From positions 124,001 through 188,000 of the forward strand of contig NZ_NFIZ01000004.1 of NCBI RefSeq assembly GCF_002159625.1: a DNA stretch of 64,000 nucleotides. The letters are read 5' to 3'. Shown here one piece after another: positions 1 to 64,000 of the stretch. Source of the stretch: Olsenella sp. An285. Lineage in GTDB: Bacteria > Actinomycetota > Coriobacteriia > Coriobacteriales > Atopobiaceae. Numbering within the stretch: the stretch's first letter is position 1; every line of letters starts with the position of its first letter. Both the position numbers and the translations under genes were made by a program. The notes under the pieces are model-generated. The model saw nothing but the letters and a program-made list of their open reading frames with translations, ran no database searches and was not told the DNA's origin.

Positions 1-36
1 CGCGCGCGTGCTGGCGGATGCACGTGCGATGACGGG

Positions 37-64
37 CGCGTAGGGGGAATTGCCGCCCTACGCG
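37..64. terminator. Hairpin beside the dedA remnant
   Basis: The 9-base arms cgcgtaggg (37-45) and ccctacgcg (56-64) are exact inverted repeats. The right arm overlaps the stop codon of the dedA remnant at 58-96. It could be the old terminator of that truncated gene. There is no clear T-run. Confidence 0.35.
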
Positions 65-96
65 TTCTTCTTGGCCTTGCCCTCGCGCAGTGCCGG
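58..96 (-). pseudogene. 3' remnant of a second dedA-family gene
   Basis: Read on the minus strand, this stretch encodes PALREGKAKKNA followed by a stop. It matches the last codons of the intact dedA gene at 547-585 (PALREGKEEKDA), with 35 of 39 bases identical including the TAG stop. Upstream of the proline codon the similarity ends abruptly, and the frame runs into unrelated sequence. This looks like the tail of a duplicated dedA copy whose 5' part was lost or replaced. The replacement sequence (97-480) holds an inverted repeat rather than a gene. Confidence 0.5.
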
Positions 97-480
97 ATAG
101 CTAGGCTGCGCTCTCTCTGAGCTTGGCCCCGGGTCGCGGAATGGCACGGCCCGGGGCCTTGCGTGCTCGCAGTCCGCATTGTTTGTCGGCGTTGTCTCAT
201 TTGGGGCTATGGCAGCAAATCGCGTCAGGGCGTTATCGAATCTCGGGTCATGGCAGCTGGAGGGGGAGGGCCTTCCTTATGCGGGGCTGCCATGACCAGA
301 GATTCGACAACATGCGCGGAGCTCACGGCTGCCGCAGCTGTCAAATCCGCAACTTTCCGGCGCCCTTGCAGCCGTCATACGGAATCCTCGCCGCCATGGC
401 TCGAATTATCGCAACGCGCTTTCGCCAAGAGCTGCCCTGGCCGCGATAAACGCAACGCCAGCGGCCCGCCGCACGAAGAA
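97..480. other. Gene-free stretch
   Basis: No convincing coding region is visible. The long frames on both strands have no ribosome binding site and read as Arg/Ala/His-rich shadows. The stretch contains the 22-base inverted repeat at 236-307 and several GGCAGC/ATCGC-containing fragments. It lies where the body of the truncated dedA copy would have been. Confidence 0.5.
236..307. repeat. Inverted repeat, 22-base arms
   Basis: Arms 236-257 and 286-307 are inverted copies with one mismatch in 22 bases; the left arm begins tcgaatctcgggtcatggca. A 28-base spacer separates them. No open reading frame uses it and no T-run follows, so a simple terminator is unlikely. It may be a palindromic mobile element or a structured RNA. 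Confidence 0.7.
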
Positions 481-517
481 AGCCGAGAAGGACGTCTGAC
501 GGAGGCCCTTCTCGGCT
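481..517 (-). terminator. Terminator of dedA
   Basis: Arms agccgagaagg (481-491) and ccttctcggct (507-517) form an 11-base stem about 30 bases past the dedA stop. On the minus strand the stem is followed by a T-rich stretch (TTCTTTCG). Confidence 0.55.
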
Positions 518-546
518 GTTTGGTGTGGGACAGATGGGAGCGGCGG

Positions 547-1191
547 CTACGCGTCCTTCTCTTCCTTGCCCTCGCGCAGTGCCGGCAGGATGCGCTTGAC
601 CACCCAGAAGATCACCGCCACGATCACGATGGCGATGATCACGTACTTGACCACGTCGGAGACCCACTCGGCCTGCTCGGTGACGGTCTCCCAGGCGCTG
701 CCGGCTGCGGCGCCGAGCGAGCAGAGGATGGTGTTCCACACGGTGGAGCCCAGTAGCGTGTAGAGGGAGAACTTGAGGACGTTCATCTTGGCGGTGCCGG
801 CGGGGATGGAGATGAGGCTGCGCACCACGGGGATGCAGCGGCAGATGAGCACCGTGACCTGGCCCTTGCGGTCGAACCAGTCCACGGCGCTGGAGATGTC
901 CTCGGGCTTGAAGCCCAGGAGGCGCATCGGGCGCGTGCCGAAGAAGGCCATGAGGCGCTCGCGCGAGAGGATGCGGCCCACGCCGTAGAGGATGTAGGCG
1001 CCGGTGACCGATCCGATGGTGGCGGCGATGATCACGCCCGGGAGCGTGAGGTCGGTCGTGGTGGTGAAGAAGCCCGAGAGCGGCAGGATGAGCTCGCTCG
1101 GGATGGGCGGAAAGACGTTCTCGAAGAAGATGAGGAACCAAACGCCGATGTAGCCGAACTGGCTGATGAGGTTGGTGAACAGGTCCTCCAT
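547..1191 (-). CDS. DedA family membrane protein
   Basis: This is an integral membrane protein of the DedA/SNARE-associated (VTT) family, about 214 residues, a normal length. Family members act as flippases or proton-coupled transporters for lipid carriers such as undecaprenyl phosphate. The N-terminus MEDLFTNLISQFGYIGVWFL leads into the family's FENVFPPIPSELILPLSGF stretch. Later come the RK-rich loop (FFGTRPMRL), a CRCIPVVRSLISIPAG helix turn and two C-terminal membrane helices. The start at 1191 is chosen because AAGGGAG lies five bases upstream; a GTG eight codons earlier lacks a ribosome site. The direct role here is not known. A remnant of a second copy lies at 58-96. Confidence 0.9.
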   Translation of the reverse strand: MEDLFTNLISQFGYIGVWFLIFFENVFPPIPSELILPLSGFFTTTTDLTLPGVIIAATIGSVTGAYILYGVGRILSRERLMAFFGTRPMRLLGFKPEDISSAVDWFDRKGQVTVLICRCIPVVRSLISIPAGTAKMNVLKFSLYTLLGSTVWNTILCSLGAAAGSAWETVTEQAEWVSDVVKYVIIAIVIVAVIFWVVKRILPALREGKEEKDA

Positions 1192-1308
1192 GGGACTCCC
1201 TTGTCTCGGAGACACAACGTTCCTATTATCGCCGCGCCACCGCGCTGCGGGGGAAAATCAAGGATTGCACAGAAGTGGGGCGCGGGCCGGGCGGCCGGCG
1301 GGCCGAGC

Positions 1309-1360
1309 CCTGGGTGCGAGCGGACGGTTTTGGCGAGAAGAACGTCCGCGCGCACCCAGG
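1309..1360. repeat. Inverted repeat enclosing a GTTCTTCTCG word
   Basis: Arms 1309-1326 and 1343-1360 (left begins cctgggtgcg) match over 18 bases with one mismatch. The loop carries the minus-strand word GTTCTTCTCG (1334-1343), which recurs through the window. It sits between the end of the alcohol dehydrogenase gene and the start of dedA. Confidence 0.65.
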
Positions 1361-1410
1361 ACGCCGCTGGCAGCGGGGGTCTTGGGCGCACGCGGACGCC
1401 TCCGAACACG

Positions 1411-1451
1411 AAAACGTCCCGCCGCGCCCAGAGCCGGGCGCGGCGGGACGT
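1411..1451 (-). terminator. Rho-independent terminator of the alcohol dehydrogenase gene
   Basis: A perfect 16-base stem, acgtcccgccgcgccc (1414-1429) with its complement at 1436-1451, has a six-base loop. On the minus strand it ends in TTTT. It starts about 25 bases after the stop codon. Confidence 0.85.
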
Positions 1452-1474
1452 CGTGACGTGCGGGCGGGACTTGC

Positions 1475-2710
1475 CTACAGGCAGGACTCGTAGATCGCGC
1501 GGGCGTCTTCCATCGTGAGGCGCTGGAGCTCCCCGAAGACGGCACCCTTGTTCTGCTCGAGGGTCCCCAGCAGCGCGGGGACGTCCTCCGCGGTGACCCC
1601 GAGCTCGCCGAGCGTGCACGGCATGCCCATGGAGACGAAGAAGGCCTGGAGCTCGTCGATCGTGGCGGCAACGGCGTCGGCGACGGCCTCCTCGGGCGTC
1701 ACCTCCACGCCGTCGGCATCGGCGTCGACCGGCTCGATGCCAAAGACGTCGCGCCCGAAGGAGAGGAAGCGCTCGGGGGCGCTGTGCCACACGTAGCGCA
1801 TCCAGGCGGGGAAGACCACGGCGAGACCGGCGCCGTGCGTGATCTGGGTGTGGTGCGCGGAGAGCTCGTGCTCGAGGCCGTGGCTCTCCCAGCCGCCCGC
1901 GCGCCCGCCGGGCTTGGTGTTGCGGCCGAGGCCGGCGATGTCGTTGTGCGCGAGGGCGCCCGCCCACATGATGTTGGCGCGCGCGTCGTAGTCCTCGGGG
2001 TTCGCGAGGGCGCGCGGGGCCTCCTCTATGAGGGAGCGAATGATGCCGCAGGCGATGTTGTCCGTCACGGGGACGGGGCCCACGCCGGAGAAGTAGCGCT
2101 CCATGATGTGGGCGATCATGTCCGTCACGCCGGCGGCCGTCTGGTACGCGGGCAGGGTGTAGGTGAGCTCCGGGTCCATGAAGGCGATCACGGGGCGGTG
2201 CAGCTCGCTCGAGAGGCCGCGCTTGAGGCTGAGCTCGTCGTTGGAGATGACTGCGGACGCGCTGGACTCGGAGCCGGCGGCGGGGATGGTGAGCACGCAC
2301 GCCACGGGGAGCTTGCCCTCGGCAACGGGCTTCGCGGCGCCGGAGAAGAGGTCCCAGACGTCGCCCTCGTACGGAACCCCGAGCGCGATGGCCTTGGCGG
2401 TGTCGATGACCGAGCCCCCGCCCACGGCGAGCACGAGGTCGGCGCCGCAGGAGCGCGCGAGCTCGACGCCCTCGCGCACGAGGCCGACCTCCGGGTTGGG
2501 GCGCACGCCGGAGAGCTCCGTGTGGGCGATGCCCTCGGCGTCGAGCGTGGCCGTCACGCGGGCGAGCGTGCCGGTGCGGACGACGGAGCCCTGGCCGTAG
2601 ACGACGAGCGCGTGGCGGTACCCGTCCGCGGCGAGCTCGGAGCCCACGCGGTCCGTGACGCCGCGCCCAAAGACGAAGCGGGTGGGTAGCTGGAACAAGA
2701 AGTCGTTCAT
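1475..2710 (-). CDS. Iron-containing alcohol dehydrogenase (BdhA/YqhD-like)
   Basis: Group III metal-dependent alcohol dehydrogenase, 411 residues, likely an NAD(P)H-dependent reductase of aldehydes such as butanal or other fermentation products in the cytoplasm. The N-terminal half is the nucleotide-binding fold with GGGSVIDTAKAIA (about residue 100). The C-terminal half holds the metal site, with DMIAHIMERYF and HELSAHHTQITHGAGLAVVFP; the latter is typical of the butanol dehydrogenase/YqhD branch. AAAGGAC precedes the ATG by a few bases. It is transcribed alone and ends at the strong hairpin at 1411-1451. The exact substrate cannot be told from sequence. Confidence 0.92.
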   Translation of the reverse strand: MNDFLFQLPTRFVFGRGVTDRVGSELAADGYRHALVVYGQGSVVRTGTLARVTATLDAEGIAHTELSGVRPNPEVGLVREGVELARSCGADLVLAVGGGSVIDTAKAIALGVPYEGDVWDLFSGAAKPVAEGKLPVACVLTIPAAGSESSASAVISNDELSLKRGLSSELHRPVIAFMDPELTYTLPAYQTAAGVTDMIAHIMERYFSGVGPVPVTDNIACGIIRSLIEEAPRALANPEDYDARANIMWAGALAHNDIAGLGRNTKPGGRAGGWESHGLEHELSAHHTQITHGAGLAVVFPAWMRYVWHSAPERFLSFGRDVFGIEPVDADADGVEVTPEEAVADAVAATIDELQAFFVSMGMPCTLGELGVTAEDVPALLGTLEQNKGAVFGELQRLTMEDARAIYESCL

Positions 2711-2805
2711 GGTGGTCCTTTCGACGGTTGCCGAGAAGAGCTTACCGCGTCGAGGGCCGGACGGACGTCACTTTCGAGCTCTGGGGTGGGCGACGGGGGC
2801 CATTG

Positions 2806-3264
2806 TCAGCCCAGGGCGGTGCTCCTGGCGGGCCTGCCGGCGGGATGGGGCGTGTTGAACCGCTCGATGACGTCGGAGGCCGAGATCATCCTGGCATTGC
2901 CGCTCTTGACGCTTCGAAGCTTTCCTGCGGCGACGAGCGCGTGGATGCGGGCTCGGGTAACCCCGAGAACGTCTGCCGCCTCCTGAACGGACATGGTCTC
3001 GTCGAAGATGCTACCGGGTTCGGCGAGCGTCAGGATGCCCACCGTCATGCCTCCCGCGGGGCATTCGCCGCTGAACCCGCCCCTTTCGGGGACGTTTTTT
3101 CCCTCGGCAAGAAGCGTCGAGATGCGCAGCGCCAGCGCGTCCTGAGCCATGTAGGCGGCGTCCGCGACGTCCTCTCCCTGTGTGACGATACCAAGGCTCG
3201 GGACGCGCGCCTCCCAGCCCTTCTCGCGGGGCTCAAGGATCGCCTCGTAGAAGTATCTTCCCAT
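2806..3264 (-). CDS. hicB: HicB-type antitoxin with C-terminal helix-turn-helix
   Basis: Antitoxin partner of the upstream hicA, 152 residues. The N-terminal 55 residues form a degraded RNase-H-like HicB fold (YFYEAILEPREKGWEARVPSLG). The C-terminal part, about residues 90-140, is a MerR/excisionase-type DNA-binding helix (MSVQEAADVLGVTRARIHALVAAGKL), which probably makes the antitoxin an autorepressor. The gene starts one base after the hicA stop. Its ribosome site GAAGGAGG is encoded by the last hicA codons, so translation is tightly coupled. Compact RHH- or HTH-ended HicB proteins are known; this variant is longer than the minimal family. Confidence 0.82.
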   Translation of the reverse strand: MGRYFYEAILEPREKGWEARVPSLGIVTQGEDVADAAYMAQDALALRISTLLAEGKNVPERGGFSGECPAGGMTVGILTLAEPGSIFDETMSVQEAADVLGVTRARIHALVAAGKLRSVKSGNARMISASDVIERFNTPHPAGRPARSTALG

Positions 3265-3265
3265 G

Positions 3266-3466
3266 TCAGCCTCCTTCGCGCCGAGTTCCTTGGACCTTTC
3301 TCCTGATGTCTTGCTCGACTCCGGAAGAGAGGTCTCCGCGATGCCGGGGGACCATGACCCTGTCTCCCCAGGGCATGGTGAACTCGTCGTGCTCCCTGTC
3401 GTGACCGGTGAAGACGCCCCCGCGCGCTCTGATGAGCTTCACGGCAGAGCGGTATATCAGGGGCAT
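3266..3466 (-). CDS. hicA: HicA-type toxin (mRNA interferase)
   Basis: A small basic protein of 66 residues with the double-stranded-RNA-binding-like HicA fold. The order is RSAVKLIRARGGVFTGHDRE, HDEFTMPWGDRVMVPRHRGD, then a C-terminal SGVEQDIRRKV helix. His in the GHDREHDEF region is the expected catalytic residue. HicA proteins bind and cleave mRNA and are neutralised by HicB. GGGAGG lies upstream of the ATG. It is the first gene of a two-gene operon with hicB. Confidence 0.8.
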   Translation of the reverse strand: MPLIYRSAVKLIRARGGVFTGHDREHDEFTMPWGDRVMVPRHRGDLSSGVEQDIRRKVQGTRREGG

Positions 3467-3513
3467 CGCGCCCCGCCTCCCCGTCGCTCTGATTCATGGT
3501 ACCGCACCTTTCA

Positions 3514-3541
3514 TAAATATGACTCGTGGATATAATTTCAA
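3514..3541 (-). promoter_or_regulatory. Promoter of hicAB
   Basis: On the minus strand, TTGAAA (3536-3541) and TATTTA (3514-3519) are separated by 16 bases. This is an AT-rich island in GC-rich DNA, about 50 bases before hicA. It is the only good promoter-like pair before the operon. Confidence 0.6.
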
Positions 3542-3565
3542 GGGCACGGGGGACGAGCGTGTGCG

Positions 3566-4837
3566 CTAGATCGGGATGCCGTCGTAGTCCGCGTAGTCTT
3601 CGTAGTCCTCTTCATCCGGATCCCCGCAGCCCTCGTAGCCGTCGAAGCGGCTGAGGTCGTCGTCGGGGTCCGCCTCCGGAGGCTCGGGCCCGTTCTTCTC
3701 GGCCTGTCCGTCGAGCACGGTCTGCCAGCGGACGCGGTCGTCCTCGAACTCGGAGAGCCGCTCGCGCGCCACCTCTATGTTGAAGGGGAAGAAGCCGGTC
3801 GCATCCGCCCGGGAGAGCGCCCGGATGACGTTGCGGCTGCTGCCATAGAGCTCGTTCTCGAAGGCGTCGAACCCCTCCACGCCCACGACCCACTCCGGCG
3901 GCGCGTCGCCCACGCCGTCGACGAGCTGCGGTCCCATGCCGGAGACTCCCTCGTGTACCTCGAGCACCGTGACGAGGACCTCCCAGGGCGTGCCGTCGCC
4001 GTAGCTGTACGTTGCCTCCTGCGTCCTGGGGAAGACCTCGCCCAGGCGAAGCTCCGACGCTCGCCTCTCAACGAACTTCTTCCTGCGGGTCTTGGGCAGG
4101 GGGATGGCGCCGAATGCGCCCCGCTCGCCAATGAGCAGGTTGCCCCTGCTGTTTGAGAGCAGGAACCCAAACGGCCTGAGGTCCCTCCAGCAGAGGCAGC
4201 GCTGGATTATGAGGTGCAGGTCGAGGAAGGTGAGGCCCGCGGGCACGAGGACCTTTCTCCAGCAGGTCCGGTCGCGCTCGCCCGAGGGCGAGTACCCGTA
4301 GTAGTTGCTGAAGTGATATCGCTGCGGCGTCCCCTTGCCAAGCTTGAGCTCGAGGCGCATGAGAAGCGACCGGGCGTCCTGCGTGTCGCGGTGATAGGAG
4401 GCGGGAGGGTCAGGGAGCGCGGTGGGCAAGAAGGACGGGCGCGGCTCCGGGCTCAGCCGCCCGGACTCCCTCACCGCTGCCACGAACTCCGACATGGTGA
4501 GAGGGCCCGCCCCCGCGGCGGCCTCGTCGGCGAAGAGCCTCGGCCAGGCGCACCTGATCTCGTCGTGGGAGGCGCCCACGGACGGTCCCAGCGCGAGCTG
4601 GAGATATTTGAGCGCCCCCATGGCCTCCCGCTCCCCCTCGGCGGTGATGCTGAGGTGGTTGCCCGCGTCCGAGTACTCGACCAGCCCGTAGCTGCGCAGC
4701 GTCGCGAGGACGCCCTCGTCAAGCGATCGCGTGGACTGGCACGCGCCGTGGCGGGCCGCCTCCTGGTCCAGGTTCAGGTAGGCGACTACCAGCGTGAAGA
4801 GGCAGTTGAGAAACTGGTTGAGGTCTTGGTGCTGCAT
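3566..4837 (-). CDS. PRiA4_ORF3-like (IS1096 TnpR-like) domain protein
   Basis: A 423-residue protein of unknown function. Residues about 40-75 look like a winged-helix fragment (LDEGVLATLRSYGLVEYSDAG). Residues about 155-300 fit the plasmid pRiA4b ORF-3-like fold: LLMRLELKLGKG, then LTFLDLHLIIQRCLCW, then ATYSYGDGTPWEVLVTVLEV. Proteins of this family occur on plasmids and near mobile DNA, but no biochemical role is established. The last 30 residues are extremely acidic (DPDEEDYEDYADYDGIPI), which may mimic nucleic acid. It lies next to hicAB, both accessory in character. Confidence 0.7.
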   Translation of the reverse strand: MQHQDLNQFLNCLFTLVVAYLNLDQEAARHGACQSTRSLDEGVLATLRSYGLVEYSDAGNHLSITAEGEREAMGALKYLQLALGPSVGASHDEIRCAWPRLFADEAAAGAGPLTMSEFVAAVRESGRLSPEPRPSFLPTALPDPPASYHRDTQDARSLLMRLELKLGKGTPQRYHFSNYYGYSPSGERDRTCWRKVLVPAGLTFLDLHLIIQRCLCWRDLRPFGFLLSNSRGNLLIGERGAFGAIPLPKTRRKKFVERRASELRLGEVFPRTQEATYSYGDGTPWEVLVTVLEVHEGVSGMGPQLVDGVGDAPPEWVVGVEGFDAFENELYGSSRNVIRALSRADATGFFPFNIEVARERLSEFEDDRVRWQTVLDGQAEKNGPEPPEADPDDDLSRFDGYEGCGDPDEEDYEDYADYDGIPI

Positions 4838-5125
4838 GGCGGCTCCTTCTCTCGGCGACTGCGGTGAGGCGAGCCTACCCGTTGGGAGCCGGCGTTGTCT
4901 GCCCGCTGGCGTACACGGGGCTGCCGCCGCAGGCAGGTGCGTGACGATGTGGTGATGGTTGAGAGATGTATCGGCGGGCGGTCGCGGTGGGGCCGCGGGC
5001 GAGCGGCTGGCGCCCCAAGGCGAACGGGGGCGTTCGCTCCGCGCACAAAGCTGTCAGAGCGCTTACCTGGCGCTGACGCGCGCGACGTAGCGTGGTGATA
5101 GGTAAATGAGATGCGGAGGTGTGCC

Positions 5126-5320
5126 ATGCTCGAGCGCGTGATCGGTTCCGAGGCCTCGTACCTCAGGAGGCTCGGTGCGCTGAGCGCCCTTCTCTGTGGG
5201 GCGTGTGCCCTTATCGGCGTCGTGCTCGCGATTGCCCAGCCCTGCGCGTCCAACCTTGCCGCCACGGCCCTTGCGGCGCTGATCGCCCTTGCCGGGGCGT
5301 TGGTCGCCAGGCGCTCGTAG
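5126..5320 (+). CDS. Small two-helix membrane protein
   Basis: A hypothetical protein of 64 residues with a short charged N-terminus (MLERVIGSEASYLRR). Two hydrophobic segments follow (LGALSALLCGACALIGVVLA and LAATALAALIALAGALVA), ending in ARRS. The ATG at 5126 is preferred over one at 5111 because GGAGGT lies six bases before it. No family is recognised and the neighbours give no clue. Confidence 0.55.
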   Translation: MLERVIGSEASYLRRLGALSALLCGACALIGVVLAIAQPCASNLAATALAALIALAGALVARRS

Positions 5321-5344
5321 CTGCCGCCCCTCAAGCCTGCACTC

Positions 5345-5354
5345 GTTCTTCTCG
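5345..5354 (+). repeat. GTTCTTCTCG word
   Basis: An exact intergenic copy of the recurrent word, followed by CC as in the consensus CGTTCTTCTCGCC. It lies about 110 bases before the zinc-ribbon gene. Confidence 0.7.
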
Positions 5355-5462
5355 CCGTACGAATCGCGGCGCCTGCGTAAATGCCGCCTCTCTCGCTTCT
5401 TCTGTCTGGGAGAATCGTCTGTGACGGCCCGCGCCTGATGGGCCTGCGTGCGAGGAGCCATC

Positions 5463-7571
5463 ATGTTCTGTCCAAGCTGTGGTTCACCGGTTGAAGATGA
5501 CGCGCGGTTCTGCACCTCATGCGGGGCAGACCTTGCTGTCCCGTCGCCTGCTCCTCCATCCTTGGAGTCCATTCCTCCGGCCCCGTCGCCCGCTCCTCCC
5601 GCCTCGGCGCAGGGTGGAGGAGCTCCGCGGCAGGGGGGCGTCCGCTGGCAGATCGTGGCAATCGCGCTCTCGCTGGTGGTCATCATTGTGGCGGGTGCGG
5701 GCATCGCCATGCGACTTTTGGGAGGGGAAGACGGCTCGTCCTCGCCCACGTGCGTGTTTGGGGCGCGTGAGTCCGTGAGCGTCTCGCGTGTGACGCGCAT
5801 CGTGCCCGCCGCATCCGAGGCCAATCCGCTGCAGAACTACGTTGTGTGCGTGCGTGAGGCTACTGGTCTGGATGGCCGGGCCATCGACGTCTCGGGCATT
5901 CCCCGGCTCGACGTCGAGGGCGAGACCGGCTTCTCCATGGCTGACTTTGGGGAGATCGCCGAGGGGATCTATGAGGTGACGGTTACTCCTGACGACGGCG
6001 CTCCGCAGTTCATCCCTCCAGTCAGCGTCGTCGACGGGGAGCCTGGGGGCGACGCCGGCGGGGAGGCGAGCGGGGGAGATTCCGATGCGGTAGAGCTTCC
6101 TGAGGAAATCATCGTGGTGCCGCCCGATCATTCAGAAGGCTCCGGGCATGATCTTTCCGTTCCGATGCGCCTGGGGCGCTACGGCGCCTACCTCGACAAG
6201 GTGAGGGAGCTTCAGCTGGTGCACGGGGAGGTGAGCGTGGTCACCACCTCCGATGGAGGGGACGTGTGGCTCTCGGGTCTCTGCTACGTTGGCCTGGTCG
6301 ACTTTGGCGACGGCGCCGAGCGTCTTGTCGTGGCATACGGCGATTCCGAACTGGTGAGCAGGCACCCCTATCTTGACGAGTCCTATGCAGTCGAGGTGTG
6401 GGGCTATGACGTGGAAAGTGATGAGGCCGTTCTCGAATGGTCTGGAAAGCCGAGCTACACCAACGGAGGGTATGCCCACCTCTCCTTCTGGTATCCCGTG
6501 GACGGGACGGGGCCGTATCTCGTCCAGGAGTCTCCTGACAGCAGCTTTGTGGTCACGGGTGTTTCCGAGGATGGCGCGTTTGGGGTGGCGTACGAGCTTG
6601 CGCAGACCTTCTCAGATCCGACGGACGCCCTCACCCTGGTCAATACGGTCAACGGAGAGGCGGTCGAAGGTGCAGCGTTCTCCCGGATCATGACCGAGCT
6701 TGGCTTTGATGCTGCGACGCGCGTTTTTCTCATGACGTCCTCGTTTGATGGTTCCATGGGGGATCCGTCGGACGTTGCGGGCATCACGCAGGAGACTGTC
6801 GCCCTTCTTGAGAGCCTGGCGGGAGACATCGTTGACGCTGCCTTGAGGGAGGACGGGGACCGGACCGGCGAGGCGGAGGAGCCCGTCAACCCCGCGACGC
6901 TCACGTATGCGGGGGAGGAGGTCACCGAGGTCGTGAGCGTTCCCGCTTATAACAACGCGGACCTGGCGCCCATGGACCCGATTGAGCGGACGTGGGGCTA
7001 CCTGGTCTTCTCCGCAAGTGGGGAGGGGTCTGCGGTAGACAGGGTCAACGCGCGACTCAAGGGTGACTTTGACGAGGAGCTCGCCGCAACGCTCGCATGG
7101 ACGTATGGCTCCGCAGAGCCCGAGTGCCTCCGGCAGCGTTCCTCACTTGACTACCTTGCTGGCTCGGTTGCTGGTTATCGCATCTATCGCAACGTCACGC
7201 TGTGGGGCGCCCATGGCAACTCTGAGACCGAGGGGTACGTCATCGACCTCGCGACGGGCGAGGAGCTGGAGCCCTGGGAGGCGCTCGGAGTTGATCGCTC
7301 GGAGCTCGACGAGGCCGCAGCGGGCCTTTTGCGGGACTACGTGCTCTCCACGGAGGGCGCCCTTTATGACGAGGGGACCATCGGGAACACTCCTGAGGAG
7401 TTCCTCGCGGGAGACCACTACATGCTCACGGAAGACGGAATTACCCTCTATCTGGGCGATTACGACTTCTTCGCGTATGCCGCGGGACACCACGAGATTT
7501 TGGTCTGGCCGACGGGCGAGAAGGCGGCTGGGACGGACGTCACGGCGGCCTACGCGTTTCCGTATGAGTGA
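5463..7571 (+). CDS. Zinc-ribbon membrane protein with RsiV-like (DUF3298) C-terminus
   Basis: A 702-residue envelope protein with an N-terminal cytoplasmic zinc ribbon ([20 protein letters not shown]), then a Pro/Ala-rich linker. One membrane helix follows at about residues 60-82 (WQIVAIALSLVVIIVAGAGI), then a large extracytoplasmic part with an acidic GGDAGGEASGGDSD linker. The last 200 residues contain TYAGEEVTEVVSVPAYNN and MLTEDGITLYLGDYDFFAYA, which match the DUF3298/DUF4163 fold of anti-sigma factor RsiV and related lysozyme-binding proteins. The start at 5463 follows GAGGAG; a GTG five codons earlier is less likely. The role may be envelope sensing. No sigma factor gene is adjacent. 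Confidence 0.7.
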   Translation: MFCPSCGSPVEDDARFCTSCGADLAVPSPAPPSLESIPPAPSPAPPASAQGGGAPRQGGVRWQIVAIALSLVVIIVAGAGIAMRLLGGEDGSSSPTCVFGARESVSVSRVTRIVPAASEANPLQNYVVCVREATGLDGRAIDVSGIPRLDVEGETGFSMADFGEIAEGIYEVTVTPDDGAPQFIPPVSVVDGEPGGDAGGEASGGDSDAVELPEEIIVVPPDHSEGSGHDLSVPMRLGRYGAYLDKVRELQLVHGEVSVVTTSDGGDVWLSGLCYVGLVDFGDGAERLVVAYGDSELVSRHPYLDESYAVEVWGYDVESDEAVLEWSGKPSYTNGGYAHLSFWYPVDGTGPYLVQESPDSSFVVTGVSEDGAFGVAYELAQTFSDPTDALTLVNTVNGEAVEGAAFSRIMTELGFDAATRVFLMTSSFDGSMGDPSDVAGITQETVALLESLAGDIVDAALREDGDRTGEAEEPVNPATLTYAGEEVTEVVSVPAYNNADLAPMDPIERTWGYLVFSASGEGSAVDRVNARLKGDFDEELAATLAWTYGSAEPECLRQRSSLDYLAGSVAGYRIYRNVTLWGAHGNSETEGYVIDLATGEELEPWEALGVDRSELDEAAAGLLRDYVLSTEGALYDEGTIGNTPEEFLAGDHYMLTEDGITLYLGDYDFFAYAAGHHEILVWPTGEKAAGTDVTAAYAFPYE

Positions 7572-7676
7572 TGGTGACGTCATCTCTACTACAGATGCTC
7601 CGCTGGGTTCTGTGCACTTGAAGAGATGGTCTCCGTCCCGTGTCTGGGCTGTTTGAGCTTCTTCTCGGGGCACGGT

Positions 7677-7705
7677 TTGACGCGTACCCCCACGGGGTAT
7701 ATAGT
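7677..7705 (+). promoter_or_regulatory. Promoter of csoR-copA
   Basis: TTGACG (7677-7682) and TATAGT (7700-7705) are separated by exactly 17 bases. The spacer is almost filled by a CsoR-type palindrome, so bound repressor would block polymerase. Confidence 0.82.
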
Positions 7706-7729
7706 CGAGACAAGAAACCCCTAGGGGGT
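7685..7729. promoter_or_regulatory. Two CsoR operators
   Basis: TACCCCCACGGGGTA (7685-7699) lies inside the promoter spacer. ACCCCTAGGGGGT (7717-7729) lies just after the expected transcription start. Both have the C-run/G-run palindrome typical of copper-sensing CsoR operators, which fits autoregulation of the csoR-copA unit. Confidence 0.8.
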
Positions 7730-7750
7730 ATCAAGCAAAAGGAGTCTCGA

Positions 7751-8074
7751 ATGGACGAGAAGAACCTCGACACCGTCGCCTGTCCCCGCTGCGGCTCGCT
7801 CAAGCACACGCCGCGCTCGCCCGAGCTCAAGGCTGACGTCACGCGCCGTATCAACCGTGCCGTGGGGCAGCTGAACGGCATCAGGGCGATGGTGGAGGAG
7901 GACCGCTACTGCGGAGACGTCCTCACGCAGCTCGCGGCGGTGGAGTCCGCCGTGAAGGCCATCTCGCGCGAGGTCATGCGCGACCACCTGGAGACCTGCG
8001 TCGTCGAGCGCATCCAGGCGGGCGACACCGAGGTGACCGACGAGGTCATGGACCTCTTCCGCAAGTTCATGTGA
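7751..8074 (+). CDS. csoR: Copper-sensing transcriptional repressor CsoR
   Basis: A DUF156-family all-helical repressor of 107 residues that binds Cu(I) and releases DNA. The Cu ligands are visible as Cys54 (RYCGDV), His79 and Cys83 (RDHLETCV), the expected C-H-C pattern. The N-terminus carries an extra CPRC pair (residues 11-14), unusual for the family. The ATG at 7751 follows AAAAGGAG; the open frame extends upstream, but through the promoter. Codons 2-5 (GACGAGAAGAAC) contain the recurrent word on the opposite strand. copA follows 89 bases downstream, across two palindromes. Confidence 0.92.
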   Translation: MDEKNLDTVACPRCGSLKHTPRSPELKADVTRRINRAVGQLNGIRAMVEEDRYCGDVLTQLAAVESAVKAISREVMRDHLETCVVERIQAGDTEVTDEVMDLFRKFM

Positions 8075-8076
8075 CC

Positions 8077-8148
8077 TGTGAATTGGGGACAGTCCCCAAT
8101 TCACATAAAACTTTTCTGCAAATTGGGGACTGTCCCCAACTTGCAGAA
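8077..8148. repeat. Two tandem GGGGACNGTCCCC palindromes
   Basis: The first palindrome has 13-base arms at 8077-8089 and 8093-8105 (tgtgaattgggga, loop cag). The second has 16-base arms at 8114-8129 and 8133-8148 (ttctgcaaattgggga, loop ctg) with one mismatch. They fill the space between csoR and copA and could attenuate or stabilise the shared mRNA. The core of the first recurs at 14491-14523. Confidence 0.85.
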
Positions 8149-8163
8149 CCCGGGAGGGCAGCG

Positions 8164-10743
8164 ATGAGGGAGACGTTTGACATCACGGGCATGACCTGCG
8201 CGGCGTGCTCGGCGCGCGTGCAGAAGGCGGCGGGCGGCGTGCCCGGCGTCGCCTGCGCCAACGTGAACCTGCTCAAGAACTCGATGGAGCTCGACTACGA
8301 CGGCTCCCCGGAGACCGCGGCAGCCGTGGTGGAGGCCATAGAGGAGTCCGGCTACGGGGCCTCGCGCCGCGCCCGCACGGGCGAGAAGGGCGCCGTGCCG
8401 GCAGAGCGCCCCGGCGCCGCGGCGGAGCGGGCCATCCGCGAGAAGCGCAACCAGCTCATCGTCTCCGCGATCTTCTCGGTCCCGCTCTTCTACGTGGCCA
8501 TGGGCCCTATGTTCGGCTGGCCGCAGCCGGCCGCGCTCGCGGGCGCGGCCAATCTCGTGGCCCTTGGCCTCACGCAGCTCCTGCTCTGCGCGCCGATTCT
8601 CTTTGTGAACCGCCACTACTTCATCACCGGCTTCAGGACGCTGGCGCATCGCGCGCCCAACATGGACTCGCTCATCGCGCTGGGCTCCGCCGCCTCGGCG
8701 GCCTGGAGCGTCGCGCAGCTCTATCGCATGGCGTGGGCGGTGGGCGCAGGCGACATGACCACGCTCCACGACGCGGCACACAGCCTCTACTTCGACTCCG
8801 CTGGCATGATTCTCACCCTCATCACGCTGGGCAAGTTCTTCGAGGCCCGCGCCAAGGGCCGCACCACGGACGCCATCGCCGCCCTCATGGACCTCGCGCC
8901 CAAGACCGCCACGGTCGTGCGCGACGGCGGGGAGACGGAGGTCCCCACCGAGGACGTTCGCGTGGGGGAGCGCGTGATCGTGCGCGCCGGCGAGTCCGTG
9001 CCGGTTGACGGCGTGGTGCTGGAGGGCGCGGCCGCGGTGGACGAGTCTGCCATCACGGGCGAGCCCGTGCCGAGGGAGGTGGTCCCGGGAGACCGCGTGA
9101 CCGGTGCCACCGTCTCCATGCGCGGCTGGTTTGCGATGGAGGCGCGCGCCGTTGGCGACGACACCACGCTCGCGGGAATCATCCGCCTCGTGGACGAGGC
9201 CACGAGCTCCAAGGCCCCCATCGAGCGCATGGCGGACAGGATCGCCGGCGTCTTCGTGCCCGTGGTCATCGCCATTGCGGCGGTGACGTTCGTGGCGTGG
9301 CTCGCGCTCGCGGGAGACGTGGCCACGGCGCTCACGCACGCCATCTCCATCCTCGTGATTTCCTGCCCGTGCGCGCTCGGCCTCGCCACGCCCACCGCCA
9401 TCATGGTGGGCACCGGCCGCGGCGCCGCCAACGGCATCCTCATCAAGTCCGCCGAGGCGCTCGAGACCGCCTGCAACGTGGATGCCGTGGTTCTGGACAA
9501 GACCGGCACGGTGACCGCCGGAGCCCCGCGGGTGACGGACGTGCGCCTCGTCGAGGGCGTTGCCGAGAAGGACCTCCTGCGCGCGGCCGCTGCGCTGGAG
9601 CGCAAGAGCGAGCACCCTCTGGCCGGCGCCATCTGCGCCTATGCCGACGAGCGCTTCCCCGGCGCGGACGCCGGCGCCGCCGTGGCGGACTTCGAGCAGG
9701 TTCCGGGCGGCGGGCTCTCCGCCCTCGTGGGCGGCGCGCCCGCTCTCGCCGGCAACGCCCGCCTCATGGAGGCGCGCGGCGTGGGGCTCGGCTCCCTCGC
9801 GGACGAGGCGGCCGCCCTCGCGGACGACGGTAAGACCCCGCTGTTCTTCTCGGCCGGCGGGCGGGCCCTGGGCATGATCGCGGTGGCGGACCCCGTGAAG
9901 CCCACGAGCGCCCAGGCGATCGCGCGCCTGCGTGCGATGGGCGCGCGCACCGTCCTTCTCACCGGCGACCAGGAGCGCACAGCTGCCGCCGTGGCCCGTC
10001 GGGTGGGCGTGGACGAGGTCATCGCCGGCGTGCTGCCCGCGCAGAAGGAGGCCAAGGTGCGCGAGCTCCAGGAGGCGGGGCACGTGGTCGCCATGGTGGG
10101 CGACGGCATCAACGACGCCCCGGCGCTCGCGCGCGCGGACGTGGGTATCGCCATCGGCGCCGGCACGGACGTGGCCATCTCCTCGGCCGACGTGGTGCTC
10201 ATGCACTCCGACCCGGCTGACGTTGCCACCGCGATGGAGCTCTCCCGCGCCACGATGCGCAACATCAAGCAGAATCTCTTCTGGGCGCTCTTCTACAACG
10301 CCATCTGCATTCCCGTGGCCGCGGGCGCGCTCTCGCCCTGGGGCGTCACGCTCAACCCGATGATCGGGGCGGCTGCCATGGGCTTCTCGTCTGTCTTCGT
10401 GGTGTCCAACGCGCTGCGCCTGCGCACCTGGAAGCCGGCCGAGCGGCCCGAGTCAACGGCAACGCCGGTTGCGGAGGTGTCCGTGACCGTCGAGGACGTG
10501 CCGGTCCCGGCACGAGACGAGAGAGAGGAACCAACCATGACCAAGACCCTGAACGTCACCGGCATGATGTGCCAGCACTGCGTCGCGCACGTGAAGAAGG
10601 CCCTCGAGGGCGTCGAGGGCGTGAGCTCGGTGAACGTGGACCTCGAGGCGGGCACCGCAACCGTGGAGGCTGCCGAGGGCGTGGCCGACGACGCCCTCGT
10701 GGCCGCCGTCGTCGACGCCGGCTACGAGGCCTCGGTGGCGTAG
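8164..10743 (+). CDS. copA: Copper-exporting P-type ATPase with N- and C-terminal metal-binding domains
   Basis: A P1B-type ATPase of 859 residues that pumps Cu(I) out across the inner membrane. In order: a heavy-metal-associated domain with GMTCAAC (Cys12, Cys15); membrane helices; the actuator loop (DESAITGEPV); the transport motif Cys401-Pro-Cys403; the phosphorylated Asp445 in DKTGT; the hinge GDGINDAPA from residue 646; and a C-terminal second metal-binding domain (GMMCQHC). The ATG at 8164 follows GGGAGGG; the longer frame runs through the palindromes. The C-terminal domain starts at its own ATG with a ribosome site (see the internal feature). It is controlled by CsoR upstream. Confidence 0.95.
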   Translation: MRETFDITGMTCAACSARVQKAAGGVPGVACANVNLLKNSMELDYDGSPETAAAVVEAIEESGYGASRRARTGEKGAVPAERPGAAAERAIREKRNQLIVSAIFSVPLFYVAMGPMFGWPQPAALAGAANLVALGLTQLLLCAPILFVNRHYFITGFRTLAHRAPNMDSLIALGSAASAAWSVAQLYRMAWAVGAGDMTTLHDAAHSLYFDSAGMILTLITLGKFFEARAKGRTTDAIAALMDLAPKTATVVRDGGETEVPTEDVRVGERVIVRAGESVPVDGVVLEGAAAVDESAITGEPVPREVVPGDRVTGATVSMRGWFAMEARAVGDDTTLAGIIRLVDEATSSKAPIERMADRIAGVFVPVVIAIAAVTFVAWLALAGDVATALTHAISILVISCPCALGLATPTAIMVGTGRGAANGILIKSAEALETACNVDAVVLDKTGTVTAGAPRVTDVRLVEGVAEKDLLRAAAALERKSEHPLAGAICAYADERFPGADAGAAVADFEQVPGGGLSALVGGAPALAGNARLMEARGVGLGSLADEAAALADDGKTPLFFSAGGRALGMIAVADPVKPTSAQAIARLRAMGARTVLLTGDQERTAAAVARRVGVDEVIAGVLPAQKEAKVRELQEAGHVVAMVGDGINDAPALARADVGIAIGAGTDVAISSADVVLMHSDPADVATAMELSRATMRNIKQNLFWALFYNAICIPVAAGALSPWGVTLNPMIGAAAMGFSSVFVVSNALRLRTWKPAERPESTATPVAEVSVTVEDVPVPARDEREEPTMTKTLNVTGMMCQHCVAHVKKALEGVEGVSSVNVDLEAGTATVEAAEGVADDALVAAVVDAGYEASVA
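10537..10743 (+). CDS. copZ: Possible internally initiated CopZ-like copper chaperone
   Basis: This is the in-frame 3' end of copA. The ATG at 10537 (codon 792) is preceded by GAGAGAGAGG with suitable spacing. The product would be 68 residues, MTKTLNVTGMMCQHC onward, the normal size of free CopZ and in the same register as a standard chaperone (Cys12, Cys15). The copA linker before it is low in complexity and looks like an old intergenic region that became fused. Whether the short form is made is an inference. Confidence 0.4.
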   Translation: MTKTLNVTGMMCQHCVAHVKKALEGVEGVSSVNVDLEAGTATVEAAEGVADDALVAAVVDAGYEASVA

Positions 10744-10891
10744 CCGCGCGAACCGTGCCGGGTGCCCTTCGCGTCTCGGCAGCGAGTCAAGGATCATCGA
10801 GAAAGAGCTTCTGCCAACAATCCGGCCCGATCGGCCGCGAAAAGTGGCAGAGGCTCTTTTTCGGCGTCGCCGCCGGAGCGCGCTCCGGTAC

Positions 10892-10897
10892 TACAAT
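10892..10897 (+). promoter_or_regulatory. -10 element before the MFS gene
   Basis: TACAAT in the context ggtaCTACAATGGG, about 38 bases before the MFS start codon. No clear -35 is present. Similar CTAC(A/C)(A/C)T boxes precede several genes in the window. Confidence 0.45.
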
Positions 10898-10934
10898 GGG
10901 TCGGCTCTGCAACTACCGCCCGAAGGACCCGCCC

Positions 10935-12179
10935 ATGAGCTTCACGCCCGACCAGAAGCGCGCCATCTACACCCTCGGCTTCTGCGGCCTCGTCTCGGCC
11001 GCGGACAACTGGTTCGTCTCTCCGGCGCTGCCCGCCATCGCAAGCGCGCTGGGGGTCGCCGCGTCCGCCGCAACGATCGTGCTCACCGCCTACCTCGTTC
11101 CGTACGGCCTGCTCCAGCCCGTCTGCGGGACGCTGGGCGACCGCTTCGGCCGCCTGCGCGTGCTCCGCGTGATCGTGGCGGGGCTCGCCGCGGGGACGTT
11201 CCTCTGCGCCGTGGCGCCAACGCTCCCGCTCCTGGTGGCGGCGCGCGTGGTCACGGGCTGCTTCGCCGCCGGCATCATCGCCGTCTCGCAGGCGCACGTG
11301 GGCGACGTCGTGGGGTCCGAGCGCCGCGGCGCCGCGGTGGGCGTGCTCATGGGCATCACGTTCACCGGACAGGGGCTCTCCTCCGGTCTGGGTGGCATCA
11401 TCACCGACCTCATGAGCTGGCGTGCGGCCTTCGCGTGCTTCGGCGTGCTGGCGCTCGTGGCGCTGGCGCTGCTGTGGCGCCTTCCGTCGGTTGGCGCGCA
11501 GGGCGAGAAGAGCGCGCGGGGCGAGAGGTGCCACGTGCCGCCCGCCGTCCCCGCCGCGACCGTCGCCACCGTCCCGAGCGGCTCGTTCTTCTCGCGCGCC
11601 GCCCGCATCTTCTTTGGCACCCACCGCGCCGTGTACCTCGTGGCCTGCTCCACCGGTCTCGTCTTCCTGGGTGTCTACGGCTTCATGGGGACCTTCCTCT
11701 CCGAGCGCTGCGGCCTCGGGTCCACGCAGGCGGGGCTCATCATGATGCTCTACGGCGTCATGTGCCTCGTGGGCGGATCGGTCTCTGGGCGCATAGGAGC
11801 CGCGCGCGGACCTCGCGGCGTCATTTACGTGGGCGAGGCGTCCGGGCTTCTTGCCATCGCGTCGCTGGCGGCGGTCTCTGTCACGGGCTCGTGGGCGCCG
11901 GCGCTGCTCGCCGCGGGTGCCCTGGGCTTTGGCTACATCCTCACGCAGCCCACCCTGGTCTCGCTCTCCATGGATGCCGACCCCGCGCAGACGGGCCTCT
12001 GCACGGGTCTCATCGGCCTCGGTGTCTTTGCGGGCGGGGGCGTGGGCTCGGCGCTCGGTGGGCAGCTCGTGGCGGCGGCGGGATACCCTCTGCTGTGGGG
12101 CGCAGCAGCCGCGCTCCTGGTGGCGCAGCTGGTTCTGGGCGGTCGCGCCCTGGCCGCGCTGGAGCGCCGCAAGGGATAG
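10935..12179 (+). CDS. MFS transporter, drug-efflux type
   Basis: A major facilitator of 414 residues with 12 predicted helices. The first helix pair starts AIYTLGFCGLVSAADNWFVS, and loop 2-3 carries GTLGDRFGRLRVLR, the family's G-x-L-x-D-R-x-G-R-R-like motif. The mid-protein loop (about residues 185-225) is Arg/Lys- and Pro-rich. It probably exports small molecules by proton antiport; the substrate is unknown. The ATG at 10935 follows GAAGGAC. The long upstream extension of the frame overlaps copA and is not used. Confidence 0.82.
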   Translation: MSFTPDQKRAIYTLGFCGLVSAADNWFVSPALPAIASALGVAASAATIVLTAYLVPYGLLQPVCGTLGDRFGRLRVLRVIVAGLAAGTFLCAVAPTLPLLVAARVVTGCFAAGIIAVSQAHVGDVVGSERRGAAVGVLMGITFTGQGLSSGLGGIITDLMSWRAAFACFGVLALVALALLWRLPSVGAQGEKSARGERCHVPPAVPAATVATVPSGSFFSRAARIFFGTHRAVYLVACSTGLVFLGVYGFMGTFLSERCGLGSTQAGLIMMLYGVMCLVGGSVSGRIGAARGPRGVIYVGEASGLLAIASLAAVSVTGSWAPALLAAGALGFGYILTQPTLVSLSMDADPAQTGLCTGLIGLGVFAGGGVGSALGGQLVAAAGYPLLWGAAAALLVAQLVLGGRALAALERRKG

Positions 12180-14483
<2,304 letters not shown>

Positions 14484-14490
14484 CTGCTGT

Positions 14491-14523
14491 TCTGTGAATT
14501 GGGGACAGTCCCCAATTCACAGA
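14491..14523. repeat. GGGGACAGTCCCC palindrome
   Basis: Perfect 15-base arms tctgtgaattgggga (14491-14505) and complement (14509-14523) around cag. The core is identical to the palindrome at 8077-8105. Seven bases past ligA, it may act as a terminator but has no T-run. Confidence 0.85.
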
Positions 14524-14546
14524 CCACCTCTTTGGAAGGGACGCAC

Positions 14547-15314
14547 ATGGCGTGTCATGACGCGCGGCCCAATCACGGCCGCATTGACTTCGAGGGCCTG
14601 CCCAACACGCGCGACCTGGGCGGCCTTCCCGCCGCCGGTGGAAAGCGCGTTCGGCGCGGGTTGCTCCTGCGCTCGGGCACGCTCTACTTCGCCACGTCAG
14701 CCGACTGCCGGCGACTGATTGAGGACTATCACCTTCGTACGGTCGTCGACCTGCGCGGGGAGGACGAGCTCGTGGAGTACCCCGACGGCATGGAGCGCCT
14801 TCCGGGCGTGAGCTACGTGCATGCGGACGCCCTCAAGGACGCCATCGCCGGCATCTCGCAGAACGCGGAGGCGCGCGCCCGACTGGAGGCCGCCCGCTCC
14901 AACACGGACGACCCGGCGCTCTTCATGGAGACGGTCTACCCGCACATCCTTCTGGGAGAGTCCGGCGTCTCCGCCTACCGCACCCTCCTGCGCCGCGTGC
15001 TCGAGACCACGGACGGCTCCGTCCTCTGGCACTGCCACTTCGGGCGAGACCGCTGCGGCATGGGCAGCATGCTGATCGAGGCCGCGCTCGGCGTGACCGA
15101 CGAGGCGATGGGGGAGGACTACCTCGCCACCAACCTCTTCAACCCCGACCCGCCGGATGAGCGGACGGACGCCAACCCGCGCTTCATGCGCGCAGCGGTT
15201 GCGGCGGTCACGCACGAATTCGGCGGCGTCATGGACTACCTGCGCGAGGCGCTGGGCCTGGACGACGCAGACATCTCCGAGCTGCGCGGGCGCTACCTGG
15301 AGCCGGCGTCGTGA
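14547..15314 (+). CDS. Tyrosine-protein phosphatase (PTP-like, DUF/Y_phosphatase3)
   Basis: A 255-residue cysteine phosphatase. The N-terminal GLPNTRDLGGLP signature and the active-site loop HCHFGRDRCG (Cys-x5-Arg) are characteristic of the bacterial dual-specificity/lipid-phosphatase-like group that includes LipA and MptpB. The likely substrate is phosphotyrosine or a phosphoinositide-like compound; this cannot be settled from sequence. GGAAGGGA precedes the ATG at 14547. The stop overlaps the GTG start of the next regulator gene by four bases, so the two form an operon. Confidence 0.88.
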   Translation: MACHDARPNHGRIDFEGLPNTRDLGGLPAAGGKRVRRGLLLRSGTLYFATSADCRRLIEDYHLRTVVDLRGEDELVEYPDGMERLPGVSYVHADALKDAIAGISQNAEARARLEAARSNTDDPALFMETVYPHILLGESGVSAYRTLLRRVLETTDGSVLWHCHFGRDRCGMGSMLIEAALGVTDEAMGEDYLATNLFNPDPPDERTDANPRFMRAAVAAVTHEFGGVMDYLREALGLDDADISELRGRYLEPAS

Positions 15315-16177
15315 ACGTGCTCGCGCGCATGAGGCTCGGCGAGGGCTTCTCGTCAGGTGAGAGGGCGCTGGCGGACGTCATTCTCGCCAGCCCCGACGCG
15401 TTTCTCTCCAACGGGTCCAAACAGCTCGCCGCACGCGCCCACGTCTCCAAGTCGACGGTCTACCGCCTCTGCGAGAAGCTCGGGCGCTCGGGCCTCTCCG
15501 AGCTCAGGGTCCGCGTGGCGTCCGAGCTCGAGGCCTATCGCAGCGAGAGCCCCGCCGTGGACGCCAACTTCCCGGTGCGTGCCGGTCAGACATCTGCCGA
15601 GGTCATCGTTGGTATCGAGAAGGACCTGGCGCAGACGCTCGCCGCCACGGCAAACGTTCTCGACCCCGCCGGTCTCGACCATGCCGCCGAGCTCGTGCGC
15701 TCCGCCTCGCACGTGGACATCCTCGCCACGGCGGGCAACGTGGCCTTCGCGCAGAACTTTCGCTTTCAGATGGCGGAAATCGGGCGCACCGTCTCGGCGC
15801 CCGTGGACGAGTACGAGCAGCGCCTCCTCGTGGCATCTGCGGACGAGAGCCACGTTGTGATTCTCGTTTCCTTTGGCGGGCGCGGGTTCCTCTCGCGCCC
15901 GGCGGCGCGGCAGCTCGCGAGGAGGGGAGTGCCTCTTGTGCTGGTTGCCTCCGCCGAGGCGACGCCGCTCGACGAGTTTGCCACCGTGAAGCTCGCGCTC
16001 TCCCCGCACGAGGACCACGCGCGCAAGGTCTCTCCCTTCGGGACGGGCGTCTCCGTGCTCTTTGTCCTAGACGCCCTCTTCGCGCGCTGCTTCGTCGAGG
16101 ACTACGACGCCAACCTCGCACGTCGGTTCGCCTATTACGAGCGCATCGTAGACTCAGGCGGATGCTCCGGCAGGTGA
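15311..16177 (+). CDS. RpiR-family transcriptional regulator
   Basis: 288 residues. An N-terminal helix-turn-helix (KQLAARAHVSKSTVYRLCEKLG, about residues 37-58) is followed by a SIS sugar-phosphate-binding domain (about 110-250, with LVRSASHVDILATAGN and VVILVSFGGRGF). Such proteins sense phosphosugars. The gene starts with GTG overlapping the phosphatase stop (GTGA), so the phosphatase may be its target or make its ligand. Confidence 0.88.
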   Translation: MNVLARMRLGEGFSSGERALADVILASPDAFLSNGSKQLAARAHVSKSTVYRLCEKLGRSGLSELRVRVASELEAYRSESPAVDANFPVRAGQTSAEVIVGIEKDLAQTLAATANVLDPAGLDHAAELVRSASHVDILATAGNVAFAQNFRFQMAEIGRTVSAPVDEYEQRLLVASADESHVVILVSFGGRGFLSRPAARQLARRGVPLVLVASAEATPLDEFATVKLALSPHEDHARKVSPFGTGVSVLFVLDALFARCFVEDYDANLARRFAYYERIVDSGGCSGR

Positions 16178-16493
16178 AGGTACGGCCACCTTGTTTGGCT
16201 CAGGAGATTTTGAGATCGGCCCCGAGTCGCTTGCTTGCAAAAGTCGTCTTCGGGACAGTGGCCCCGGGCCCGCGCTGCAAAAACCGGCTTCGGGTCAGTG
16301 GTTTTGCGTCCATTAGGCGCAAATCCGTCGATATCGATACAACTATTGATATTACTATCAGGGATAACGCAACTATGCTCTCGGATGGCTCACGAAAATC
16401 CACTGACCCGAAGGCGAGAATTGCATCCGAGCGAGAGAATTACCGGCCCGAAGGGCATTTTTGTCCATTGACCACGCGCGGAAGCTAGGTCTG
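16178..16493. other. Gene-free stretch with palindromes
   Basis: No gene is seen here. The stretch holds the CTTCGGG(T/A)CAGTGG inverted repeat and an AT-rich core (gatatcgatacaactattga) that stands out from the GC-rich surroundings. It separates the convergent RpiR and PHP phosphatase genes. Confidence 0.6.
16248..16413. repeat. Long inverted repeat with AT-rich core
   Basis: Arms 16288-16308 (cttcgggtcagtggttttgc) and 16393-16413 are inverted copies with two mismatches in 21 bases. An extra half copy, cttcgggacagtgg, lies at 16248-16261. The 84-base core is AT-rich. The architecture resembles the elements at 20431-20604 and 38471-38551. Confidence 0.75.
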
Positions 16494-17330
16494 CTAGAAC
16501 CGCATCGGCCTAGGCTCGCCCTTCTCGTACGTGCACACGCCCTCGAAGCCGAGCTCTGCGAGCTCGCGATAGGCGAGGCGCAGGTAGGAGCCCAGGTGCT
16601 CGGGCGCATGGGAGTCCGATCCCACGGTCACCAGCGTGCCGCCGAGGTCCCGATAGAGCTCGAGGATCTCGCGGCGCGGCTGGAAGTCCCCCAGGCCGTA
16701 GCGGATTCCCGAGGTGTTGACCTCGATGCCCTTCCCGTCCGCGATCACGCGCCGCAGAATCTCCGCCACGACGTCGCGCACCCGCTCGAAGGGGTAGTCG
16801 CCAAAGGGGTCGTAGCGGCGGATGAGGTCCAGGTGCCCCAGCACGGAATAGCCTCGGAACGCCTCGACTACACCGAGCATCTCCTCGTAGTAGGCGGCGT
16901 GAATCTCCTCCTGTGCGCGGCCGCGCTGGAATTCGCCGTTCCAGTACTCGAGGTTTCCCACCTGGTGGATGGAGCAGATGACAAAGTCGAGCCTCTTCCC
17001 GAGGCGTTCCACAAGCGCCTTGTTCTGCGCGAGGGTCGTCGTCTGCACGCCCAGCTCCAGGCCAGCTCGCAGCGTGATGCGCCCGTCGAGCTCCTCACGC
17101 ATGCGATCGAGCTCTTCGAGGTATGCCTCATAGGGGCAGTTGGTCACCGGGTGCCCGTCCTCGAAGCGCGCGCCCTCCGGCTCGTTCCACTCGGGCTTCA
17201 CCCCGTAGTCGACGTGCTCGGTGAAGCAGAGCTCATCGAGGTTAAGGCGAACCGCGTCAAGAGCGACCTGCTCGAGCGGGTAGGTGGAGTCGTCGGAGAA
17301 TCCGGTGTGGACATGGTAGTCGGCGAGCAT
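16494..17330 (-). CDS. PHP-family histidinol-phosphatase-like hydrolase
   Basis: 278 residues of the polymerase-and-histidinol-phosphatase metal hydrolase fold, HisJ branch. The metal motifs are DYHVHTGFSDDS (residues 4-15), FTEHVDYG, ICSIHQVG, GHLDLIRRY and VGSDSHAPEHLG. It should remove phosphate from L-histidinol phosphate or a similar monoester. No other his genes are nearby, so the histidine assignment is provisional. It runs toward the palindromic gap and is not in an obvious operon. Confidence 0.85.
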   Translation of the reverse strand: MLADYHVHTGFSDDSTYPLEQVALDAVRLNLDELCFTEHVDYGVKPEWNEPEGARFEDGHPVTNCPYEAYLEELDRMREELDGRITLRAGLELGVQTTTLAQNKALVERLGKRLDFVICSIHQVGNLEYWNGEFQRGRAQEEIHAAYYEEMLGVVEAFRGYSVLGHLDLIRRYDPFGDYPFERVRDVVAEILRRVIADGKGIEVNTSGIRYGLGDFQPRREILELYRDLGGTLVTVGSDSHAPEHLGSYLRLAYRELAELGFEGVCTYEKGEPRPMRF

Positions 17331-17529
17331 CTGCGTCCCTTCGTCGCGGCGGTACGGTTCAGAGGATAGCCTCTGCCATGTATTCCGGTGGCCTGGCGGA
17401 CCATCCTGGGAAGCAATTCCCCTTGGCGTGTCTCACGCGGGCCTTTGGCTGAGACGGACGTCTCGCGCCCGCGCAGAATCGCCGCTCGCGCAAAGTCCCG
17501 CGGTCGGCGACCAGCGACCTCGACACGCG

Positions 17530-17595
17530 AAGGCCCCCGGATTTCCGAAGAGAAGTTTCGCGAAGCGCACTTCTCGAAGGAAATCCGGGGGCCTT
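17530..17595 (-). terminator. Terminator-like hairpin after gpmA
   Basis: Outer arms aaggcccccggatttcc (17530-17546) and complement (17579-17595) match over 17 bases. An inner AGAAGT/ACTTCT pair extends the stem. It lies just past the gpmA stop. Confidence 0.7.
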
Positions 17596-17622
17596 CCCCA
17601 CGCGTTCGAGGGCGAACGCAGC

Positions 17623-18387
17623 CTACTTCTTGACCTTGCCCTGGTTGGCGACGGCGTTGATCTTGGCCTCGATGGTGGCCGGATCGCCGATGTAGTGCTT
17701 GTCGACGACGTTCCAGTCCTTGTCGAAGGTGTAGGAGCACGGCACGCCGGTCGGGATGTTGACCTCGAGGATCTCCTCGGGGGTCAGCTTCTCGAACTGC
17801 ATGACGAGGGCGCGCAGGCTGTTGCCGTGAGCGGCGATGAGGACGCGCTTGCCGGCCTCCATCTGCGGCTTGATCTCCTTCTCAAAGTACGGCCAAGCGC
17901 GGGCGATGGTGTCCTTGAGGCACTCGGTGTAGGGGAGGTCCTCCTTGGGGACGTCGCGGAACATCTCGAGGACGTGCGGGTCGCGCTCGTCACCGGGCTC
18001 GAGGGCGGGCGGGCAGACGTCGAAGGAGCGACGCCAGATCTTGACCTGGTCCTCGCCGTGCTCGGCGGCGGCGTCGGCCTTGTTCAGGCCCTGGAGGGCG
18101 CCGTAGTGACGCTCGTTGAGCTGCCAGGCCTTGTGGACGGGCAGCCAGTTGCGGTCGAGCTCGTCGAGCACGCAGTTGAGCGTGTGGATGGCGCGCTTGA
18201 GGAGCGAGGTGTAGCAGACGTCGAAGTCGTAGCCGGCCTCCTTGAGGGCCTTGCCGCCGGCGTGCGCCTCCTCGCGGCCGGTGTCGGTGAGGTCGACGTC
18301 GGTCCAGCCGGTGAAGAGGTTGAGCTTGTTCCACTCGGACTCGCCGTGACGGACGATGACGAGCTGCATGGTCTGATCGTCGTTCAT
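17623..18387 (-). CDS. gpmA: 2,3-bisphosphoglycerate-dependent phosphoglycerate mutase
   Basis: The glycolytic enzyme interconverting 3- and 2-phosphoglycerate, 254 residues. Diagnostic motifs are IVRHGESEWN with the phosphorylated His near residue 13, LNERHYGALQGLNK, the family Cys/Pro loops, and AHGNSLRALV with the second His. The start at 18387 (MNDDQTMQLVIVRHG) is preceded by GAAGGGA; the same frame runs 250 codons further upstream without meaning. It is transcribed alone. Confidence 0.95.
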   Translation of the reverse strand: MNDDQTMQLVIVRHGESEWNKLNLFTGWTDVDLTDTGREEAHAGGKALKEAGYDFDVCYTSLLKRAIHTLNCVLDELDRNWLPVHKAWQLNERHYGALQGLNKADAAAEHGEDQVKIWRRSFDVCPPALEPGDERDPHVLEMFRDVPKEDLPYTECLKDTIARAWPYFEKEIKPQMEAGKRVLIAAHGNSLRALVMQFEKLTPEEILEVNIPTGVPCSYTFDKDWNVVDKHYIGDPATIEAKINAVANQGKVKK

Positions 18388-18447
18388 TGGAGACACGTCC
18401 CTTCTTATGCGGAGTTTGTGCGGCCCCTGTTGCCGCCCAACAACTAC

Positions 18448-18453
18448 AGTATG
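18448..18453 (-). promoter_or_regulatory. -10 element of gpmA
   Basis: On the minus strand, TGCGTCATACTG gives CATACT. The same GCGTCATACTG string precedes scrB and scrK, pointing to a shared promoter type without an obvious -35. Confidence 0.4.
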
Positions 18454-18514
18454 ACGCATTGGGTATAGTTGCCTATGGTTAACATCGAACTTTTCGTTAC
18501 GGCGGGGTGATTTC

Positions 18515-18715
18515 GTGGGACCGGTGGACGTCGTCATTCTTGTTGCGGTTCTGGCCCTCGTGGCGCTCGCGATTCGCTCGGTGGTCCGCTCCGGGGGCGA
18601 CTGCTCGAGCTGCGGGAGCAGGGGATCTTGCTCCGCGCACGCGTCGGGCGGCACGTGCACCGCCGCCCAGCGCATGCTGCGCGACGCGGAGCGGGCGCTG
18701 GGCAAGCGGGAGTAG
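18515..18715 (+). CDS. Small Cys-rich membrane protein, FeoB-associated type
   Basis: 66 residues, GTG start. One N-terminal membrane helix (VDVVILVAVLALVALAIRSV) is followed by a Cys-rich loop, CSSCGSRGSCSAHASGGTC, and a basic tail. The shape fits the FeoB-associated Cys-rich membrane family (PF12669-like), which may bind iron. Here it is 14 kb from feoB. GGGGTGA upstream is a weak ribosome site. Confidence 0.65.
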   Translation: MGPVDVVILVAVLALVALAIRSVVRSGGDCSSCGSRGSCSAHASGGTCTAAQRMLRDAERALGKRE

Positions 18716-18763
18716 GCCCCGCGCGTCCCCGCGGCGCCCGCGCGGAGGGGCGCGCGGCCCGCG

Positions 18764-18773
18764 GTTCTTCTCG
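18764..18773 (+). repeat. GTTCTTCTCG word
   Basis: An exact intergenic copy followed by CC, in the gap before the glutamine-synthetase-like gene. Confidence 0.7.
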
Positions 18774-18871
18774 CCGTGGACCGCATAACAGAAACAGGCG
18801 TGAAACACTCATGTGAGAACCTATCTCGGACTATGAACTGACGGCCCCCGGAGAACCGTGGAGGTTTCTGC

Positions 18872-20212
18872 ATGAGCAGCGAGAAGGACATTGACTTCGT
18901 ACTGCGCACTGTCGAGAAGCGCGACATTCGTTTCGTGAGGCTCTGGTTCACCGACGTGCTCGGCAACCTCAAGTCCTTCGCGATTTCCCCGGAGGAGCTC
19001 GAGGAGGCCTTCGAGGAGGGCATCGGCTTCGACGGCTCGGCCGTGGACGGCTTCGCCTCCCTCGAGGAGTCCGACATGCTCGCGTTCCCGGACCCCGACA
19101 CCTTCGCGCTGCTCCCGTGGCGCCCCAAGGAGTCCGGCGTGGCGCGCGTGTTCTGCGACGTCTACACCCCGGCGCGCGAGCCCTTCGAGGGTGACCCGCG
19201 CCGCTGCCTCAAGAACGTCTTCGCCCACGCGGAGGAGAAGGGCTACGTTCCCAACGTCGGCCCCAAGATGGAGTACTTCTACTTCGACAACGACCTCGAT
19301 CCCGTGCCGCTGGACAACGCCGGCTACTTTGACCTCACCCCCATGGACACGGCCAACGACCTGCGTCGCCAGACCACCCTTACGCTCGAGAAGATGTCCA
19401 TTCCGGTGCAGTACTCCTATCACGCCGCAGGACCCTCCCAAAATGGTGTGGAGCTGCGCTTCACGGAGGCCGTGAGCTGCGCGGACAACATCATCACCGC
19501 GCGCCTGGTGATCAAGCAGGAGGCCGCGGCCCAGGGTATGTACGCCTCGTTCATGCCCAAGCCCATCGCCTCGGTGCCGGGCTCGGCCATGTTCCTCTAC
19601 CAGTCCCTGCTGGACACGCACGGCGAGAACCTCTTCTGGGCCCCCAAGGAGCACCACGAGGCGCACCTCTCCGACCTCGCCCAGCACTACGTCGCGGGCA
19701 TCCTCAAGTACGCCCCGGAGTTCACGCTGGTCACCAACCCCACCGTCAACTCCTACAAGCGCTTCATCTCCACCGGCGAGGTGCCCAACTACGCCACGTG
19801 GGGCCGCAAGAACCGCTCCGCCCTCGTGCGCGTGCCCACGCACAAGCCGGGCAAGCACATCGCAACGCGCATCGAGCTGCGCAGCCCGGACGCCACGGCC
19901 AACCCGTACCTTGCGCTCGCCGTCACCATCGCGGCCGGCCTGCGCGGCATCGAGGAGGGCCTGGACCTGCCGGAGGAGGTCGGCAACGAGACGCTGCAGC
20001 TCTCCGAGCGCGAGCTCGCGGCCCGCGGCATCGAGCGCCTGCCCCGCACCCTGGGCGAGGCGGTCGACCGCTTCGAGTCCTCCGAGCTCATGCGCGAGGT
20101 CCTCGGCGAGCACATTTTCGACTACCTGGTGCGCGAGAAGCGCCAGGAGTGGTACGAGTACTGCACCGCCGTCACGGACTGGGAGCGCGAGCACTACTAC
20201 GGCGGCTTCTAG
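18872..20212 (+). CDS. Glutamine synthetase-like protein lacking metal ligands
   Basis: 446 residues, co-linear with type I glutamine synthetases from FDGSAVDGF to the C-terminal WEREHYYGGF. NPTVNSYKR, MPKP and RIELRSPDATANPYL are conserved. The active site is not. Against the six metal ligands of Salmonella GlnA (E129, E131, E212, E220, H269, E357), the aligned residues are Lys132, Glu134, Ala185, Gly192, Phe241 and Glu335. Four of six are lost, including the His of GSGMH (here GSAMF). GGAGG precedes the ATG. It may be a pseudoenzyme with a binding or regulatory role, or use a different chemistry. It is transcribed alone and no nitrogen genes adjoin. Confidence 0.85.
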   Translation: MSSEKDIDFVLRTVEKRDIRFVRLWFTDVLGNLKSFAISPEELEEAFEEGIGFDGSAVDGFASLEESDMLAFPDPDTFALLPWRPKESGVARVFCDVYTPAREPFEGDPRRCLKNVFAHAEEKGYVPNVGPKMEYFYFDNDLDPVPLDNAGYFDLTPMDTANDLRRQTTLTLEKMSIPVQYSYHAAGPSQNGVELRFTEAVSCADNIITARLVIKQEAAAQGMYASFMPKPIASVPGSAMFLYQSLLDTHGENLFWAPKEHHEAHLSDLAQHYVAGILKYAPEFTLVTNPTVNSYKRFISTGEVPNYATWGRKNRSALVRVPTHKPGKHIATRIELRSPDATANPYLALAVTIAAGLRGIEEGLDLPEEVGNETLQLSERELAARGIERLPRTLGEAVDRFESSELMREVLGEHIFDYLVREKRQEWYEYCTAVTDWEREHYYGGF

Positions 20213-20271
20213 CGCAAGCGCGTCGGACCCGCTCCCTCGGACAGGGGCGGCGGGGCGATAAGAACCTGGAT

Positions 20272-20308
20272 GCCGTCGGGATCGGCCGATCCCGACGGCT
20301 TCTCTTTT
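20272..20308 (+). terminator. Rho-independent terminator
   Basis: GCCGTCGGGATCGG and its complement form a perfect palindrome (20272-20299), followed by TTCTCTTTT. It lies 60 bases past the glutamine-synthetase-like gene. Confidence 0.9.
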
Positions 20309-20838
20309 GCTCGCGGATTCCTTCGGGCTCCTGCGTGTCGCGTGGGACCGCGCCTTCGCGTTTAAGGGGTCGTCCCCGTTCCCAAAAGGCCCGCGCTCTC
20401 CGACAAGTTTGAAACTGCGAAAAGCGTTTGCGATTGGGCAACATCTTTGATGATTCGGAAGGTCTCACGTCCTCCTTTCAAAACGAGTTAAAGCAAAACT
20501 TGTTTTTCTCGCCCCCACGCGCGTCCTTCTCGCCAAGAAATGGGGACGACTGGGCAACGTAGTTGATTACGTAATCGCTTGATATAAAGGATGTTGCCCA
20601 ATCGGCCACGGAAGTCGCCGGGGAGTCGTCCGCCATGCGCGCGGGAGGCTCAAGTCGAGAGCCCGATACGTGTCAATCCTGTTAAGAAAGTCCATGACCT
20701 GCATATTTCGCTGCCGCTTGAACCAAACTGAACACTTGGCGACGGGCGGGGCTGCGGCCTCGACACGGGGAAGACCCCGTGCCCTCCGTCGGGAAAGGGC
20801 GTGACCACGCGCCAAAGCATTGGGGGAAGGACCCAGAC
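20309..20838. other. Gene-free stretch and leader of the amino-acid ABC operon
   Basis: No gene is supported. The left part holds the GGGCAAC inverted repeats (20431-20604). The right part (20640-20838) would be the leader of the ABC operon and includes the hairpin cacgggg/ccccgtg near 20764-20781. No known riboswitch could be recognised by eye. Confidence 0.5.
20431..20604. repeat. GGGCAAC inverted repeat set with AT-rich core
   Basis: cgattgggcaacatcttt (20431-20448) is inverted at 20586-20604 with one mismatch. A third half, gactgggcaacgta, near 20547 can pair with the same right arm. The core around 20560-20590 (ttgattacgtaatcgcttga) is AT-rich. Alternative pairing could give two mutually exclusive hairpins. 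Confidence 0.65.
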
Positions 20839-21669
20839 ATGAAGCTCTCCAGCCGTTTTGCGGGCGGCCTTGCCGTCGCCTGCGCGCTAGCCGTGACTAT
20901 TGCGGGATGCAGCGGGGGAGGGCAGACAAGCACCCCCTCCACCACCGACGACGCCACCGAGGCGTCCTACACCCTCGTCGAGGACGGCACGATCACCGTT
21001 GCCTCCGACCTGGCCAACGCCCCGCTCGACTTCGTGGACGAGAAGACCGGCGAGGCCCAGGGCTTCGAGATCGACCTCATCAACGCCGTAGCCGACAAGC
21101 TCGGCGTCGAGTGCGAGGTCCTGCCCGCGATGAAGTTCGACACCATCGTCCCGCTCATCGAGCAGGGCGGCAAGGCCGACGTGGGCGTCTCCAACATCAC
21201 CATCACCGACGCCCGCATGGAGCAGGTGGACTTCACCGACTCCTACATGGACTCCAACCAGGGCCTCGTGACGCTTGCGGCAGATGCGGACGTGACCGAG
21301 GACGACCTCAACGTCGAGGGGACCAAGATCGCCGTGCAGGCCGGCACCACCGGCGCCTCCTGGGCCGAGGAGAACCTGCCCAACGCCGAGATCGTGGCGC
21401 TCGACGACCCCGTGGTTGCCGTGACGGGCGTGCAGACCGGGCTCTACGCCGCCGCCGTGGCGGACCTGCCCGTTATGACCTACCTCTGCTCCAACTCGTT
21501 CACCGACTGCGCGGTGGCAATCGAGATCCCCACCGGCGAGCAGTACGGCATCGCCGTAAACAAGGACAACCCCGGCCTCACCGAGGCCATCAACGGCGCC
21601 CTGGCCGAGCTCGAGGAGGAGGGCTACATCTCCGAGCTCGAGGTCAAGTGGCTCGGCGCCGAGCTCTAG
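20839..21669 (+). CDS. Amino-acid ABC transporter substrate-binding lipoprotein (first)
   Basis: 276 residues. A type II signal peptide ends at the lipobox (VTIAGC, Cys about residue 22), followed by a Ser/Thr-rich linker and the bacterial SBP family 3 fold: GFEIDLINAVADKLG, FDTIVPLIEQGGKADVGVSNITIT, and EIPTGEQYGIAVNKDNPGL near the end. It captures a polar amino acid or a related compound outside the cell. First gene of a four-gene transporter operon. GGGGGAAGGACC precedes the ATG. Confidence 0.92.
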   Translation: MKLSSRFAGGLAVACALAVTIAGCSGGGQTSTPSTTDDATEASYTLVEDGTITVASDLANAPLDFVDEKTGEAQGFEIDLINAVADKLGVECEVLPAMKFDTIVPLIEQGGKADVGVSNITITDARMEQVDFTDSYMDSNQGLVTLAADADVTEDDLNVEGTKIAVQAGTTGASWAEENLPNAEIVALDDPVVAVTGVQTGLYAAAVADLPVMTYLCSNSFTDCAVAIEIPTGEQYGIAVNKDNPGLTEAINGALAELEEEGYISELEVKWLGAEL

Positions 21670-21674
21670 CAACC

Positions 21675-21709
21675 TAACATGACAAAGGGACAGTCCCTTT
21701 GTCATGTTA
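21675..21709. repeat. GGGACAGTCCC palindrome inside the ABC operon
   Basis: 16-base arms around cag: taacatgacaaaggga (21675-21690) and complement (21694-21709). It lies between the two binding-protein genes. Such a hairpin could protect the upstream mRNA and change the relative yield of the two proteins. Confidence 0.85.
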
Positions 21710-21737
21710 TGTGACAAACGATACGGGAGGAAATGAA

Positions 21738-22580
21738 ATGACCAGCATGAACAGGCGCAACTTCGTCGCCACCCTCGGCATCGCCGGCACCGCGCTGCTC
21801 GCCGGCTGCAACGGCTCCGAGGAGGCCACCCAGACCACCGACGACGCCCAGACCACCGACGACTCCGCCGAGGAGGCCTCCTACACCCTCGTGAAGGAAG
21901 GCGTGCTCACCAACGTGGCGGAGCTCGGCTTCTCGCCCTTCGAGTACATCGACGAGGACGGCAACACCGTGGGCTTTGACGTCGACCTCTCCAACGCCAT
22001 CGCCGAGAAGATGGGCCTCACCTGCGAGTGGCTGCCCAACCAGGCCTTCGACACCCTGGTTCCCACCATCAAGCAGGGCGGTAAGGCCGACATCTCCATC
22101 GCCGGCGTCACCATCACCGACGAGCGCCTCGAGGACGTGGACTTCTCCGACCCCTACCTCAACTCCAACCAGGCCCTCATCGTAGCCGCCAGCTCCGACT
22201 ACGCCACCGAGGACCTCGACGCCGAGGACATCCAGATCGCCTGCCAGACCGGCACCACCGGCGACGCCTGGATCCAGGAGAACCTGCCCAACGCCACGCG
22301 CGTGCCGCTGGCTGACGTCACCGCCGGCATGATGGGCGTCTCCACGGGCTCCTACCAGGCCATGGTCATCGACCTGCCCGTCGCCCAGAACATGCTCGCG
22401 CAGTCCTTCTCGGACCTCACGATTCTCGAGGAGATCCCCACCGGCGAGCAGTACGGCATCGCGGTCTCCTACGACAACCCGGGCCTCAAGGACGCCATCA
22501 ACGCCGCCCTGGCCGAGATCGAGTCCGATGGCACGATGGACGAGCTCAAGCAGAAGTGGTTCGGCACCACCGACATCTAG
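21738..22580 (+). CDS. Amino-acid ABC transporter substrate-binding lipoprotein (second, Tat signal)
   Basis: 280 residues, related to the preceding protein along its whole length (shared EIPTGEQYGIAV and GGKAD motifs). The signal differs: MNRRNFVATLGIAGTALLAGC carries twin arginines and a lipobox, so Tat export and lipidation are likely. GGGAGG precedes the ATG at 21738. The pair probably arose by duplication and offers two specificities for one membrane pore. Confidence 0.92.
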   Translation: MTSMNRRNFVATLGIAGTALLAGCNGSEEATQTTDDAQTTDDSAEEASYTLVKEGVLTNVAELGFSPFEYIDEDGNTVGFDVDLSNAIAEKMGLTCEWLPNQAFDTLVPTIKQGGKADISIAGVTITDERLEDVDFSDPYLNSNQALIVAASSDYATEDLDAEDIQIACQTGTTGDAWIQENLPNATRVPLADVTAGMMGVSTGSYQAMVIDLPVAQNMLAQSFSDLTILEEIPTGEQYGIAVSYDNPGLKDAINAALAEIESDGTMDELKQKWFGTTDI

Positions 22581-22581
22581 G

Positions 22582-22591
22582 CGAGAAGAAC
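22582..22591 (-). repeat. GTTCTTCTCG word (minus strand)
   Basis: An exact copy directly after the stop codon of the second binding protein, in the context CGTTCTTCTCGCC on the minus strand. Confidence 0.7.
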
Positions 22592-22604
22592 GAGCGGCCG
22601 CGGT

Positions 22605-22673
22605 CTGTCAGTTGGGGGCAGGCACCTTTTTGCAGGTAAAACCTGCCAAAAGGAGCCAGTCCCCAACTGACAG
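22605..22673. repeat. Imperfect GGGGAC-type inverted repeat
   Basis: 33-base arms at 22605-22637 and 22641-22673. The outer ten bases (ctgtcagttg) are exact; the inner part is about 80 percent paired. It lies between the second binding protein and the permease, the second such palindrome in this operon. Confidence 0.8.
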
Positions 22674-22704
22674 GCCCCTTTGCACGACTGGAAACGGAGG
22701 AAGC

Positions 22705-24028
22705 ATGCAGCACAGACGGGGGGCTCTTCTCGTTGCCCTCGCGCTGGCGCTGACGGGCGTCTTTGCCACGACGCTCGCGGTGCCGCAGCCCGCCCAGGCG
22801 CTCACCACCGAGAAGGCCACCGCCCGCCCCAACGAGGACGGCGGCGACGGCGTCATCGGCGGTCTGGACACGCGCCTCACCTGGGAGGGCACGGTCGAGC
22901 CTGGCGAGGAGGTCACCTCGGTCACGCTGACCCTGCCGGAGGGCTCCACGTTCGACGGCTCCACGACGCGCATCACCGCGCTCGAGGGCCTCAAGCGCAT
23001 GGACGTCACCGGCGAGGCCGCCCCCGCGGGCGAGTCCATCACGGTGAGCTTTGACCAGCCCGTCCCCGAGGGGTCGCTCCTGCGCCTTGAGATCACGAAC
23101 ATGCAGTTCCCCTCGGAGGGAGGGGAGTGCGTCGTCTCCGGAACCTATGTGAGCGGCGGTGAGACCCACGACCTCACGGCATCCAAGCCCATCGAGACCA
23201 TCGCCAACACCCCGCTGCAGTCGATCGTCAACTGGCTCGACGAGCAGCCCTGGGTGGAGGCGTGGAACTCCAACCAGTTCCTCGGCATGTTCCTCAAGCC
23301 CCAGCTGCTCGTGACGTCCTTCTCGTCCCTCGCGCCGGGCTGGATCTTGTGCCTGGGCATCGTGGTGGCTGCCTACCCGTTTGCCATTGCGCTCGGCCTG
23401 CTGTTCGCCATGCTCAAGATCTCCAAGTGGCGAATCCTGCGTGCCGTCGCGGTGATCTACATCAACGTGCTGCGAGGCACGCCGCTCTTCCTGCAGATCT
23501 ACATCATGTTCTTTGGCCTGCCGATGCTCAACATCAACATCGACAACAACATCCTGGGCATCATCGTCATGGCTATCAACTCCTCGGCCTACCTGGCCGA
23601 GATCTTCCGCGCGGGCATCCAGTCCATACCGCAGGGTCAGTACGAGGCTGCGAGCTCGCTCGGCATGAACTACGTGCAGACGATGTTCACCATCATCCTT
23701 CCGCAGACCGTGCGCCGCGTGATCCCCACGGTGACGAGCGACTTCATCACCGCGTTCAAGGACACCTCGCTGCTCTCCTCGGTGGGTGTCATGGAGCTCA
23801 TGATGTTCTCCAAGAACCTCACCACGGTCTCGGGCAACATCACGCCGTACGTGGCCGCCGGCATCTTCTACCTCATCGTCACGCTGCCTCTGATCAAGGT
23901 CGTGAGCATCGTGGAGGAGAACATCGCCCGTTCCGAGCGCGGGGGCGGCCCGCGCCCCAAGCGCCGCGCCGACGTCGCGGACAACGCCGCCGCACAGATT
24001 GCCGCCCAGTCCAAGGAGGTCGCCGCCG

Positions 24029-24039
<11 letters not shown>
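22705..24039 (+). CDS. Amino-acid ABC transporter permease with N-terminal secreted domain
   Basis: 444 residues, roughly twice a normal family permease. Residues 1-33 are a signal peptide ([20 protein letters not shown], ending AQA). Residues about 35-175 form an extracytoplasmic, beta-rich, acidic domain ([34 protein letters not shown]). Residues about 200-410 are a His/Glu/Gln-type permease with [20 protein letters not shown] and the ATPase-contact loop [27 protein letters not shown] precedes the ATG. The extra domain may dock the two binding proteins. It overlaps the ATPase gene by 11 bases. Confidence 0.9.
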
Positions 24040-24892
<853 letters not shown>

Positions 24893-24989
24893 GCTCCCCA
24901 GCTGCCGCTCGTTTGAAACCTTTCATTTCAGAACTGTTAACCGCGCTTTCGAGACCGTTTCCGAGCTGCGGTTCGTTTACGAAGTTCTG

Positions 24990-25030
24990 ACAACGCCCCC
25001 GTATCATTCGGGGGCGTTGTGCTAATCTTT
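24990..25030 (+). terminator. Rho-independent terminator of the ABC operon
   Basis: A perfect 12-base stem acaacgcccccg (24990-25001) with its complement at 25009-25020, followed by gctaatctttt. Confidence 0.82.
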
Positions 25031-25066
25031 TCCAATACATGTGCACATTATCCGGGAGGCCAGAGG

Positions 25067-25741
25067 ATGCACCACAAGAACATCCTGCTCATATCCGCCA
25101 CCACGCGCCTGCACGATCGCATGCGCGAGCTCTCGCATGCCATTGACGTCTCCATCGCTCTCGCGACCGAGGAGACCTTCTCCCAGGCCGTCTCGTCCGG
25201 CCACGAGTTCGACCTCGTCATCCTCGACGGCGAGGGCATGAGCCAGGACATCCTCAACGCGGTGGACTCGTTCGTGGCGGAGAACGGCTTCGTCCCCATG
25301 CTGCTCGTCCAGGACCCCGACAAGCTCTCGACCCTGCGCATGCCCATGCAGGGCAAGAACGACTTCATCCTCTCCACCGCTGGCGTCGCCGAGTTCGAGG
25401 TGCGCTGCTCGCTTCTGCTGTGGCCCGGCGAGGAGAGCGCGCCCGCGGACATCGTGACCGTGGACAACATGACCATCAACCTGGCCACCTACCAGGTCTA
25501 CATCGACGAGAAGCCCGTTGACTTGACCCTCATGGAGTACTCGCTGCTCTCCTTCCTGGCCACCCACCCCTCCCGCGCCTACTCGCGCGAGACGCTCCTC
25601 CATCGCGTGTGGGGCTTCGAGTACTGTGGCGGCACGCGCACGGTGGACGTGCACATCCGTCGCGTGCGCTCCAAGGTTGGCCCCCAGGTGGCGAGCCACA
25701 TCGTCACCATCCGCGGCGTGGGCTACCTCTTCCGCGTGTAG
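25067..25741 (+). CDS. Atypical OmpR-type response regulator
   Basis: 224 residues. The N-terminal receiver-like domain keeps Asp54 (FDLVILDGEG) but lacks the acidic pair after beta-1 (here ILLISATTRL) and has no clear conserved Lys. It may therefore not be phosphorylated in the usual way. The C-terminal winged helix is standard: VDLTLMEYSLLSFLATHPSR, YSRETLLHRVWG, RTVDVHIRRVRSKVG, IRGVGYLFRV. GGGAGG precedes the ATG. No sensor kinase gene adjoins. Confidence 0.88.
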   Translation: MHHKNILLISATTRLHDRMRELSHAIDVSIALATEETFSQAVSSGHEFDLVILDGEGMSQDILNAVDSFVAENGFVPMLLVQDPDKLSTLRMPMQGKNDFILSTAGVAEFEVRCSLLLWPGEESAPADIVTVDNMTINLATYQVYIDEKPVDLTLMEYSLLSFLATHPSRAYSRETLLHRVWGFEYCGGTRTVDVHIRRVRSKVGPQVASHIVTIRGVGYLFRV

Positions 25742-25797
25742 CCCCCGCATGGCCCGGGGCGCGCCCGCTTCAGGGTCTTTCAGTAAACCGAAAGCGT

Positions 25798-25826
25798 CGT
25801 GCCGGGAAGATGGTCTTCCCGGCACG
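25798..25826 (+). terminator. Terminator of the response regulator gene
   Basis: A perfect 13-base stem cgtgccgggaaga (25798-25810) and complement (25814-25826), followed by CTTGCTAT. Confidence 0.7.
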
Positions 25827-25914
25827 CTTGCTATCGGGTCCGCGCACAGGGGTACATTCCCACTTGGAAGGCAACCCCGCGCCGCCCGGCGCGAGTCTTT
25901 GAAGGAAGGCAGAC

Positions 25915-27417
25915 ATGAGCGACTATCCGTTTGACTCCTCCAACCAGGGCTCCCAGAGCCCCCAGAGCCCGTACGAGCGCACCGACGGCGCCCACGCGGG
26001 CCAGTCTGGCTCCGGCAGCCCCTCGAACGGCTCCTCCGGCAGGGTCCCGCCCTCGCCCTTCGAGTCCGTCCCCGGCTTTGATGACGACGCCCAGGGTGCC
26101 GGCCAGACCCGGAGCGGTCATGCCCAGCACGCCCAGACCCAGGCGCAGCCCAAGGTGAGCGTCGAGGGCCCGCTGGCGCCCGCGCCCGAGCCCCCCAAGG
26201 AGAAGAAGCCCCGTCCCGGCCTGCACGCTGCGCTCGCCGGGCTCCTGGGTGGCGTCGTGGGCGCGGCGGCGCTCACGGGCGCGCTCTATGCTGGCGGCGT
26301 GATCGGCCCCACCACCGTCGTCCAGCAGACCGGGGCCTCCGGTCAGCAGGTGACCATCAACCCCAGCGATGAGGACACCACCGTCGCCAACGCCGTCGCC
26401 GCGAAGGCGCTGCCCTCCGTGGCCACCGTCTACTGCACCTACGCCAACGGCGAGGGCATGGGCTCAGGCGTCATCTACGACACCGAGGGCAACATCATCA
26501 CCAACAACCACGTGATCGAGAACGCGGAGAGCATCACCGTCACCATCAACGGCAAGAGCTACAGCGCCTCCCTCGTGGGCACCGACCCCTCGAGCGACGT
26601 CGCCGTGGTCAAGGCGGACCTCCAGGGCGACTCCGTGACCCCCATGGAGATCGGCAACTCCGATGACCTGCAGGTGGGCGACTGGGTCATGTCCGTGGGC
26701 AGCCCCTTCGGCCTCGAGAACTCCGTCTCCCAGGGCATCGTCTCCGCGCTCTCGCGCAACACCCTGCTCGAGAACTCCGAGGGCAACACCCTCTACACCA
26801 ACCTCATCCAGACCGACGCCACCATCAACCCCGGCAACTCCGGCGGCGCGCTCGTTGACGCCGAGGGCAAGCTCGTGGGCATCTGCACGCTCTTCTCGTC
26901 CGACACCGAGAGCTTCGCGGGCATCGGCTATGCCATCCCGGGCAACTACGCCACGGAGATCGCAGACAAGATCATCGCGGGCGAGACGGTCACCCATGCC
27001 TACATCGGCCTCACGATGCAGACCGTGAACGCGCAGAACGCCTTCCGCAACAACCTGTCTGTCGACCAGGGCGCCTACGTGGTCGAGGTTGCCGAGGGCG
27101 GCCCCGCCGCCGCGGCCGGCATCCAGACGGGTGACGTCATCACCAAGATCGGCGACGAGAGCATCTCCTCCGCCGACGCGGCCATCCTGGCCGTGCGCTC
27201 CCACAGCGAGGGCGAGACCGTGCCCGTGACCGTCATGCGCGGTGACCAGGAGATGACCTTCGACGTGACGCTGGGCTCCGACGAGGCGCTCCAGGAGCAG
27301 CAGGAGCAGCAGAACCAGACCGTTAACGTCAACGGCCAGGACGTCTCCCTCGAGGACCTCATCGACCTCTATCAGCAGTACCAGGAGCAGCAGTACAGCC
27401 CCTTCGGCGGACGCTAG
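25915..27417 (+). CDS. htrA: HtrA/DegP-like serine protease with PDZ domain
   Basis: 500 residues. A long Pro/Ser/Gln-rich cytoplasmic N-terminus (about 1-100) precedes one membrane helix (LAGLLGGVVGAAALTGALYA). The outward-facing trypsin-like domain has the triad His199 (NNHVIEN), Asp228 (SDVAVVKAD) and Ser309 (GNSGGALVD). A PDZ domain (about 375-465) and a Gln-rich tail follow. It degrades or refolds misfolded envelope proteins. GAAGGAAGG precedes the ATG. The gene lies downstream of the atypical regulator but is separated from it by a terminator. Confidence 0.95.
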   Translation: MSDYPFDSSNQGSQSPQSPYERTDGAHAGQSGSGSPSNGSSGRVPPSPFESVPGFDDDAQGAGQTRSGHAQHAQTQAQPKVSVEGPLAPAPEPPKEKKPRPGLHAALAGLLGGVVGAAALTGALYAGGVIGPTTVVQQTGASGQQVTINPSDEDTTVANAVAAKALPSVATVYCTYANGEGMGSGVIYDTEGNIITNNHVIENAESITVTINGKSYSASLVGTDPSSDVAVVKADLQGDSVTPMEIGNSDDLQVGDWVMSVGSPFGLENSVSQGIVSALSRNTLLENSEGNTLYTNLIQTDATINPGNSGGALVDAEGKLVGICTLFSSDTESFAGIGYAIPGNYATEIADKIIAGETVTHAYIGLTMQTVNAQNAFRNNLSVDQGAYVVEVAEGGPAAAAGIQTGDVITKIGDESISSADAAILAVRSHSEGETVPVTVMRGDQEMTFDVTLGSDEALQEQQEQQNQTVNVNGQDVSLEDLIDLYQQYQEQQYSPFGGR

Positions 27418-27442
27418 CGCCCAACAGGACCGGCGACTCGGG

Positions 27443-27475
27443 GACCCGCGGAGCACCTCCGCGGGTCCTCTTTTT
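27443..27475 (+). terminator. Rho-independent terminator of htrA
   Basis: An 11-base stem gacccgcggag (27443-27453) and complement (27457-27467), loop cac, then CTCTTTTT. Confidence 0.92.
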
Positions 27476-27512
27476 GGGCTACCCTAGAGGAAGTCAACGA
27501 AACGGGGGAGCC

Positions 27513-28979
27513 ATGGCAGAGATCAGGTGCCCGCACTGCGGCGAGGTCTTCCAGGTGGACGAGACCGAGTACGCTCAGATCGTGCGGCAGGTGCGCGACG
27601 CCGAGTTCAGGCGCGAACTCGAGGCTCGGGAACGCCTGGCGGAGCGCGAGCGCGCGAGCGCGGTGGAGGCGGCGGAGGCGCGCGTGCGCCAGGAGGCCGA
27701 GCGCGGCATGGCCGAGAAGGACGCCGAGCTCGCGCGCCTTCGCACCGAGGTCGAGCGCGGGAAGGACGCCCTCTCCCTGGAGCGCGCGGCCGCCGAGAAG
27801 GACCTCGCTGAGCGCCTGGCCGAGTCCCAGCGGCGCATATCCGCCCTCGAGGCCCAGCTCGAGGCTCGTGACGCCTCCTTCGCCACCGAGAAGGAGCTGG
27901 CGGTCACCAGGGCCACCGGCGAGCAGGGCCAGCGCATCGCCGAGCTCGAGGGCGACCTCCGAGCGGCGAGGCTCGAGCGCGACCAGGTTGAGGCCTCGCT
28001 TCGCCAGCAGCTGGTGGAGCAGGCAAACCACAAGGACCAGACCATCCGCGACCGTGAGGACGAGATCGAGCGCCTGCGCAACCAGCGCGCGCGGCTCACG
28101 ACCAAGCTCATCGGCGAGACGCTGGAGCAGCACTGCGAGATGGAGTTCAACCGCTGGCGGTCCCTGGGCTTCCGCGACGCCGAGTTCCACAAGGACAACG
28201 AGGTCGTGGGCGGCTCAAAGGGCGACTACGTCTTCCGCGAGACGGGCCCAGACGGCGTCGAGGTCGTCTCCATCATGTTTGAGATGAAGAGCGAGGAGGA
28301 CGCCTCGACCGAGCGGAGCCGTCACAAGAACGAGGACTTCTTCCGCAAGCTCGACCAGGATCGCCGCAACAAGGGGTGCGAGTACGCGGTGCTCGTGTCC
28401 CTCCTCGAGCCGGAGAGCGAGCTCTACAACGCCGGCATCGTGGACGTCTCCTACGAGTACGAGAAGATGTACGTCATCCGCCCGCAGTTCTTCATCCCCA
28501 TGATCACGCTGCTCAGAAACGCCGCGCTCAACGCCGTCGAGTACCGCAGGGAGCTCGCTGAGATTCGCCAGCAGAACATCGACATCACGCGCTTCGAGGA
28601 CGCCCTCGAGGACTTCAAGGACAAGTTCGGAAGGAACTACGAGAGCGCGAGCCGCAAGTTCAGCGCCGCCATCGAGGAGATTGACAAGGCCATCGCGCGC
28701 CTCCAGAAGGTGAAGGAGAACCTCACCTCGTCCGAGAACCAGCTGCGCCTGGCCAACAAGAAGGCCGACGAGCTCACCATCAGAAAGCTCACGTGGAAGA
28801 ACCCCACCATGCGGGAGAAGTTCGCCGAGGCCAGGGCGGAGGCCGCGGGCGCGACGGCGGGGAAGGACGAGAAGACCGAGAAGGACGAGAAGGACGAGAA
28901 GGACGAGAAGGACGAGAAGGACGAGAAGGACGAGAAGGACGAGAAGGACGAGGCCCTGGAGCCCGACGCCGTGGAGTAG
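27513..28979 (+). CDS. DUF2130 coiled-coil protein with (DEK)n tail
   Basis: 488 residues. It starts with a short zinc ribbon-like motif (CPHCGEVFQVDETEYAQIVRQ). A long Glu/Arg/Ala coiled coil follows to about residue 200, then the DUF2130 domain (about 205-400; MEFNRWRSLGFRDAEFHKDN, then YEYEKMYVIRPQFFIPMI), proposed to be nuclease-like. A second coiled coil comes next and the tail is built of at least seven DEK repeats. GGGGGAG precedes the ATG. It ends two bases from the convergent dxs gene. Function is unknown. Confidence 0.85.
   Translation: MAEIRCPHCGEVFQVDETEYAQIVRQVRDAEFRRELEARERLAERERASAVEAAEARVRQEAERGMAEKDAELARLRTEVERGKDALSLERAAAEKDLAERLAESQRRISALEAQLEARDASFATEKELAVTRATGEQGQRIAELEGDLRAARLERDQVEASLRQQLVEQANHKDQTIRDREDEIERLRNQRARLTTKLIGETLEQHCEMEFNRWRSLGFRDAEFHKDNEVVGGSKGDYVFRETGPDGVEVVSIMFEMKSEEDASTERSRHKNEDFFRKLDQDRRNKGCEYAVLVSLLEPESELYNAGIVDVSYEYEKMYVIRPQFFIPMITLLRNAALNAVEYRRELAEIRQQNIDITRFEDALEDFKDKFGRNYESASRKFSAAIEEIDKAIARLQKVKENLTSSENQLRLANKKADELTIRKLTWKNPTMREKFAEARAEAAGATAGKDEKTEKDEKDEKDEKDEKDEKDEKDEKDEALEPDAVE
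28884..28946 (+). repeat. 9-base tandem repeat GACGAGAAG x7
   Basis: Seven perfect in-frame copies encode DEKDEKDEK..., with degenerate copies before and after. Copy-number change would keep the frame and only lengthen or shorten the charged tail. Confidence 0.95.
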
Positions 28980-28981
28980 GC

Positions 28982-30739
28982 TTACGTGCGAAGCAATCCC
29001 AGGACGTCCGCGGTGACGCCCTCGACCGTCATGCCGCAGCGGCCGAGAAGGACCTCGGGCTCGTAGCGGTCCTCGAACGCGAGCGGCAGGCCGTAGCAGC
29101 GCACGCGCACGTCGTGGCAGGCGAGGGCACGGGCGACGCGCTCCCCGAAGCCGCCCTCGAGGACGCCGTCCTCGAGCGTGACCAGCAGTCCGTGGTCGGC
29201 GGAGAGCCGGCTGAGCAGGCCCTCGTCGGCGGTTGTGGCCTGGCGCGGGTTCACGAGGGTCGCCCTCACGCCGCGCTCGGCCAGCGCATCGGCGATCTTC
29301 TCGCCCAGCGGAAGGAGGTCGCCTAGGGCGAGGATCGCCACGTCGCCGCCGCGCCGCACGATCTCCCAGCCGCGTGCGTAGCCGGCGGCGGGCCGCTCGA
29401 AGTTGGGGCGAGACTCCACGCTCGCCACGGGCACGCGAATGGCCACGGGTCCGTTCTCCTGCTCGAGCGCCCACGAGAGCATGTCGAGGTACTCCTCGCG
29501 GCAGGTGGGGGCGAGGTAGGGGAGGCCCGGCATGGCGCCGAGCATGGGGATGTCAAAGAAGCCGAGGTGCGTGGCGTCGGTGGTGCCGTACGCCGAGGCG
29601 CCAAAGACCAGCAGCACCGCCGGCATGGCGTTGAGGCAGAGGTCGTGCCAGAGCTCGTCGTACGCGCGCTGGAGGAACGTGGCGTAGACGCCCAGCACGG
29701 GGCGGGCGCCCCCACGGGCGAGCCCGGTCACGAAGGTGACGGCGTGCTCCTCGGCGATGCCCACGTCCACGAAGCGGCTGCCCGCGCGCTCGCGCATCTC
29801 GGGCGTGAAGCCCATGATGTAGGGAGTGGCGGCGCTCACGGCAACGAGGCGGGGATCGCGCTCCATGCGCTCAGCAAGATACGCACCCGTGATCCTGGCG
29901 TAGTCCTCGCTCGCGCCGGGGACGGCCGGGGCGCCGGTGGCCACGTCAAAGGGGACGGCGTGGTGCCAGCTCTCGGGGTCGGCCAGGGCGGGGGCATAGC
30001 CGCGGCCCTTCTGCGTGTGAACGTGGAGCACCACGGGGCGGCCGCAGCCCCGCAGCTCGGAGAGGGCCGCCTCGATGGCGGAGACGTCGTGCCCCTCGCC
30101 GAGGTAGCGGTAGTCGAAGCCCAGGGCGCGGAAGACGTTGTGCGCCGCGGCGCCCCGGGTGGCGCGGAGCTCGGCGAGGTTGCGGTAGATGCCGCCGTGG
30201 TTGGGGGCGATGGACCACTCGTTGTCGTTGATGACCACGATGATGCCGCTGCCCAGGGCGGCGGCGTTGTCGAGGCCCTCGAAGGCAAGCCCGCCCGAGA
30301 GCGCGCCGTCGCCGATGACGGCCACCACGTCGTACTTCTCGCCCGCGAGGTCGCGCGCCGCGGCGAGGCCGCAGGCGAGGCTCACCGAGGTCGAGGTGTG
30401 CCCCATGGCAAAGAGGTCGTGCTCGGACTCGCGCGGGTTGGAGAAGCCGGAGACGTCCTCGTAGTGCGCCGGGTCGAGAAACGCGAGCGCTCGCCCGGTG
30501 AGCATCTTGTGCGGGTAGGTCTGGTGGGAGACGTCAAAGACCACCTTGTCGCGGGGCGTCTCAAAGACGCGATGGAGCGCCACGGTGAGCTCCACGACGG
30601 CGAGGTTGGACCCCATGTGGCCGCCCACGGCGGCGGAGCTCTCGATGACCGCCCGGCGAATCTCCTCGCAGAGCGCGGGGAGCGCGGAGGAGGGGAGCGC
30701 GCGAACGTCACTCGGGGCATTGATCTGCTCGAGGTACAT
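28982..30739 (-). CDS. dxs: 1-deoxy-D-xylulose-5-phosphate synthase
   Basis: Thiamine-diphosphate enzyme joining pyruvate and glyceraldehyde 3-phosphate, the first step of the MEP isoprenoid route. 585 residues, slightly short for the family. Motifs are DVSHQTYPHKMLTGR, the ThDP site GDGALSGGLAFEGLDNAA with NDN, the Glu-containing DVGIAEEHAVTF, and the C-terminal transketolase fold. The start at 30739 follows GGGGGAG; an upstream start eight codons earlier is weaker. It runs convergently into the DUF2130 gene. Confidence 0.94.
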   Translation of the reverse strand: MYLEQINAPSDVRALPSSALPALCEEIRRAVIESSAAVGGHMGSNLAVVELTVALHRVFETPRDKVVFDVSHQTYPHKMLTGRALAFLDPAHYEDVSGFSNPRESEHDLFAMGHTSTSVSLACGLAAARDLAGEKYDVVAVIGDGALSGGLAFEGLDNAAALGSGIIVVINDNEWSIAPNHGGIYRNLAELRATRGAAAHNVFRALGFDYRYLGEGHDVSAIEAALSELRGCGRPVVLHVHTQKGRGYAPALADPESWHHAVPFDVATGAPAVPGASEDYARITGAYLAERMERDPRLVAVSAATPYIMGFTPEMRERAGSRFVDVGIAEEHAVTFVTGLARGGARPVLGVYATFLQRAYDELWHDLCLNAMPAVLLVFGASAYGTTDATHLGFFDIPMLGAMPGLPYLAPTCREEYLDMLSWALEQENGPVAIRVPVASVESRPNFERPAAGYARGWEIVRRGGDVAILALGDLLPLGEKIADALAERGVRATLVNPRQATTADEGLLSRLSADHGLLVTLEDGVLEGGFGERVARALACHDVRVRCYGLPLAFEDRYEPEVLLGRCGMTVEGVTADVLGLLRT

Positions 30740-30938
30740 GCTCCCCCTCTCGTTCCCTTCCACTATCAGTTGCAGCTTACTAGCTTCTCACATTTGAGCC
30801 CCCAAGTTGTGTTGCGTCTGCGGAAAGGGGGCCAAAGGCGACTGCTCGCCGAAACGCTCGGGCCGCCCGTGGGAGAGGGCTGCGCGCGCAGGTACACTTT
30901 GCATACTTGAGCGCCGAGACCCGAGAGGAACAGACAAC

Positions 30939-31793
30939 ATGGCAGACATCGTCATCACCGCCGAGACCGGCTGCGACGTCCCCGCCGCTGAGGCCGCCGA
31001 GCTTGGAATCGTGCTCGTCCCCATGCACGTCTCCATGGGGAGCAGGACCATCGACGACGGCGAGCTCTCCGCCGCCGAGATGCTCGAGCAGTGCCGCCAG
31101 CTCGGCGTGCTGCCCAAGACGAGCGGCTGCACCCCAGGTGACTTCCAGGTGGTCTTCGACCGCATCCACGAGGAGCGCCCCGACGCGCAGATCCTTCACC
31201 TCGCGTACTCCGCGGTGACGACCTGCTCCCTGGAGTCCGCCATCGCAGCCTCGCAGGGCCGCGACTACGTCACCGCCATCGACACCGCGCACGTGACCAT
31301 TGGCCAGGGCCTCGTCGTGCGCGAGACGCGCCGCTGGGTGGCGGAGCACCCCGAGGCAACGGTGGACGAGGCGCGCGCCTTTGCCGAGGACCTCTCCTCC
31401 CGCGTGCGCATGGCGTTTCTCCCCGGGGACCTGGGCTACCTGCGCGCCGGGGGGCGCCTCTCCAACGCGGCCTTCCTGGGGGCCACGCTCCTCAAGATCA
31501 AGCCGGTCGTCGAGCTTCTGGAGGGCAAGCTCGTGGCCACCAAGAAGCTGCGCGGCTCCATGTCCTCAGCGGCACTCGCGCTGGTGGACTACCTCGTCCT
31601 GCGCGAGGAGTTCGACCCCGCGCGCATCGTCTTCGTGAAGTCCCCGGGCCTGCCGGACCAGGTGCGCGACCTTGTGACCGACCACGCGAGCGACCTGGGC
31701 TTCCGGGAGATCGAGTGGTACGACACCGGTGACGTCATTACCTCGCACTGCGGGCCGGGCGCCCTTGGCGTGGCCTTCGCGGTGAGGGGGTAG
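30939..31793 (+). CDS. DegV family fatty-acid-binding protein
   Basis: 284 residues, two-domain DegV fold. ITAETGCDVPAAEAAELGI is the N-terminal signature. TSGCTPGDFQVVFDRI carries the Ser/Thr that contacts the fatty-acid carboxylate, and LRAGGRLSNAAFLGATLL the second domain entry. Family members (FakB) hand fatty acids to a kinase. No fakA gene adjoins. GAGAGGAA lies before the ATG. Confidence 0.9.
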   Translation: MADIVITAETGCDVPAAEAAELGIVLVPMHVSMGSRTIDDGELSAAEMLEQCRQLGVLPKTSGCTPGDFQVVFDRIHEERPDAQILHLAYSAVTTCSLESAIAASQGRDYVTAIDTAHVTIGQGLVVRETRRWVAEHPEATVDEARAFAEDLSSRVRMAFLPGDLGYLRAGGRLSNAAFLGATLLKIKPVVELLEGKLVATKKLRGSMSSAALALVDYLVLREEFDPARIVFVKSPGLPDQVRDLVTDHASDLGFREIEWYDTGDVITSHCGPGALGVAFAVRG

Positions 31794-31802
31794 CGACGCC
31801 GC

Positions 31803-32738
31803 CTACGCAACCCGCACGAGGTTGCGGAGCTCCTCGCCGGCCTGGAGGCGCCGCAGGTTCTCCGCGGCTATGCCCACGATGTTGTCGAGCGTGACCGCGA
31901 GGTGGAACCAGCCGGAGACGTGCGGCGTCACGAGGGCGCCCGGCGTCTCCCAGAGCGGGTGGTCCGCCGGAAGGGGCTCGGGGTTCGTGACGTCGAGCGA
32001 GGCCCCCGCCAGGTGCCCGGACTCGAGCGCCTCGATGAGGTCCTCCGTGACCACGAGGTCGCCCCGGCCGCCGTTGGCGAAGTACGAGCCCGGCTTCATC
32101 GCGCCAAAGAACTCCGCGTCCGCGAGGCCGCGCGTCTCGGGCGTGCTCGGCAGGAAGGCGACCACGACGTCGGCCTCGGGCAGGAGCGCGGGGAGGTCCT
32201 CCATCGTGGCCATCCGCTCGAAGGGGGCCCTCGCCTCCACCGGCGTGCGCCTCACGCCGGTGACGCGCGCGCCGAGCGCGGACGCGAGGTCGGCGAAGTG
32301 CGTGCCGATGTCGCCTGCGCCCAGCACGAGGACGCTCGAGCCGCGCAGCGTGGTGACGCTGCCCTCGTCCGTCCAGGTGTGGGCGTGCTGGTCGTCGTGA
32401 TAGGAGGGGAGGCGCTTGATCTGGGAGAGCACCATCGCGAGCATGTGCTCGGAGACCGCCTGCCCGTACGCCCCGGAGGCGCAGGCCACGCGCGCGCCCG
32501 CCGCCATCGGGGCCGTCACGTAGTTGTCGTAGCCGGCGGAGTGGAGCTGCAGGAAGCGCAGGCGCGGCGCCTCCACGAGGCGCGCCGGCGCCAGGTTGCC
32601 CACGATGACCTCGGCCTCGGCCACCTGCTCGGGGGCGACGGCGCGCTGGTCCGCGTAGATGAAGCTCGCCTCGGGCGCCGCGGCCTCGAGCCTCTCGCGT
32701 TGGGCGTCGTCAACGGGGAGCAGCACTAGGACGTTCAT
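31803..32738 (-). CDS. D-2-hydroxyacid dehydrogenase
   Basis: 311 residues, NAD(P)-dependent. The Rossmann motif VLGAGDIGTHFADLASALGA (about residue 137) is followed by catalytic Arg in NGGRGDLV, Glu in DVTNPEPLP and His in VTPHVSGW. It should reduce a 2-keto acid or oxidise a D-hydroxy acid; the substrate is unknown. GAGGAGG precedes the ATG. Convergent with degV, nine bases apart. Confidence 0.9.
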   Translation of the reverse strand: MNVLVLLPVDDAQRERLEAAAPEASFIYADQRAVAPEQVAEAEVIVGNLAPARLVEAPRLRFLQLHSAGYDNYVTAPMAAGARVACASGAYGQAVSEHMLAMVLSQIKRLPSYHDDQHAHTWTDEGSVTTLRGSSVLVLGAGDIGTHFADLASALGARVTGVRRTPVEARAPFERMATMEDLPALLPEADVVVAFLPSTPETRGLADAEFFGAMKPGSYFANGGRGDLVVTEDLIEALESGHLAGASLDVTNPEPLPADHPLWETPGALVTPHVSGWFHLAVTLDNIVGIAAENLRRLQAGEELRNLVRVA

Positions 32739-32800
32739 GGGGCCTCCTCGGGCTCGTGCCGCGGAGCGCCGTCGGAGCGGCGCGGTCTTCCTGGCATCTT

Positions 32801-32810
32801 GTTCTTCTCG
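32801..32810 (+). repeat. GTTCTTCTCG word
   Basis: An exact copy followed by CC in the divergent gap between the dehydrogenase and feoAB. Confidence 0.7.
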
Positions 32811-32866
32811 CCCATTCTAGCCCGGGGTTCGGCCAAATGCGTTGTGCCAGGGACCATGTCTCGGGC

Positions 32867-32872
32867 TACAAT
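32867..32872 (+). promoter_or_regulatory. -10 element of feoAB
   Basis: TACAAT in GGGCTACAATGG (32863-32874), about 33 bases before the start codon. No iron-box could be recognised. Confidence 0.5.
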
Positions 32873-32904
32873 GGCGTCCGAACGGAGTCACGGAGAGGAA
32901 CCCC

Positions 32905-35259
32905 ATGAATCTTGACCAGCTCGAGATTGGCAAGGACGCGGTCGTGGCGTCGGTGGACTGCGACGAGCCCTCGCTGCGCCAGCACATCCTGGACATGGGG
33001 CTCACCCCCGGCGTGGAGGTCACGCTGATGAAGCGGGCCCCCATGGGCGACCCGCTGGAGATCCGCCTGCGCGGCTACGAGCTCACGCTGCGCCGCGACG
33101 ACGCGGCGCACATCGCGCTCACGCAGGTGCACGACATGCACGATGCGCCGCGCGGCAACGAGCGCCTTGAGGCCGCGCCCCACCCTGCCATCGGCGAGAG
33201 GTACGCGCCGCGCAGCGCGGGCACGGCAATCCCCGAGGGCCGCCCGCTCAAGCTGGCGCTCGCCGGCAACCAGAACTGCGGCAAGACCACGCTCTTCAAC
33301 GCGCTCACGGGCTCCAACCAGCACGTGGGCAACTTCCCGGGCGTCACCGTGGACCGCAAGGACGGCCAGATCAAGGGTCATCCCGAGGTCACGGTGACGG
33401 ACCTGCCGGGCATCTACTCGCTCAGCCCGTACACGAGCGAGGAGGTCGTCTCCCGCCGCTTCATCCTCGAGGACAACCCGGACGCGATCATCGACATCGC
33501 GGACGCCACCAACATAGAGCGCAACCTCTACCTCACGCTCCAGCTCATGGAGCTCGACCGGCCGATGGTGCTCGCCCTCAACATGATGGACGAGCTCACG
33601 GCCAACGGCGGCACCGTGAGCGTGAACCGCCTGGAGGCGGCGCTCGGCATCCCCGTGGTGCCCATCTCCGCCGCGCGCGAGGAGGGCATCTCCGAGCTCG
33701 TGGAGCACGTGCTGCACGTGGCGCGCTTCCGCGAGCATCCGGGGCGCGTTGACTTCTGCGCGGCGGACGGGCCGGACCACGGCGCGCTCCACCGCTGCAT
33801 CCACGGCATCTGCCACATCATCGAGGACCACGCCGCCGCCGCGAGCCTTCCGGTGCGCTTTGCCGCGACCAAGCTCATCGAGGGCGACCAGCTGGTCATG
33901 CGCGCCCTCGGCCTGCAGCGCAACGAGCTCGACGCCGTGGAGCACATCATCACGCAGATGGAGGAGGAGTCCGGGCGCGACCGCATGGCGGCGCTGGCGG
34001 ACATGCGCTTCTCGTTCATCGAGGGCGTCTGCGCCGAGTGCGTGGTCAAGCCGCACGAGAGCCGTGAGCACGCGCGCTCGGTGGCGGCCGACCGCATCCT
34101 CACGGGCAGGTACACCGCCATCCCCGTGTTCGTGGGCATCATGGCGCTCGTCTTCTGGCTCACCTTCGACCTCATTGGCCAGCGGCTCTCCGACCTCCTG
34201 GCGCTGGGCATCGAGTGGGTGACCGCGCAGGCGGACGCGGCGCTCACGGCCTTTGGCATCAACCCCGTGGTGCACAGCCTCGTGATCGGCGGCGTCTTCG
34301 CGGGCGTGGGCAGCGTGCTCAGCTTCCTGCCCATCATCGTGGTGCTCTTCATCCTGCTCTCCATCCTCGAGGACTCCGGGTACATGGCGCGAGTGGCCTT
34401 CGTTATGGACAAGCTGCTGCGGCGCCTGGGCCTCTCCGGCCGCAGCTTCGTGCCCATGCTCATAGGCTTCGGCTGCAGCGTGCCCGCCATCATGGCCACG
34501 CGCACCCTGCCCTCCGAGCACGACCGCAAGATGACGGTCATGCTCACGCCGTTCATGAGCTGCTCGGCAAAGGTCCCGGTCTACGCGCTCTTCTCGGCCG
34601 CGTTCTTCCCGGAGGCGGCCCCGCTCGTGATGATCGGGCTCTACCTCATGGGCATCGTGGTGGGCATCCTCGTGGCGCTCGTGCTCAAGGGCACGGCCTT
34701 CAAGGGGGACCCGGTCCCGTTTGTGATGGAGCTCCCCAACTACCGCATGCCCGCGCCGCGCACCGTGGCGCGCCTGGCCTGGGACAAGGCCAAGGGCTTT
34801 GCCACCAAGGCGTTCACGATCATCTTCGTGGCGAGCGTGGTGATCTGGTTCCTGCAGAACTTCGACATCCGCCTCAACGTGGTCACGGACCAGAGCGCGA
34901 GCATGCTCGCCGCGCTGGGCGCGCTCCTGGCCCCGCTCTTCGCCCCTCTGGGCTTTGGCTCGTGGGAGGCCGCGGCGGCGCTCGCGGCGGGCTTCGGCGC
35001 CAAGGAGAACGTGGTGGCCACGCTCACGGTGCTCATGGGCGGATCCACGGCCGGGCTCTCCACGCTCTTCTCGCCCCTCACGGCCTTCACGTTCCTGACG
35101 TTCACGCTCCTGTACACCCCGTGCGTGGCCGCCGTCTCGGCCGTCAAGGGCGAGCTGGGCACGCGCATGATGTGGGCCGTGATTGCCATGCAGTGCGGCG
35201 TGGCATGGGTCGTGGCCCTGGTGGTGCGCCTCGTGGGCCTGGCGCTCGGGCTCTCGTAG
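32905..35259 (+). CDS. feoB: FeoA-FeoB fusion, ferrous iron transporter
   Basis: 784 residues. Residues 1-75 are a FeoA SH3-like domain (LDMGLTPGVEVTLMKRAPMG). From about residue 110 comes the FeoB G domain with GNQNCGKTT (G1), GVTVDRKDG, DLPGIYSL (G3) and NMMDE (G4). After a helical linker the membrane part has two Gate motifs (GRSFVPMLIGFGCSVPAIM; FMSCSAKVPVY). It imports Fe(II). GAGAGG precedes the ATG. A Cys-rich FeoB-type partner lies elsewhere, at 18515. Confidence 0.96.
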   Translation: MNLDQLEIGKDAVVASVDCDEPSLRQHILDMGLTPGVEVTLMKRAPMGDPLEIRLRGYELTLRRDDAAHIALTQVHDMHDAPRGNERLEAAPHPAIGERYAPRSAGTAIPEGRPLKLALAGNQNCGKTTLFNALTGSNQHVGNFPGVTVDRKDGQIKGHPEVTVTDLPGIYSLSPYTSEEVVSRRFILEDNPDAIIDIADATNIERNLYLTLQLMELDRPMVLALNMMDELTANGGTVSVNRLEAALGIPVVPISAAREEGISELVEHVLHVARFREHPGRVDFCAADGPDHGALHRCIHGICHIIEDHAAAASLPVRFAATKLIEGDQLVMRALGLQRNELDAVEHIITQMEEESGRDRMAALADMRFSFIEGVCAECVVKPHESREHARSVAADRILTGRYTAIPVFVGIMALVFWLTFDLIGQRLSDLLALGIEWVTAQADAALTAFGINPVVHSLVIGGVFAGVGSVLSFLPIIVVLFILLSILEDSGYMARVAFVMDKLLRRLGLSGRSFVPMLIGFGCSVPAIMATRTLPSEHDRKMTVMLTPFMSCSAKVPVYALFSAAFFPEAAPLVMIGLYLMGIVVGILVALVLKGTAFKGDPVPFVMELPNYRMPAPRTVARLAWDKAKGFATKAFTIIFVASVVIWFLQNFDIRLNVVTDQSASMLAALGALLAPLFAPLGFGSWEAAAALAAGFGAKENVVATLTVLMGGSTAGLSTLFSPLTAFTFLTFTLLYTPCVAAVSAVKGELGTRMMWAVIAMQCGVAWVVALVVRLVGLALGLS

Positions 35260-35357
35260 GGCTCGTGGCCCAAAACGGGTACACAAAGGCTATGGCGCAG
35301 CTTACCCGCAGCTGACGCCGGGCGCGTAACGTAGAGCGCCCGACCAGAGGAGGCACC

Positions 35358-36131
35358 ATGGCAGACGAGAAGAACTTCGACCTCACCGCCCCGCACGACG
35401 AGCCCCTGGGCCAGACCTACCACCGCGGCCCCGTGATTCTGCGCGGGCCGATGATTCCCAGCAACACGACCACGGGCAACCTGCTCGCGCCCGAGGGGGA
35501 CACGGACTGGCTGCACATGGACCCGTGGCGCGTCCTGCGCATCCAGGCCGAGTTCGTGGACGGCTTCGGCGCGCTCGCGGAGCTGGGGCCGGCGGTGAGC
35601 GTGTTCGGCTCCGCCCGCACCCCGCGCACGGACCCGACGTATCGCGCAGCGCGCCACGTGGGACGAAAGCTCGCCGAGGCGGGCGTGGCCGTGATCACGG
35701 GTGGCGGCCCGGGCATCATGGAGGCTGCCAACTGCGGCGCCGCTCGCGCGGGCGGCACGTCGGTGGGCCTGGGCATCGAGCTCCCGCACGAGCAGGGCAT
35801 CAACAAGTGGGTCAACCTGGGCATCACCTTCCGCTACTTCTTCGTGCGCAAGACGATGTTCGTCAAGTACTCGAGCGGCGCGATCATCTTCCCGGGCGGC
35901 TTTGGCACGCTGGACGAGGCCTTCGAGCTGCTGACGCTCGTGCAGACGCACAAGGTCACGCGCGTGCCCGTGGTGCTCTTTGGCTCGGAGTACTGGAACG
36001 GCCTCATGGGGTGGCTCGAGGAGACCGTGGCAGGCTTCGGCAACATCTCGCCGCTCGACCCCGACCTCGTGATGGTCACGGACGACGAGGACGAGGCCGT
36101 GCGCGTGGCGCTCTCCGTCATCCGCGGCTAG
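35358..36131 (+). CDS. LOG family protein (nucleotide 5'-monophosphate phosphoribohydrolase fold)
   Basis: 257 residues. The family signatures GGGPGIMEAAN (about 116) and PGGFGTLDEAFE (about 177) mark the LOG/lysine-decarboxylase-like fold that releases bases from nucleoside monophosphates. The first codons (MADEKN) contain the recurrent word and match the start of LigA. GAGGAGG precedes the ATG. The physiological substrate is not known. Confidence 0.9.
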   Translation: MADEKNFDLTAPHDEPLGQTYHRGPVILRGPMIPSNTTTGNLLAPEGDTDWLHMDPWRVLRIQAEFVDGFGALAELGPAVSVFGSARTPRTDPTYRAARHVGRKLAEAGVAVITGGGPGIMEAANCGAARAGGTSVGLGIELPHEQGINKWVNLGITFRYFFVRKTMFVKYSSGAIIFPGGFGTLDEAFELLTLVQTHKVTRVPVVLFGSEYWNGLMGWLEETVAGFGNISPLDPDLVMVTDDEDEAVRVALSVIRG

Positions 36132-36187
36132 CTTCCGTCGGTAGAAACCTTACCAAAGCGTCACCCGACAGTAAGCCCAATCGATGG

Positions 36188-36296
36188 GCATGTGCCCTCC
36201 TAGCTGGGAGAATGGGGTCAACCCAGAGCGGGGGGCACGCATGACTCGGACGTGCCCCTCTCGCTCGGGGTCCTGCGGATCCAACGAGAGGGGCAC
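36188..36296 (+). promoter_or_regulatory. Two hairpins in front of micro-ORFs
   Basis: The first pairs gtgccctcc near 36190 with ggggggcac near 36231. The second is perfect: gtgcccctctcg (36252-36263) with cgagaggggcac (36285-36296). The right arm of the second includes GAGAGGGG, the ribosome site of the 38-residue frame starting at 36300. Folding would block its translation. Confidence 0.5.
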
Positions 36297-36299
36297 GCC

Positions 36300-36416
36300 A
36301 TGTCGCATCACCTGTCAGAGAGGTCCATGCTCGTCTGCTGTCTTACGCTCTCGCTCTTCCTGGGCGGCGCGGCGTTTGCGATGCTCGTGCACGCGGCGCG
36401 CGCGGCGGGGCTGTAG
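36300..36416 (+). CDS. Candidate 38-residue membrane peptide
   Basis: MSHHLSERSMLVCCLTLSLF opens it, followed by LGGAAFAMLVHAARAAGL. This gives a polar N-terminus, one membrane helix and a short basic tail. GAGAGGGG lies nine bases upstream, within a hairpin. Another small frame follows nine bases later. No homologue is recognised; the evidence is the ribosome site and hydrophobic profile only. Confidence 0.4.
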   Translation: MSHHLSERSMLVCCLTLSLFLGGAAFAMLVHAARAAGL

Positions 36417-36424
36417 GGGCGCCC

Positions 36425-36562
36425 ATGCTGGCCATGGGGCACGCGCTCGCCGCCGCGGCGCGGCTTGGCCACCTGGCGCGCATCGCGGCGCTGGGCGTCG
36501 CGCTCTTGGTGGTGGCTCGGCTGCCGCGGGGCGGTGCCCGATCGGGCGGGCTCCTCACGTAA
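36425..36562 (+). CDS. Candidate 45-residue peptide
   Basis: Starts MLAMGHALAAAARLGHLARI and continues through AALGVALLVVARLP to a basic end. It could form one amphipathic or membrane helix. The ribosome site (GTAGGGG) is weak. Supported mainly by position between the preceding micro-ORF and the VTT gene. Confidence 0.25.
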   Translation: MLAMGHALAAAARLGHLARIAALGVALLVVARLPRGGARSGGLLT

Positions 36563-36639
36563 GCGTCCTGCAAGCGTTGGCTCAGGGCGTGGCGCAGGAG
36601 CGCCGCTCATGGCACTATGTTCTGGCGAAGGGAGACGGC

Positions 36640-37407
36640 GTGAGCAAGAGGACCGCTGACAACGAGATTTCCGCGCGGGGCGACGCGCGCGCCACGGCCG
36701 AGAAGGACGCGGCCGCCGCGGGCGCCGACGGGAGCCTCGCGCGCCGCCGTGCCATCGTGCTCGCGGTTGCCGCAGCGGTGCTCGCCGTCCTCGCGGCGTG
36801 CTGCGTCATCTGGATGCCCGAGGTCTACGCGTGGGCGTCCGACCCGGCGGCCGTGCGCGCCTTCGTGTCCGAGCACGCGGTCCTCTCGCGCCTTGCCGTG
36901 GGCGGCATCAACGCGCTCCAGATCGCCCTTGCGTTTCTCCCCGGGGAGCCCGTGGAGCTGGCGAGCGGGTACGCCTTCGGCTTCTGGGAGGGGACGCTCG
37001 TGTGCATGGCGGCGAGCGCCGCTGCCTCGAGCGCCATCTACTGGGCGGTGCGCCGGTGGGGCTGGTCGCTCGTGGGGCTCTTCTTCGACCGCAGCCACCT
37101 CGACCGCTTTGCCTGGCTCCATGACGCGCGCAAGCTCGAGCTCGTCATGCTGGTGGTGTTTCTCATCCCGGGCACGCCCAAGGACTTCCTCACGTACTTC
37201 GCCGGGCTCACGAGCATGCGCTTCCCGGCCGTGCTCGCCATCACCACGCTCGGGCGCATCCCGTCGATCGTGACCTCCACCGTGGCGGCGTCCGCCTTCG
37301 GCAGCGGCAACTACGGGGTCGCCGTGGGCTCGGTCGCGGTTGCCGTGGCGCTTGCCGCTGCGGGTGGCGCGCTGTACCGGCGCTTCGAGGCGCACGTCCG
37401 CGGGTAG
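36640..37407 (+). CDS. TVP38/TMEM64 (VTT) family membrane protein
   Basis: 255 residues, GTG start after GAAGGGAGAC. A charged N-terminal 38 residues are followed by a first helix (IVLAVAAAVLAVLAACCVIW). The VTT core contains FLPGEPVELASGYAFGFWEG, and later PGTPKDFLTYFAGLTSM and LGRIPSIVTSTVA. The family is related to DedA and may move lipids. The long in-frame upstream extension is Arg/Cys-rich and not credible. Confidence 0.88.
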   Translation: MSKRTADNEISARGDARATAEKDAAAAGADGSLARRRAIVLAVAAAVLAVLAACCVIWMPEVYAWASDPAAVRAFVSEHAVLSRLAVGGINALQIALAFLPGEPVELASGYAFGFWEGTLVCMAASAAASSAIYWAVRRWGWSLVGLFFDRSHLDRFAWLHDARKLELVMLVVFLIPGTPKDFLTYFAGLTSMRFPAVLAITTLGRIPSIVTSTVAASAFGSGNYGVAVGSVAVAVALAAAGGALYRRFEAHVRG

Positions 37408-37420
37408 GGTGCGAGCCCGC

Positions 37421-37430
37421 GTTCTTCTCG
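37421..37430 (+). repeat. GTTCTTCTCG word
   Basis: An exact copy followed by CC, in the 48-base convergent gap between the VTT gene and the HPr-like gene. Confidence 0.7.
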
Positions 37431-37455
37431 CCCGCCGCGCGCGACCATCTCATCG

Positions 37456-37710
37456 CTAGAACGTCTTGAGCAACTTCTCTATGGCAACGCTCGCCGTTGC
37501 CTCGTCCGCGCCCTCTACGCGCACGACCACGTGCTGCCCCGTGCGCACCCCGAGCATCATGAGCTCGAGCGTCTGCTTGGCGTCCACCGTGCGCCCCGCG
37601 TGCTCGAGGGTGACCCGGCTGCGCCACCGCGCGGCCTCGCTGGCAAGGAGCACCGCGAGCTGCACGTGCAGCCCCAGCGGGTCCGTGATCTCACAGGGTA
37701 GCTCTACCAT
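37456..37710 (-). CDS. Atypical HPr-family protein
   Basis: 84 residues with the HPr fold: DPLGLHVQLAVLLASEAARW, AKQTLELMMLGVRTGQHVVV, GADEATASVAIEKLL. The active His is kept (LHVQL), but the usual Arg-Pro after it (HARP) is Gln-Leu, and the regulatory Ser of the AKSIMG region is replaced (AKQTLE). It may be a PTS carrier of reduced or altered activity, or a regulator. GAGAGGAA precedes the ATG. No enzyme I gene is present. Confidence 0.8.
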   Translation of the reverse strand: MVELPCEITDPLGLHVQLAVLLASEAARWRSRVTLEHAGRTVDAKQTLELMMLGVRTGQHVVVRVEGADEATASVAIEKLLKTF

Positions 37711-37842
37711 GGGGTTCCTCTCGGGGGAGGGGCGGTCATGCCCATGACTACGTTACGCTCGCCCGGGGTGCGCTCACCCGGAGAACTCGCCGAGCGCGCG
37801 GCGCGCCGTCGGCGGACGGTAGCTTTGGGGCCGCGAGCGCGC

Positions 37843-37848
37843 TACCAT
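37843..37848 (+). promoter_or_regulatory. -10 element of the deoxyinosine glycosylase gene; possible leaderless mRNA
   Basis: TACCAT in GCGCTACCATGG (37839-37850). The ATG at 37855 begins seven bases after the box and no ribosome site is visible, so transcription may start at the start codon itself. Confidence 0.5.
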
Positions 37849-37854
37849 GGGCCC

Positions 37855-38364
37855 ATGGCAGACTACCAGCGCATATCCCACGGGTTCGACCCGGTCTTCG
37901 ACGAGCACAGCCGCGTGCTCGTGCTGGGGTCGTTTCCCTCGGTCCTCTCGCGTGAGAACCGCTTCTACTACGGCAACCCGCGCAACCGCTTCTGGCGCGT
38001 CATGTCAGACGTCCTGGGCGAGCCGGTGCCGGCGGTGGATGACGTGGACGCCAAGCGCGCGCTCCTCCTGCGACACGGCGTCGCGCTCTGGGACGTGATC
38101 GAGTCCTGTGACGTGCGGGGCTCCTCGTACGCCTCCATCAGAAACGTCGTCCCCGCGGACGTGGCTCGGATCACGGGCGCGGCGCCCGTCGGTGCCGTCC
38201 TCTGCAACGGGGGCACGGCGGGTCGGCTGTATCGTCGCTGGCTCGAGCCCGTGACGGGCATCGCCGCCGAGGTGCTGCCCTCCACGAGTCCGGCCAACGC
38301 CTCGTGGTCGCTCGAGCGTCTGGAGGCGCGCTGGCGCGAGGCCCTGCTCGCCGCGCTTGGGTAG
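37855..38364 (+). CDS. DNA-deoxyinosine glycosylase (UDG superfamily)
   Basis: 169 residues. HGFDPVFDEHSRVLVLGSFP, then SRENRFYYGNPRNRFWRVM, and a C-terminal LPSTSPANASW loop are the signatures of the family-6 hypoxanthine-DNA glycosylases. It removes deaminated adenine from DNA. Start at 37855 chosen; an ATG three codons earlier is also possible. No Shine-Dalgarno sequence is present. Confidence 0.85.
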   Translation: MADYQRISHGFDPVFDEHSRVLVLGSFPSVLSRENRFYYGNPRNRFWRVMSDVLGEPVPAVDDVDAKRALLLRHGVALWDVIESCDVRGSSYASIRNVVPADVARITGAAPVGAVLCNGGTAGRLYRRWLEPVTGIAAEVLPSTSPANASWSLERLEARWREALLAALG

Positions 38365-38430
38365 GGCCAGACCGGGGGACGGCTCCCGGTTGGCTGGCCG
38401 GCGGGCGCGGGGCCGCTCTCGGGCGGCGCC

Positions 38431-38475
38431 CGGGCACGTTCCCGGACACGTTTTCGGGCACGTTCCCGGACACGT
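38431..38475. repeat. 21-base direct repeat, two copies
   Basis: cgggcacgttcccggacacg plus T occurs at 38431-38451 and 38455-38475, identical, with a 3-base spacer. Its right end overlaps the next inverted repeat. Confidence 0.85.
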
Positions 38476-38551
38476 AACAGTCACCGTTTGAGTTTCTCCC
38501 GATTTTTATCTCGTGATATAGAACACTAAATCAAACGGTGAGTGTTACGTG
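38471..38551. repeat. Long inverted repeat with AT-rich core
   Basis: cacgtaacagtcaccgtttg plus A (38471-38491) is inverted at 38531-38551 with one mismatch in 21. The 39-base core (gatttttatctcgtgatata within it) is strongly AT-rich. Same architecture as 16288-16413. Confidence 0.85.
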
Positions 38552-38565
38552 ATGAGTGCGGGCAC

Positions 38566-38622
38566 GGGCGCACGCGGGCGTGACGGGCGCACGTGGGCGT
38601 GACGGGCGCCCGCGGGCGCACG
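38566..38622. repeat. 19-base tandem repeat, three copies
   Basis: gggcgcacgcgggcgtgac (38566-38584) is repeated at 38585-38603 with one change and more loosely at 38604-38622. Confidence 0.75.
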
Positions 38623-38641
38623 CCGCGCGGGACGGCGCAGC

Positions 38642-38675
38642 AAAAAGCCCCCGGCGCCGCGAGGACGTCGGGGGC
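38642..38675 (-). terminator. Rho-independent terminator of scrK
   Basis: Arms gcccccg (38647-38653) and cgggggc (38669-38675). On the minus strand the stem is followed by TTTTT. Confidence 0.8.
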
Positions 38676-38699
38676 AGGGGGAGAGCCGTGGCGCGCCGC

Positions 38700-39650
38700 C
38701 TAGGCGAGAAGGGCCTCGACCTCGGTGCGCTCGGGCATGGCGGGGATGGCGCCGCGCTTGCGGACGCAGAGCGACGCCACGGCGTTGCCCAGGCGCGCGA
38801 AGCCCGCGGCGTCCTCGAGCGTGACCTCGCCCGCGGCCTTGCCGCTCTCGCAGAAGCCCGCGAGGAAGCCGCCCCAGAACGAGTCGCCGGCGCCCGTGGC
38901 GTCCACGGCGTCCGCGGGGAAGCCCGGGACCTCGGCGCCGCCCTCGGAGGTGCGCACGTAGGCGCCGCCGGCTCCGAGCGTCACGGCTACGACCTTGGGA
39001 CCCTGGGCCAGGAGCGCCTCGGCCGCCGCGGCCGGGTCGGCCTCGCCCGTGAGCAGCGCGCACTCCTCGTCCGAGAGCTTCATGAGGTCCATCTGCGGCA
39101 CCACGGTGCGCATCTGCTCCACCGCGGCGTCGACGGAGGGCCAGAGGTTGGCGCGGTAGTTGGGGTCGTAGGAGAGGGTGCAGCCGGCCTCGCGCGCGCA
39201 CGCGAGCGCGGCGAGCGTGGCGGAGCGGGCGGGCTCGTCCGTGAGGGAGAGCGAGCCCACGTGGAAGACGCGCGACGCGGCGATCACGTCACGAGCCAGC
39301 TCGTCGGCGGTGATGCGGGTGTCCGCGCCGGGCTTGCGGGCGAAGGAGAACTCGCGCTCGCCGTCGGCGGAGAGCGCCACGAAGGCGAGCGTTGTGAAGG
39401 CGTCCGGGTCGCTGATGAGCCCCGTGGTGTCGATGCCCTGCTCCTCCAGGGTGGCGCGCAGGAACTCGCCGTGCATGTCCTGGCCCACCTTGCCCAAAAA
39501 GGCGGTCTTGTGCCCGAGCTTCTGCAGCGCCACGAGCACGTTGGCCGGCGCGCCGCCCGCGTTGCGCTCGAAGAGGCGCTGGCCGCCTGCGGAGGTGCCG
39601 GCGTCGGTGAAGTCTATGAGGAGCTCGCCCAGTGCAGAGACGGAGAACAT
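38700..39650 (-). CDS. scrK: Fructokinase, PfkB family
   Basis: 316 residues. A ribokinase-fold sugar kinase with N-terminal ALGELLIDFTDAG, FERNAGGAPANVLVALQKLG and the C-terminal DATGAGDSFWGGFL holding the catalytic Asp. Next to a sucrose hydrolase it most likely phosphorylates fructose. AAAGGAC precedes the ATG. A LacI-type operator sits between its -10 box and its start codon. Confidence 0.92.
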   Translation of the reverse strand: MFSVSALGELLIDFTDAGTSAGGQRLFERNAGGAPANVLVALQKLGHKTAFLGKVGQDMHGEFLRATLEEQGIDTTGLISDPDAFTTLAFVALSADGEREFSFARKPGADTRITADELARDVIAASRVFHVGSLSLTDEPARSATLAALACAREAGCTLSYDPNYRANLWPSVDAAVEQMRTVVPQMDLMKLSDEECALLTGEADPAAAAEALLAQGPKVVAVTLGAGGAYVRTSEGGAEVPGFPADAVDATGAGDSFWGGFLAGFCESGKAAGEVTLEDAAGFARLGNAVASLCVRKRGAIPAMPERTEVEALLA

Positions 39651-39666
39651 GAGGGGTCCTTTCGGT

Positions 39667-39694
39667 TGCGGAATCGATTTCACCTTCCAGTATG
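39667..39694 (-). promoter_or_regulatory. Promoter and LacI-type operator of scrK
   Basis: CATACT (39689-39694, minus strand) in GCGTCATACTGG, followed downstream by TGAAATCGATTCCGCA (39667-39682). The latter is close to the TGNAANCGNTNNCA operators of LacI regulators. The regulator gene at 41597-42580 is the natural candidate to bind it. Confidence 0.55.
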
Positions 39695-39886
39695 ACGCTC
39701 GCGCCCCGGTCGCGCGGCTCTTCTCGGCAAACGGTCCTCCCTGCCGCCCGCCGGCCTGTTGGTGACGCAGGCATGGCGTCGGGGGCCGTGGGGGCGATGC
39801 CGGGCCGGCACGGGCCTGGGCCCGTCGCGCCAGGCGCGGCCGGCACCCGCCCTGCGAGCCCCCGTTGGGAAGCGGCTTCGGCCGCG

Positions 39887-41410
39887 CTACCCGCGCGGTC
39901 GGCGCACGGCCAGCCGGCTCGCTCGCAGCGTGCCGCCCTCGGCAACGAGGGCCAGGGCGCGCGGGCCTGGGCCGGGCAGGCTGTAGGCGCTCAACATCTG
40001 GGCGCCGTCCCCAACAAAGACCTCGACCGACCCACGGTCGAGAAGGACGCGCAGCGTAAGCTCTCCGCCGGCGAGCTGGCTCTCCGCGACCGGAGCCGCG
40101 CGGTAGCCGCGCTCGCCCGCGCGCGCCGCCAGGCGGTCGAGCGCCACGCGGCGGGTCTGGTCGTCGTAGCCCACGTAGGTGAAGCCGCCGTCCGCGGTGG
40201 CGTGCACCTTGAGGCCGCAGCGCTCGGCCGTCGAGGCCCCCAGGTCGAGCGTGACGTCGACGCAGCCAACGGCGAGGTCCCCCGCGACCACCAGCTCCTC
40301 GTTCGCCGCGAGCTCGAGCGCTCCGAGCTCGCTCGCGGGGCCCCAGAGCGCCTCCAGCTCGCGCGCGGGCGCGCACCGCAGCGCGCCGTCCGCTCCCAGC
40401 GCAAGCTCGCGCGGCACGGTGAGCTGGCCGCACCAGCCGTCATCCTGCGTGGGCAGCGCGCCGCCGTTGGGGCTCATCCACCCCATGAGGATGCGGCGGC
40501 CGTCCGGCGCCTCGAGCGTCTGCGGCGCGTAGAAGTTCTGGCCCCAGTCGAGCGGGCGAAAGTCCCCCTCGGGCACGAAGGGCCCGCCAGGCCGCCACGT
40601 GCCCACCAGATAGCCGGCATTGTTGAAGTTGCGGAAGCGGTAGCCGCTCGGCCGAGCGCCCATGGCGGAGAAGCAGAGCACCCAGCGGCGGGCTCCGTCC
40701 GGTGCCTCGAGCTCAAAGAAGTCGGGGCACTCGAGCATGTAGACGCTTGGGTCGGGGTGGCGGTAGAGCACGCCCGCGGGGCGCCAGGAGAGCAGGTCCT
40801 CCGAGCGATGGAGCACGATCTCCCCGCGGCCGTCCGGGGAGCGACGGCCAACGACCATGAGCCACGCGTCACCCTGGCGCCAGACCTTGGGGTCGCGGAA
40901 GTCCCGCAGGCCCTCGGGGTTTCCCACGACGACGCCGCGCTTCTCGAAACGGATGCCGTCCGCGGAGGTGGCCAGGCACTGGACCTCGAGGTTGCCGTCG
41001 TCCTCGTTCACCCCGTTGCGCCATCGGTGCGCGGTGTAGAACGCGTAGAGGAGCCCGTCCGGGCCGGTCAGGGCGGATCCCGAGTAGACGCCTGCGCGCT
41101 CCGCCTCAAGGCTCGGCGCCAGGGCGACGGGCTCCGGGCGCCAGTGGGCGAGGTCGGCGCTCGAGGCGTGCCCCCAGTGCATGGGGCCCCACTGCGTTCC
41201 AAAGGGGTGCAGCTGGAAGAACGCGTGCCAGCGGCCGTTGTAGTGGCACAGGCCGTTGGGGTCGTTGATCCAGCCGCCGGGGGAGGTCACGTGGAAGGTC
41301 GGGTACCAGCGGTCGAGCCTCGTGGCGGCTTGCTCGGCCACGCCCTGGTCGGCGCGGGCGAGCGCCTGCTCGTGCGACGTGAAGGGGGCATTGGGATCGT
41401 CCCGAACCAT
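39887..41410 (-). CDS. scrB: Sucrose (6-phosphate) hydrolase, GH32
   Basis: 507 residues, beta-fructosidase. The nucleophile Asp50 lies in GGWINDPNG, the transition-state Asp in FRDPKVW and the acid/base Glu in ECPDFFEL. A C-terminal beta-sandwich follows. It splits sucrose or sucrose 6-phosphate into glucose (6-phosphate) and fructose, which ScrK would phosphorylate. GAGGAGG precedes the ATG. The order scrR-scrB-scrK on one strand is a standard sucrose locus. No sucrose PTS gene is in the window. Confidence 0.94.
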   Translation of the reverse strand: MVRDDPNAPFTSHEQALARADQGVAEQAATRLDRWYPTFHVTSPGGWINDPNGLCHYNGRWHAFFQLHPFGTQWGPMHWGHASSADLAHWRPEPVALAPSLEAERAGVYSGSALTGPDGLLYAFYTAHRWRNGVNEDDGNLEVQCLATSADGIRFEKRGVVVGNPEGLRDFRDPKVWRQGDAWLMVVGRRSPDGRGEIVLHRSEDLLSWRPAGVLYRHPDPSVYMLECPDFFELEAPDGARRWVLCFSAMGARPSGYRFRNFNNAGYLVGTWRPGGPFVPEGDFRPLDWGQNFYAPQTLEAPDGRRILMGWMSPNGGALPTQDDGWCGQLTVPRELALGADGALRCAPARELEALWGPASELGALELAANEELVVAGDLAVGCVDVTLDLGASTAERCGLKVHATADGGFTYVGYDDQTRRVALDRLAARAGERGYRAAPVAESQLAGGELTLRVLLDRGSVEVFVGDGAQMLSAYSLPGPGPRALALVAEGGTLRASRLAVRRPRG

Positions 41411-41460
41411 GGGACCTCCTCTGGGGCGCGCCCGTCGTGCCGGGCTGGATCGTTTTTCGA

Positions 41461-41481
41461 AGTCGTCTCAACCCCAGTATG
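41461..41481 (-). promoter_or_regulatory. Promoter region of scrB
   Basis: CATACT (41476-41481, minus) in GCGTCATACTGG. AGTCGTCT at 41461-41468 lies just downstream and recurs, inverted, in front of the LacI gene (42612-42619), so it may be part of a shared operator. Confidence 0.4.
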
Positions 41482-41596
41482 ACGCATGCGAGAAGGACGT
41501 GCCGCCCGCGGGGGGGGGCGACCATGGGGCGCCCGAGCGCACGCGAGGCAGGTGGGGCGCCCCCCATGACGTGCGCGGGTGCCGGAGCGTGGCGGC

Positions 41597-42580
41597 CTAG
41601 CGCGTGGAGTTCCTCGTGACCACCTCGTAGCCCATCTTGATCTTGCGGGAGACGTACTCCTCGCCGGTCATGAAGCCCACGAGCATCCGGGCGGCCTCGG
41701 TGCCGGAGGTCTTGTAGTGGTTGTGCACGGTGGTGAGCGTGGGCGTGACGATCTGGGAGATCTCCGAGTCGTCTATGCCCGTGACCACCACCTCGTCGGG
41801 CACGCGGTGCCCGTACTCGCGCAGGCACGTGAGCGCCCCGTAGGCGATGGAGTCGGTGGCGCAGACGATGCCGTCGAGCTCGGGGTACTCCTCCAGGAGC
41901 GCCTCCGCCTGCTCGTAGCCCGAGTCCACGGTGAACTCCGCCACGCGCATCGCGCGCTCGGGGACCTCGACCCCGGCCTCGACGCAGGCGGCGAGAAAGC
42001 CCTTCCGGCGCATCTGGCCCACGGCCACGTCCGCCTCGAAGACGCCGATGTAGGCGGGGTGCCGGGAGGTGCGCAGGGCCACGGAGGCCACGTCGTGCAT
42101 GGCATCGAGGTCGTTCTGGAACACGCAGGAGCAGCACTCCACGTTCTGATCGAGCACCACCACCGGCACGGGGAGGGAGGCGATGGCCTCCTCGTGCTCG
42201 GGCGTGACCACGGTGGCTATGAGGATGACGCCGTCCACCTGGTTCTTCTCGGAGAAGAGGCGGAGAAACTCGACCTCGCGCGCCGCGTCGTTCGAGGTGT
42301 TGGCAAGCAGCACCTGGTAGCCGGCCTCGTTGAGCACGGGCGTGATGCCCGCGACCATGCGGCTGACCGATGCCGAGTTGATCTTGGGTATGATGACGCC
42401 CACGACGTTGGTCTTGCCGGTGCGCAGCGTCTTGGCCTGGCGCGACGGCACGTAGCCGGTCTTCTCTATCACGCGGCGAATGGCCGCGCGCTTCTCCTGG
42501 CTCACGTAGCCGTCGTTGAGGTAGCGCGAGACGGTGGCGCGCGACACGCCTGCCATCTGGGCAATCTGGTTGATGTCCAT
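41597..42580 (-). CDS. scrR: LacI-family regulator of the sucrose locus
   Basis: 327 residues. The N-terminal DNA-binding helix MDINQIAQMAGVSRATVSRY with hinge VPSRQAKTLRTGKTNVVGVI is followed by a periplasmic-binding-protein-like sensor domain (DGIVCATDSIAYGAL; VTGIDDSEIS). It probably represses scrB, scrK and itself and is released by a sugar. GGGGGAG precedes the ATG. Confidence 0.9.
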   Translation of the reverse strand: MDINQIAQMAGVSRATVSRYLNDGYVSQEKRAAIRRVIEKTGYVPSRQAKTLRTGKTNVVGVIIPKINSASVSRMVAGITPVLNEAGYQVLLANTSNDAAREVEFLRLFSEKNQVDGVILIATVVTPEHEEAIASLPVPVVVLDQNVECCSCVFQNDLDAMHDVASVALRTSRHPAYIGVFEADVAVGQMRRKGFLAACVEAGVEVPERAMRVAEFTVDSGYEQAEALLEEYPELDGIVCATDSIAYGALTCLREYGHRVPDEVVVTGIDDSEISQIVTPTLTTVHNHYKTSGTEAARMLVGFMTGEEYVSRKIKMGYEVVTRNSTR

Positions 42581-42949
42581 GTGTAACTCCCCCTTATCCA
42601 GAGTGTATCTCAGACGACTCTGGGGAGGTGAGAACAATCCCGGGTGACAAGCCACGATTGGGGCGGCGAACATCCTTGGGCGGTCTGGCGGCGCCGGAAC
42701 GTTGGAAGGGTACCATGGTGGCGAGAAGAACGGCGTGCCTGCAGGTTCAAGCACGTGTGACGGGATATGTGACGGCGTGGGGGAGCGCTGGCGGGGATGC
42801 CACTGGCGCGCCGATTTGCCGTGGGAGCTGCGATTCTAAACCGTGCCTTGAGGGAAGCCCGATGAGCTGGGACTGATTTGGCCCTGTGGGATAATACTAA
42901 GGCTATTCATGTCAACAATGTGTTGCCTACAGGTTTCGAGGGACCGTTC
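42581..42949. other. Divergent regulatory gap
   Basis: No solid gene is seen. It holds the scrR promoter with palindrome ccagagt...actctgg (42598-42623) over a TACACT -10, the word CGAGAAGAAC (42722-42731) next to TACCATGGTGG, and GATAAT near 42890 ahead of the LysR gene. A 54-codon frame from 42715 with GGAAGGG upstream is possible but unconvincing. Confidence 0.45.
42598..42623 (-). promoter_or_regulatory. Candidate autoregulatory operator of scrR
   Basis: ccagagt (42598-42604) and actctgg (42617-42623) flank cgtctgagatac. The minus-strand -10 TACACT (42602-42607) lies inside, so binding would block transcription. Confidence 0.45.
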
Positions 42950-43840
42950 GTGAACATTAAGCAGCTCAGGTACGTTACCGCGATTCTATCCACGGGGAGC
43001 TTCTCCTCCGCAGCAGCATGCGAGGGCGTCTCCGTGCAGGCAGTCTCCAAGGCAATGTCGGAGCTCGAGGGAGAGGTGGGCGAACCGCTCTTCATCCGAA
43101 CGAGCAGCGGCGTGAGCCCCACCCCGCTGGGGGAGGCCTTTGGCTCGCGCGCGAACAAGGTCCTCGCCGAGTTCGACTCCCTCGAGCGTTTCGTCCGCTC
43201 GCACGACCGCGGCTCCGGCATGGGCGGACGCTTCTCCATGGGGTTTTGCATGCCGCCCTTTCAGGAGGTCGACCGGTACTGCTCGCTCGTGAAGGTCGTC
43301 GCGGAGCGCGCGCTCGGCTGCCAGGTCGAGGTCCTTCTCACCAACGGCGACGACTGCGTTGAGGAGCTCAGGGCCGGCCGCTTTGACGCCCTCATCACCG
43401 TCGGGCCCATCAAGGCGGACGGCGTGGTCTGCGGGAGCCTGGGCACCATGGCCCCCATGGTGGTCATGTCCCAGGACAACCCGCTCGCCAAGAAGAGCGA
43501 GCTCACGATCGAGGACATCAGCACCTGCCCGGTGCTCCTTGCCCCTGACTTCGAGCACTTCAACGAGAGCGTGTGCATGGCCTACGTCTGCCGGGGCGTC
43601 ACCTCGGAGCTCGTGGAGGTCTGCGACGGCGAGGCCTATCGCACCTTCCTGTTTGACCGCAACGGCCTCTCCTTCATAATGGGCAGCGAGTTCCTCGGCA
43701 AGCTCGAGGGGTGCGTGGTGCGCCCGATTGCCGCGCGCGACAGGCTGGCGGTTCCCATCTGCTTCTCCACGCTCGCGGGGTCCGGCCTGAGCTACCTCGA
43801 GTTCGCCCGGGCGCTCGTGAAGATGAAGATTCTCTCGTAG
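42950..43840 (+). CDS. LysR-family transcriptional regulator
   Basis: 296 residues, GTG start after CGAGGGA. Helix-turn-helix MNIKQLRYVTAILSTGSFSS / VSVQAVSKAMSELEGEVGEP, then a LysR substrate domain, rich in Cys for the family. Located between scrR and the amylosucrase gene and convergent with the latter; its target cannot be told. Confidence 0.85.
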   Translation: MNIKQLRYVTAILSTGSFSSAAACEGVSVQAVSKAMSELEGEVGEPLFIRTSSGVSPTPLGEAFGSRANKVLAEFDSLERFVRSHDRGSGMGGRFSMGFCMPPFQEVDRYCSLVKVVAERALGCQVEVLLTNGDDCVEELRAGRFDALITVGPIKADGVVCGSLGTMAPMVVMSQDNPLAKKSELTIEDISTCPVLLAPDFEHFNESVCMAYVCRGVTSELVEVCDGEAYRTFLFDRNGLSFIMGSEFLGKLEGCVVRPIAARDRLAVPICFSTLAGSGLSYLEFARALVKMKILS

Positions 43841-43866
43841 CGGGCGTCCATCGAACGAGGAAACCG

Positions 43867-43908
43867 GGACAGGGGGACGGAGCGGTGACAAACCCTCCGT
43901 CCCCCTGT
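43867..43908. terminator. GGGGAC-type palindrome between convergent genes
   Basis: 14-base arms gacagggggacgga (43867-43880) and complement (43895-43908). It lies between the LysR stop and the amylosucrase stop and could serve both as terminator. It belongs to the GGGGAC repeat family. Confidence 0.7.
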
Positions 43909-43913
43909 CACGT

Positions 43914-45866
43914 CTAGACGAGGAGCCAGGCGAAGCCCCACCCGGGGAGCTCGAAGCTCGCCACGTCGTCCTTCTCGCCCGTCAGCAGGTCGGTGCACGT
44001 GGTCTTCCAGGGCATCCAGAGCGTCTTGCCCTCGTCCGAGAAGTTGAACACGGCGTGGAGCTCGCGGCCGCCCTTGCGACGAATGACCCAGAGCACCGAG
44101 GGGTCGTCGTAGTCCTTGGTCCAGACGGTGGCGTCCGCGTCGAAGACGGGCTCCGAGGCGCGGGTCTTCTCGATCTGCGACAGGGACGAGAAGAGCCTCT
44201 GCTGGACGCTCCCCGGCTCGTCGATCTTCTCCGCGAGGGACCAGTCGAACCTGCCTCGGTGGACGTAGCGCGAGTCCTCCGCCTTCTCGGGGTCGTCGTG
44301 GTACGAGTAGTCGTTCACCTGGCCGACCTCGTCCCCGCTGTAGAGCATGGGGATGCCCGACTGCGTGAGCACGAAGGCGTGGAGCGTGACGTCCTTGCGA
44401 ATGGCGTTTGCCATCGCCTCATCGTCGCCCTCGAAGCCGGCCGCCTCGATGCCACACATGGAGGCCGTGGTGCCGCAGAAGCGGGCGTCGCCGCTCACGG
44501 GGTCCGCGTTGTAGAGCTCCCCGCGGGAGACGCTTCCCGGGGTGAGGCCGCAGAAGTAGTCGCTCAGGTACCTCTTGTGGGGGACCTCCTGCATGCCCCA
44601 CTGCCTGAGCGTGGCGTAGTCGAGGCCCCAGCCGATGTCGTCGTGGCAGCGCAGGTAGTTGAGGAACGTGTACTCCTTGGGCAGGCCGGAGACGATGTCC
44701 GTCTGCCTGCGGAGGAGCCGGGCGTCGCGCGTGGCCACGGTGCTCCAGGTGGTGCACATGGTGGTGGCGTTGTAGAGCATGTGGCACTCGGGCTTCTCCA
44801 CGGGGCCGAAGTAGGGGGCGAGCTTGTCCGGCTCCATGACCACCTCGCCCAGCAGCACGATGCCGGGGCACACGATCTCTCCGATGAGGCGCATCATGCG
44901 CACGATGGTGTGGACCTGCGGGAGGTTGCGGCAGTTGGTGCCGAGCTCCTTCCAGATGTAGGGGACGGCGTCGATGCGGATGACGTCCATGCCCTGGTTG
45001 GCCAGGTAGAGGAAGTTGTACATCATCTCGTTGAAGACGCGCGGATTGCGGTAGTTGAGGTCCCACTGGTAGGGATAGAACTGCGTCATCACGCTCTGTC
45101 CGAGCTCCGGGAGGTAGGTGAAGTGCCCCGGCGCCGTGGTGGGGAAGACCTGGGGCACGTCGCGCGTGTAGCGGTCGATGACGGACTGGTCGCGCTCGAA
45201 GAAGTAGCGGCTCATGTACTCGCCCTCGCCCGCACGGGCGCGGCGCGCCCACTCGTGCTCCTCGGAGGTGTGGTTCATGACGAAGTCCATGCAGACGCTG
45301 ATGCCGCGCTCGTGGCACTTCTCGGCAAGGCTCGCGAGGTCCTCCATGGTCCCCAGGTCCGGGCGAACGCGGCGGAAGTCGCGCACCGCGTAGCCGCCGT
45401 CGGAGCGGCTCCTGTCCGCCGGCGTGTCGAGGAACGGCATGAGGTGCAGGTAGCGCACGTTGCAGCGCTCGAGGTAGCCGAGCCTGGACTCCACGCCGCG
45501 CAGGTTGCCGGCAAAGTTGTCGATGTACATCATCATGCCGATGGTGTCACGCGTGCGGTACCAGTCGGGGTCCTTCTCGCGCTGCGCGTCGAGCACGCGC
45601 AGCTTGGCGCCGCGGGCCTCGTGGTAGGCGCGCATCTGGTCGCAGAGCTCGGCGAACATGTCGCCGTTGTCGTAGAGCTCCATGTAGAGCCAGCGGAGCT
45701 CGTCGTGGTTCTTCTCCAGGCGGCGCCGGAACGTCTCGTCCGCGCGCGCCTGGGCGGCAGCGGCCTCCAGGGGCTGGGTGCGGGGCGCCCGGGGTGCTTG
45801 GGGTGCTTTGGGTGCGGCGGTCTTCCTGGCGGGCGACGCCTTGGCGGCGGTCTTCTTGGTGGGCAT
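43914..45866 (-). CDS. Amylosucrase-like GH13 glucosyltransferase
   Basis: 650 residues. After a Lys/Ala/Pro-rich, histone-tail-like extension (about 1-35), an alpha-helical N-domain leads to the GH13 barrel. DGGYAVRDFRRVRPDLGTM, MDFVMNHTSEEHEWA, DVIRIDAVPYIWKELGTNC (nucleophile Asp), LLGEVVMEP (acid Glu) and CHDDIGWGL are typical of amylosucrase (GH13_4). It would turn sucrose into alpha-glucan plus fructose, or hydrolyse it. The start at 45866 fits GGGAG spacing better than the ATG four codons upstream. The neighbouring scrB/scrK genes would use the fructose. Confidence 0.85.
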   Translation of the reverse strand: MPTKKTAAKASPARKTAAPKAPQAPRAPRTQPLEAAAAQARADETFRRRLEKNHDELRWLYMELYDNGDMFAELCDQMRAYHEARGAKLRVLDAQREKDPDWYRTRDTIGMMMYIDNFAGNLRGVESRLGYLERCNVRYLHLMPFLDTPADRSRSDGGYAVRDFRRVRPDLGTMEDLASLAEKCHERGISVCMDFVMNHTSEEHEWARRARAGEGEYMSRYFFERDQSVIDRYTRDVPQVFPTTAPGHFTYLPELGQSVMTQFYPYQWDLNYRNPRVFNEMMYNFLYLANQGMDVIRIDAVPYIWKELGTNCRNLPQVHTIVRMMRLIGEIVCPGIVLLGEVVMEPDKLAPYFGPVEKPECHMLYNATTMCTTWSTVATRDARLLRRQTDIVSGLPKEYTFLNYLRCHDDIGWGLDYATLRQWGMQEVPHKRYLSDYFCGLTPGSVSRGELYNADPVSGDARFCGTTASMCGIEAAGFEGDDEAMANAIRKDVTLHAFVLTQSGIPMLYSGDEVGQVNDYSYHDDPEKAEDSRYVHRGRFDWSLAEKIDEPGSVQQRLFSSLSQIEKTRASEPVFDADATVWTKDYDDPSVLWVIRRKGGRELHAVFNFSDEGKTLWMPWKTTCTDLLTGEKDDVASFELPGWGFAWLLV

Positions 45867-46258
45867 GTCGAGGATCATCTCCCGATTTGCGCGGGCCTTC
45901 GCATTCCGGAAGCATTCTAGTCGCGCAACGGGGCGTCCCCCATGTGCAAACCGCCGAGCGGGCGGATATGGGGTGGGAGCGTTCTCACATGCTGTGCGCT
46001 GCGGCGCGTTCGTACGGGAAGAGCGCTGGGTCGTCCGTTCTTCTCGTTCCGATGTTGCCCCGCGCCGGCACGCGCGGGTCGGGATTCCGGTTTTCCGGGC
46101 TTACGCGTGCAAAGGCTTTATCTATCGCACGCGCAAGTCTGGATTCGTCGCTCAAATGCAAGGAATCCCGACCTACGCATGCCGAGAAGAACGCGCAAGT
46201 CGGGAAAACCGGAATCCCGGCCTGCGCGTGCATCGGGCGGGGAGCCGCGCGGCTGGCC
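45867..46258. other. Gene-free stretch with palindrome cluster
   Basis: No gene is seen. It contains two inverted copies of the GTTCTTCTCG word (46037-46046 and 46183-46192) around and within three related palindromes (46068-46231). Confidence 0.6.
46068..46231. repeat. Cluster of three related palindromes
   Basis: Units at 46068-46110, 46127-46182 and 46191-46231 are each roughly self-complementary. They share half-sites of the form GCACGCGCAAGTCSGGA in alternating orientation. Unit 1 and unit 3 are also inverted copies of each other (gattccggttttcc / ggaaaaccggaatc). Unit 2 has a longer unpaired centre. The layout resembles REP/BIME clusters of other bacteria. Confidence 0.8.
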
Positions 46259-48367
46259 CTAGCGCACCGTCCTGCCAAACTCGAGGTAGGCCATGCTGGC
46301 GAGGTCCGCGTAGGAGCCTGGCAGGGCGTCGTCCTCGCCGTAGGCCACCCACGTGCCGTCTGCGAGCTGCGTCCCGATGAGGCTCAGCGAGGGCAGCTCC
46401 TCCCGCACGGCGAGCTCCGCCCTCTGGAAGGTCGTGAGGGGCATGCCAATGGTCTCGGCGAGCGAGGCCCCGAGGTAGCAGACGCTCGTGTCCCGCACCT
46501 CGCGCGTCGTGCCGCCCGCCACGTCGTAGTTGGCCCACATGAGGTAGACGGTATCGTGCGTGCGCAGGTTGTGCGCGAGGTCGTCCTCACCGGAGAAGAG
46601 CGCGTCGTTCACGATGGTGGAGAGAGCGGGCTGGTGGTCGCCAAAGAAGAGGAGCGCGACGGGGCGGTCCAGCGCCTCGAGCTCCTCCACGAACGCCGCG
46701 AGCGCTCGGTCGGACTCCTCTATGCAGGCCAGGTACTCGGAGAGCCGGTCGTTGTCGTACTTGCTCATGCCGTCGACCGCGTACTCCGGGACCTCGCCGA
46801 TGTTCTCCTGGTCGTAGGCGGAGTGGTTCTGCATCGTCACGTCGAAGATGAACTGGGGGCCGTCTTCCTCCTCCAGGAGCTCGAGGATCTTGTCGTAGGT
46901 GGCCGCGTCCGAGACGCCGCTGTGGAAGCGCTCGGCGCCCTCGAAGTCGTCTATGGAGAGGAACTCGTCGAAGCCCAGCGCCTCGTAGACACGGTCGCGG
47001 TTCCAGTTGGTGGCGTAGTTGGGGTGCATGGCCGTGGTGGAGTAGCCGAGCTCGGAGAACTGCCGGGCGAGGCTCGGCGCATCGGAGAGGTCGTAGAGCG
47101 AGTAGGGGTACTTGCCGTCGCCCACGTAGGAGAGGGGGACGCCGGTGAGGAACTCGAACTCCGAGTTGCAGGTGCCGCCGCCGATGACCGAGACGGCGAG
47201 GCTTCCGCTGGCGAGGGTGCCGTCGAGCGAGTCGTAGCGGCTGGGCCCGTCGTAGCCCCAGGCGTCGCCGCCCAGGACGGAGAGGTCGGCGAAGGTCTCG
47301 TTCATGATGCAGATGACGGTGGGCTGCGTCTCGGCAAACTGCTCCTCGGCCGCCTCGCGCGACGGGGCCGCGCCGAGCGTCTCGTCGTAGCGCGCGGCGT
47401 AGGCCTCCTCGGTCTCCTGCGCCGCGGAGTCCGAGTAGCTCTCGGGGACGTCAATGGGGAGGTCCTGGGCCACGGCCACGAAGGTCGTGAGGAAGCCCTG
47501 GCGCTTGTAGTAGTCCATGGAGTACCAGTACTCCATTCCCACGCCCAGGTCGTCGAAGTAGCTGGGCAGGGTGACGCCCGCCCAGAGGCCCGTGAGGGCA
47601 ACGAGCGCACAGGAGAGGTTGACGAGCGTGCGCCTCACGAGCGAGCTGGAGGACTCGGCGCGCGCCGCCGCGACGAGCGAGCTCACGGCGGAGGCGAGCA
47701 TCACGCAGGAGAGGCCCAGCAGCACGGCCCCGTCAACGGAGTAGACGTAGCTGGAGCTCACGGCCGCCGCCGTCTGGAGCACGAAGAGGTCGTTGGGCAG
47801 GATGGCGGAGGCCTTGAAGCGCGCGACGAAGAACTGCGCGAGGCCAATCGCCCAGCATGCGCCCACGCCCAGGACGAGCCCCGCCCCGTGCCGCTGGAAG
47901 AGGAAGAAGAGGACAAGAAGGGCGCCCAGGATGAGCCCCATCTGGATGGCGGCGTAGTTGAGCGCGATGGAGAGCGCCTGGGGGTTGTAGGGGAGCTCCA
48001 TCGCCAGGAAGCCCAGCACCACGCAGGCGAGAATCGCCACGAGGGCGAGAAGGGCGCGCACGGGCGGGCCCGCCTCGGGGCTGCGGTCCGCCAGCCGGTC
48101 GACCCAGAGGGTCGCGCGCCCGCGCAGGAGGGCCGCCCCGCCGGCAGCGAGGGCGGAGGCGCACAGGATGCCCAGTTCCGTCGGGCCTCCCTCGTAGAGC
48201 CCGAGCGCGCACCACGCGGCTGCGCCCACGAGCGCGGCAACGGGGACGACGAGCCAGGCGAGCGTCCGCACCGAGGGGCGCGCGTCGCGCGAGCGCCTGC
48301 GGCTCACGTAGAGCGCGGCGCCGGCGGCGAGGAGGGCGAGGGCGACGAGGGGCATGGCGAGGAGCAT
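46259..48367 (-). CDS. LTA synthase-like sulfatase-family membrane enzyme
   Basis: 702 residues. The N-terminal part (about 1-245) has multiple membrane helices (MLLAMPLVALALLAAGAALY onward); the extracellular sulfatase/alkaline-phosphatase fold runs from about 310. IMNETFADLSVLGG is the expected nucleophile region, and NYATNWNRDRVYEALGFDEF, MQNHSAYDQ and FFGDHQPAL are metal/substrate motifs of the lipoteichoic acid synthase group. It probably transfers or removes a phospho-alcohol on an envelope polymer. AAGGACC precedes the ATG at 48367. Confidence 0.88.
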   Translation of the reverse strand: MLLAMPLVALALLAAGAALYVSRRRSRDARPSVRTLAWLVVPVAALVGAAAWCALGLYEGGPTELGILCASALAAGGAALLRGRATLWVDRLADRSPEAGPPVRALLALVAILACVVLGFLAMELPYNPQALSIALNYAAIQMGLILGALLVLFFLFQRHGAGLVLGVGACWAIGLAQFFVARFKASAILPNDLFVLQTAAAVSSSYVYSVDGAVLLGLSCVMLASAVSSLVAAARAESSSSLVRRTLVNLSCALVALTGLWAGVTLPSYFDDLGVGMEYWYSMDYYKRQGFLTTFVAVAQDLPIDVPESYSDSAAQETEEAYAARYDETLGAAPSREAAEEQFAETQPTVICIMNETFADLSVLGGDAWGYDGPSRYDSLDGTLASGSLAVSVIGGGTCNSEFEFLTGVPLSYVGDGKYPYSLYDLSDAPSLARQFSELGYSTTAMHPNYATNWNRDRVYEALGFDEFLSIDDFEGAERFHSGVSDAATYDKILELLEEEDGPQFIFDVTMQNHSAYDQENIGEVPEYAVDGMSKYDNDRLSEYLACIEESDRALAAFVEELEALDRPVALLFFGDHQPALSTIVNDALFSGEDDLAHNLRTHDTVYLMWANYDVAGGTTREVRDTSVCYLGASLAETIGMPLTTFQRAELAVREELPSLSLIGTQLADGTWVAYGEDDALPGSYADLASMAYLEFGRTVR

Positions 48368-48522
48368 GGAGGTCCTTATCCTTACGTTGGGCTTACATGG
48401 GTATGGTACCCCCTTGGGGCGCCCGTCACAGATTGCCCGCGAAGACAAGGCCGGTGGCGGCGAGGGGAGGGGCGCCGAGGTGTACCATGTTCTGAGTACG
48501 AGCCGCGACGGAGGAGGAAACC

Positions 48523-49047
48523 ATGAACGAAGTCCTCAGTGCCATCAGGAGCCGCCGGAGCGTCCGCGCCTACACGGACGAGATGCCCTCGCGAGAGCTC
48601 ATCGACCAGGTGATCGAGTCCGGCATCTGGGCGGCGAGCGGCAAGAACCTGCAGGGCCCCATCGTCGTGGCCGTGACCAACCGCGAGCTCAGGGACAGGC
48701 TCTCCCGGATGAACCTCGAGGTGCTGGGCACCCCCGGCGGCAAGGACCCGTTCTTCGGGGCTCCCGTGGTGCTCGTGGTGCTCGCCCCGCGCGAGCAGGC
48801 AAACCGCCTCTACGACGGCAGCCTCGTGATGGGCAACCTCATGCTCGCCGCGCACTCGCTCGGCCTGGGCAGCTGCTGGGTCCACCGCGCCCGCCAGGAG
48901 TTCGACACCGAGGAGGGCGAGGCCATCCTGGCCGAGCTCGGCATCGAGGGCGACTACGAGGGCATCGGCCACTGCGTGCTCGGCTACCCCGCCGAGGAGC
49001 CCGCCGACCGTCCGCGCCGCGAGGGACGCGTCTTCTACGCCGAGTAA
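48523..49047 (+). CDS. Nitroreductase family protein
   Basis: 174 residues, FMN-dependent oxidoreductase fold. The N-terminal IRSRRSVRAYTDEMPSRELI binds FMN phosphate; GIWAASGKNLQ and AHSLGLGSCWVH complete the site. It reduces nitro compounds, quinones or similar acceptors; the substrate is unknown. GGAGG precedes the ATG. Confidence 0.92.
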   Translation: MNEVLSAIRSRRSVRAYTDEMPSRELIDQVIESGIWAASGKNLQGPIVVAVTNRELRDRLSRMNLEVLGTPGGKDPFFGAPVVLVVLAPREQANRLYDGSLVMGNLMLAAHSLGLGSCWVHRARQEFDTEEGEAILAELGIEGDYEGIGHCVLGYPAEEPADRPRREGRVFYAE

Positions 49048-49049
49048 CG

Positions 49050-49091
49050 TGCAAAAGGGACAGGCACTTTTGCGCGCCGCTTTTGCACGCC
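49050..49091. repeat. Partial GGGACAGGCAC-type repeat
   Basis: gtgcaaaagggacaggcact, followed by ttttgcgcgccgcttttgcac, forms outer gtgcaaaa/ttttgcac arms. It starts just after the nitroreductase stop and resembles a degraded member of the GGGGAC family. Confidence 0.6.
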
Positions 49092-49162
49092 GACGTGCTA
49101 GCCTAGAGGGTCGTCGGGCATGCCCGGCGGCCCTTTTCGTACGTCGTCGAGAGCGGTGACCA

Positions 49163-50125
49163 GTGGACCTCAGCCAAGCCATAGAGTGCGCGAACGCCTT
49201 CGTCTTCCCGGGATTTCTCACGGACGACGCCTCGCTTTCCGCGGAGCGCGCCAAGAACGAGGAGGCCCTCGGCGTCCTTCGCTCCGCCTGGGCGGATGCC
49301 CCCGCGGGGAGGGAGCCGTTCCCGTACGACCTCGTCCTCTCCCTCGCGGACCGCAACCGCGACGTCTGCGACCGCTTTGGCATAGAGAAGCTCCGCGACG
49401 TCTCCCCGTCGAGCCTCGCGCGCGGCCTCTCCAGCGCGGACCTCATCCACGCCGTCGCCGTGCTGCAGCACAAGACCGACGCACAGGTCACGGCGCTCTC
49501 CGGTCCCGACGCGCGCGACCTCAACGTGGCCTGGGTTGACGCCCCGGTCTCGGGCATGGTGGTGGGCATCGACATCGAGACCACCGACCGCGACCCCGCG
49601 CGCGGCTACATCATCAACGTGGGCCTCGAGTTCATGACCGTGGGGCCCAAGGCCAAGCCCCACGACCCCTTTGCCGGCTACTTCGGCCTTCCGCAGATGT
49701 ACGCCGAGAAGGGCGTGCCGCTGGCGGACATCCACAAGATCCAGTGGTCGGACCTCGACGGGCGCAGGCCCTTCCGCGAGGACAAGCAGGTCCAGGCAGC
49801 GCTTCTCGCCGCGCTCACGGCCTATCCCTTCATGGCGCACAACGCCGCCTTCGAGGACTCCTGGTTCATGTTGCACATAGACGGCTACGCCGAGGCGCGC
49901 AAGGCGGGCCGCGTGGTGCCCATCGACACGCGCGACATCTGCCGACGCGTGGACCCCGAGACCAAGACCCTGCCGCACGAGCAGCGCCCCGCCTCGCTCG
50001 AGAGCTGGGCGCGGCGGCGCGGCACGCTCAAGGCGGGGGAGTCCGAGCGCCACCTCGGCCTCGACGACGTCGAGCTCATGCTCGCCACGGTGCAGGCGGA
50101 GTTCAAGGCCCGCAACATGCTGTAG
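49163..50125 (+). CDS. DEDD-type 3'-5' exonuclease domain protein
   Basis: 320 residues. The N-terminal 125 residues are not recognised. The C-terminal part is a DnaQ-like exonuclease: Asp137 and Glu139 in GIDIETTD (ExoI), AHNAAFEDSWFM (ExoII) and HLGLDDVELML (ExoIII). Likely a single-strand DNA or RNA exonuclease in repair or turnover. GTG start with a poor ribosome site; an in-frame alternative is not obvious. Confidence 0.8.
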   Translation: MDLSQAIECANAFVFPGFLTDDASLSAERAKNEEALGVLRSAWADAPAGREPFPYDLVLSLADRNRDVCDRFGIEKLRDVSPSSLARGLSSADLIHAVAVLQHKTDAQVTALSGPDARDLNVAWVDAPVSGMVVGIDIETTDRDPARGYIINVGLEFMTVGPKAKPHDPFAGYFGLPQMYAEKGVPLADIHKIQWSDLDGRRPFREDKQVQAALLAALTAYPFMAHNAAFEDSWFMLHIDGYAEARKAGRVVPIDTRDICRRVDPETKTLPHEQRPASLESWARRRGTLKAGESERHLGLDDVELMLATVQAEFKARNML

Positions 50126-50381
50126 GCCCGACGGGCGACGGTCCGATCGCGCGCGGGCGCCGCGCCCGTCTCCGAGGGTATGTGCACCGCCCCTGAGGGT
50201 ATGTACAGTATCGCGAGACGGGCGTTCTTCTCGCCAGCGCTCTGACCAGCGAGTATTCTTCTGGGGGCTTTTGGCGGGGTGTACATACCCTGAAGGGGTG
50301 GTGTACATACCCGCTCTCGTGATGCCGCCGGGCGAGAAGTGCTAGGCTTAGCGGCCGAATGACCGCGAGAGAAGGAGAGCT
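50126..50381. other. Intergenic region with GGGTATGTRCA array
   Basis: 256 bases between two genes on the plus strand. Apart from the inverted array at 50177-50311 and the GTTCTTCTCG word at 50224-50233 in its centre, nothing else is recognised. Confidence 0.55.
50177..50311. repeat. Inverted array of GGGTATGTRCA sites
   Basis: Two sites, ggtatgtgcacc and gggtatgtaca, face right (50177-50207) and two inverted copies face left (50280-50311). The two pairs form a near-complete 31-base inverted repeat across a 72-base centre that carries GTTCTTCTCG (50224-50233). The even spacing suggests protein binding. Confidence 0.8.
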
Positions 50382-51701
50382 ATGAGCGAGAAGGACGCGG
50401 CAGCCGGGCTCGTCGAGTTTGTCCGCGCGTGCCCGAGCGCGTTCCACGCCGCGGCGGAGATCTCCCGCCGCCTTGACGCCTCCGGGTTCACGCACCTCCC
50501 CGAGGGCGGTGCCTGGCGCATGGAGCCGGGCGGGCGCTACTACACGACGCGCAACAACTCGAGCGTGGTGGCCTTCAAGGTCGGCTCCGAGCTGGACTCC
50601 TATCACTTCCAGATGGCGGCGGCGCACGGCGACTCGCCCTCCTACAAGGTCAAGACCGTGCCCGAGCTCGAGGGGCCGGACGGCTACCTCCGCCTTGACG
50701 TGGAGGCGTATGGCGGCGCGCTCGACTACACGTGGTTCGACCGGCCGCTCGGCCTCGCCGGGCGCGTTCTCGTGCGCGAGGGCTCGCGCGTCGAGAGCAG
50801 GCTCGTCCACCTTGACCGCGACGTCTGCCTCATCCCCAGCGTGGCCATCCACTTCGACCGCACCCGCGGCCTTTCCCCGCAGCTCAACCGCGCCGTCGAC
50901 CTCGTCCCCATGCTCTCTGCCGGGGCGCTCGGACGAGGCGCCTTCGAGCGCATGGTGGCCAACGAGGCGGGCGTCGAGCCCACCGACGTGCTGGGGCACG
51001 ACCTCTACCTCGTCGTGCGCAACGAGCCGCGCGTCTGGGGCGAGGCGGGGGAGTTCGTCTCGGGCGGGCGCCTCGACGACCTTCAGTGCGCGTATGCCGC
51101 GCTCGAGGCCTTCCTCGCCGCGGAGAACGAGCACGACGTCTCCGTGCTCGCCTGCTTCGACAACGAGGAGGTCGGGTCCGGCACCAAGCAGGGCGCGCGC
51201 TCCACTCTGCTGGCTGACGCGCTGCGCCGCACGAGCGCGGCGCTCGGTCGAAGCTATGACGAGCACCTCCGCGCGCTTGCCGGATCCATGCTCGTGAGCT
51301 GCGACAACGCGCACGCCGTCCATCCCAACCACCCCGAGGGGCACGACTCCGCCAACCGCTGCCGCATCAACGGCGGCCTTGCCATCAAGGAGGCGGCGAA
51401 CCAGCACTACTGCACGGACGCCTTCAGCCGCGCGGTGATCCTCGCCATCCTGGACAGGGCGGGCGTGCCGCACCAGGTGTTCGCCAACCGCTCCGACATG
51501 GCGGGCGGGTCCACGCTGGGCAACCTCTCCAACGCCCAGGTGAGCGTGCACGCCATCGACGTGGGGCTCCCGCAGCTCGCGATGCACTCCGCCTACGAGA
51601 CCGCGGGCGCTCGCGACACCGAGCTCGGGATTGCCGGCCTTCGCGCCTTCTTCGACACCAACGTGGTCATCGACGGCGCCAACGCCGCCGACCTCCGCTG
51701 A
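50382..51701 (+). CDS. apeB: M18 family aminopeptidase
   Basis: 439 residues, two-zinc aminopeptidase, tetrahedral-complex type. Motifs are AAHGDSPSYKVK, GGRLDDLQCAY, CFDNEEVGSGTKQGA (catalytic Glu) and SCDNAHAVHPNHPEGHD. It trims amino acids, often acidic or hydrophobic ones, from peptides in the cytoplasm. GGAGAG precedes the ATG. Confidence 0.93.
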   Translation: MSEKDAAAGLVEFVRACPSAFHAAAEISRRLDASGFTHLPEGGAWRMEPGGRYYTTRNNSSVVAFKVGSELDSYHFQMAAAHGDSPSYKVKTVPELEGPDGYLRLDVEAYGGALDYTWFDRPLGLAGRVLVREGSRVESRLVHLDRDVCLIPSVAIHFDRTRGLSPQLNRAVDLVPMLSAGALGRGAFERMVANEAGVEPTDVLGHDLYLVVRNEPRVWGEAGEFVSGGRLDDLQCAYAALEAFLAAENEHDVSVLACFDNEEVGSGTKQGARSTLLADALRRTSAALGRSYDEHLRALAGSMLVSCDNAHAVHPNHPEGHDSANRCRINGGLAIKEAANQHYCTDAFSRAVILAILDRAGVPHQVFANRSDMAGGSTLGNLSNAQVSVHAIDVGLPQLAMHSAYETAGARDTELGIAGLRAFFDTNVVIDGANAADLR

Positions 51702-51711
51702 TTGCACAGAG

Positions 51712-51761
51712 GGGGACGTGCCTGAAACGTGCAACAACTTGCACGTTTCAGGCACGTCCCC
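51712..51761. repeat. GGGGACGTGCCTGAAACG palindrome
   Basis: Perfect 23-base arms at 51712-51734 and 51739-51761 with loop caac. The arm sequence is identical to the inner arm of the palindrome at 56491-56572. It lies between the aminopeptidase stop and acpS. Confidence 0.9.
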
Positions 51762-51777
51762 ATTCGTGCATTTCGAC

Positions 51778-51783
51778 TAGACT
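51778..51783 (+). promoter_or_regulatory. -10 element of acpS; possible leaderless mRNA
   Basis: TAGACT ends seven bases before the acpS ATG and no ribosome site is visible, so transcription may begin at the start codon. Confidence 0.5.
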
Positions 51784-51790
51784 GTCTCCC

Positions 51791-52165
51791 ATGGTCAGGG
51801 GCATAGGCATAGACTCGGTGGACATCGAGGAGATGAGGCGGCTCTGCGCGGATGCGGAGGGGGCCTTCGTCATACGCGCGTTCACCGAGGCGGAGCGCGC
51901 GCAGGCCTTTGCTCGCCATGATCCCGCGACGTGCCTAGCGGGCAAGTTCGCCGTCAAGGAGGCGGCGTTCAAGGCGCTTGCGCATCTCACGGCGTGTGGC
52001 TTCGACTTCAGGCTCGTGGAGACGCTCGAGGACGAGTGCGGCTGCCCTTGCGTGACGCTCGACGGCCCCCTCTCGCCCGTGCTTGCGGAGGCGGGCGTGA
52101 CCGAGCTTCTGGTCTCCATCACCAACGAGCGGGGCGTGGCCACCGCAATCGTGCTCGCCCAGTGA
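51791..52165 (+). CDS. acpS: Holo-[acyl-carrier-protein] synthase
   Basis: 124 residues. Transfers 4'-phosphopantetheine from CoA to acyl carrier protein for fatty-acid synthesis. GIGIDSVDIEEM holds the metal-binding Asp, and LAGKFAVKEAAFKAL the catalytic Glu/Lys helix. No Shine-Dalgarno sequence is present; see the -10 element just upstream. Confidence 0.93.
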   Translation: MVRGIGIDSVDIEEMRRLCADAEGAFVIRAFTEAERAQAFARHDPATCLAGKFAVKEAAFKALAHLTACGFDFRLVETLEDECGCPCVTLDGPLSPVLAEAGVTELLVSITNERGVATAIVLAQ

Positions 52166-52267
52166 CGGGTGTTCCGCATGGGTGCGCGACGGGTCTCTCG
52201 GCGTCTGCAATTTGAGCTGCGGAACATGTTACGCCTCGCGGAGGCGTGGAATACTCTAAGTCACAGA

Positions 52268-52317
52268 GACCCCTTCGCGTCCCGTTTGCCATGCCGGGAC
52301 GCGAGGGGGTCTTTCTC
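52268..52317. terminator. Terminator between acpS and pfkA
   Basis: 17-base arms gaccccttcgcgtcccg (52268-52284) and complement with one mismatch (52295-52311), followed by TTTCTC on the plus strand. It can serve both convergent genes. Confidence 0.75.
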
Positions 52318-52353
52318 GTGCGGGGTGCGGCGCGTTCCGCGCCTGCGCATAGG

Positions 52354-53433
52354 CTACTCGTCGCCGAAGCTGATGCCGAGGGCCTTGGCCTCCTTGACGA
52401 GGTCGCCCTTGGGGTCGACGTACTTGAGCTTGCCGGCGACCTCGGTGAGCGGCACGCGGGTCATCTTGCCGTTGATCTGGGCGATCATCACGCCGAACTT
52501 GCCCTTGAGGCAGGCGAGCGCGGCCTCGACGCCGCACTGCGTCGCAAAGATGCGGTCCTGCGCGTCGGGGGTGCCGCCGCGCTGCGTGTGGCCGGGAACG
52601 GCGATGCGGATCTCGCGCCCGGTGCGCTTGTCGATCTCTTTTGCGATGTCGTAGGCCACCGACGGCGTGGTGCGGGCCGCCACGAGCTTCTTGTACTCCT
52701 TCTTGGAGAGCGCGGCCTCCTCCTTGGAGATGGCGCCCTCGGCCACCACGACGATGGTGAAGCGCGAGCCGGCCTTGTCGCGCTCCTCGATCACGCGGAT
52801 GACGTTCTCGATGTCGTAGGGGATCTCGGGGATGAGGATGACGTCCGCGCCGCCGGCGACTCCCGCGTAGAGCGGAATCCAGCCGACCTTGTGGCCCATG
52901 ATCTCGATTACGAAGACGCGGCCGTGGGAGCTCGCCGTGGTGTGGATCTCGTCGATGCAGCGGGTGGCGACCTCGACGGAGCTCGTGAAGCCGAAGGTCA
53001 TGTCGGTGCCGTAGGTGTCGTTGTCGATGGTCTTGGGCAGCGCGATGACGTTCAGGCCCTCCTGGGAGAGGCGGTTGGCCGTCTTGGTTGAGCCGTTGCC
53101 GCCGAGCATGAACAGGCAGTCCAGCTTGAGCTTCTTGTAGGTGTCCTTCATCGCCTGGACCTTGTTGACGCCGTCGGCCTCGGGCGTGTCGAGCAGCTTG
53201 AACGGCGTGCGGCTCGTGCCCAGCACGGTGCCGCCGCGGGTGAGCAGGCCGGAGAAGTCGCGGTTGTCCATCATGCGGTAGCGCTCGTAGATGAGGCCCT
53301 GGTAGCCGTCCTCGAATCCGTAGACCTCGACGGGCTCGCCTGCCTGGCGATAGAGCGTCTTGACGATGCCGCGCATGGTGGCGTTGAGCGCCTGGCAGTC
53401 GCCGCCGCTCGTGAGAAGGCCGATTCTCAGCAT
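52354..53433 (-). CDS. pfkA: 6-phosphofructokinase
   Basis: 359 residues, cytoplasmic glycolytic enzyme. LLTSGGDCQALNATMRG is the nucleotide site. LGGNGSTKTANRL replaces the more usual GGDGS, and PKTIDND has Lys where ATP-only enzymes have Gly; this combination is typical of the mixed-substrate (ATP or pyrophosphate) branch, so the phosphoryl donor is uncertain. PGHTQRGGTP is the sugar-phosphate loop. GGAAGGGAA precedes the ATG. Confidence 0.92.
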   Translation of the reverse strand: MLRIGLLTSGGDCQALNATMRGIVKTLYRQAGEPVEVYGFEDGYQGLIYERYRMMDNRDFSGLLTRGGTVLGTSRTPFKLLDTPEADGVNKVQAMKDTYKKLKLDCLFMLGGNGSTKTANRLSQEGLNVIALPKTIDNDTYGTDMTFGFTSSVEVATRCIDEIHTTASSHGRVFVIEIMGHKVGWIPLYAGVAGGADVILIPEIPYDIENVIRVIEERDKAGSRFTIVVVAEGAISKEEAALSKKEYKKLVAARTTPSVAYDIAKEIDKRTGREIRIAVPGHTQRGGTPDAQDRIFATQCGVEAALACLKGKFGVMIAQINGKMTRVPLTEVAGKLKYVDPKGDLVKEAKALGISFGDE

Positions 53434-53529
53434 GATGGTTCCCTTCCTGCCGTTCCAGTGATGACGAAATTCTTGCACTTCCGTCGACGAAAGGTAGGCG
53501 ACTATCCGCCAACGGTATCGTTCTCATTT

Positions 53530-53575
53530 GTGACAGGGGGACGGGGGCATTGTCACTGATGCGTTCCCCTGTCAC
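53530..53575. repeat. GTGACAGGGGGAC-type inverted repeat
   Basis: Arms near 53530-53542 and 53563-53575 (gtgacagggggac against gttcccctgtcac), about 11 of 13 paired. In the divergent gap upstream of pfkA and the next gene. Confidence 0.65.
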
Positions 53576-53609
53576 ACTGTGTGATGTGTCAGCGGGGGAG
53601 AGGGGAGAC

Positions 53610-54029
53610 ATGACACCAGACGAGAGGAACGAGGTCTCCGAGGCCGTGGCTGCCGGGCGTCGCGCGCTTGCGAGCCTCGAGGAGGCTGCCGACGCGCTGG
53701 AGAGCGCGAGCAACTGGGGCGCCTTCGACCTCTTTCTCGGTGGTGCCATCTCGAGCCTCATCAAGCACGCGCGCCTGGGAGGCGCCCGGGAGGCGCTCGA
53801 GGCGGCGCGCGACGACCTCTACGACTTCACGCGCGAGCTGCGTGACGTCTCCGACATCGAGGTGCTGCGCATGGACGTGGGCGCTCTCGCCACCGCGCTG
53901 GACGTCCTCTTTGACAACCCCTTCGTGGACCTCTACGTGCAGAAGAAGATCGAGGACGCCCGCGACAACGTGGCGGCAGCCATCCGTGCCACGCAGACGG
54001 TCCTCGCGCGGCTCGAGGCTGTGAGGTAG
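53610..54029 (+). CDS. Conserved hypothetical helical protein
   Basis: 139 residues, mostly alpha-helical. The segment ASNWGAFDLFLGGAISSLIK with HARLGGAREALEAARDDLYD recalls a widespread Gram-positive protein family of unknown role (Gly-rich SNWG-type loop). GGGGAGA precedes the ATG at 53610. No function can be assigned. Confidence 0.65.
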   Translation: MTPDERNEVSEAVAAGRRALASLEEAADALESASNWGAFDLFLGGAISSLIKHARLGGAREALEAARDDLYDFTRELRDVSDIEVLRMDVGALATALDVLFDNPFVDLYVQKKIEDARDNVAAAIRATQTVLARLEAVR

Positions 54030-54336
54030 CCTCCCGTCCGCCGCCGCGCCCTTTACGCGCTTCCTTCGGAGCCCTCCTTTCATTTTCGGGGTGTTTCCCG
54101 AGGGGCTGCTCAAGTACTACCCATTGTGTGACAATTCTGTGAGCTGCGGAAACGATGCCGAGCATTTGTTGGGTATTCGGATTCCCCCTCTCGAAGTACC
54201 CCACAAATGGGGCGGAGCCCGTCTGGCGCCGTCCCCGTTTCGGTTTTCGAACGGCTTGCGAGTAACGGGTTCTTCTCGTCACGAATTCGCCCTAGAATCT
54301 CCACATCCGTGTACCACCAGGAAAGGGCAGGCAGAG
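54030..54336. other. Upstream region of the CoA-ligase operon
   Basis: No gene is seen. It contains two loosely similar segments, ctcaagtactaccca and ctcgaagtacccca, the GTTCTTCTCG word (54269-54278), and a -10-like TAGAAT (54293-54298) about 38 bases before the start codon. Confidence 0.45.
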
Positions 54337-55638
54337 ATGCAGGAGATTCTCCACGCGCCCCACGAGAAGATCGAGGAGATCCAGCTCGAGGGCATCAAGA
54401 AGACCGTGATTCAGTGCTATGAGAACGTCGCCTTCTACAAGAAGAGCTTCGACGAGGCGGGCTTTGACCCCTACTTGGTCAAGAGCCTCGACGACCTCAA
54501 GAAGGCGCCCTTTGTCACCAAGCAGGACCTGCGCGACAACTATCCCTACGGGATGTTTGCCACGCCGCTCTCCGAGGTGAAGGAGATCCACATGTCCTCC
54601 GGCACAACCGGAGTGGCAACGGTGGGCGGCTACACCCAGCACGACCTTGACATCTGGGGCGAGTGCTTCGCGCGCGGCATCGAGTACGCCAACGGCGGCA
54701 AGGACGACGTGGTCCACGTCTGCTACGGCTACGGCCTCTTCACCGGCGGCCTGGGCGCGCACTACGGCGGCCTCTACTCCGGCGCCACCACGATTCCCAT
54801 GTCCGCGGGCAACACCGAGCGCCAGATCCGCGTGCTCAAGGAGATGGGCTCCACGATCATCTGCTGCACGCCGAGCTACGCCATGCACATCGCCGACACC
54901 GCCCTCGAGATGGGCATCGACCCGGCGCGCGACTTCCACCTGCGAGCGGGCATCCACGGCGCCGAGCCCTTCTCCGACAACTTCCGTCGCGACCTCGAGC
55001 GCAAGCTCAACTACCACGTGCTCGACGTCTACGGCCTCACCGAGACCATGGGTCCGGGCGTGGCCATCGAGTGCTGGGAGCAGAACGGCCTGCACCTGGC
55101 GGAGGACCACTTCTACGCCGAGATCATCGACCCCAACACCGGCGAGGTCCTGCCCGACGGCGAGTGGGGCGAGCTCGTGCTCACCACCATCGACCGCGAG
55201 GCCTCCCCGGTCGTGCGCTACCGCACGCGTGACATCACGCGCATCCTGCCCGGCGAGTGCGCGTGCGGCTGCACCCACCGCCGCATAGACCGCATCCACG
55301 GCCGCACGGACGACATGCTCATCATCCGCGGCGTCAACGTCTTCCCGAGCCAGATCGAGGACGTCATGAAGACCTTCGACCAGGTCTCCTCCTGGTACCA
55401 GATCGAGGTCGATACCGACCACCGCTCGCTCGACATGGTCACGCTCAAGGCCGAGGTCAACCCCGACTTCGCCTTCGACTCCGTCGCCGCCGTCGAGCGC
55501 CTGCAGAAGGAGATCTCTGCGCGCCTCAAGACCGCGCTCTCCGTGGGCGTCAAGGTCAAGCTCGTTGAGCCCAAGACCATCGCGCGCAGCGAGGGCAAGG
55601 CCAAGCGCATCGTCGACCTGCGAAAGGGGATCAAGTAA
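54337..55638 (+). CDS. paaK: Phenylacetate-CoA ligase family protein
   Basis: 433 residues, ANL superfamily adenylate-forming ligase. The P-loop MSSGTTGVATVGGY, core motif DVYGLTETMGPG, and C-terminal RTDDMLIIRGVNVFPSQIED match phenylacetate/aryl-acetate CoA ligases. It activates an aromatic acid with ATP and CoA. Immediately followed, with a one-base TAATG overlap, by an ACT-domain gene, a pair common in anaerobes. AAAGGGCAGG precedes the ATG. Confidence 0.9.
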   Translation: MQEILHAPHEKIEEIQLEGIKKTVIQCYENVAFYKKSFDEAGFDPYLVKSLDDLKKAPFVTKQDLRDNYPYGMFATPLSEVKEIHMSSGTTGVATVGGYTQHDLDIWGECFARGIEYANGGKDDVVHVCYGYGLFTGGLGAHYGGLYSGATTIPMSAGNTERQIRVLKEMGSTIICCTPSYAMHIADTALEMGIDPARDFHLRAGIHGAEPFSDNFRRDLERKLNYHVLDVYGLTETMGPGVAIECWEQNGLHLAEDHFYAEIIDPNTGEVLPDGEWGELVLTTIDREASPVVRYRTRDITRILPGECACGCTHRRIDRIHGRTDDMLIIRGVNVFPSQIEDVMKTFDQVSSWYQIEVDTDHRSLDMVTLKAEVNPDFAFDSVAAVERLQKEISARLKTALSVGVKVKLVEPKTIARSEGKAKRIVDLRKGIK

Positions 55639-56066
55639 TGATCGATCAGATTACGGTTTTCCTCGAGAACAAGCGCGGCCGCATCGCGTCTCTGTGCCGC
55701 ACCCTGGGTGACGCAAACATCAACATGGCCGCACTCTCCGTGGCGGACACCACCGAGTACGGCATCGTGCGCATCATCTGCAGCGACACCGCCGCTGCGC
55801 TCTCCGCCCTCGAGGCCGGGGGCTACCGCGCCATCAAGACCAAGATCATGGCCATCGCCGTCCCGCACCATCCGGGCGGCGCTGCCGACCTGCTCGAGAA
55901 GCTCGACGATCTTGACGTGGACATCGAGTACTTCTACTGCTTCTCCACCACGGACGACATGGCGGTCCTGGCCCTCAAGATCGCCGACCCGGCGAGCGCC
56001 GCGGAGGCCAGCTGGGCCATCGAGAAGGCCGGCTTCCACGTGTTCGACCAGGACGAGGTCGAGTAG
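55638..56066 (+). CDS. Tandem ACT-domain protein
   Basis: 142 residues made of two ACT folds (ITVFLENKRGRIASLCRTLG; KIMAIAVPHHPGGAADLLEK). ACT domains bind amino acids and control enzymes. Overlapping translation with the CoA ligase suggests it senses an aromatic amino acid or regulates that ligase. A strong hairpin follows. Confidence 0.85.
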   Translation: MIDQITVFLENKRGRIASLCRTLGDANINMAALSVADTTEYGIVRIICSDTAAALSALEAGGYRAIKTKIMAIAVPHHPGGAADLLEKLDDLDVDIEYFYCFSTTDDMAVLALKIADPASAAEASWAIEKAGFHVFDQDEVE

Positions 56067-56103
56067 CGGCTTGCTCTTCTGGTCATGAGCCTCTGATGCC
56101 AGC

Positions 56104-56140
56104 AAGGGGGTGCCATACATTTCTTGTATGGCACCCCCTT
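56104..56140 (+). terminator. Terminator of the CoA-ligase operon
   Basis: A perfect 16-base stem aagggggtgccataca (56104-56119) and complement (56125-56140) with loop tttct, then ccattatgtatttt. Confidence 0.8.
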
Positions 56141-56222
56141 CCATTATGTATTTTACGGTTGCCTCGGCCGCGGCTAGGATGGGATGCGTTGACAGGGGCG
56201 TCGCTCTCAGGAGGCGGTTGGC

Positions 56223-56435
56223 ATGGTTCTTGGCATGGGTCCGATGGAGCTTGGCATCATCCTTCTCGTGGTTCTGGTGATCTTTGGTCCCAAGAACCTG
56301 CCCAAGCTGGGTTCGGCCATTGGCAAGACGGTCAAGAACGTGCGCGAGGGCATGGAGGAGGGCGACTCCGAGGTCGCACCCGCAGAGCCCCAGGTCTCCC
56401 AGTCCGCTGTCGAGAAGAACGAGGGCGTCGAGTAG
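56223..56435 (+). CDS. tatA: Twin-arginine translocase subunit TatA
   Basis: 70 residues. A single membrane helix (LGIILLVVLVIFGPKNLPKL) with the FGPK hinge is followed by an amphipathic helix (LGSAIGKTVKNVREGMEE) and an acidic tail. It forms the pore of the Tat exporter, which the RR lipoproteins at 21738 and 59852 would use. GGAGGCGG precedes the ATG. No tatC in the window. Confidence 0.9.
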   Translation: MVLGMGPMELGIILLVVLVIFGPKNLPKLGSAIGKTVKNVREGMEEGDSEVAPAEPQVSQSAVEKNEGVE

Positions 56436-56490
56436 CGACTCCTCGACGTCATCCTTTCCTCCCAGCCCCCGGCACCCTTTCCCGCCGGGG

Positions 56491-56572
56491 GCTCGCTTGC
56501 ACACTTGGGGACGTGCCTGAAACGTGCAAAGATTTGCACGTTTCAGGCACGTCCCCAAGTGTGCAAGCGAGC
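56491..56572. repeat. Perfect 40-base palindrome
   Basis: Arms 56491-56530 and 56533-56572 are exact inverted copies across 40 bases with only two bases between them. The arm starts gctcgcttgcacacttgggg. Its inner 23 bases are identical to the arm of the element at 51712-51761. It sits between the convergent tatA and LysR genes. Confidence 0.97.
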
Positions 56573-56575
56573 GGG

Positions 56576-57445
56576 CTAGCAGAGCTCGCCGAGAAGGGCG
56601 ACGGCGCGCTCGGCGAGCGGGGAGAGCGTGCGATCTGCCTTCCAGATGACGGCCGCACGGGTCTCGAGGTTCTTCTCGGTGACGGTCTTGATGAAGCAAT
56701 CTCCCGTGTCGCAGACGGTGAGCAGGGAGCGCGGGACCAGCCCCACGCCCAGGCCGCCAGCGGCGCACGAGCAGACGGTGCGGCAGTCCTGCGCCAGGCA
56801 TGAGACGGCGAGCGACCCCTCCCGAGCGCCCGGGGCGGCAAGCAGCGACTCTGCGGTGCGCCTGTCGCAGACGATTGGGGAGCCCCTGAGCTCTGCGAGC
56901 GAGACCTCGAGCTCGCCCCCGCGCTCGAGCGCGGGCGGCATGACGGCAACGAGGGGCTCGGCCGGGGCGTAGCGGCAGCGCAGGCCCTGGCTGGGGAAGG
57001 GCGTGCGCACCACGCCGATCTCGGCGATGCCTCCCGTGACGAGCTCGATGACCTCCGGAACGTCCCCCTCGCGCACGTCGAGCCTCACGTCCGGAAAGCG
57101 CGCCGCGAGCTCCTGGAGGCGCGGCCCCGGCGCGAGCCCTGCCGTCGAGGGGCAGCACGCGAGTCGCAGCGTGCCCGTGAGACCTCGACCCACGCTCGAC
57201 ACCTCGTGCTCAGCCGCCGAGGTCATTTCGAGAATCCTCGTGCCCCGCTCGTAGAGGAGCCGCCCCGCCTCGGTGAGGGTGACGCCCCGGGGCCCGCGCC
57301 TCACGAGCTGGGTCCCCAGCTCGTTCTCCAGGCGGGCGAGCTCGTGGGAGAGCGGCGGCTGCGAGATGCGCAGACGCCGGGCTGCCGCCGTGATCTGCCC
57401 CTCCTCCGCAACGGCCATGAAGTAGCGAAGCTGCCTCAGGTCCAT
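56576..57445 (-). CDS. LysR-family transcriptional regulator
   Basis: 289 residues. Helix-turn-helix at the N-terminus (DLRQLRYFMAVAEEGQITAA; ISQPPLSHELARLENELG), then a substrate-binding domain. The start at 57445 follows AGGGGGC; twelve upstream codons of the frame are ignored. Eight bases after the AraC gene on the same strand, so probably cotranscribed with it. Confidence 0.9.
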   Translation of the reverse strand: MDLRQLRYFMAVAEEGQITAAARRLRISQPPLSHELARLENELGTQLVRRGPRGVTLTEAGRLLYERGTRILEMTSAAEHEVSSVGRGLTGTLRLACCPSTAGLAPGPRLQELAARFPDVRLDVREGDVPEVIELVTGGIAEIGVVRTPFPSQGLRCRYAPAEPLVAVMPPALERGGELEVSLAELRGSPIVCDRRTAESLLAAPGAREGSLAVSCLAQDCRTVCSCAAGGLGVGLVPRSLLTVCDTGDCFIKTVTEKNLETRAAVIWKADRTLSPLAERAVALLGELC

Positions 57446-57453
57446 GGCGCCCC

Positions 57454-58308
57454 CTACACCCGGGCGCTCTGCTTGCGCCACTCGCGGGGGGAGACCCCGT
57501 AGATGCCCTTGAAGGCGCGCGAGAAGTGCAGCTGGTTGGGATAGCCAACTGCCTGGCCCACCTCAGCCACCGGCATGGCGGTGAGCTTGAGGAGCTCGGC
57601 CGCCTTGGTCATGCGAAAGCCGATGAGGTACTGCTGGGGGGACTTCCCCACGGCGGCCTTGAACACCTTCCCAAAGTAGCTGCGGTTGAGACCGGTCCTG
57701 CGGGCGATGTCCTCTATCGAGATGTCACGGGCGTAGTTCTCCTTTATGAAGTTGATGGCCTCGCGGATGTAGAAGTCCTGCAGACGGTTTGCCGCCTGAG
57801 CGGGCAGGTGCTCTATGGAGCGCAGGAGGTAGTCGAGGAAGAGGTACGTGTGGCCGATGAGGTGAAGGGGGCTCGCGTCACGGTGCGTCACGAGGTAGCG
57901 CATCTCGGCCTCCATGGCGTCGCGCAGCTCGGTGGAGCGGGAGCGATAGATGGGCCGGGAGGGGGAGAGGCCCGCGAGCTCCAGGCTCTCCTTCACGTGA
58001 ATGCCGTCGAACTCTATCCACACGTACTCCCACGGGTCCTTCATGTCCGCCACGTAGGTGGTCACCTGCTCGGGGAAGATGAGAAAGCCCTCGCCCCCCG
58101 TGAGGTCGAAGTCCGTCCGGAGTCCGCTCTCGTCCGTGGACATGAGCGTGCCGTGCCCGGAGATGACGTAGTGGAAGAGGTAGTGCGTCCTGCGGGCGGG
58201 GCCGAAGGCGTGCCCGGGCTCGCATGCCTCGCGGCCGTACTGGTAGGGCATGAGGTCGACGAAGTGGCCACTGGGAAACGTTGAGAACTCAAGGTCGTGG
58301 GCGGGCAC
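57454..58308 (-). CDS. AraC-family regulator of the sugar transporter
   Basis: 284 residues. The N-terminal cupin (HYLFHYVISGHGTLMSTDES; LIFPEQVTTYVADMKDPWEY) binds sugar. The C-terminal double helix-turn-helix contains YARDISIEDIARRTGLNRSY and PNQLHFSRAFKGIYGVSPRE. The GTG at 58308 follows AAGGAGG with six-base spacing and beats the upstream ATG. It is divergent from the alpha-galactoside-type ABC operon and resembles MsmR/RafR activators. Confidence 0.9.
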   Translation of the reverse strand: MPAHDLEFSTFPSGHFVDLMPYQYGREACEPGHAFGPARRTHYLFHYVISGHGTLMSTDESGLRTDFDLTGGEGFLIFPEQVTTYVADMKDPWEYVWIEFDGIHVKESLELAGLSPSRPIYRSRSTELRDAMEAEMRYLVTHRDASPLHLIGHTYLFLDYLLRSIEHLPAQAANRLQDFYIREAINFIKENYARDISIEDIARRTGLNRSYFGKVFKAAVGKSPQQYLIGFRMTKAAELLKLTAMPVAEVGQAVGYPNQLHFSRAFKGIYGVSPREWRKQSARV

Positions 58309-58717
58309 GGCAAGCCTCCTTGTGGGATGGGTCCCATAAGCTGGGAGTTGTCTCATTTGGTGCAGTATAGCACTAATTCGGACATACAAAAAACGATATA
58401 TTCATCCAAAAATGGTATAAACATGAGAACGGTTACAGAAATCACTGGTCTAGACAACTGTTTTTGACACCCCTTCTGAACTGGGGCGCTAGATTATGAA
58501 GAAACCGTTTAGCCGGCCAAATCTCCCGTTCACCGTTTCGAACAATCCGTTCTTCTCGCAAAAACAGCTCAAACAACTGGGAAAAGACGCATAAAAACTA
58601 GACATATACCCAAAAACATGAGAAACATCACAAAAATGTCTGTCTAGAATAATCGCAACGTAAGGTGGGGCTCGGGCCGGCACGAGCGTCGGACGGGCAG
58701 GGAGAAAGGGTTCGCAA
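58309..58717. promoter_or_regulatory. Divergent AT-rich control region
   Basis: 409 bases without a gene, the most AT-rich part of the window. It has TATACT (58364-58369, minus strand) for araC and TTGACA (58464-58469) of uncertain partner. The sequence (T/A)CTAGACA occurs three times (58449-58456, 58597-58604, and inverted 58641-58648), plus one GTTCTTCTCG word (58549-58558). Confidence 0.6.
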
Positions 58718-59833
<1,116 letters not shown>

Positions 59834-59851
59834 GGAAGGAGGGCCTAACCC

Positions 59852-61141
59852 ATGCAGAGAAGATCATTGACGCGTCGGTCGTTCCTCGGGCTCTCGGGCG
59901 CCGTGGCCGCGGGGCTTGCGCTCACGGGCTGCGAGGGAGAGCGCTCCGACGGCAGGACCGAGGTCGAGTTCGTCTCGTACAAGCGCGAGGCGGTGAGCAT
60001 CTTCGAGACGCTCATGGCCGAGTTCAACGAGACCAACGACCACATCTACCTTAACTTCACGAGCCCCAACGACGCCGTCACCATCATGAAGACGCGCTTC
60101 GTCCGCGAGGACTACCCCGACGTCGTGGCCATCGGCGGCGACGCCTCCTACGCCGACTTCGTTGACTCCAACATCCTTGCGGACGTCTCCGAGTACCCCG
60201 GCATGGCCAAGGTGCAGCCGGCCTACCAGGAGATCATGAAGAGCGTCACCTACGTCCCCATGGACGGCATCTACGGCGTGCCCTACATCGCCAACGCCGC
60301 GGGCATGCTCTACAACAAGGACATGTTCGCCGAGAAGGGCTGGGACATCCCGGAGACCTGGGACGAGTTCATCGCCCTGTGCGACCAGATCAAGGCAGAG
60401 GGCGAGGTCCTTCCGCTCTACCTCGGCTTCCTCGACACCTGGACGATTCTCTCGCCCTGGAACTCCATGCTCGTGGAGCTCGTCCCGTCCGACCACATCC
60501 GCAAGGTCAACGCGGGCGAGGCCAAGTTCGCCGACTACTATCGCGAGCCCGCCGAGAAGCTCCTCAAGCTCCTCGAGTACGCCGAGGACGGCCCCATGGC
60601 CTACAGCTACGAGGACGCCTGCACCGCCTTCGCCCGCGGCCAGTCCGCGATGTTCCCCTGCGGATCCTTCGCCGTGCCGCAGATCCTGGGAGCCAACCCC
60701 GAGATGAACATCGGCCTCTTTGCCATGCCGGCGTGCGACAACCCGGACGACCGCATCATCGTCTCCGGCGTCGACCTCTGCTGGAACATGACCACGGCCA
60801 ACGAGGACCATCGCGAAGAGATCTACGAGGTCATCGACTTCCTCAACGAGCCGGAGAACCTCCAGACGTACTGCGACGACCAGAAGGCCATCCCCTGCAT
60901 CGAGGGCGACTTCACGCTCGACCCGCTCTTCGACGACATCCAGGACTTCCTGGACGAGGGCAAGGTCATCGACTACCCCGACCACTCCTACCCCTCCGGC
61001 ATGGCGTGCGACGCGCAGCTCCAGGCCTTCCTCATGGACGGGGACGTGGACGCGTTCCTCGCCAACTGGGACAACCTCTGGCAGCGCTACAACAAGACGG
61101 TCATCCGCAAGTACGCGGAGTACATGGAGAATCAGGGATAA
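59852..61141 (+). CDS. Sugar-binding lipoprotein of the ABC transporter
   Basis: 429 residues, family 1 solute-binding protein. The signal MQRRSLTRRSFLGLSGAVAA, ending ALTGC, has twin arginines and a lipobox, so Tat export and lipidation are likely. GVPYIANAAGMLYNKDMFAE and FARGQSAMFPCGSFAVPQIL are typical of oligosaccharide binders. GGAAGGAGG precedes the ATG. Together with the downstream alpha-galactosidase, raffinose or melibiose is a likely ligand. Confidence 0.92.
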   Translation: MQRRSLTRRSFLGLSGAVAAGLALTGCEGERSDGRTEVEFVSYKREAVSIFETLMAEFNETNDHIYLNFTSPNDAVTIMKTRFVREDYPDVVAIGGDASYADFVDSNILADVSEYPGMAKVQPAYQEIMKSVTYVPMDGIYGVPYIANAAGMLYNKDMFAEKGWDIPETWDEFIALCDQIKAEGEVLPLYLGFLDTWTILSPWNSMLVELVPSDHIRKVNAGEAKFADYYREPAEKLLKLLEYAEDGPMAYSYEDACTAFARGQSAMFPCGSFAVPQILGANPEMNIGLFAMPACDNPDDRIIVSGVDLCWNMTTANEDHREEIYEVIDFLNEPENLQTYCDDQKAIPCIEGDFTLDPLFDDIQDFLDEGKVIDYPDHSYPSGMACDAQLQAFLMDGDVDAFLANWDNLWQRYNKTVIRKYAEYMENQG

Positions 61142-61153
61142 GGAGGGAAACAC

Positions 61154-62023
61154 ATGGCAAGCACCGCTGCATCAAAGGCGGGATCTGACAGGAACCGCAC
61201 CTTCCTCGCAATCCTGATTCCCGTGCTGATCCTGTTCTGCGCGTTCAACACGGTCCCGCTGCTCACCGGCTTCTTCTACAGCTTCACCGACTCCAAGGGC
61301 TACGGCGCCTTCGAGATCGTGGGCATCCAGAACTACATTGACCTGTTCCAAGATGCGCGCGTGGGCAACTCGTACCTGTTCACGTTCAAGATCTCCGTCG
61401 TGGCCACCATCCTCGTCAACGTGATCTCGCTCATGCTGGCCATCGGCCTCTCGAGCAAGATCAAGTTCAAGAGCGCCCTGCGCGGCATCTACTTCGTGCC
61501 CCGCATCCTCGGCGGCCTCGTCGTCGGCTACGTGTTCAGCTACTTCTTCACCTACATCGTCCCGGCCCTCACCGGCACGACCTCCATGCTGGCGAGCACC
61601 GAATGGGCGTGGGTGGCCATCGTCGTGGTCCTCGTGTGGCAGGCCTGTGCGCAGACCACGATCATCTACATCACCGGCCTCTCCTCGGTGCCCGAGGACG
61701 TCTACGAGGCGGGCTCGCTTGACGGCGCCACCGGCTGGGACAAGTTCCGCTACCTCACGTTCCCGCTCATCATGCCGTCCATCACCACCAACATGGTGCT
61801 CGTGATGAAGGACATGCTCATGACCTTCGACCAGATCGTGGCCATGACCTCCGGCGGCCCGGCGCAGTCCACCGAGTCCATCTCGTACCTCATCTACCAG
61901 AACGGCCTCAACAACAGCCAGTTTGGCTTCCAGTGCGCCAACGCCGTGGTCTTCTTCATCGTCATCGCCGTGATCTCCATCGCCCAGACCAAGTTCCTGA
62001 ACAGTAAGGAGGAGCAGCTCTAA
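61154..62023 (+). CDS. Sugar ABC transporter permease 1 (MalF type)
   Basis: 289 residues with six predicted helices. The ATPase-contact EAA motif reads YEAGSLDGATGWDKFRYLTF. GGAGGGAA precedes the ATG. Stop and next start overlap in TAATG, so translation is coupled. Confidence 0.92.
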   Translation: MASTAASKAGSDRNRTFLAILIPVLILFCAFNTVPLLTGFFYSFTDSKGYGAFEIVGIQNYIDLFQDARVGNSYLFTFKISVVATILVNVISLMLAIGLSSKIKFKSALRGIYFVPRILGGLVVGYVFSYFFTYIVPALTGTTSMLASTEWAWVAIVVVLVWQACAQTTIIYITGLSSVPEDVYEAGSLDGATGWDKFRYLTFPLIMPSITTNMVLVMKDMLMTFDQIVAMTSGGPAQSTESISYLIYQNGLNNSQFGFQCANAVVFFIVIAVISIAQTKFLNSKEEQL

Positions 62024-62880
62024 TGGCTAACAACACTGTTCCTGCCAAGGTCAAGGAGCGGGTCAACTGGCCCATCACCATCCTGCTCATCGTCGGCCTC
62101 ATCACCATCATCTTCCCGCTCTATATGGCCGTGGTCATCGCCTTCAAGGACCCGTCCGAGATGACCAACGACATCGCGGGCATCCTGTCGCTGCCCTCCA
62201 CGTGGTCGCTCGACAACTTCATCGAGGCCATCCAGGTCACCGACTTCGCCCACTCGTTCATGAACTCGCTCATCATCACCGTGGCCGCGGTCGTCATCTC
62301 CATCCTCGTCCACAGCCTCGCGGCGTACGCCATCGGGCGCAACATGGACAAGAAGAAGCTCTTCAAGGCGTCCTACTACTTCATCGTGGCCGGCATGTAC
62401 GTGCCCTTCGCCATTCTGATGATGCCGCTCGTCAAGCAGACCGCCATCCTGCACCTGGACAACATGGTGGGCGTCATGATCCTCTACGTGGTGTTCTACA
62501 TGCCCATGAACATGATGCTCTACACCGGCTACCTGAGGAACATCCCCACCGCACTCGAGGAGGCCGCCCGCGTTGACGGTGCGTCCACCTGGACCACCTA
62601 CTGGAAAGTCATCTTCCCGCTCATGAAGCCCATGCACGCCACCGTCGCCGTCATCACCGGCCTGGCCGTGTGGAACGACGTCATGACCCCGCTCGTCATC
62701 ATGGGCGGCTCCGGCGTCAACACCCTGCCCCTCGCGCAGATGAACTTCCAGACCGCCTTCGCCACGAACTACAACCTGGCCTTCGCCTCCTACCTCCTGG
62801 CCATGCTCCCCATGATCATCTTCTACATCGTCGCGCAGAAGCAGATCATCGGCGGCGTCACCAACGGTGCCGTGAAGTAG
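62023..62880 (+). CDS. Sugar ABC transporter permease 2 (MalG type)
   Basis: 285 residues. The EAA motif reads LEEAARVDGASTWTTYWKVI. Together with permease 1 it forms the pore. A hairpin and a new -10 box separate it from the alpha-galactosidase gene. Confidence 0.92.
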   Translation: MANNTVPAKVKERVNWPITILLIVGLITIIFPLYMAVVIAFKDPSEMTNDIAGILSLPSTWSLDNFIEAIQVTDFAHSFMNSLIITVAAVVISILVHSLAAYAIGRNMDKKKLFKASYYFIVAGMYVPFAILMMPLVKQTAILHLDNMVGVMILYVVFYMPMNMMLYTGYLRNIPTALEEAARVDGASTWTTYWKVIFPLMKPMHATVAVITGLAVWNDVMTPLVIMGGSGVNTLPLAQMNFQTAFATNYNLAFASYLLAMLPMIIFYIVAQKQIIGGVTNGAVK

Positions 62881-62921
62881 CCCCAGGCCCTTCTCGACAG
62901 GCGTTCGAACGTTCCCCCTGG

Positions 62922-62959
62922 CGCCCGGAATCCATCCATTTTGTGGTGGGTTCCGGGCG
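62922..62959 (+). terminator. Hairpin after the transporter operon
   Basis: cgcccggaa (62922-62930) and ttccgggcg (62951-62959) form a 9-base stem without a T-run. It may end or slow transcription before the next gene. Confidence 0.4.
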
Positions 62960-62983
62960 TCCCCCAGACGGCGCCACATGCGC

Positions 62984-62989
62984 TACACT
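62984..62989 (+). promoter_or_regulatory. -10 element of the alpha-galactosidase gene
   Basis: TACACT in GCGCTACACT, 41 bases before the start codon; the same GCGCTAC context precedes ligA and the deoxyinosine glycosylase gene. Confidence 0.45.
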
Positions 62990-63030
62990 CTGCCCGGTCT
63001 TTCACATAACGAGAGAAAGCGAGGAGCTCG

Positions 63031-64000
63031 ATGCCCCTTTCGTACGATGCCCCCAAGCGCATCTTCACGCTCTCGACGGAGCGCACGACCTATCAGATGA
63101 GGGTCGACGAACACGGATACCTTCTTCACCTCTACTACGGCGCTCGAACGTCTGGGGACATGTCCTATCTCGTCACCTATGCTGACAGGAGCGGCATGTG
63201 CGGCTGCCCGCACGACGTGGCGGACCGCACCTTCTCGCTCGACGTGCTCCCGCAGGAGTACCCCTTCCAGGGCGAGGGAGACATGAGGAGCCCGCTGCTC
63301 ATGGTGCGCGGAGCCGACGGCACCTTCGGCTGCGACCTCCGCTTCCGCTCCTATGAGATCCGTGAGGGCAAGTACTCGCTGCCGGGCCTGCCCGCCGTCT
63401 ACGACGAGAAGGGCGACGGCGCTCAGACCCTCTCGATCACCCTGGCAGATGACCGCCTGGGCCTCGAGGTGGAGCTCCTCTACGGCGTGCTGCCCGCCTG
63501 CGACGTCATCACCCGCGCCGCCGTTATCCGCAACGCGGGCGAGGGGCGCATCACCGTGGAGAAGGCGCAGACCGCCTGCCTCGACTTCGTGACCGGGGAC
63601 TTTGACGTCATCACCTTCGACGGGCGCCACGCCATGGAGCGCCGTCCTTCTCGCCACGCGGTGGGCAACGGCTCCTTCAGCGTGGGCAGCCGCCGCGGCA
63701 TGTCCTCCAACCAGTACAACCCCGTGATGGTGCTCTGCGACGGCGACGCCACGGAGACCTCCGGCCGCGCCTGGTCCATGAGCTTCGTCTACAGCGGCAG
63801 CTTCCTCGCCGAGGTCGAGCGCGACCAGTACGAGCAGACCCGCATGCAGATGGGCCTTGCCTCCGACCTCTTCTCCTACCCGCTCGAGCCCGGCGAGAAG
63901 ATCGTCGCGCCCGAGGTCATCATGACCTACTCCGGCTCCGGCCTCGAGCGGATCTCCCACAACCTGCACCGCTGCATCCGCGAGCGCGTGTGTCGCGGCC
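63031..64000 (+). CDS. Alpha-galactosidase, GH36 (5' part, cut by window edge)
   Basis: The frame runs open to the end of the window (323 codons). The visible part is the N-terminal beta-supersandwich of GH36: MPLSYDAPKRIFTLSTERTT, then YLLHLYYGARTSGDMSYLVT, FQGEGDMRSPLL, and GMSSNQYNPVMVLC near residue 228. The catalytic barrel lies outside. It should hydrolyse alpha-1,6-galactosides such as raffinose or melibiose brought in by the adjacent transporter. GAGGAG precedes the ATG. Confidence 0.9.
   Translation, partial: MPLSYDAPKRIFTLSTERTTYQMRVDEHGYLLHLYYGARTSGDMSYLVTYADRSGMCGCPHDVADRTFSLDVLPQEYPFQGEGDMRSPLLMVRGADGTFGCDLRFRSYEIREGKYSLPGLPAVYDEKGDGAQTLSITLADDRLGLEVELLYGVLPACDVITRAAVIRNAGEGRITVEKAQTACLDFVTGDFDVITFDGRHAMERRPSRHAVGNGSFSVGSRRGMSSNQYNPVMVLCDGDATETSGRAWSMSFVYSGSFLAEVERDQYEQTRMQMGLASDLFSYPLEPGEKIVAPEVIMTYSGSGLERISHNLHRCIRERVCRG

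Follow-up and report, generated by a model that had tools for sequence, protein, structure and literature searches.

This locus raises the question of what a full-length homologue of glutamine synthetase (GS) may do in the cell once most of its metal-binding residues have been replaced. The gene lies in a 64,000-nucleotide stretch of an Olsenella sp. An285 contig, hereafter the window, together with the following features.

18791–18806, forward strand: GlnR-box-like element GAAAC-N6-GAAAC (position conserved in 49/56 orthologous promoters)
18814–18822, forward strand: putative extended -10 element (pattern TG-n-nAnnnT, with a conserved spacing to the box)
18872–20212, forward strand: metal-less GSI-type glutamine synthetase homologue, 446 aa (open reading frame, Pfam domains, alignment and AlphaFold2 model)
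20272–20299, forward strand: intrinsic terminator after the GS-like gene
20839–21669, forward strand: polar amino-acid ABC transporter, solute-binding protein 1 (open reading frame; position conserved in Atopobiaceae; family by sequence inspection)
21699–22580, forward strand: polar amino-acid ABC transporter, solute-binding protein 2 (open reading frame; conserved position; family by sequence inspection)
22705–24039, forward strand: polar amino-acid ABC transporter, permease (open reading frame; conserved position; family by sequence inspection)
23999–24892, forward strand: polar amino-acid ABC transporter, ATPase (open reading frame; conserved position; family by sequence inspection)
24990–25020, forward strand: intrinsic terminator separating the transporter from the glnR-like gene
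25067–25741, forward strand: GlnR-like OmpR-family regulator of 224 aa with an unconserved phosphorylation pocket; candidate partner of the GS-like protein

Metal ligands and the substrate pocket

The open reading frame is uninterrupted, and its product matches the Pfam domains Gln-synt_C (351.9 bits) and Gln-synt_N (104.9 bits). An AlphaFold2 model of the window protein has the complete GS fold (mean pLDDT 91.2) and matches class I GS structures over its full length, with a TM of 0.94 to Methanosarcina GS. The intact frame, the strong fold signatures and the strong terminator described in an earlier sequence-only reading were thereby all confirmed, the last two by the domain matches together with the predicted structure and by the terminator at 20272–20299. 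The score against the NCBIfam GlnA equivalog TIGR00653 is 419.5 bits, just below the cut-off of 429.15, while the Slackia orthologue with an intact site scores 463.1.

Ligand positions were read from an alignment to E. coli K-12 GlnA, in which the reference residues were verified at their literature positions. The residues corresponding to E129, E131, E212, E220, H269 and E357 are K132, E134, A185, G192, F241 and E335. Substitutions (E129K, E212A, E220G and H269F) have removed four of the six metal ligands, exactly as had been claimed, and E131 (E134) and E357 (E335) are the sole survivors. A shifted alignment that would restore the ligands is ruled out by the hairpin of the protein, which aligns without gaps (SYHAAGPSQNGVELRF versus SHHEVAPSQHEIDFRF). 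No substitute Glu or His was found near the lost ligands in this gap-free alignment, nor any alternative Glu or His at the metal positions, the observation that the sequence-only reading had itself named as able to overturn its proposal.

The loss extends to a diverse set of 56 metal-less sequences, comprising 41 from Atopobiaceae, the family of the window, and 15 from Coriobacteriaceae. None of the 56 orthologues retains E212, E220 or H269, and the replacements vary (A/S/G/T, G/A/S/C and F/Y/L/M, respectively). E129 has become Lys or Arg in 28/41 Atopobiaceae and is retained in 11/15 Coriobacteriaceae, which leaves the n1 site with E131 alone and the n2 site with E357, with or without E129. 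The residues that hold glutamate and the ATP phosphates in known GS, namely D50, H211, S273 and K352 and the five substrate-binding arginines R321, R339, R344, R355 and R359, are invariant in 56/56 metal-less proteins, as is E357. The metals are therefore gone while the ligand pocket is retained. Of the 111 columns conserved to 95 % or more among 62 intact relatives, 97 are unchanged in 90 % or more of the metal-less sequences, and the 14 changed columns lie mostly on the two strands bearing the lost ligands (residues 176–194 and 237–241).

Two further changes bear on the mechanism. In Bacillus GS, Arg62 and Glu304 form the glutamine-feedback clamp (PMC9249791). Arg62 is retained in only three of the 56 metal-less proteins, and the flap glutamate equivalent to Glu304 is gone in 14/15 Coriobacteriaceae, so that a glutamine signal of the Bacillus type cannot be taken for granted; any reading of glutamine must differ in detail from the Bacillus version.

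Distribution and ancestry of the metal-less proteins

The GS-like protein occurs in 130/140 genomes of the window's family (99/101 of the high-quality ones), almost always at full length, and in 239/247 high-quality genomes of the order. Groups were named via their relatives, with Olsenella standing for Atopobiaceae, Collinsella for Coriobacteriaceae and Slackia for Eggerthellaceae. The 26 Eggerthellaceae orthologues keep E212 (26/26), E220 (26/26) and H269 (25/26), and all six ligands are kept in 17/17 sequences from other Coriobacteriia families. The tree proposed in the sequence-only reading showed that the substitutions do define a conserved clade: the 56 metal-less sequences form a single group with a support of 100 and a long stem, which is still recovered when the active-site columns are removed. 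Within this clade dN/dS ranges from 0.04 to 0.26, in the same range as among intact relatives. The loss of the metal site is thus a conserved state under purifying selection in one clade. A recent or local loss is ruled out by the single loss spanning two families, and a pseudogene by the dN/dS values and the column conservation.

Several sequences in the survey depart from these patterns. Two proteins from another family of the order (L115 and L118) keep four of the six ligands, with E129 changed to A/T and E357 to D; they branch near the metal-less clade and possibly represent an intermediate state. One genome (G044; L044 and L072) carries three GS-like copies, of which two are partial and two lie in tandem. 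Two others (G080 and G081; L064 and L065) encode an extra, distant GS homologue of 34–40 % identity, which in L065 has ligand changes of its own (RNEEHV). Actinobacterial-looking GS genes of 51–52 % identity on the contigs of an Omnitrophota MAG (L129) and a Chloroflexi MAG (L131) reflect either horizontal transfer or a binning error.

A search for a second glnA, which had also been suggested from the sequence, revealed a separate and intact enzyme: the sole other GS in the window's genome is a GSIII of 696 aa, the Glu and His ligand motifs of which are intact by inspection. GSIII is present in 30/30 tested genomes with the GS-like gene and also in 9/9 checked genomes without it.

The proposed GlnR-like partner and the promoter element

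In Atopobiaceae, including the window, the gene order is GS-like gene, binding protein(s), permease, ATPase, glnR and HtrA. The GlnR-like gene lies downstream on the same strand in 38/40 Atopobiaceae loci, with the transporter in between in 35; in the two exceptions it sits on another contig (G022) or on the opposite flank of the GS-like gene, at a distance of about 1.4 kb (G014). It is likewise downstream on the same strand in 15/15 Coriobacteriaceae and 26/26 Eggerthellaceae, often overlapping or only a few bases away, and the GS–glnR pair is found with 13/13 orthologues from other Coriobacteriia families. Other GS paralogues have no such neighbour (0/4 checked). Two loci of the window's genus (L237 and L238) carry a different transporter between the GS-like gene and glnR, with a permease only 45 % identical, so the transporter slot seems to have been refilled. 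Behind glnR, Atopobiaceae as well as Collinsella encode a protease of the HtrA/DegP type (25915–27417 in the window; 10218–11717 in L126).

The regulator carries a Trans_reg_C DNA-binding domain in 14/14 members, and its top sequence matches among solved structures are the GlnR chains of 8hig, 8hih and 8hml, which by their titles come from Saccharopolyspora erythraea and Mycobacterium tuberculosis. Divergence is strong in the N-terminal domain, and the phosphorylation pocket is not conserved; GlnR_1st is matched in 4/14 members at E up to 0.01, with two of the scores (19.2 and 22.4 bits) below the Pfam cut-off of 27. An ANTAR-type regulator was considered for the Collinsella neighbour and rejected, since this protein is also OmpR/GlnR-like.

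The two genes are also gained and lost together. When GlnR was scored by a GlnR profile in genomes at least 90 % complete, 17 had both genes, nine had neither, three had only the GS gene and none had only GlnR. GlnR is thus present in 17/20 near-complete genomes with the GS-like gene versus 0/9 without it (p = 2e-5, uncorrected for kinship). The three genomes with GS alone encode a GS of the intact type and lack this GlnR. GlnR occurs without the GS-like gene in two genomes of lower completeness, in both cases on contigs that are possibly cut. PII is absent from eight genomes that carry the GS–GlnR pair (G057, G131, G002, G018, G023, G163, G211 and G230), which rules it out as the only sensor and means that it cannot be the general input.

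The promoters provide a further link. A GWAAC-N6-GWAAC element (last base C or T) precedes 49/56 metal-less GS-like genes, compared with a shuffled mean of about 0.2; it lies about 82 bases ahead of the start, and its spacing to the extended -10 element is constant. The window's copy is the single match in the 64 kb, with 0.03 expected. Published GlnR boxes read gTnAc-n6-GaAAc and t/gTAAC-n6-Gc/aAAC (PMC10704036), and the element, being of the same kind, is a putative GlnR site. GSIII promoters are enriched for the box (8/28 above the 1 % threshold), with the window's own GSIII promoter just below it (10.0 versus 10.2) and a hit also in one promoter of a genome that lacks GlnR, while control promoters exceed the threshold in 1/16 (gpmA), 0/34 (HtrA) and 0/35 (permease) cases. 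Scores above it were obtained for 4/38 promoters of glnR itself and 5/35 of the first transporter gene, too weak a signal for the transporter promoter to be a clear GlnR target. The terminators at 20272–20299 and 24990–25020 indicate that the GS-like gene, the transporter and glnR are separate units in the window, so the locus is better described as a conserved gene neighbourhood than as a single operon. No Rfam family reached its gathering score for a riboswitch or glnA RNA in the window.

A candidate nitrogen sensor and its alternatives

Of the options left by the sequence-only reading, a regulatory pseudoenzyme or ligand sensor is favoured by the conserved clade, the purifying selection and the separate GSIII, as well as by the link to GlnR in position, co-occurrence and the GlnR-box-like promoter element; an enzyme of different chemistry gained no positive support. 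As far as can be judged from sequence comparisons, the conserved GS-fold protein is probably a pseudoenzyme that provides the nitrogen-status input of the OmpR-type regulator GlnR. Its ancestor may have been an intact GSI-alpha/GlnA2-like enzyme in a GS–glnR gene pair across the Coriobacteriia, which would have made glutamine and reported nitrogen status to GlnR in a trigger-enzyme circuit, the intact state presumably still found in most of the class. The common ancestor of Atopobiaceae and Coriobacteriaceae would have relied on GSIII to assimilate ammonium, and its paired GS would have lost its catalytic metals but kept its fold and the arginines for glutamate/glutamine and nucleotide. Occupancy by ligand (glutamine and/or glutamate with nucleotide) could then change the conformation of the GS oligomer, one state of which would bind GlnR and alter its dimerisation or DNA binding, and GlnR would act at the boxes ahead of the GS-like gene and, in part, of the GSIII gene. 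Catalytic inactivity, ligand binding, physical contact with GlnR and the direction of the response are what we infer here. The retention of pocket, partner and box through the catalytic loss fits a sensor, not a relic or a free-standing enzyme.

The protein might instead regulate or stabilize an enzyme or transporter, such as GSIII or the neighbouring transporter, with the link to glnR reflecting shared regulation. The transporter does adjoin the GS-like gene in 35/40 Atopobiaceae loci, GSIII is always present alongside the protein, and the promoter boxes could mean co-regulation only. Nevertheless, the occurrence of GSIII in all nine genomes devoid of the GS-like gene indicates that it is independent of this protein, Coriobacteriaceae have glnR directly adjacent and no adjoining transporter, and the presence or absence of the gene is tracked by GlnR rather than GSIII, all of which makes this explanation unlikely.

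The retained nucleotide and amino-acid site might also serve a different reaction, such as that of a ligase or hydrolase working metal-free, with one metal or with Lys132 in place of a metal. An enzyme of this kind would account for the invariance of the phosphate- and glutamate-binding arginines, D50 and E357; the Lys or Arg at E129 in Atopobiaceae could replace the metal charge, and most Coriobacteriaceae keep the glutamate itself. We consider such an enzyme quite unlikely, given that both metal sites are depleted, the variable replacements are unlike those of a new catalytic centre, the flap glutamate has also gone in Coriobacteriaceae and no conserved biosynthetic partner gene lies nearby. 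The loss of catalytic residues, and the three copies with two partial in a single genome, might also suggest a functionless relic in slow decay, a highly improbable explanation for a protein that is full length in nearly all of 130 genomes, evolves under constraint and has a conserved promoter element and partner.

The proposed sensor resembles the trigger-enzyme circuit of Bacilli, in which a GSI-alpha GlnA is encoded beside a nitrogen transcription factor, the MerR-type GlnR or TnrA (PMC9249791). GSI-alpha structures share 40–44 % sequence identity with the window protein, at a TM of about 0.93. The gene adjacency expected of trigger enzymes is direct in Coriobacteriaceae, Eggerthellaceae and class-level relatives and spaced by the transporter in Atopobiaceae. 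However, the GS of Bacilli is catalytic and reports by glutamine feedback inhibition via Arg62/Glu304 (PMC9249791), while every metal-less member lacks three of the six ligands and mostly Arg62 as well. The regulators also differ, that of Bacilli being of the MerR type with an autoinhibitory C-terminal tail and the partner described here being of the OmpR type and unrelated to the MerR-type GlnR. Loss of activity in a GS fold has a parallel in lengsin, a GS-like protein of the vertebrate lens without GS activity, as is proposed for the window protein; lengsin is nonetheless eukaryotic and structural in role, has no known regulator partner and represents an unrelated loss.

The nearest homologues beyond the class are mostly actinobacterial GS of the GlnA2 type (Rv2222c/SCO2241) with 48–53 % identity. 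In contrast to the window protein, the surveyed relatives have all six ligands (11/11), and the flanks examined contained no glnR. In Cellulomonas the gene adjoins glnE, which fits the setting of glnA2 in mycobacteria. The GlnA2 of S. coelicolor is active as a gamma-glutamylpolyamine synthetase (PMC8998196). In M. smegmatis, glnA2 is essential but can be deleted under glnR overexpression, L-, D- and iso-glutamine do not rescue its loss, and the authors raised the possibility that GlnR requires GlnA2 for its function (PMC6142876), which provides independent support for a GS–GlnR sensor. The GlnR-like proteins resemble the OmpR-type GlnR of actinomycetes in their best structure matches, their unconserved phosphorylation pocket and the kind of DNA box, although the described GlnR is an orphan and the one studied here has a GS neighbour. 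According to a 2023 review, the signals and kinases of GlnR are unknown and no sensor gene is co-localized with glnR (PMC10704036). It may be, at what we regard as even odds, that the actinobacterial OmpR-type GlnR receives its signal from a GS-fold, GlnA2-like partner and not from a kinase, with a pure metal-less sensor in Atopobiaceae and Coriobacteriaceae, and that the same link underlies the mycobacterial glnA2–glnR interaction.

The pairing of a GS with a transcription factor is already known from the MerR-type regulators of Bacilli (PMC9249791). In the open-licence literature, searches for an inactive bacterial GS or a GS in Coriobacteriia yielded no prior account of this system, and neither a GS partner for an OmpR-type GlnR nor a whole clade in which that GS is metal-less was found. 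GlnR stands at the head of nitrogen regulation in actinobacteria, among them Mycobacterium and Streptomyces, and how it senses nitrogen is an open question (PMC10704036). A GS that is paired with glnR throughout the class, and has been stripped of its metal site in two families yet kept, offers a concrete candidate for its nitrogen sensor. The separation of sensing from catalysis allows the hypothesis to be tested free of the metabolic disturbance that a GS knock-out would bring. Moreover, the genes annotated as glutamine synthetase in Atopobiaceae and Collinsella may not make glutamine.
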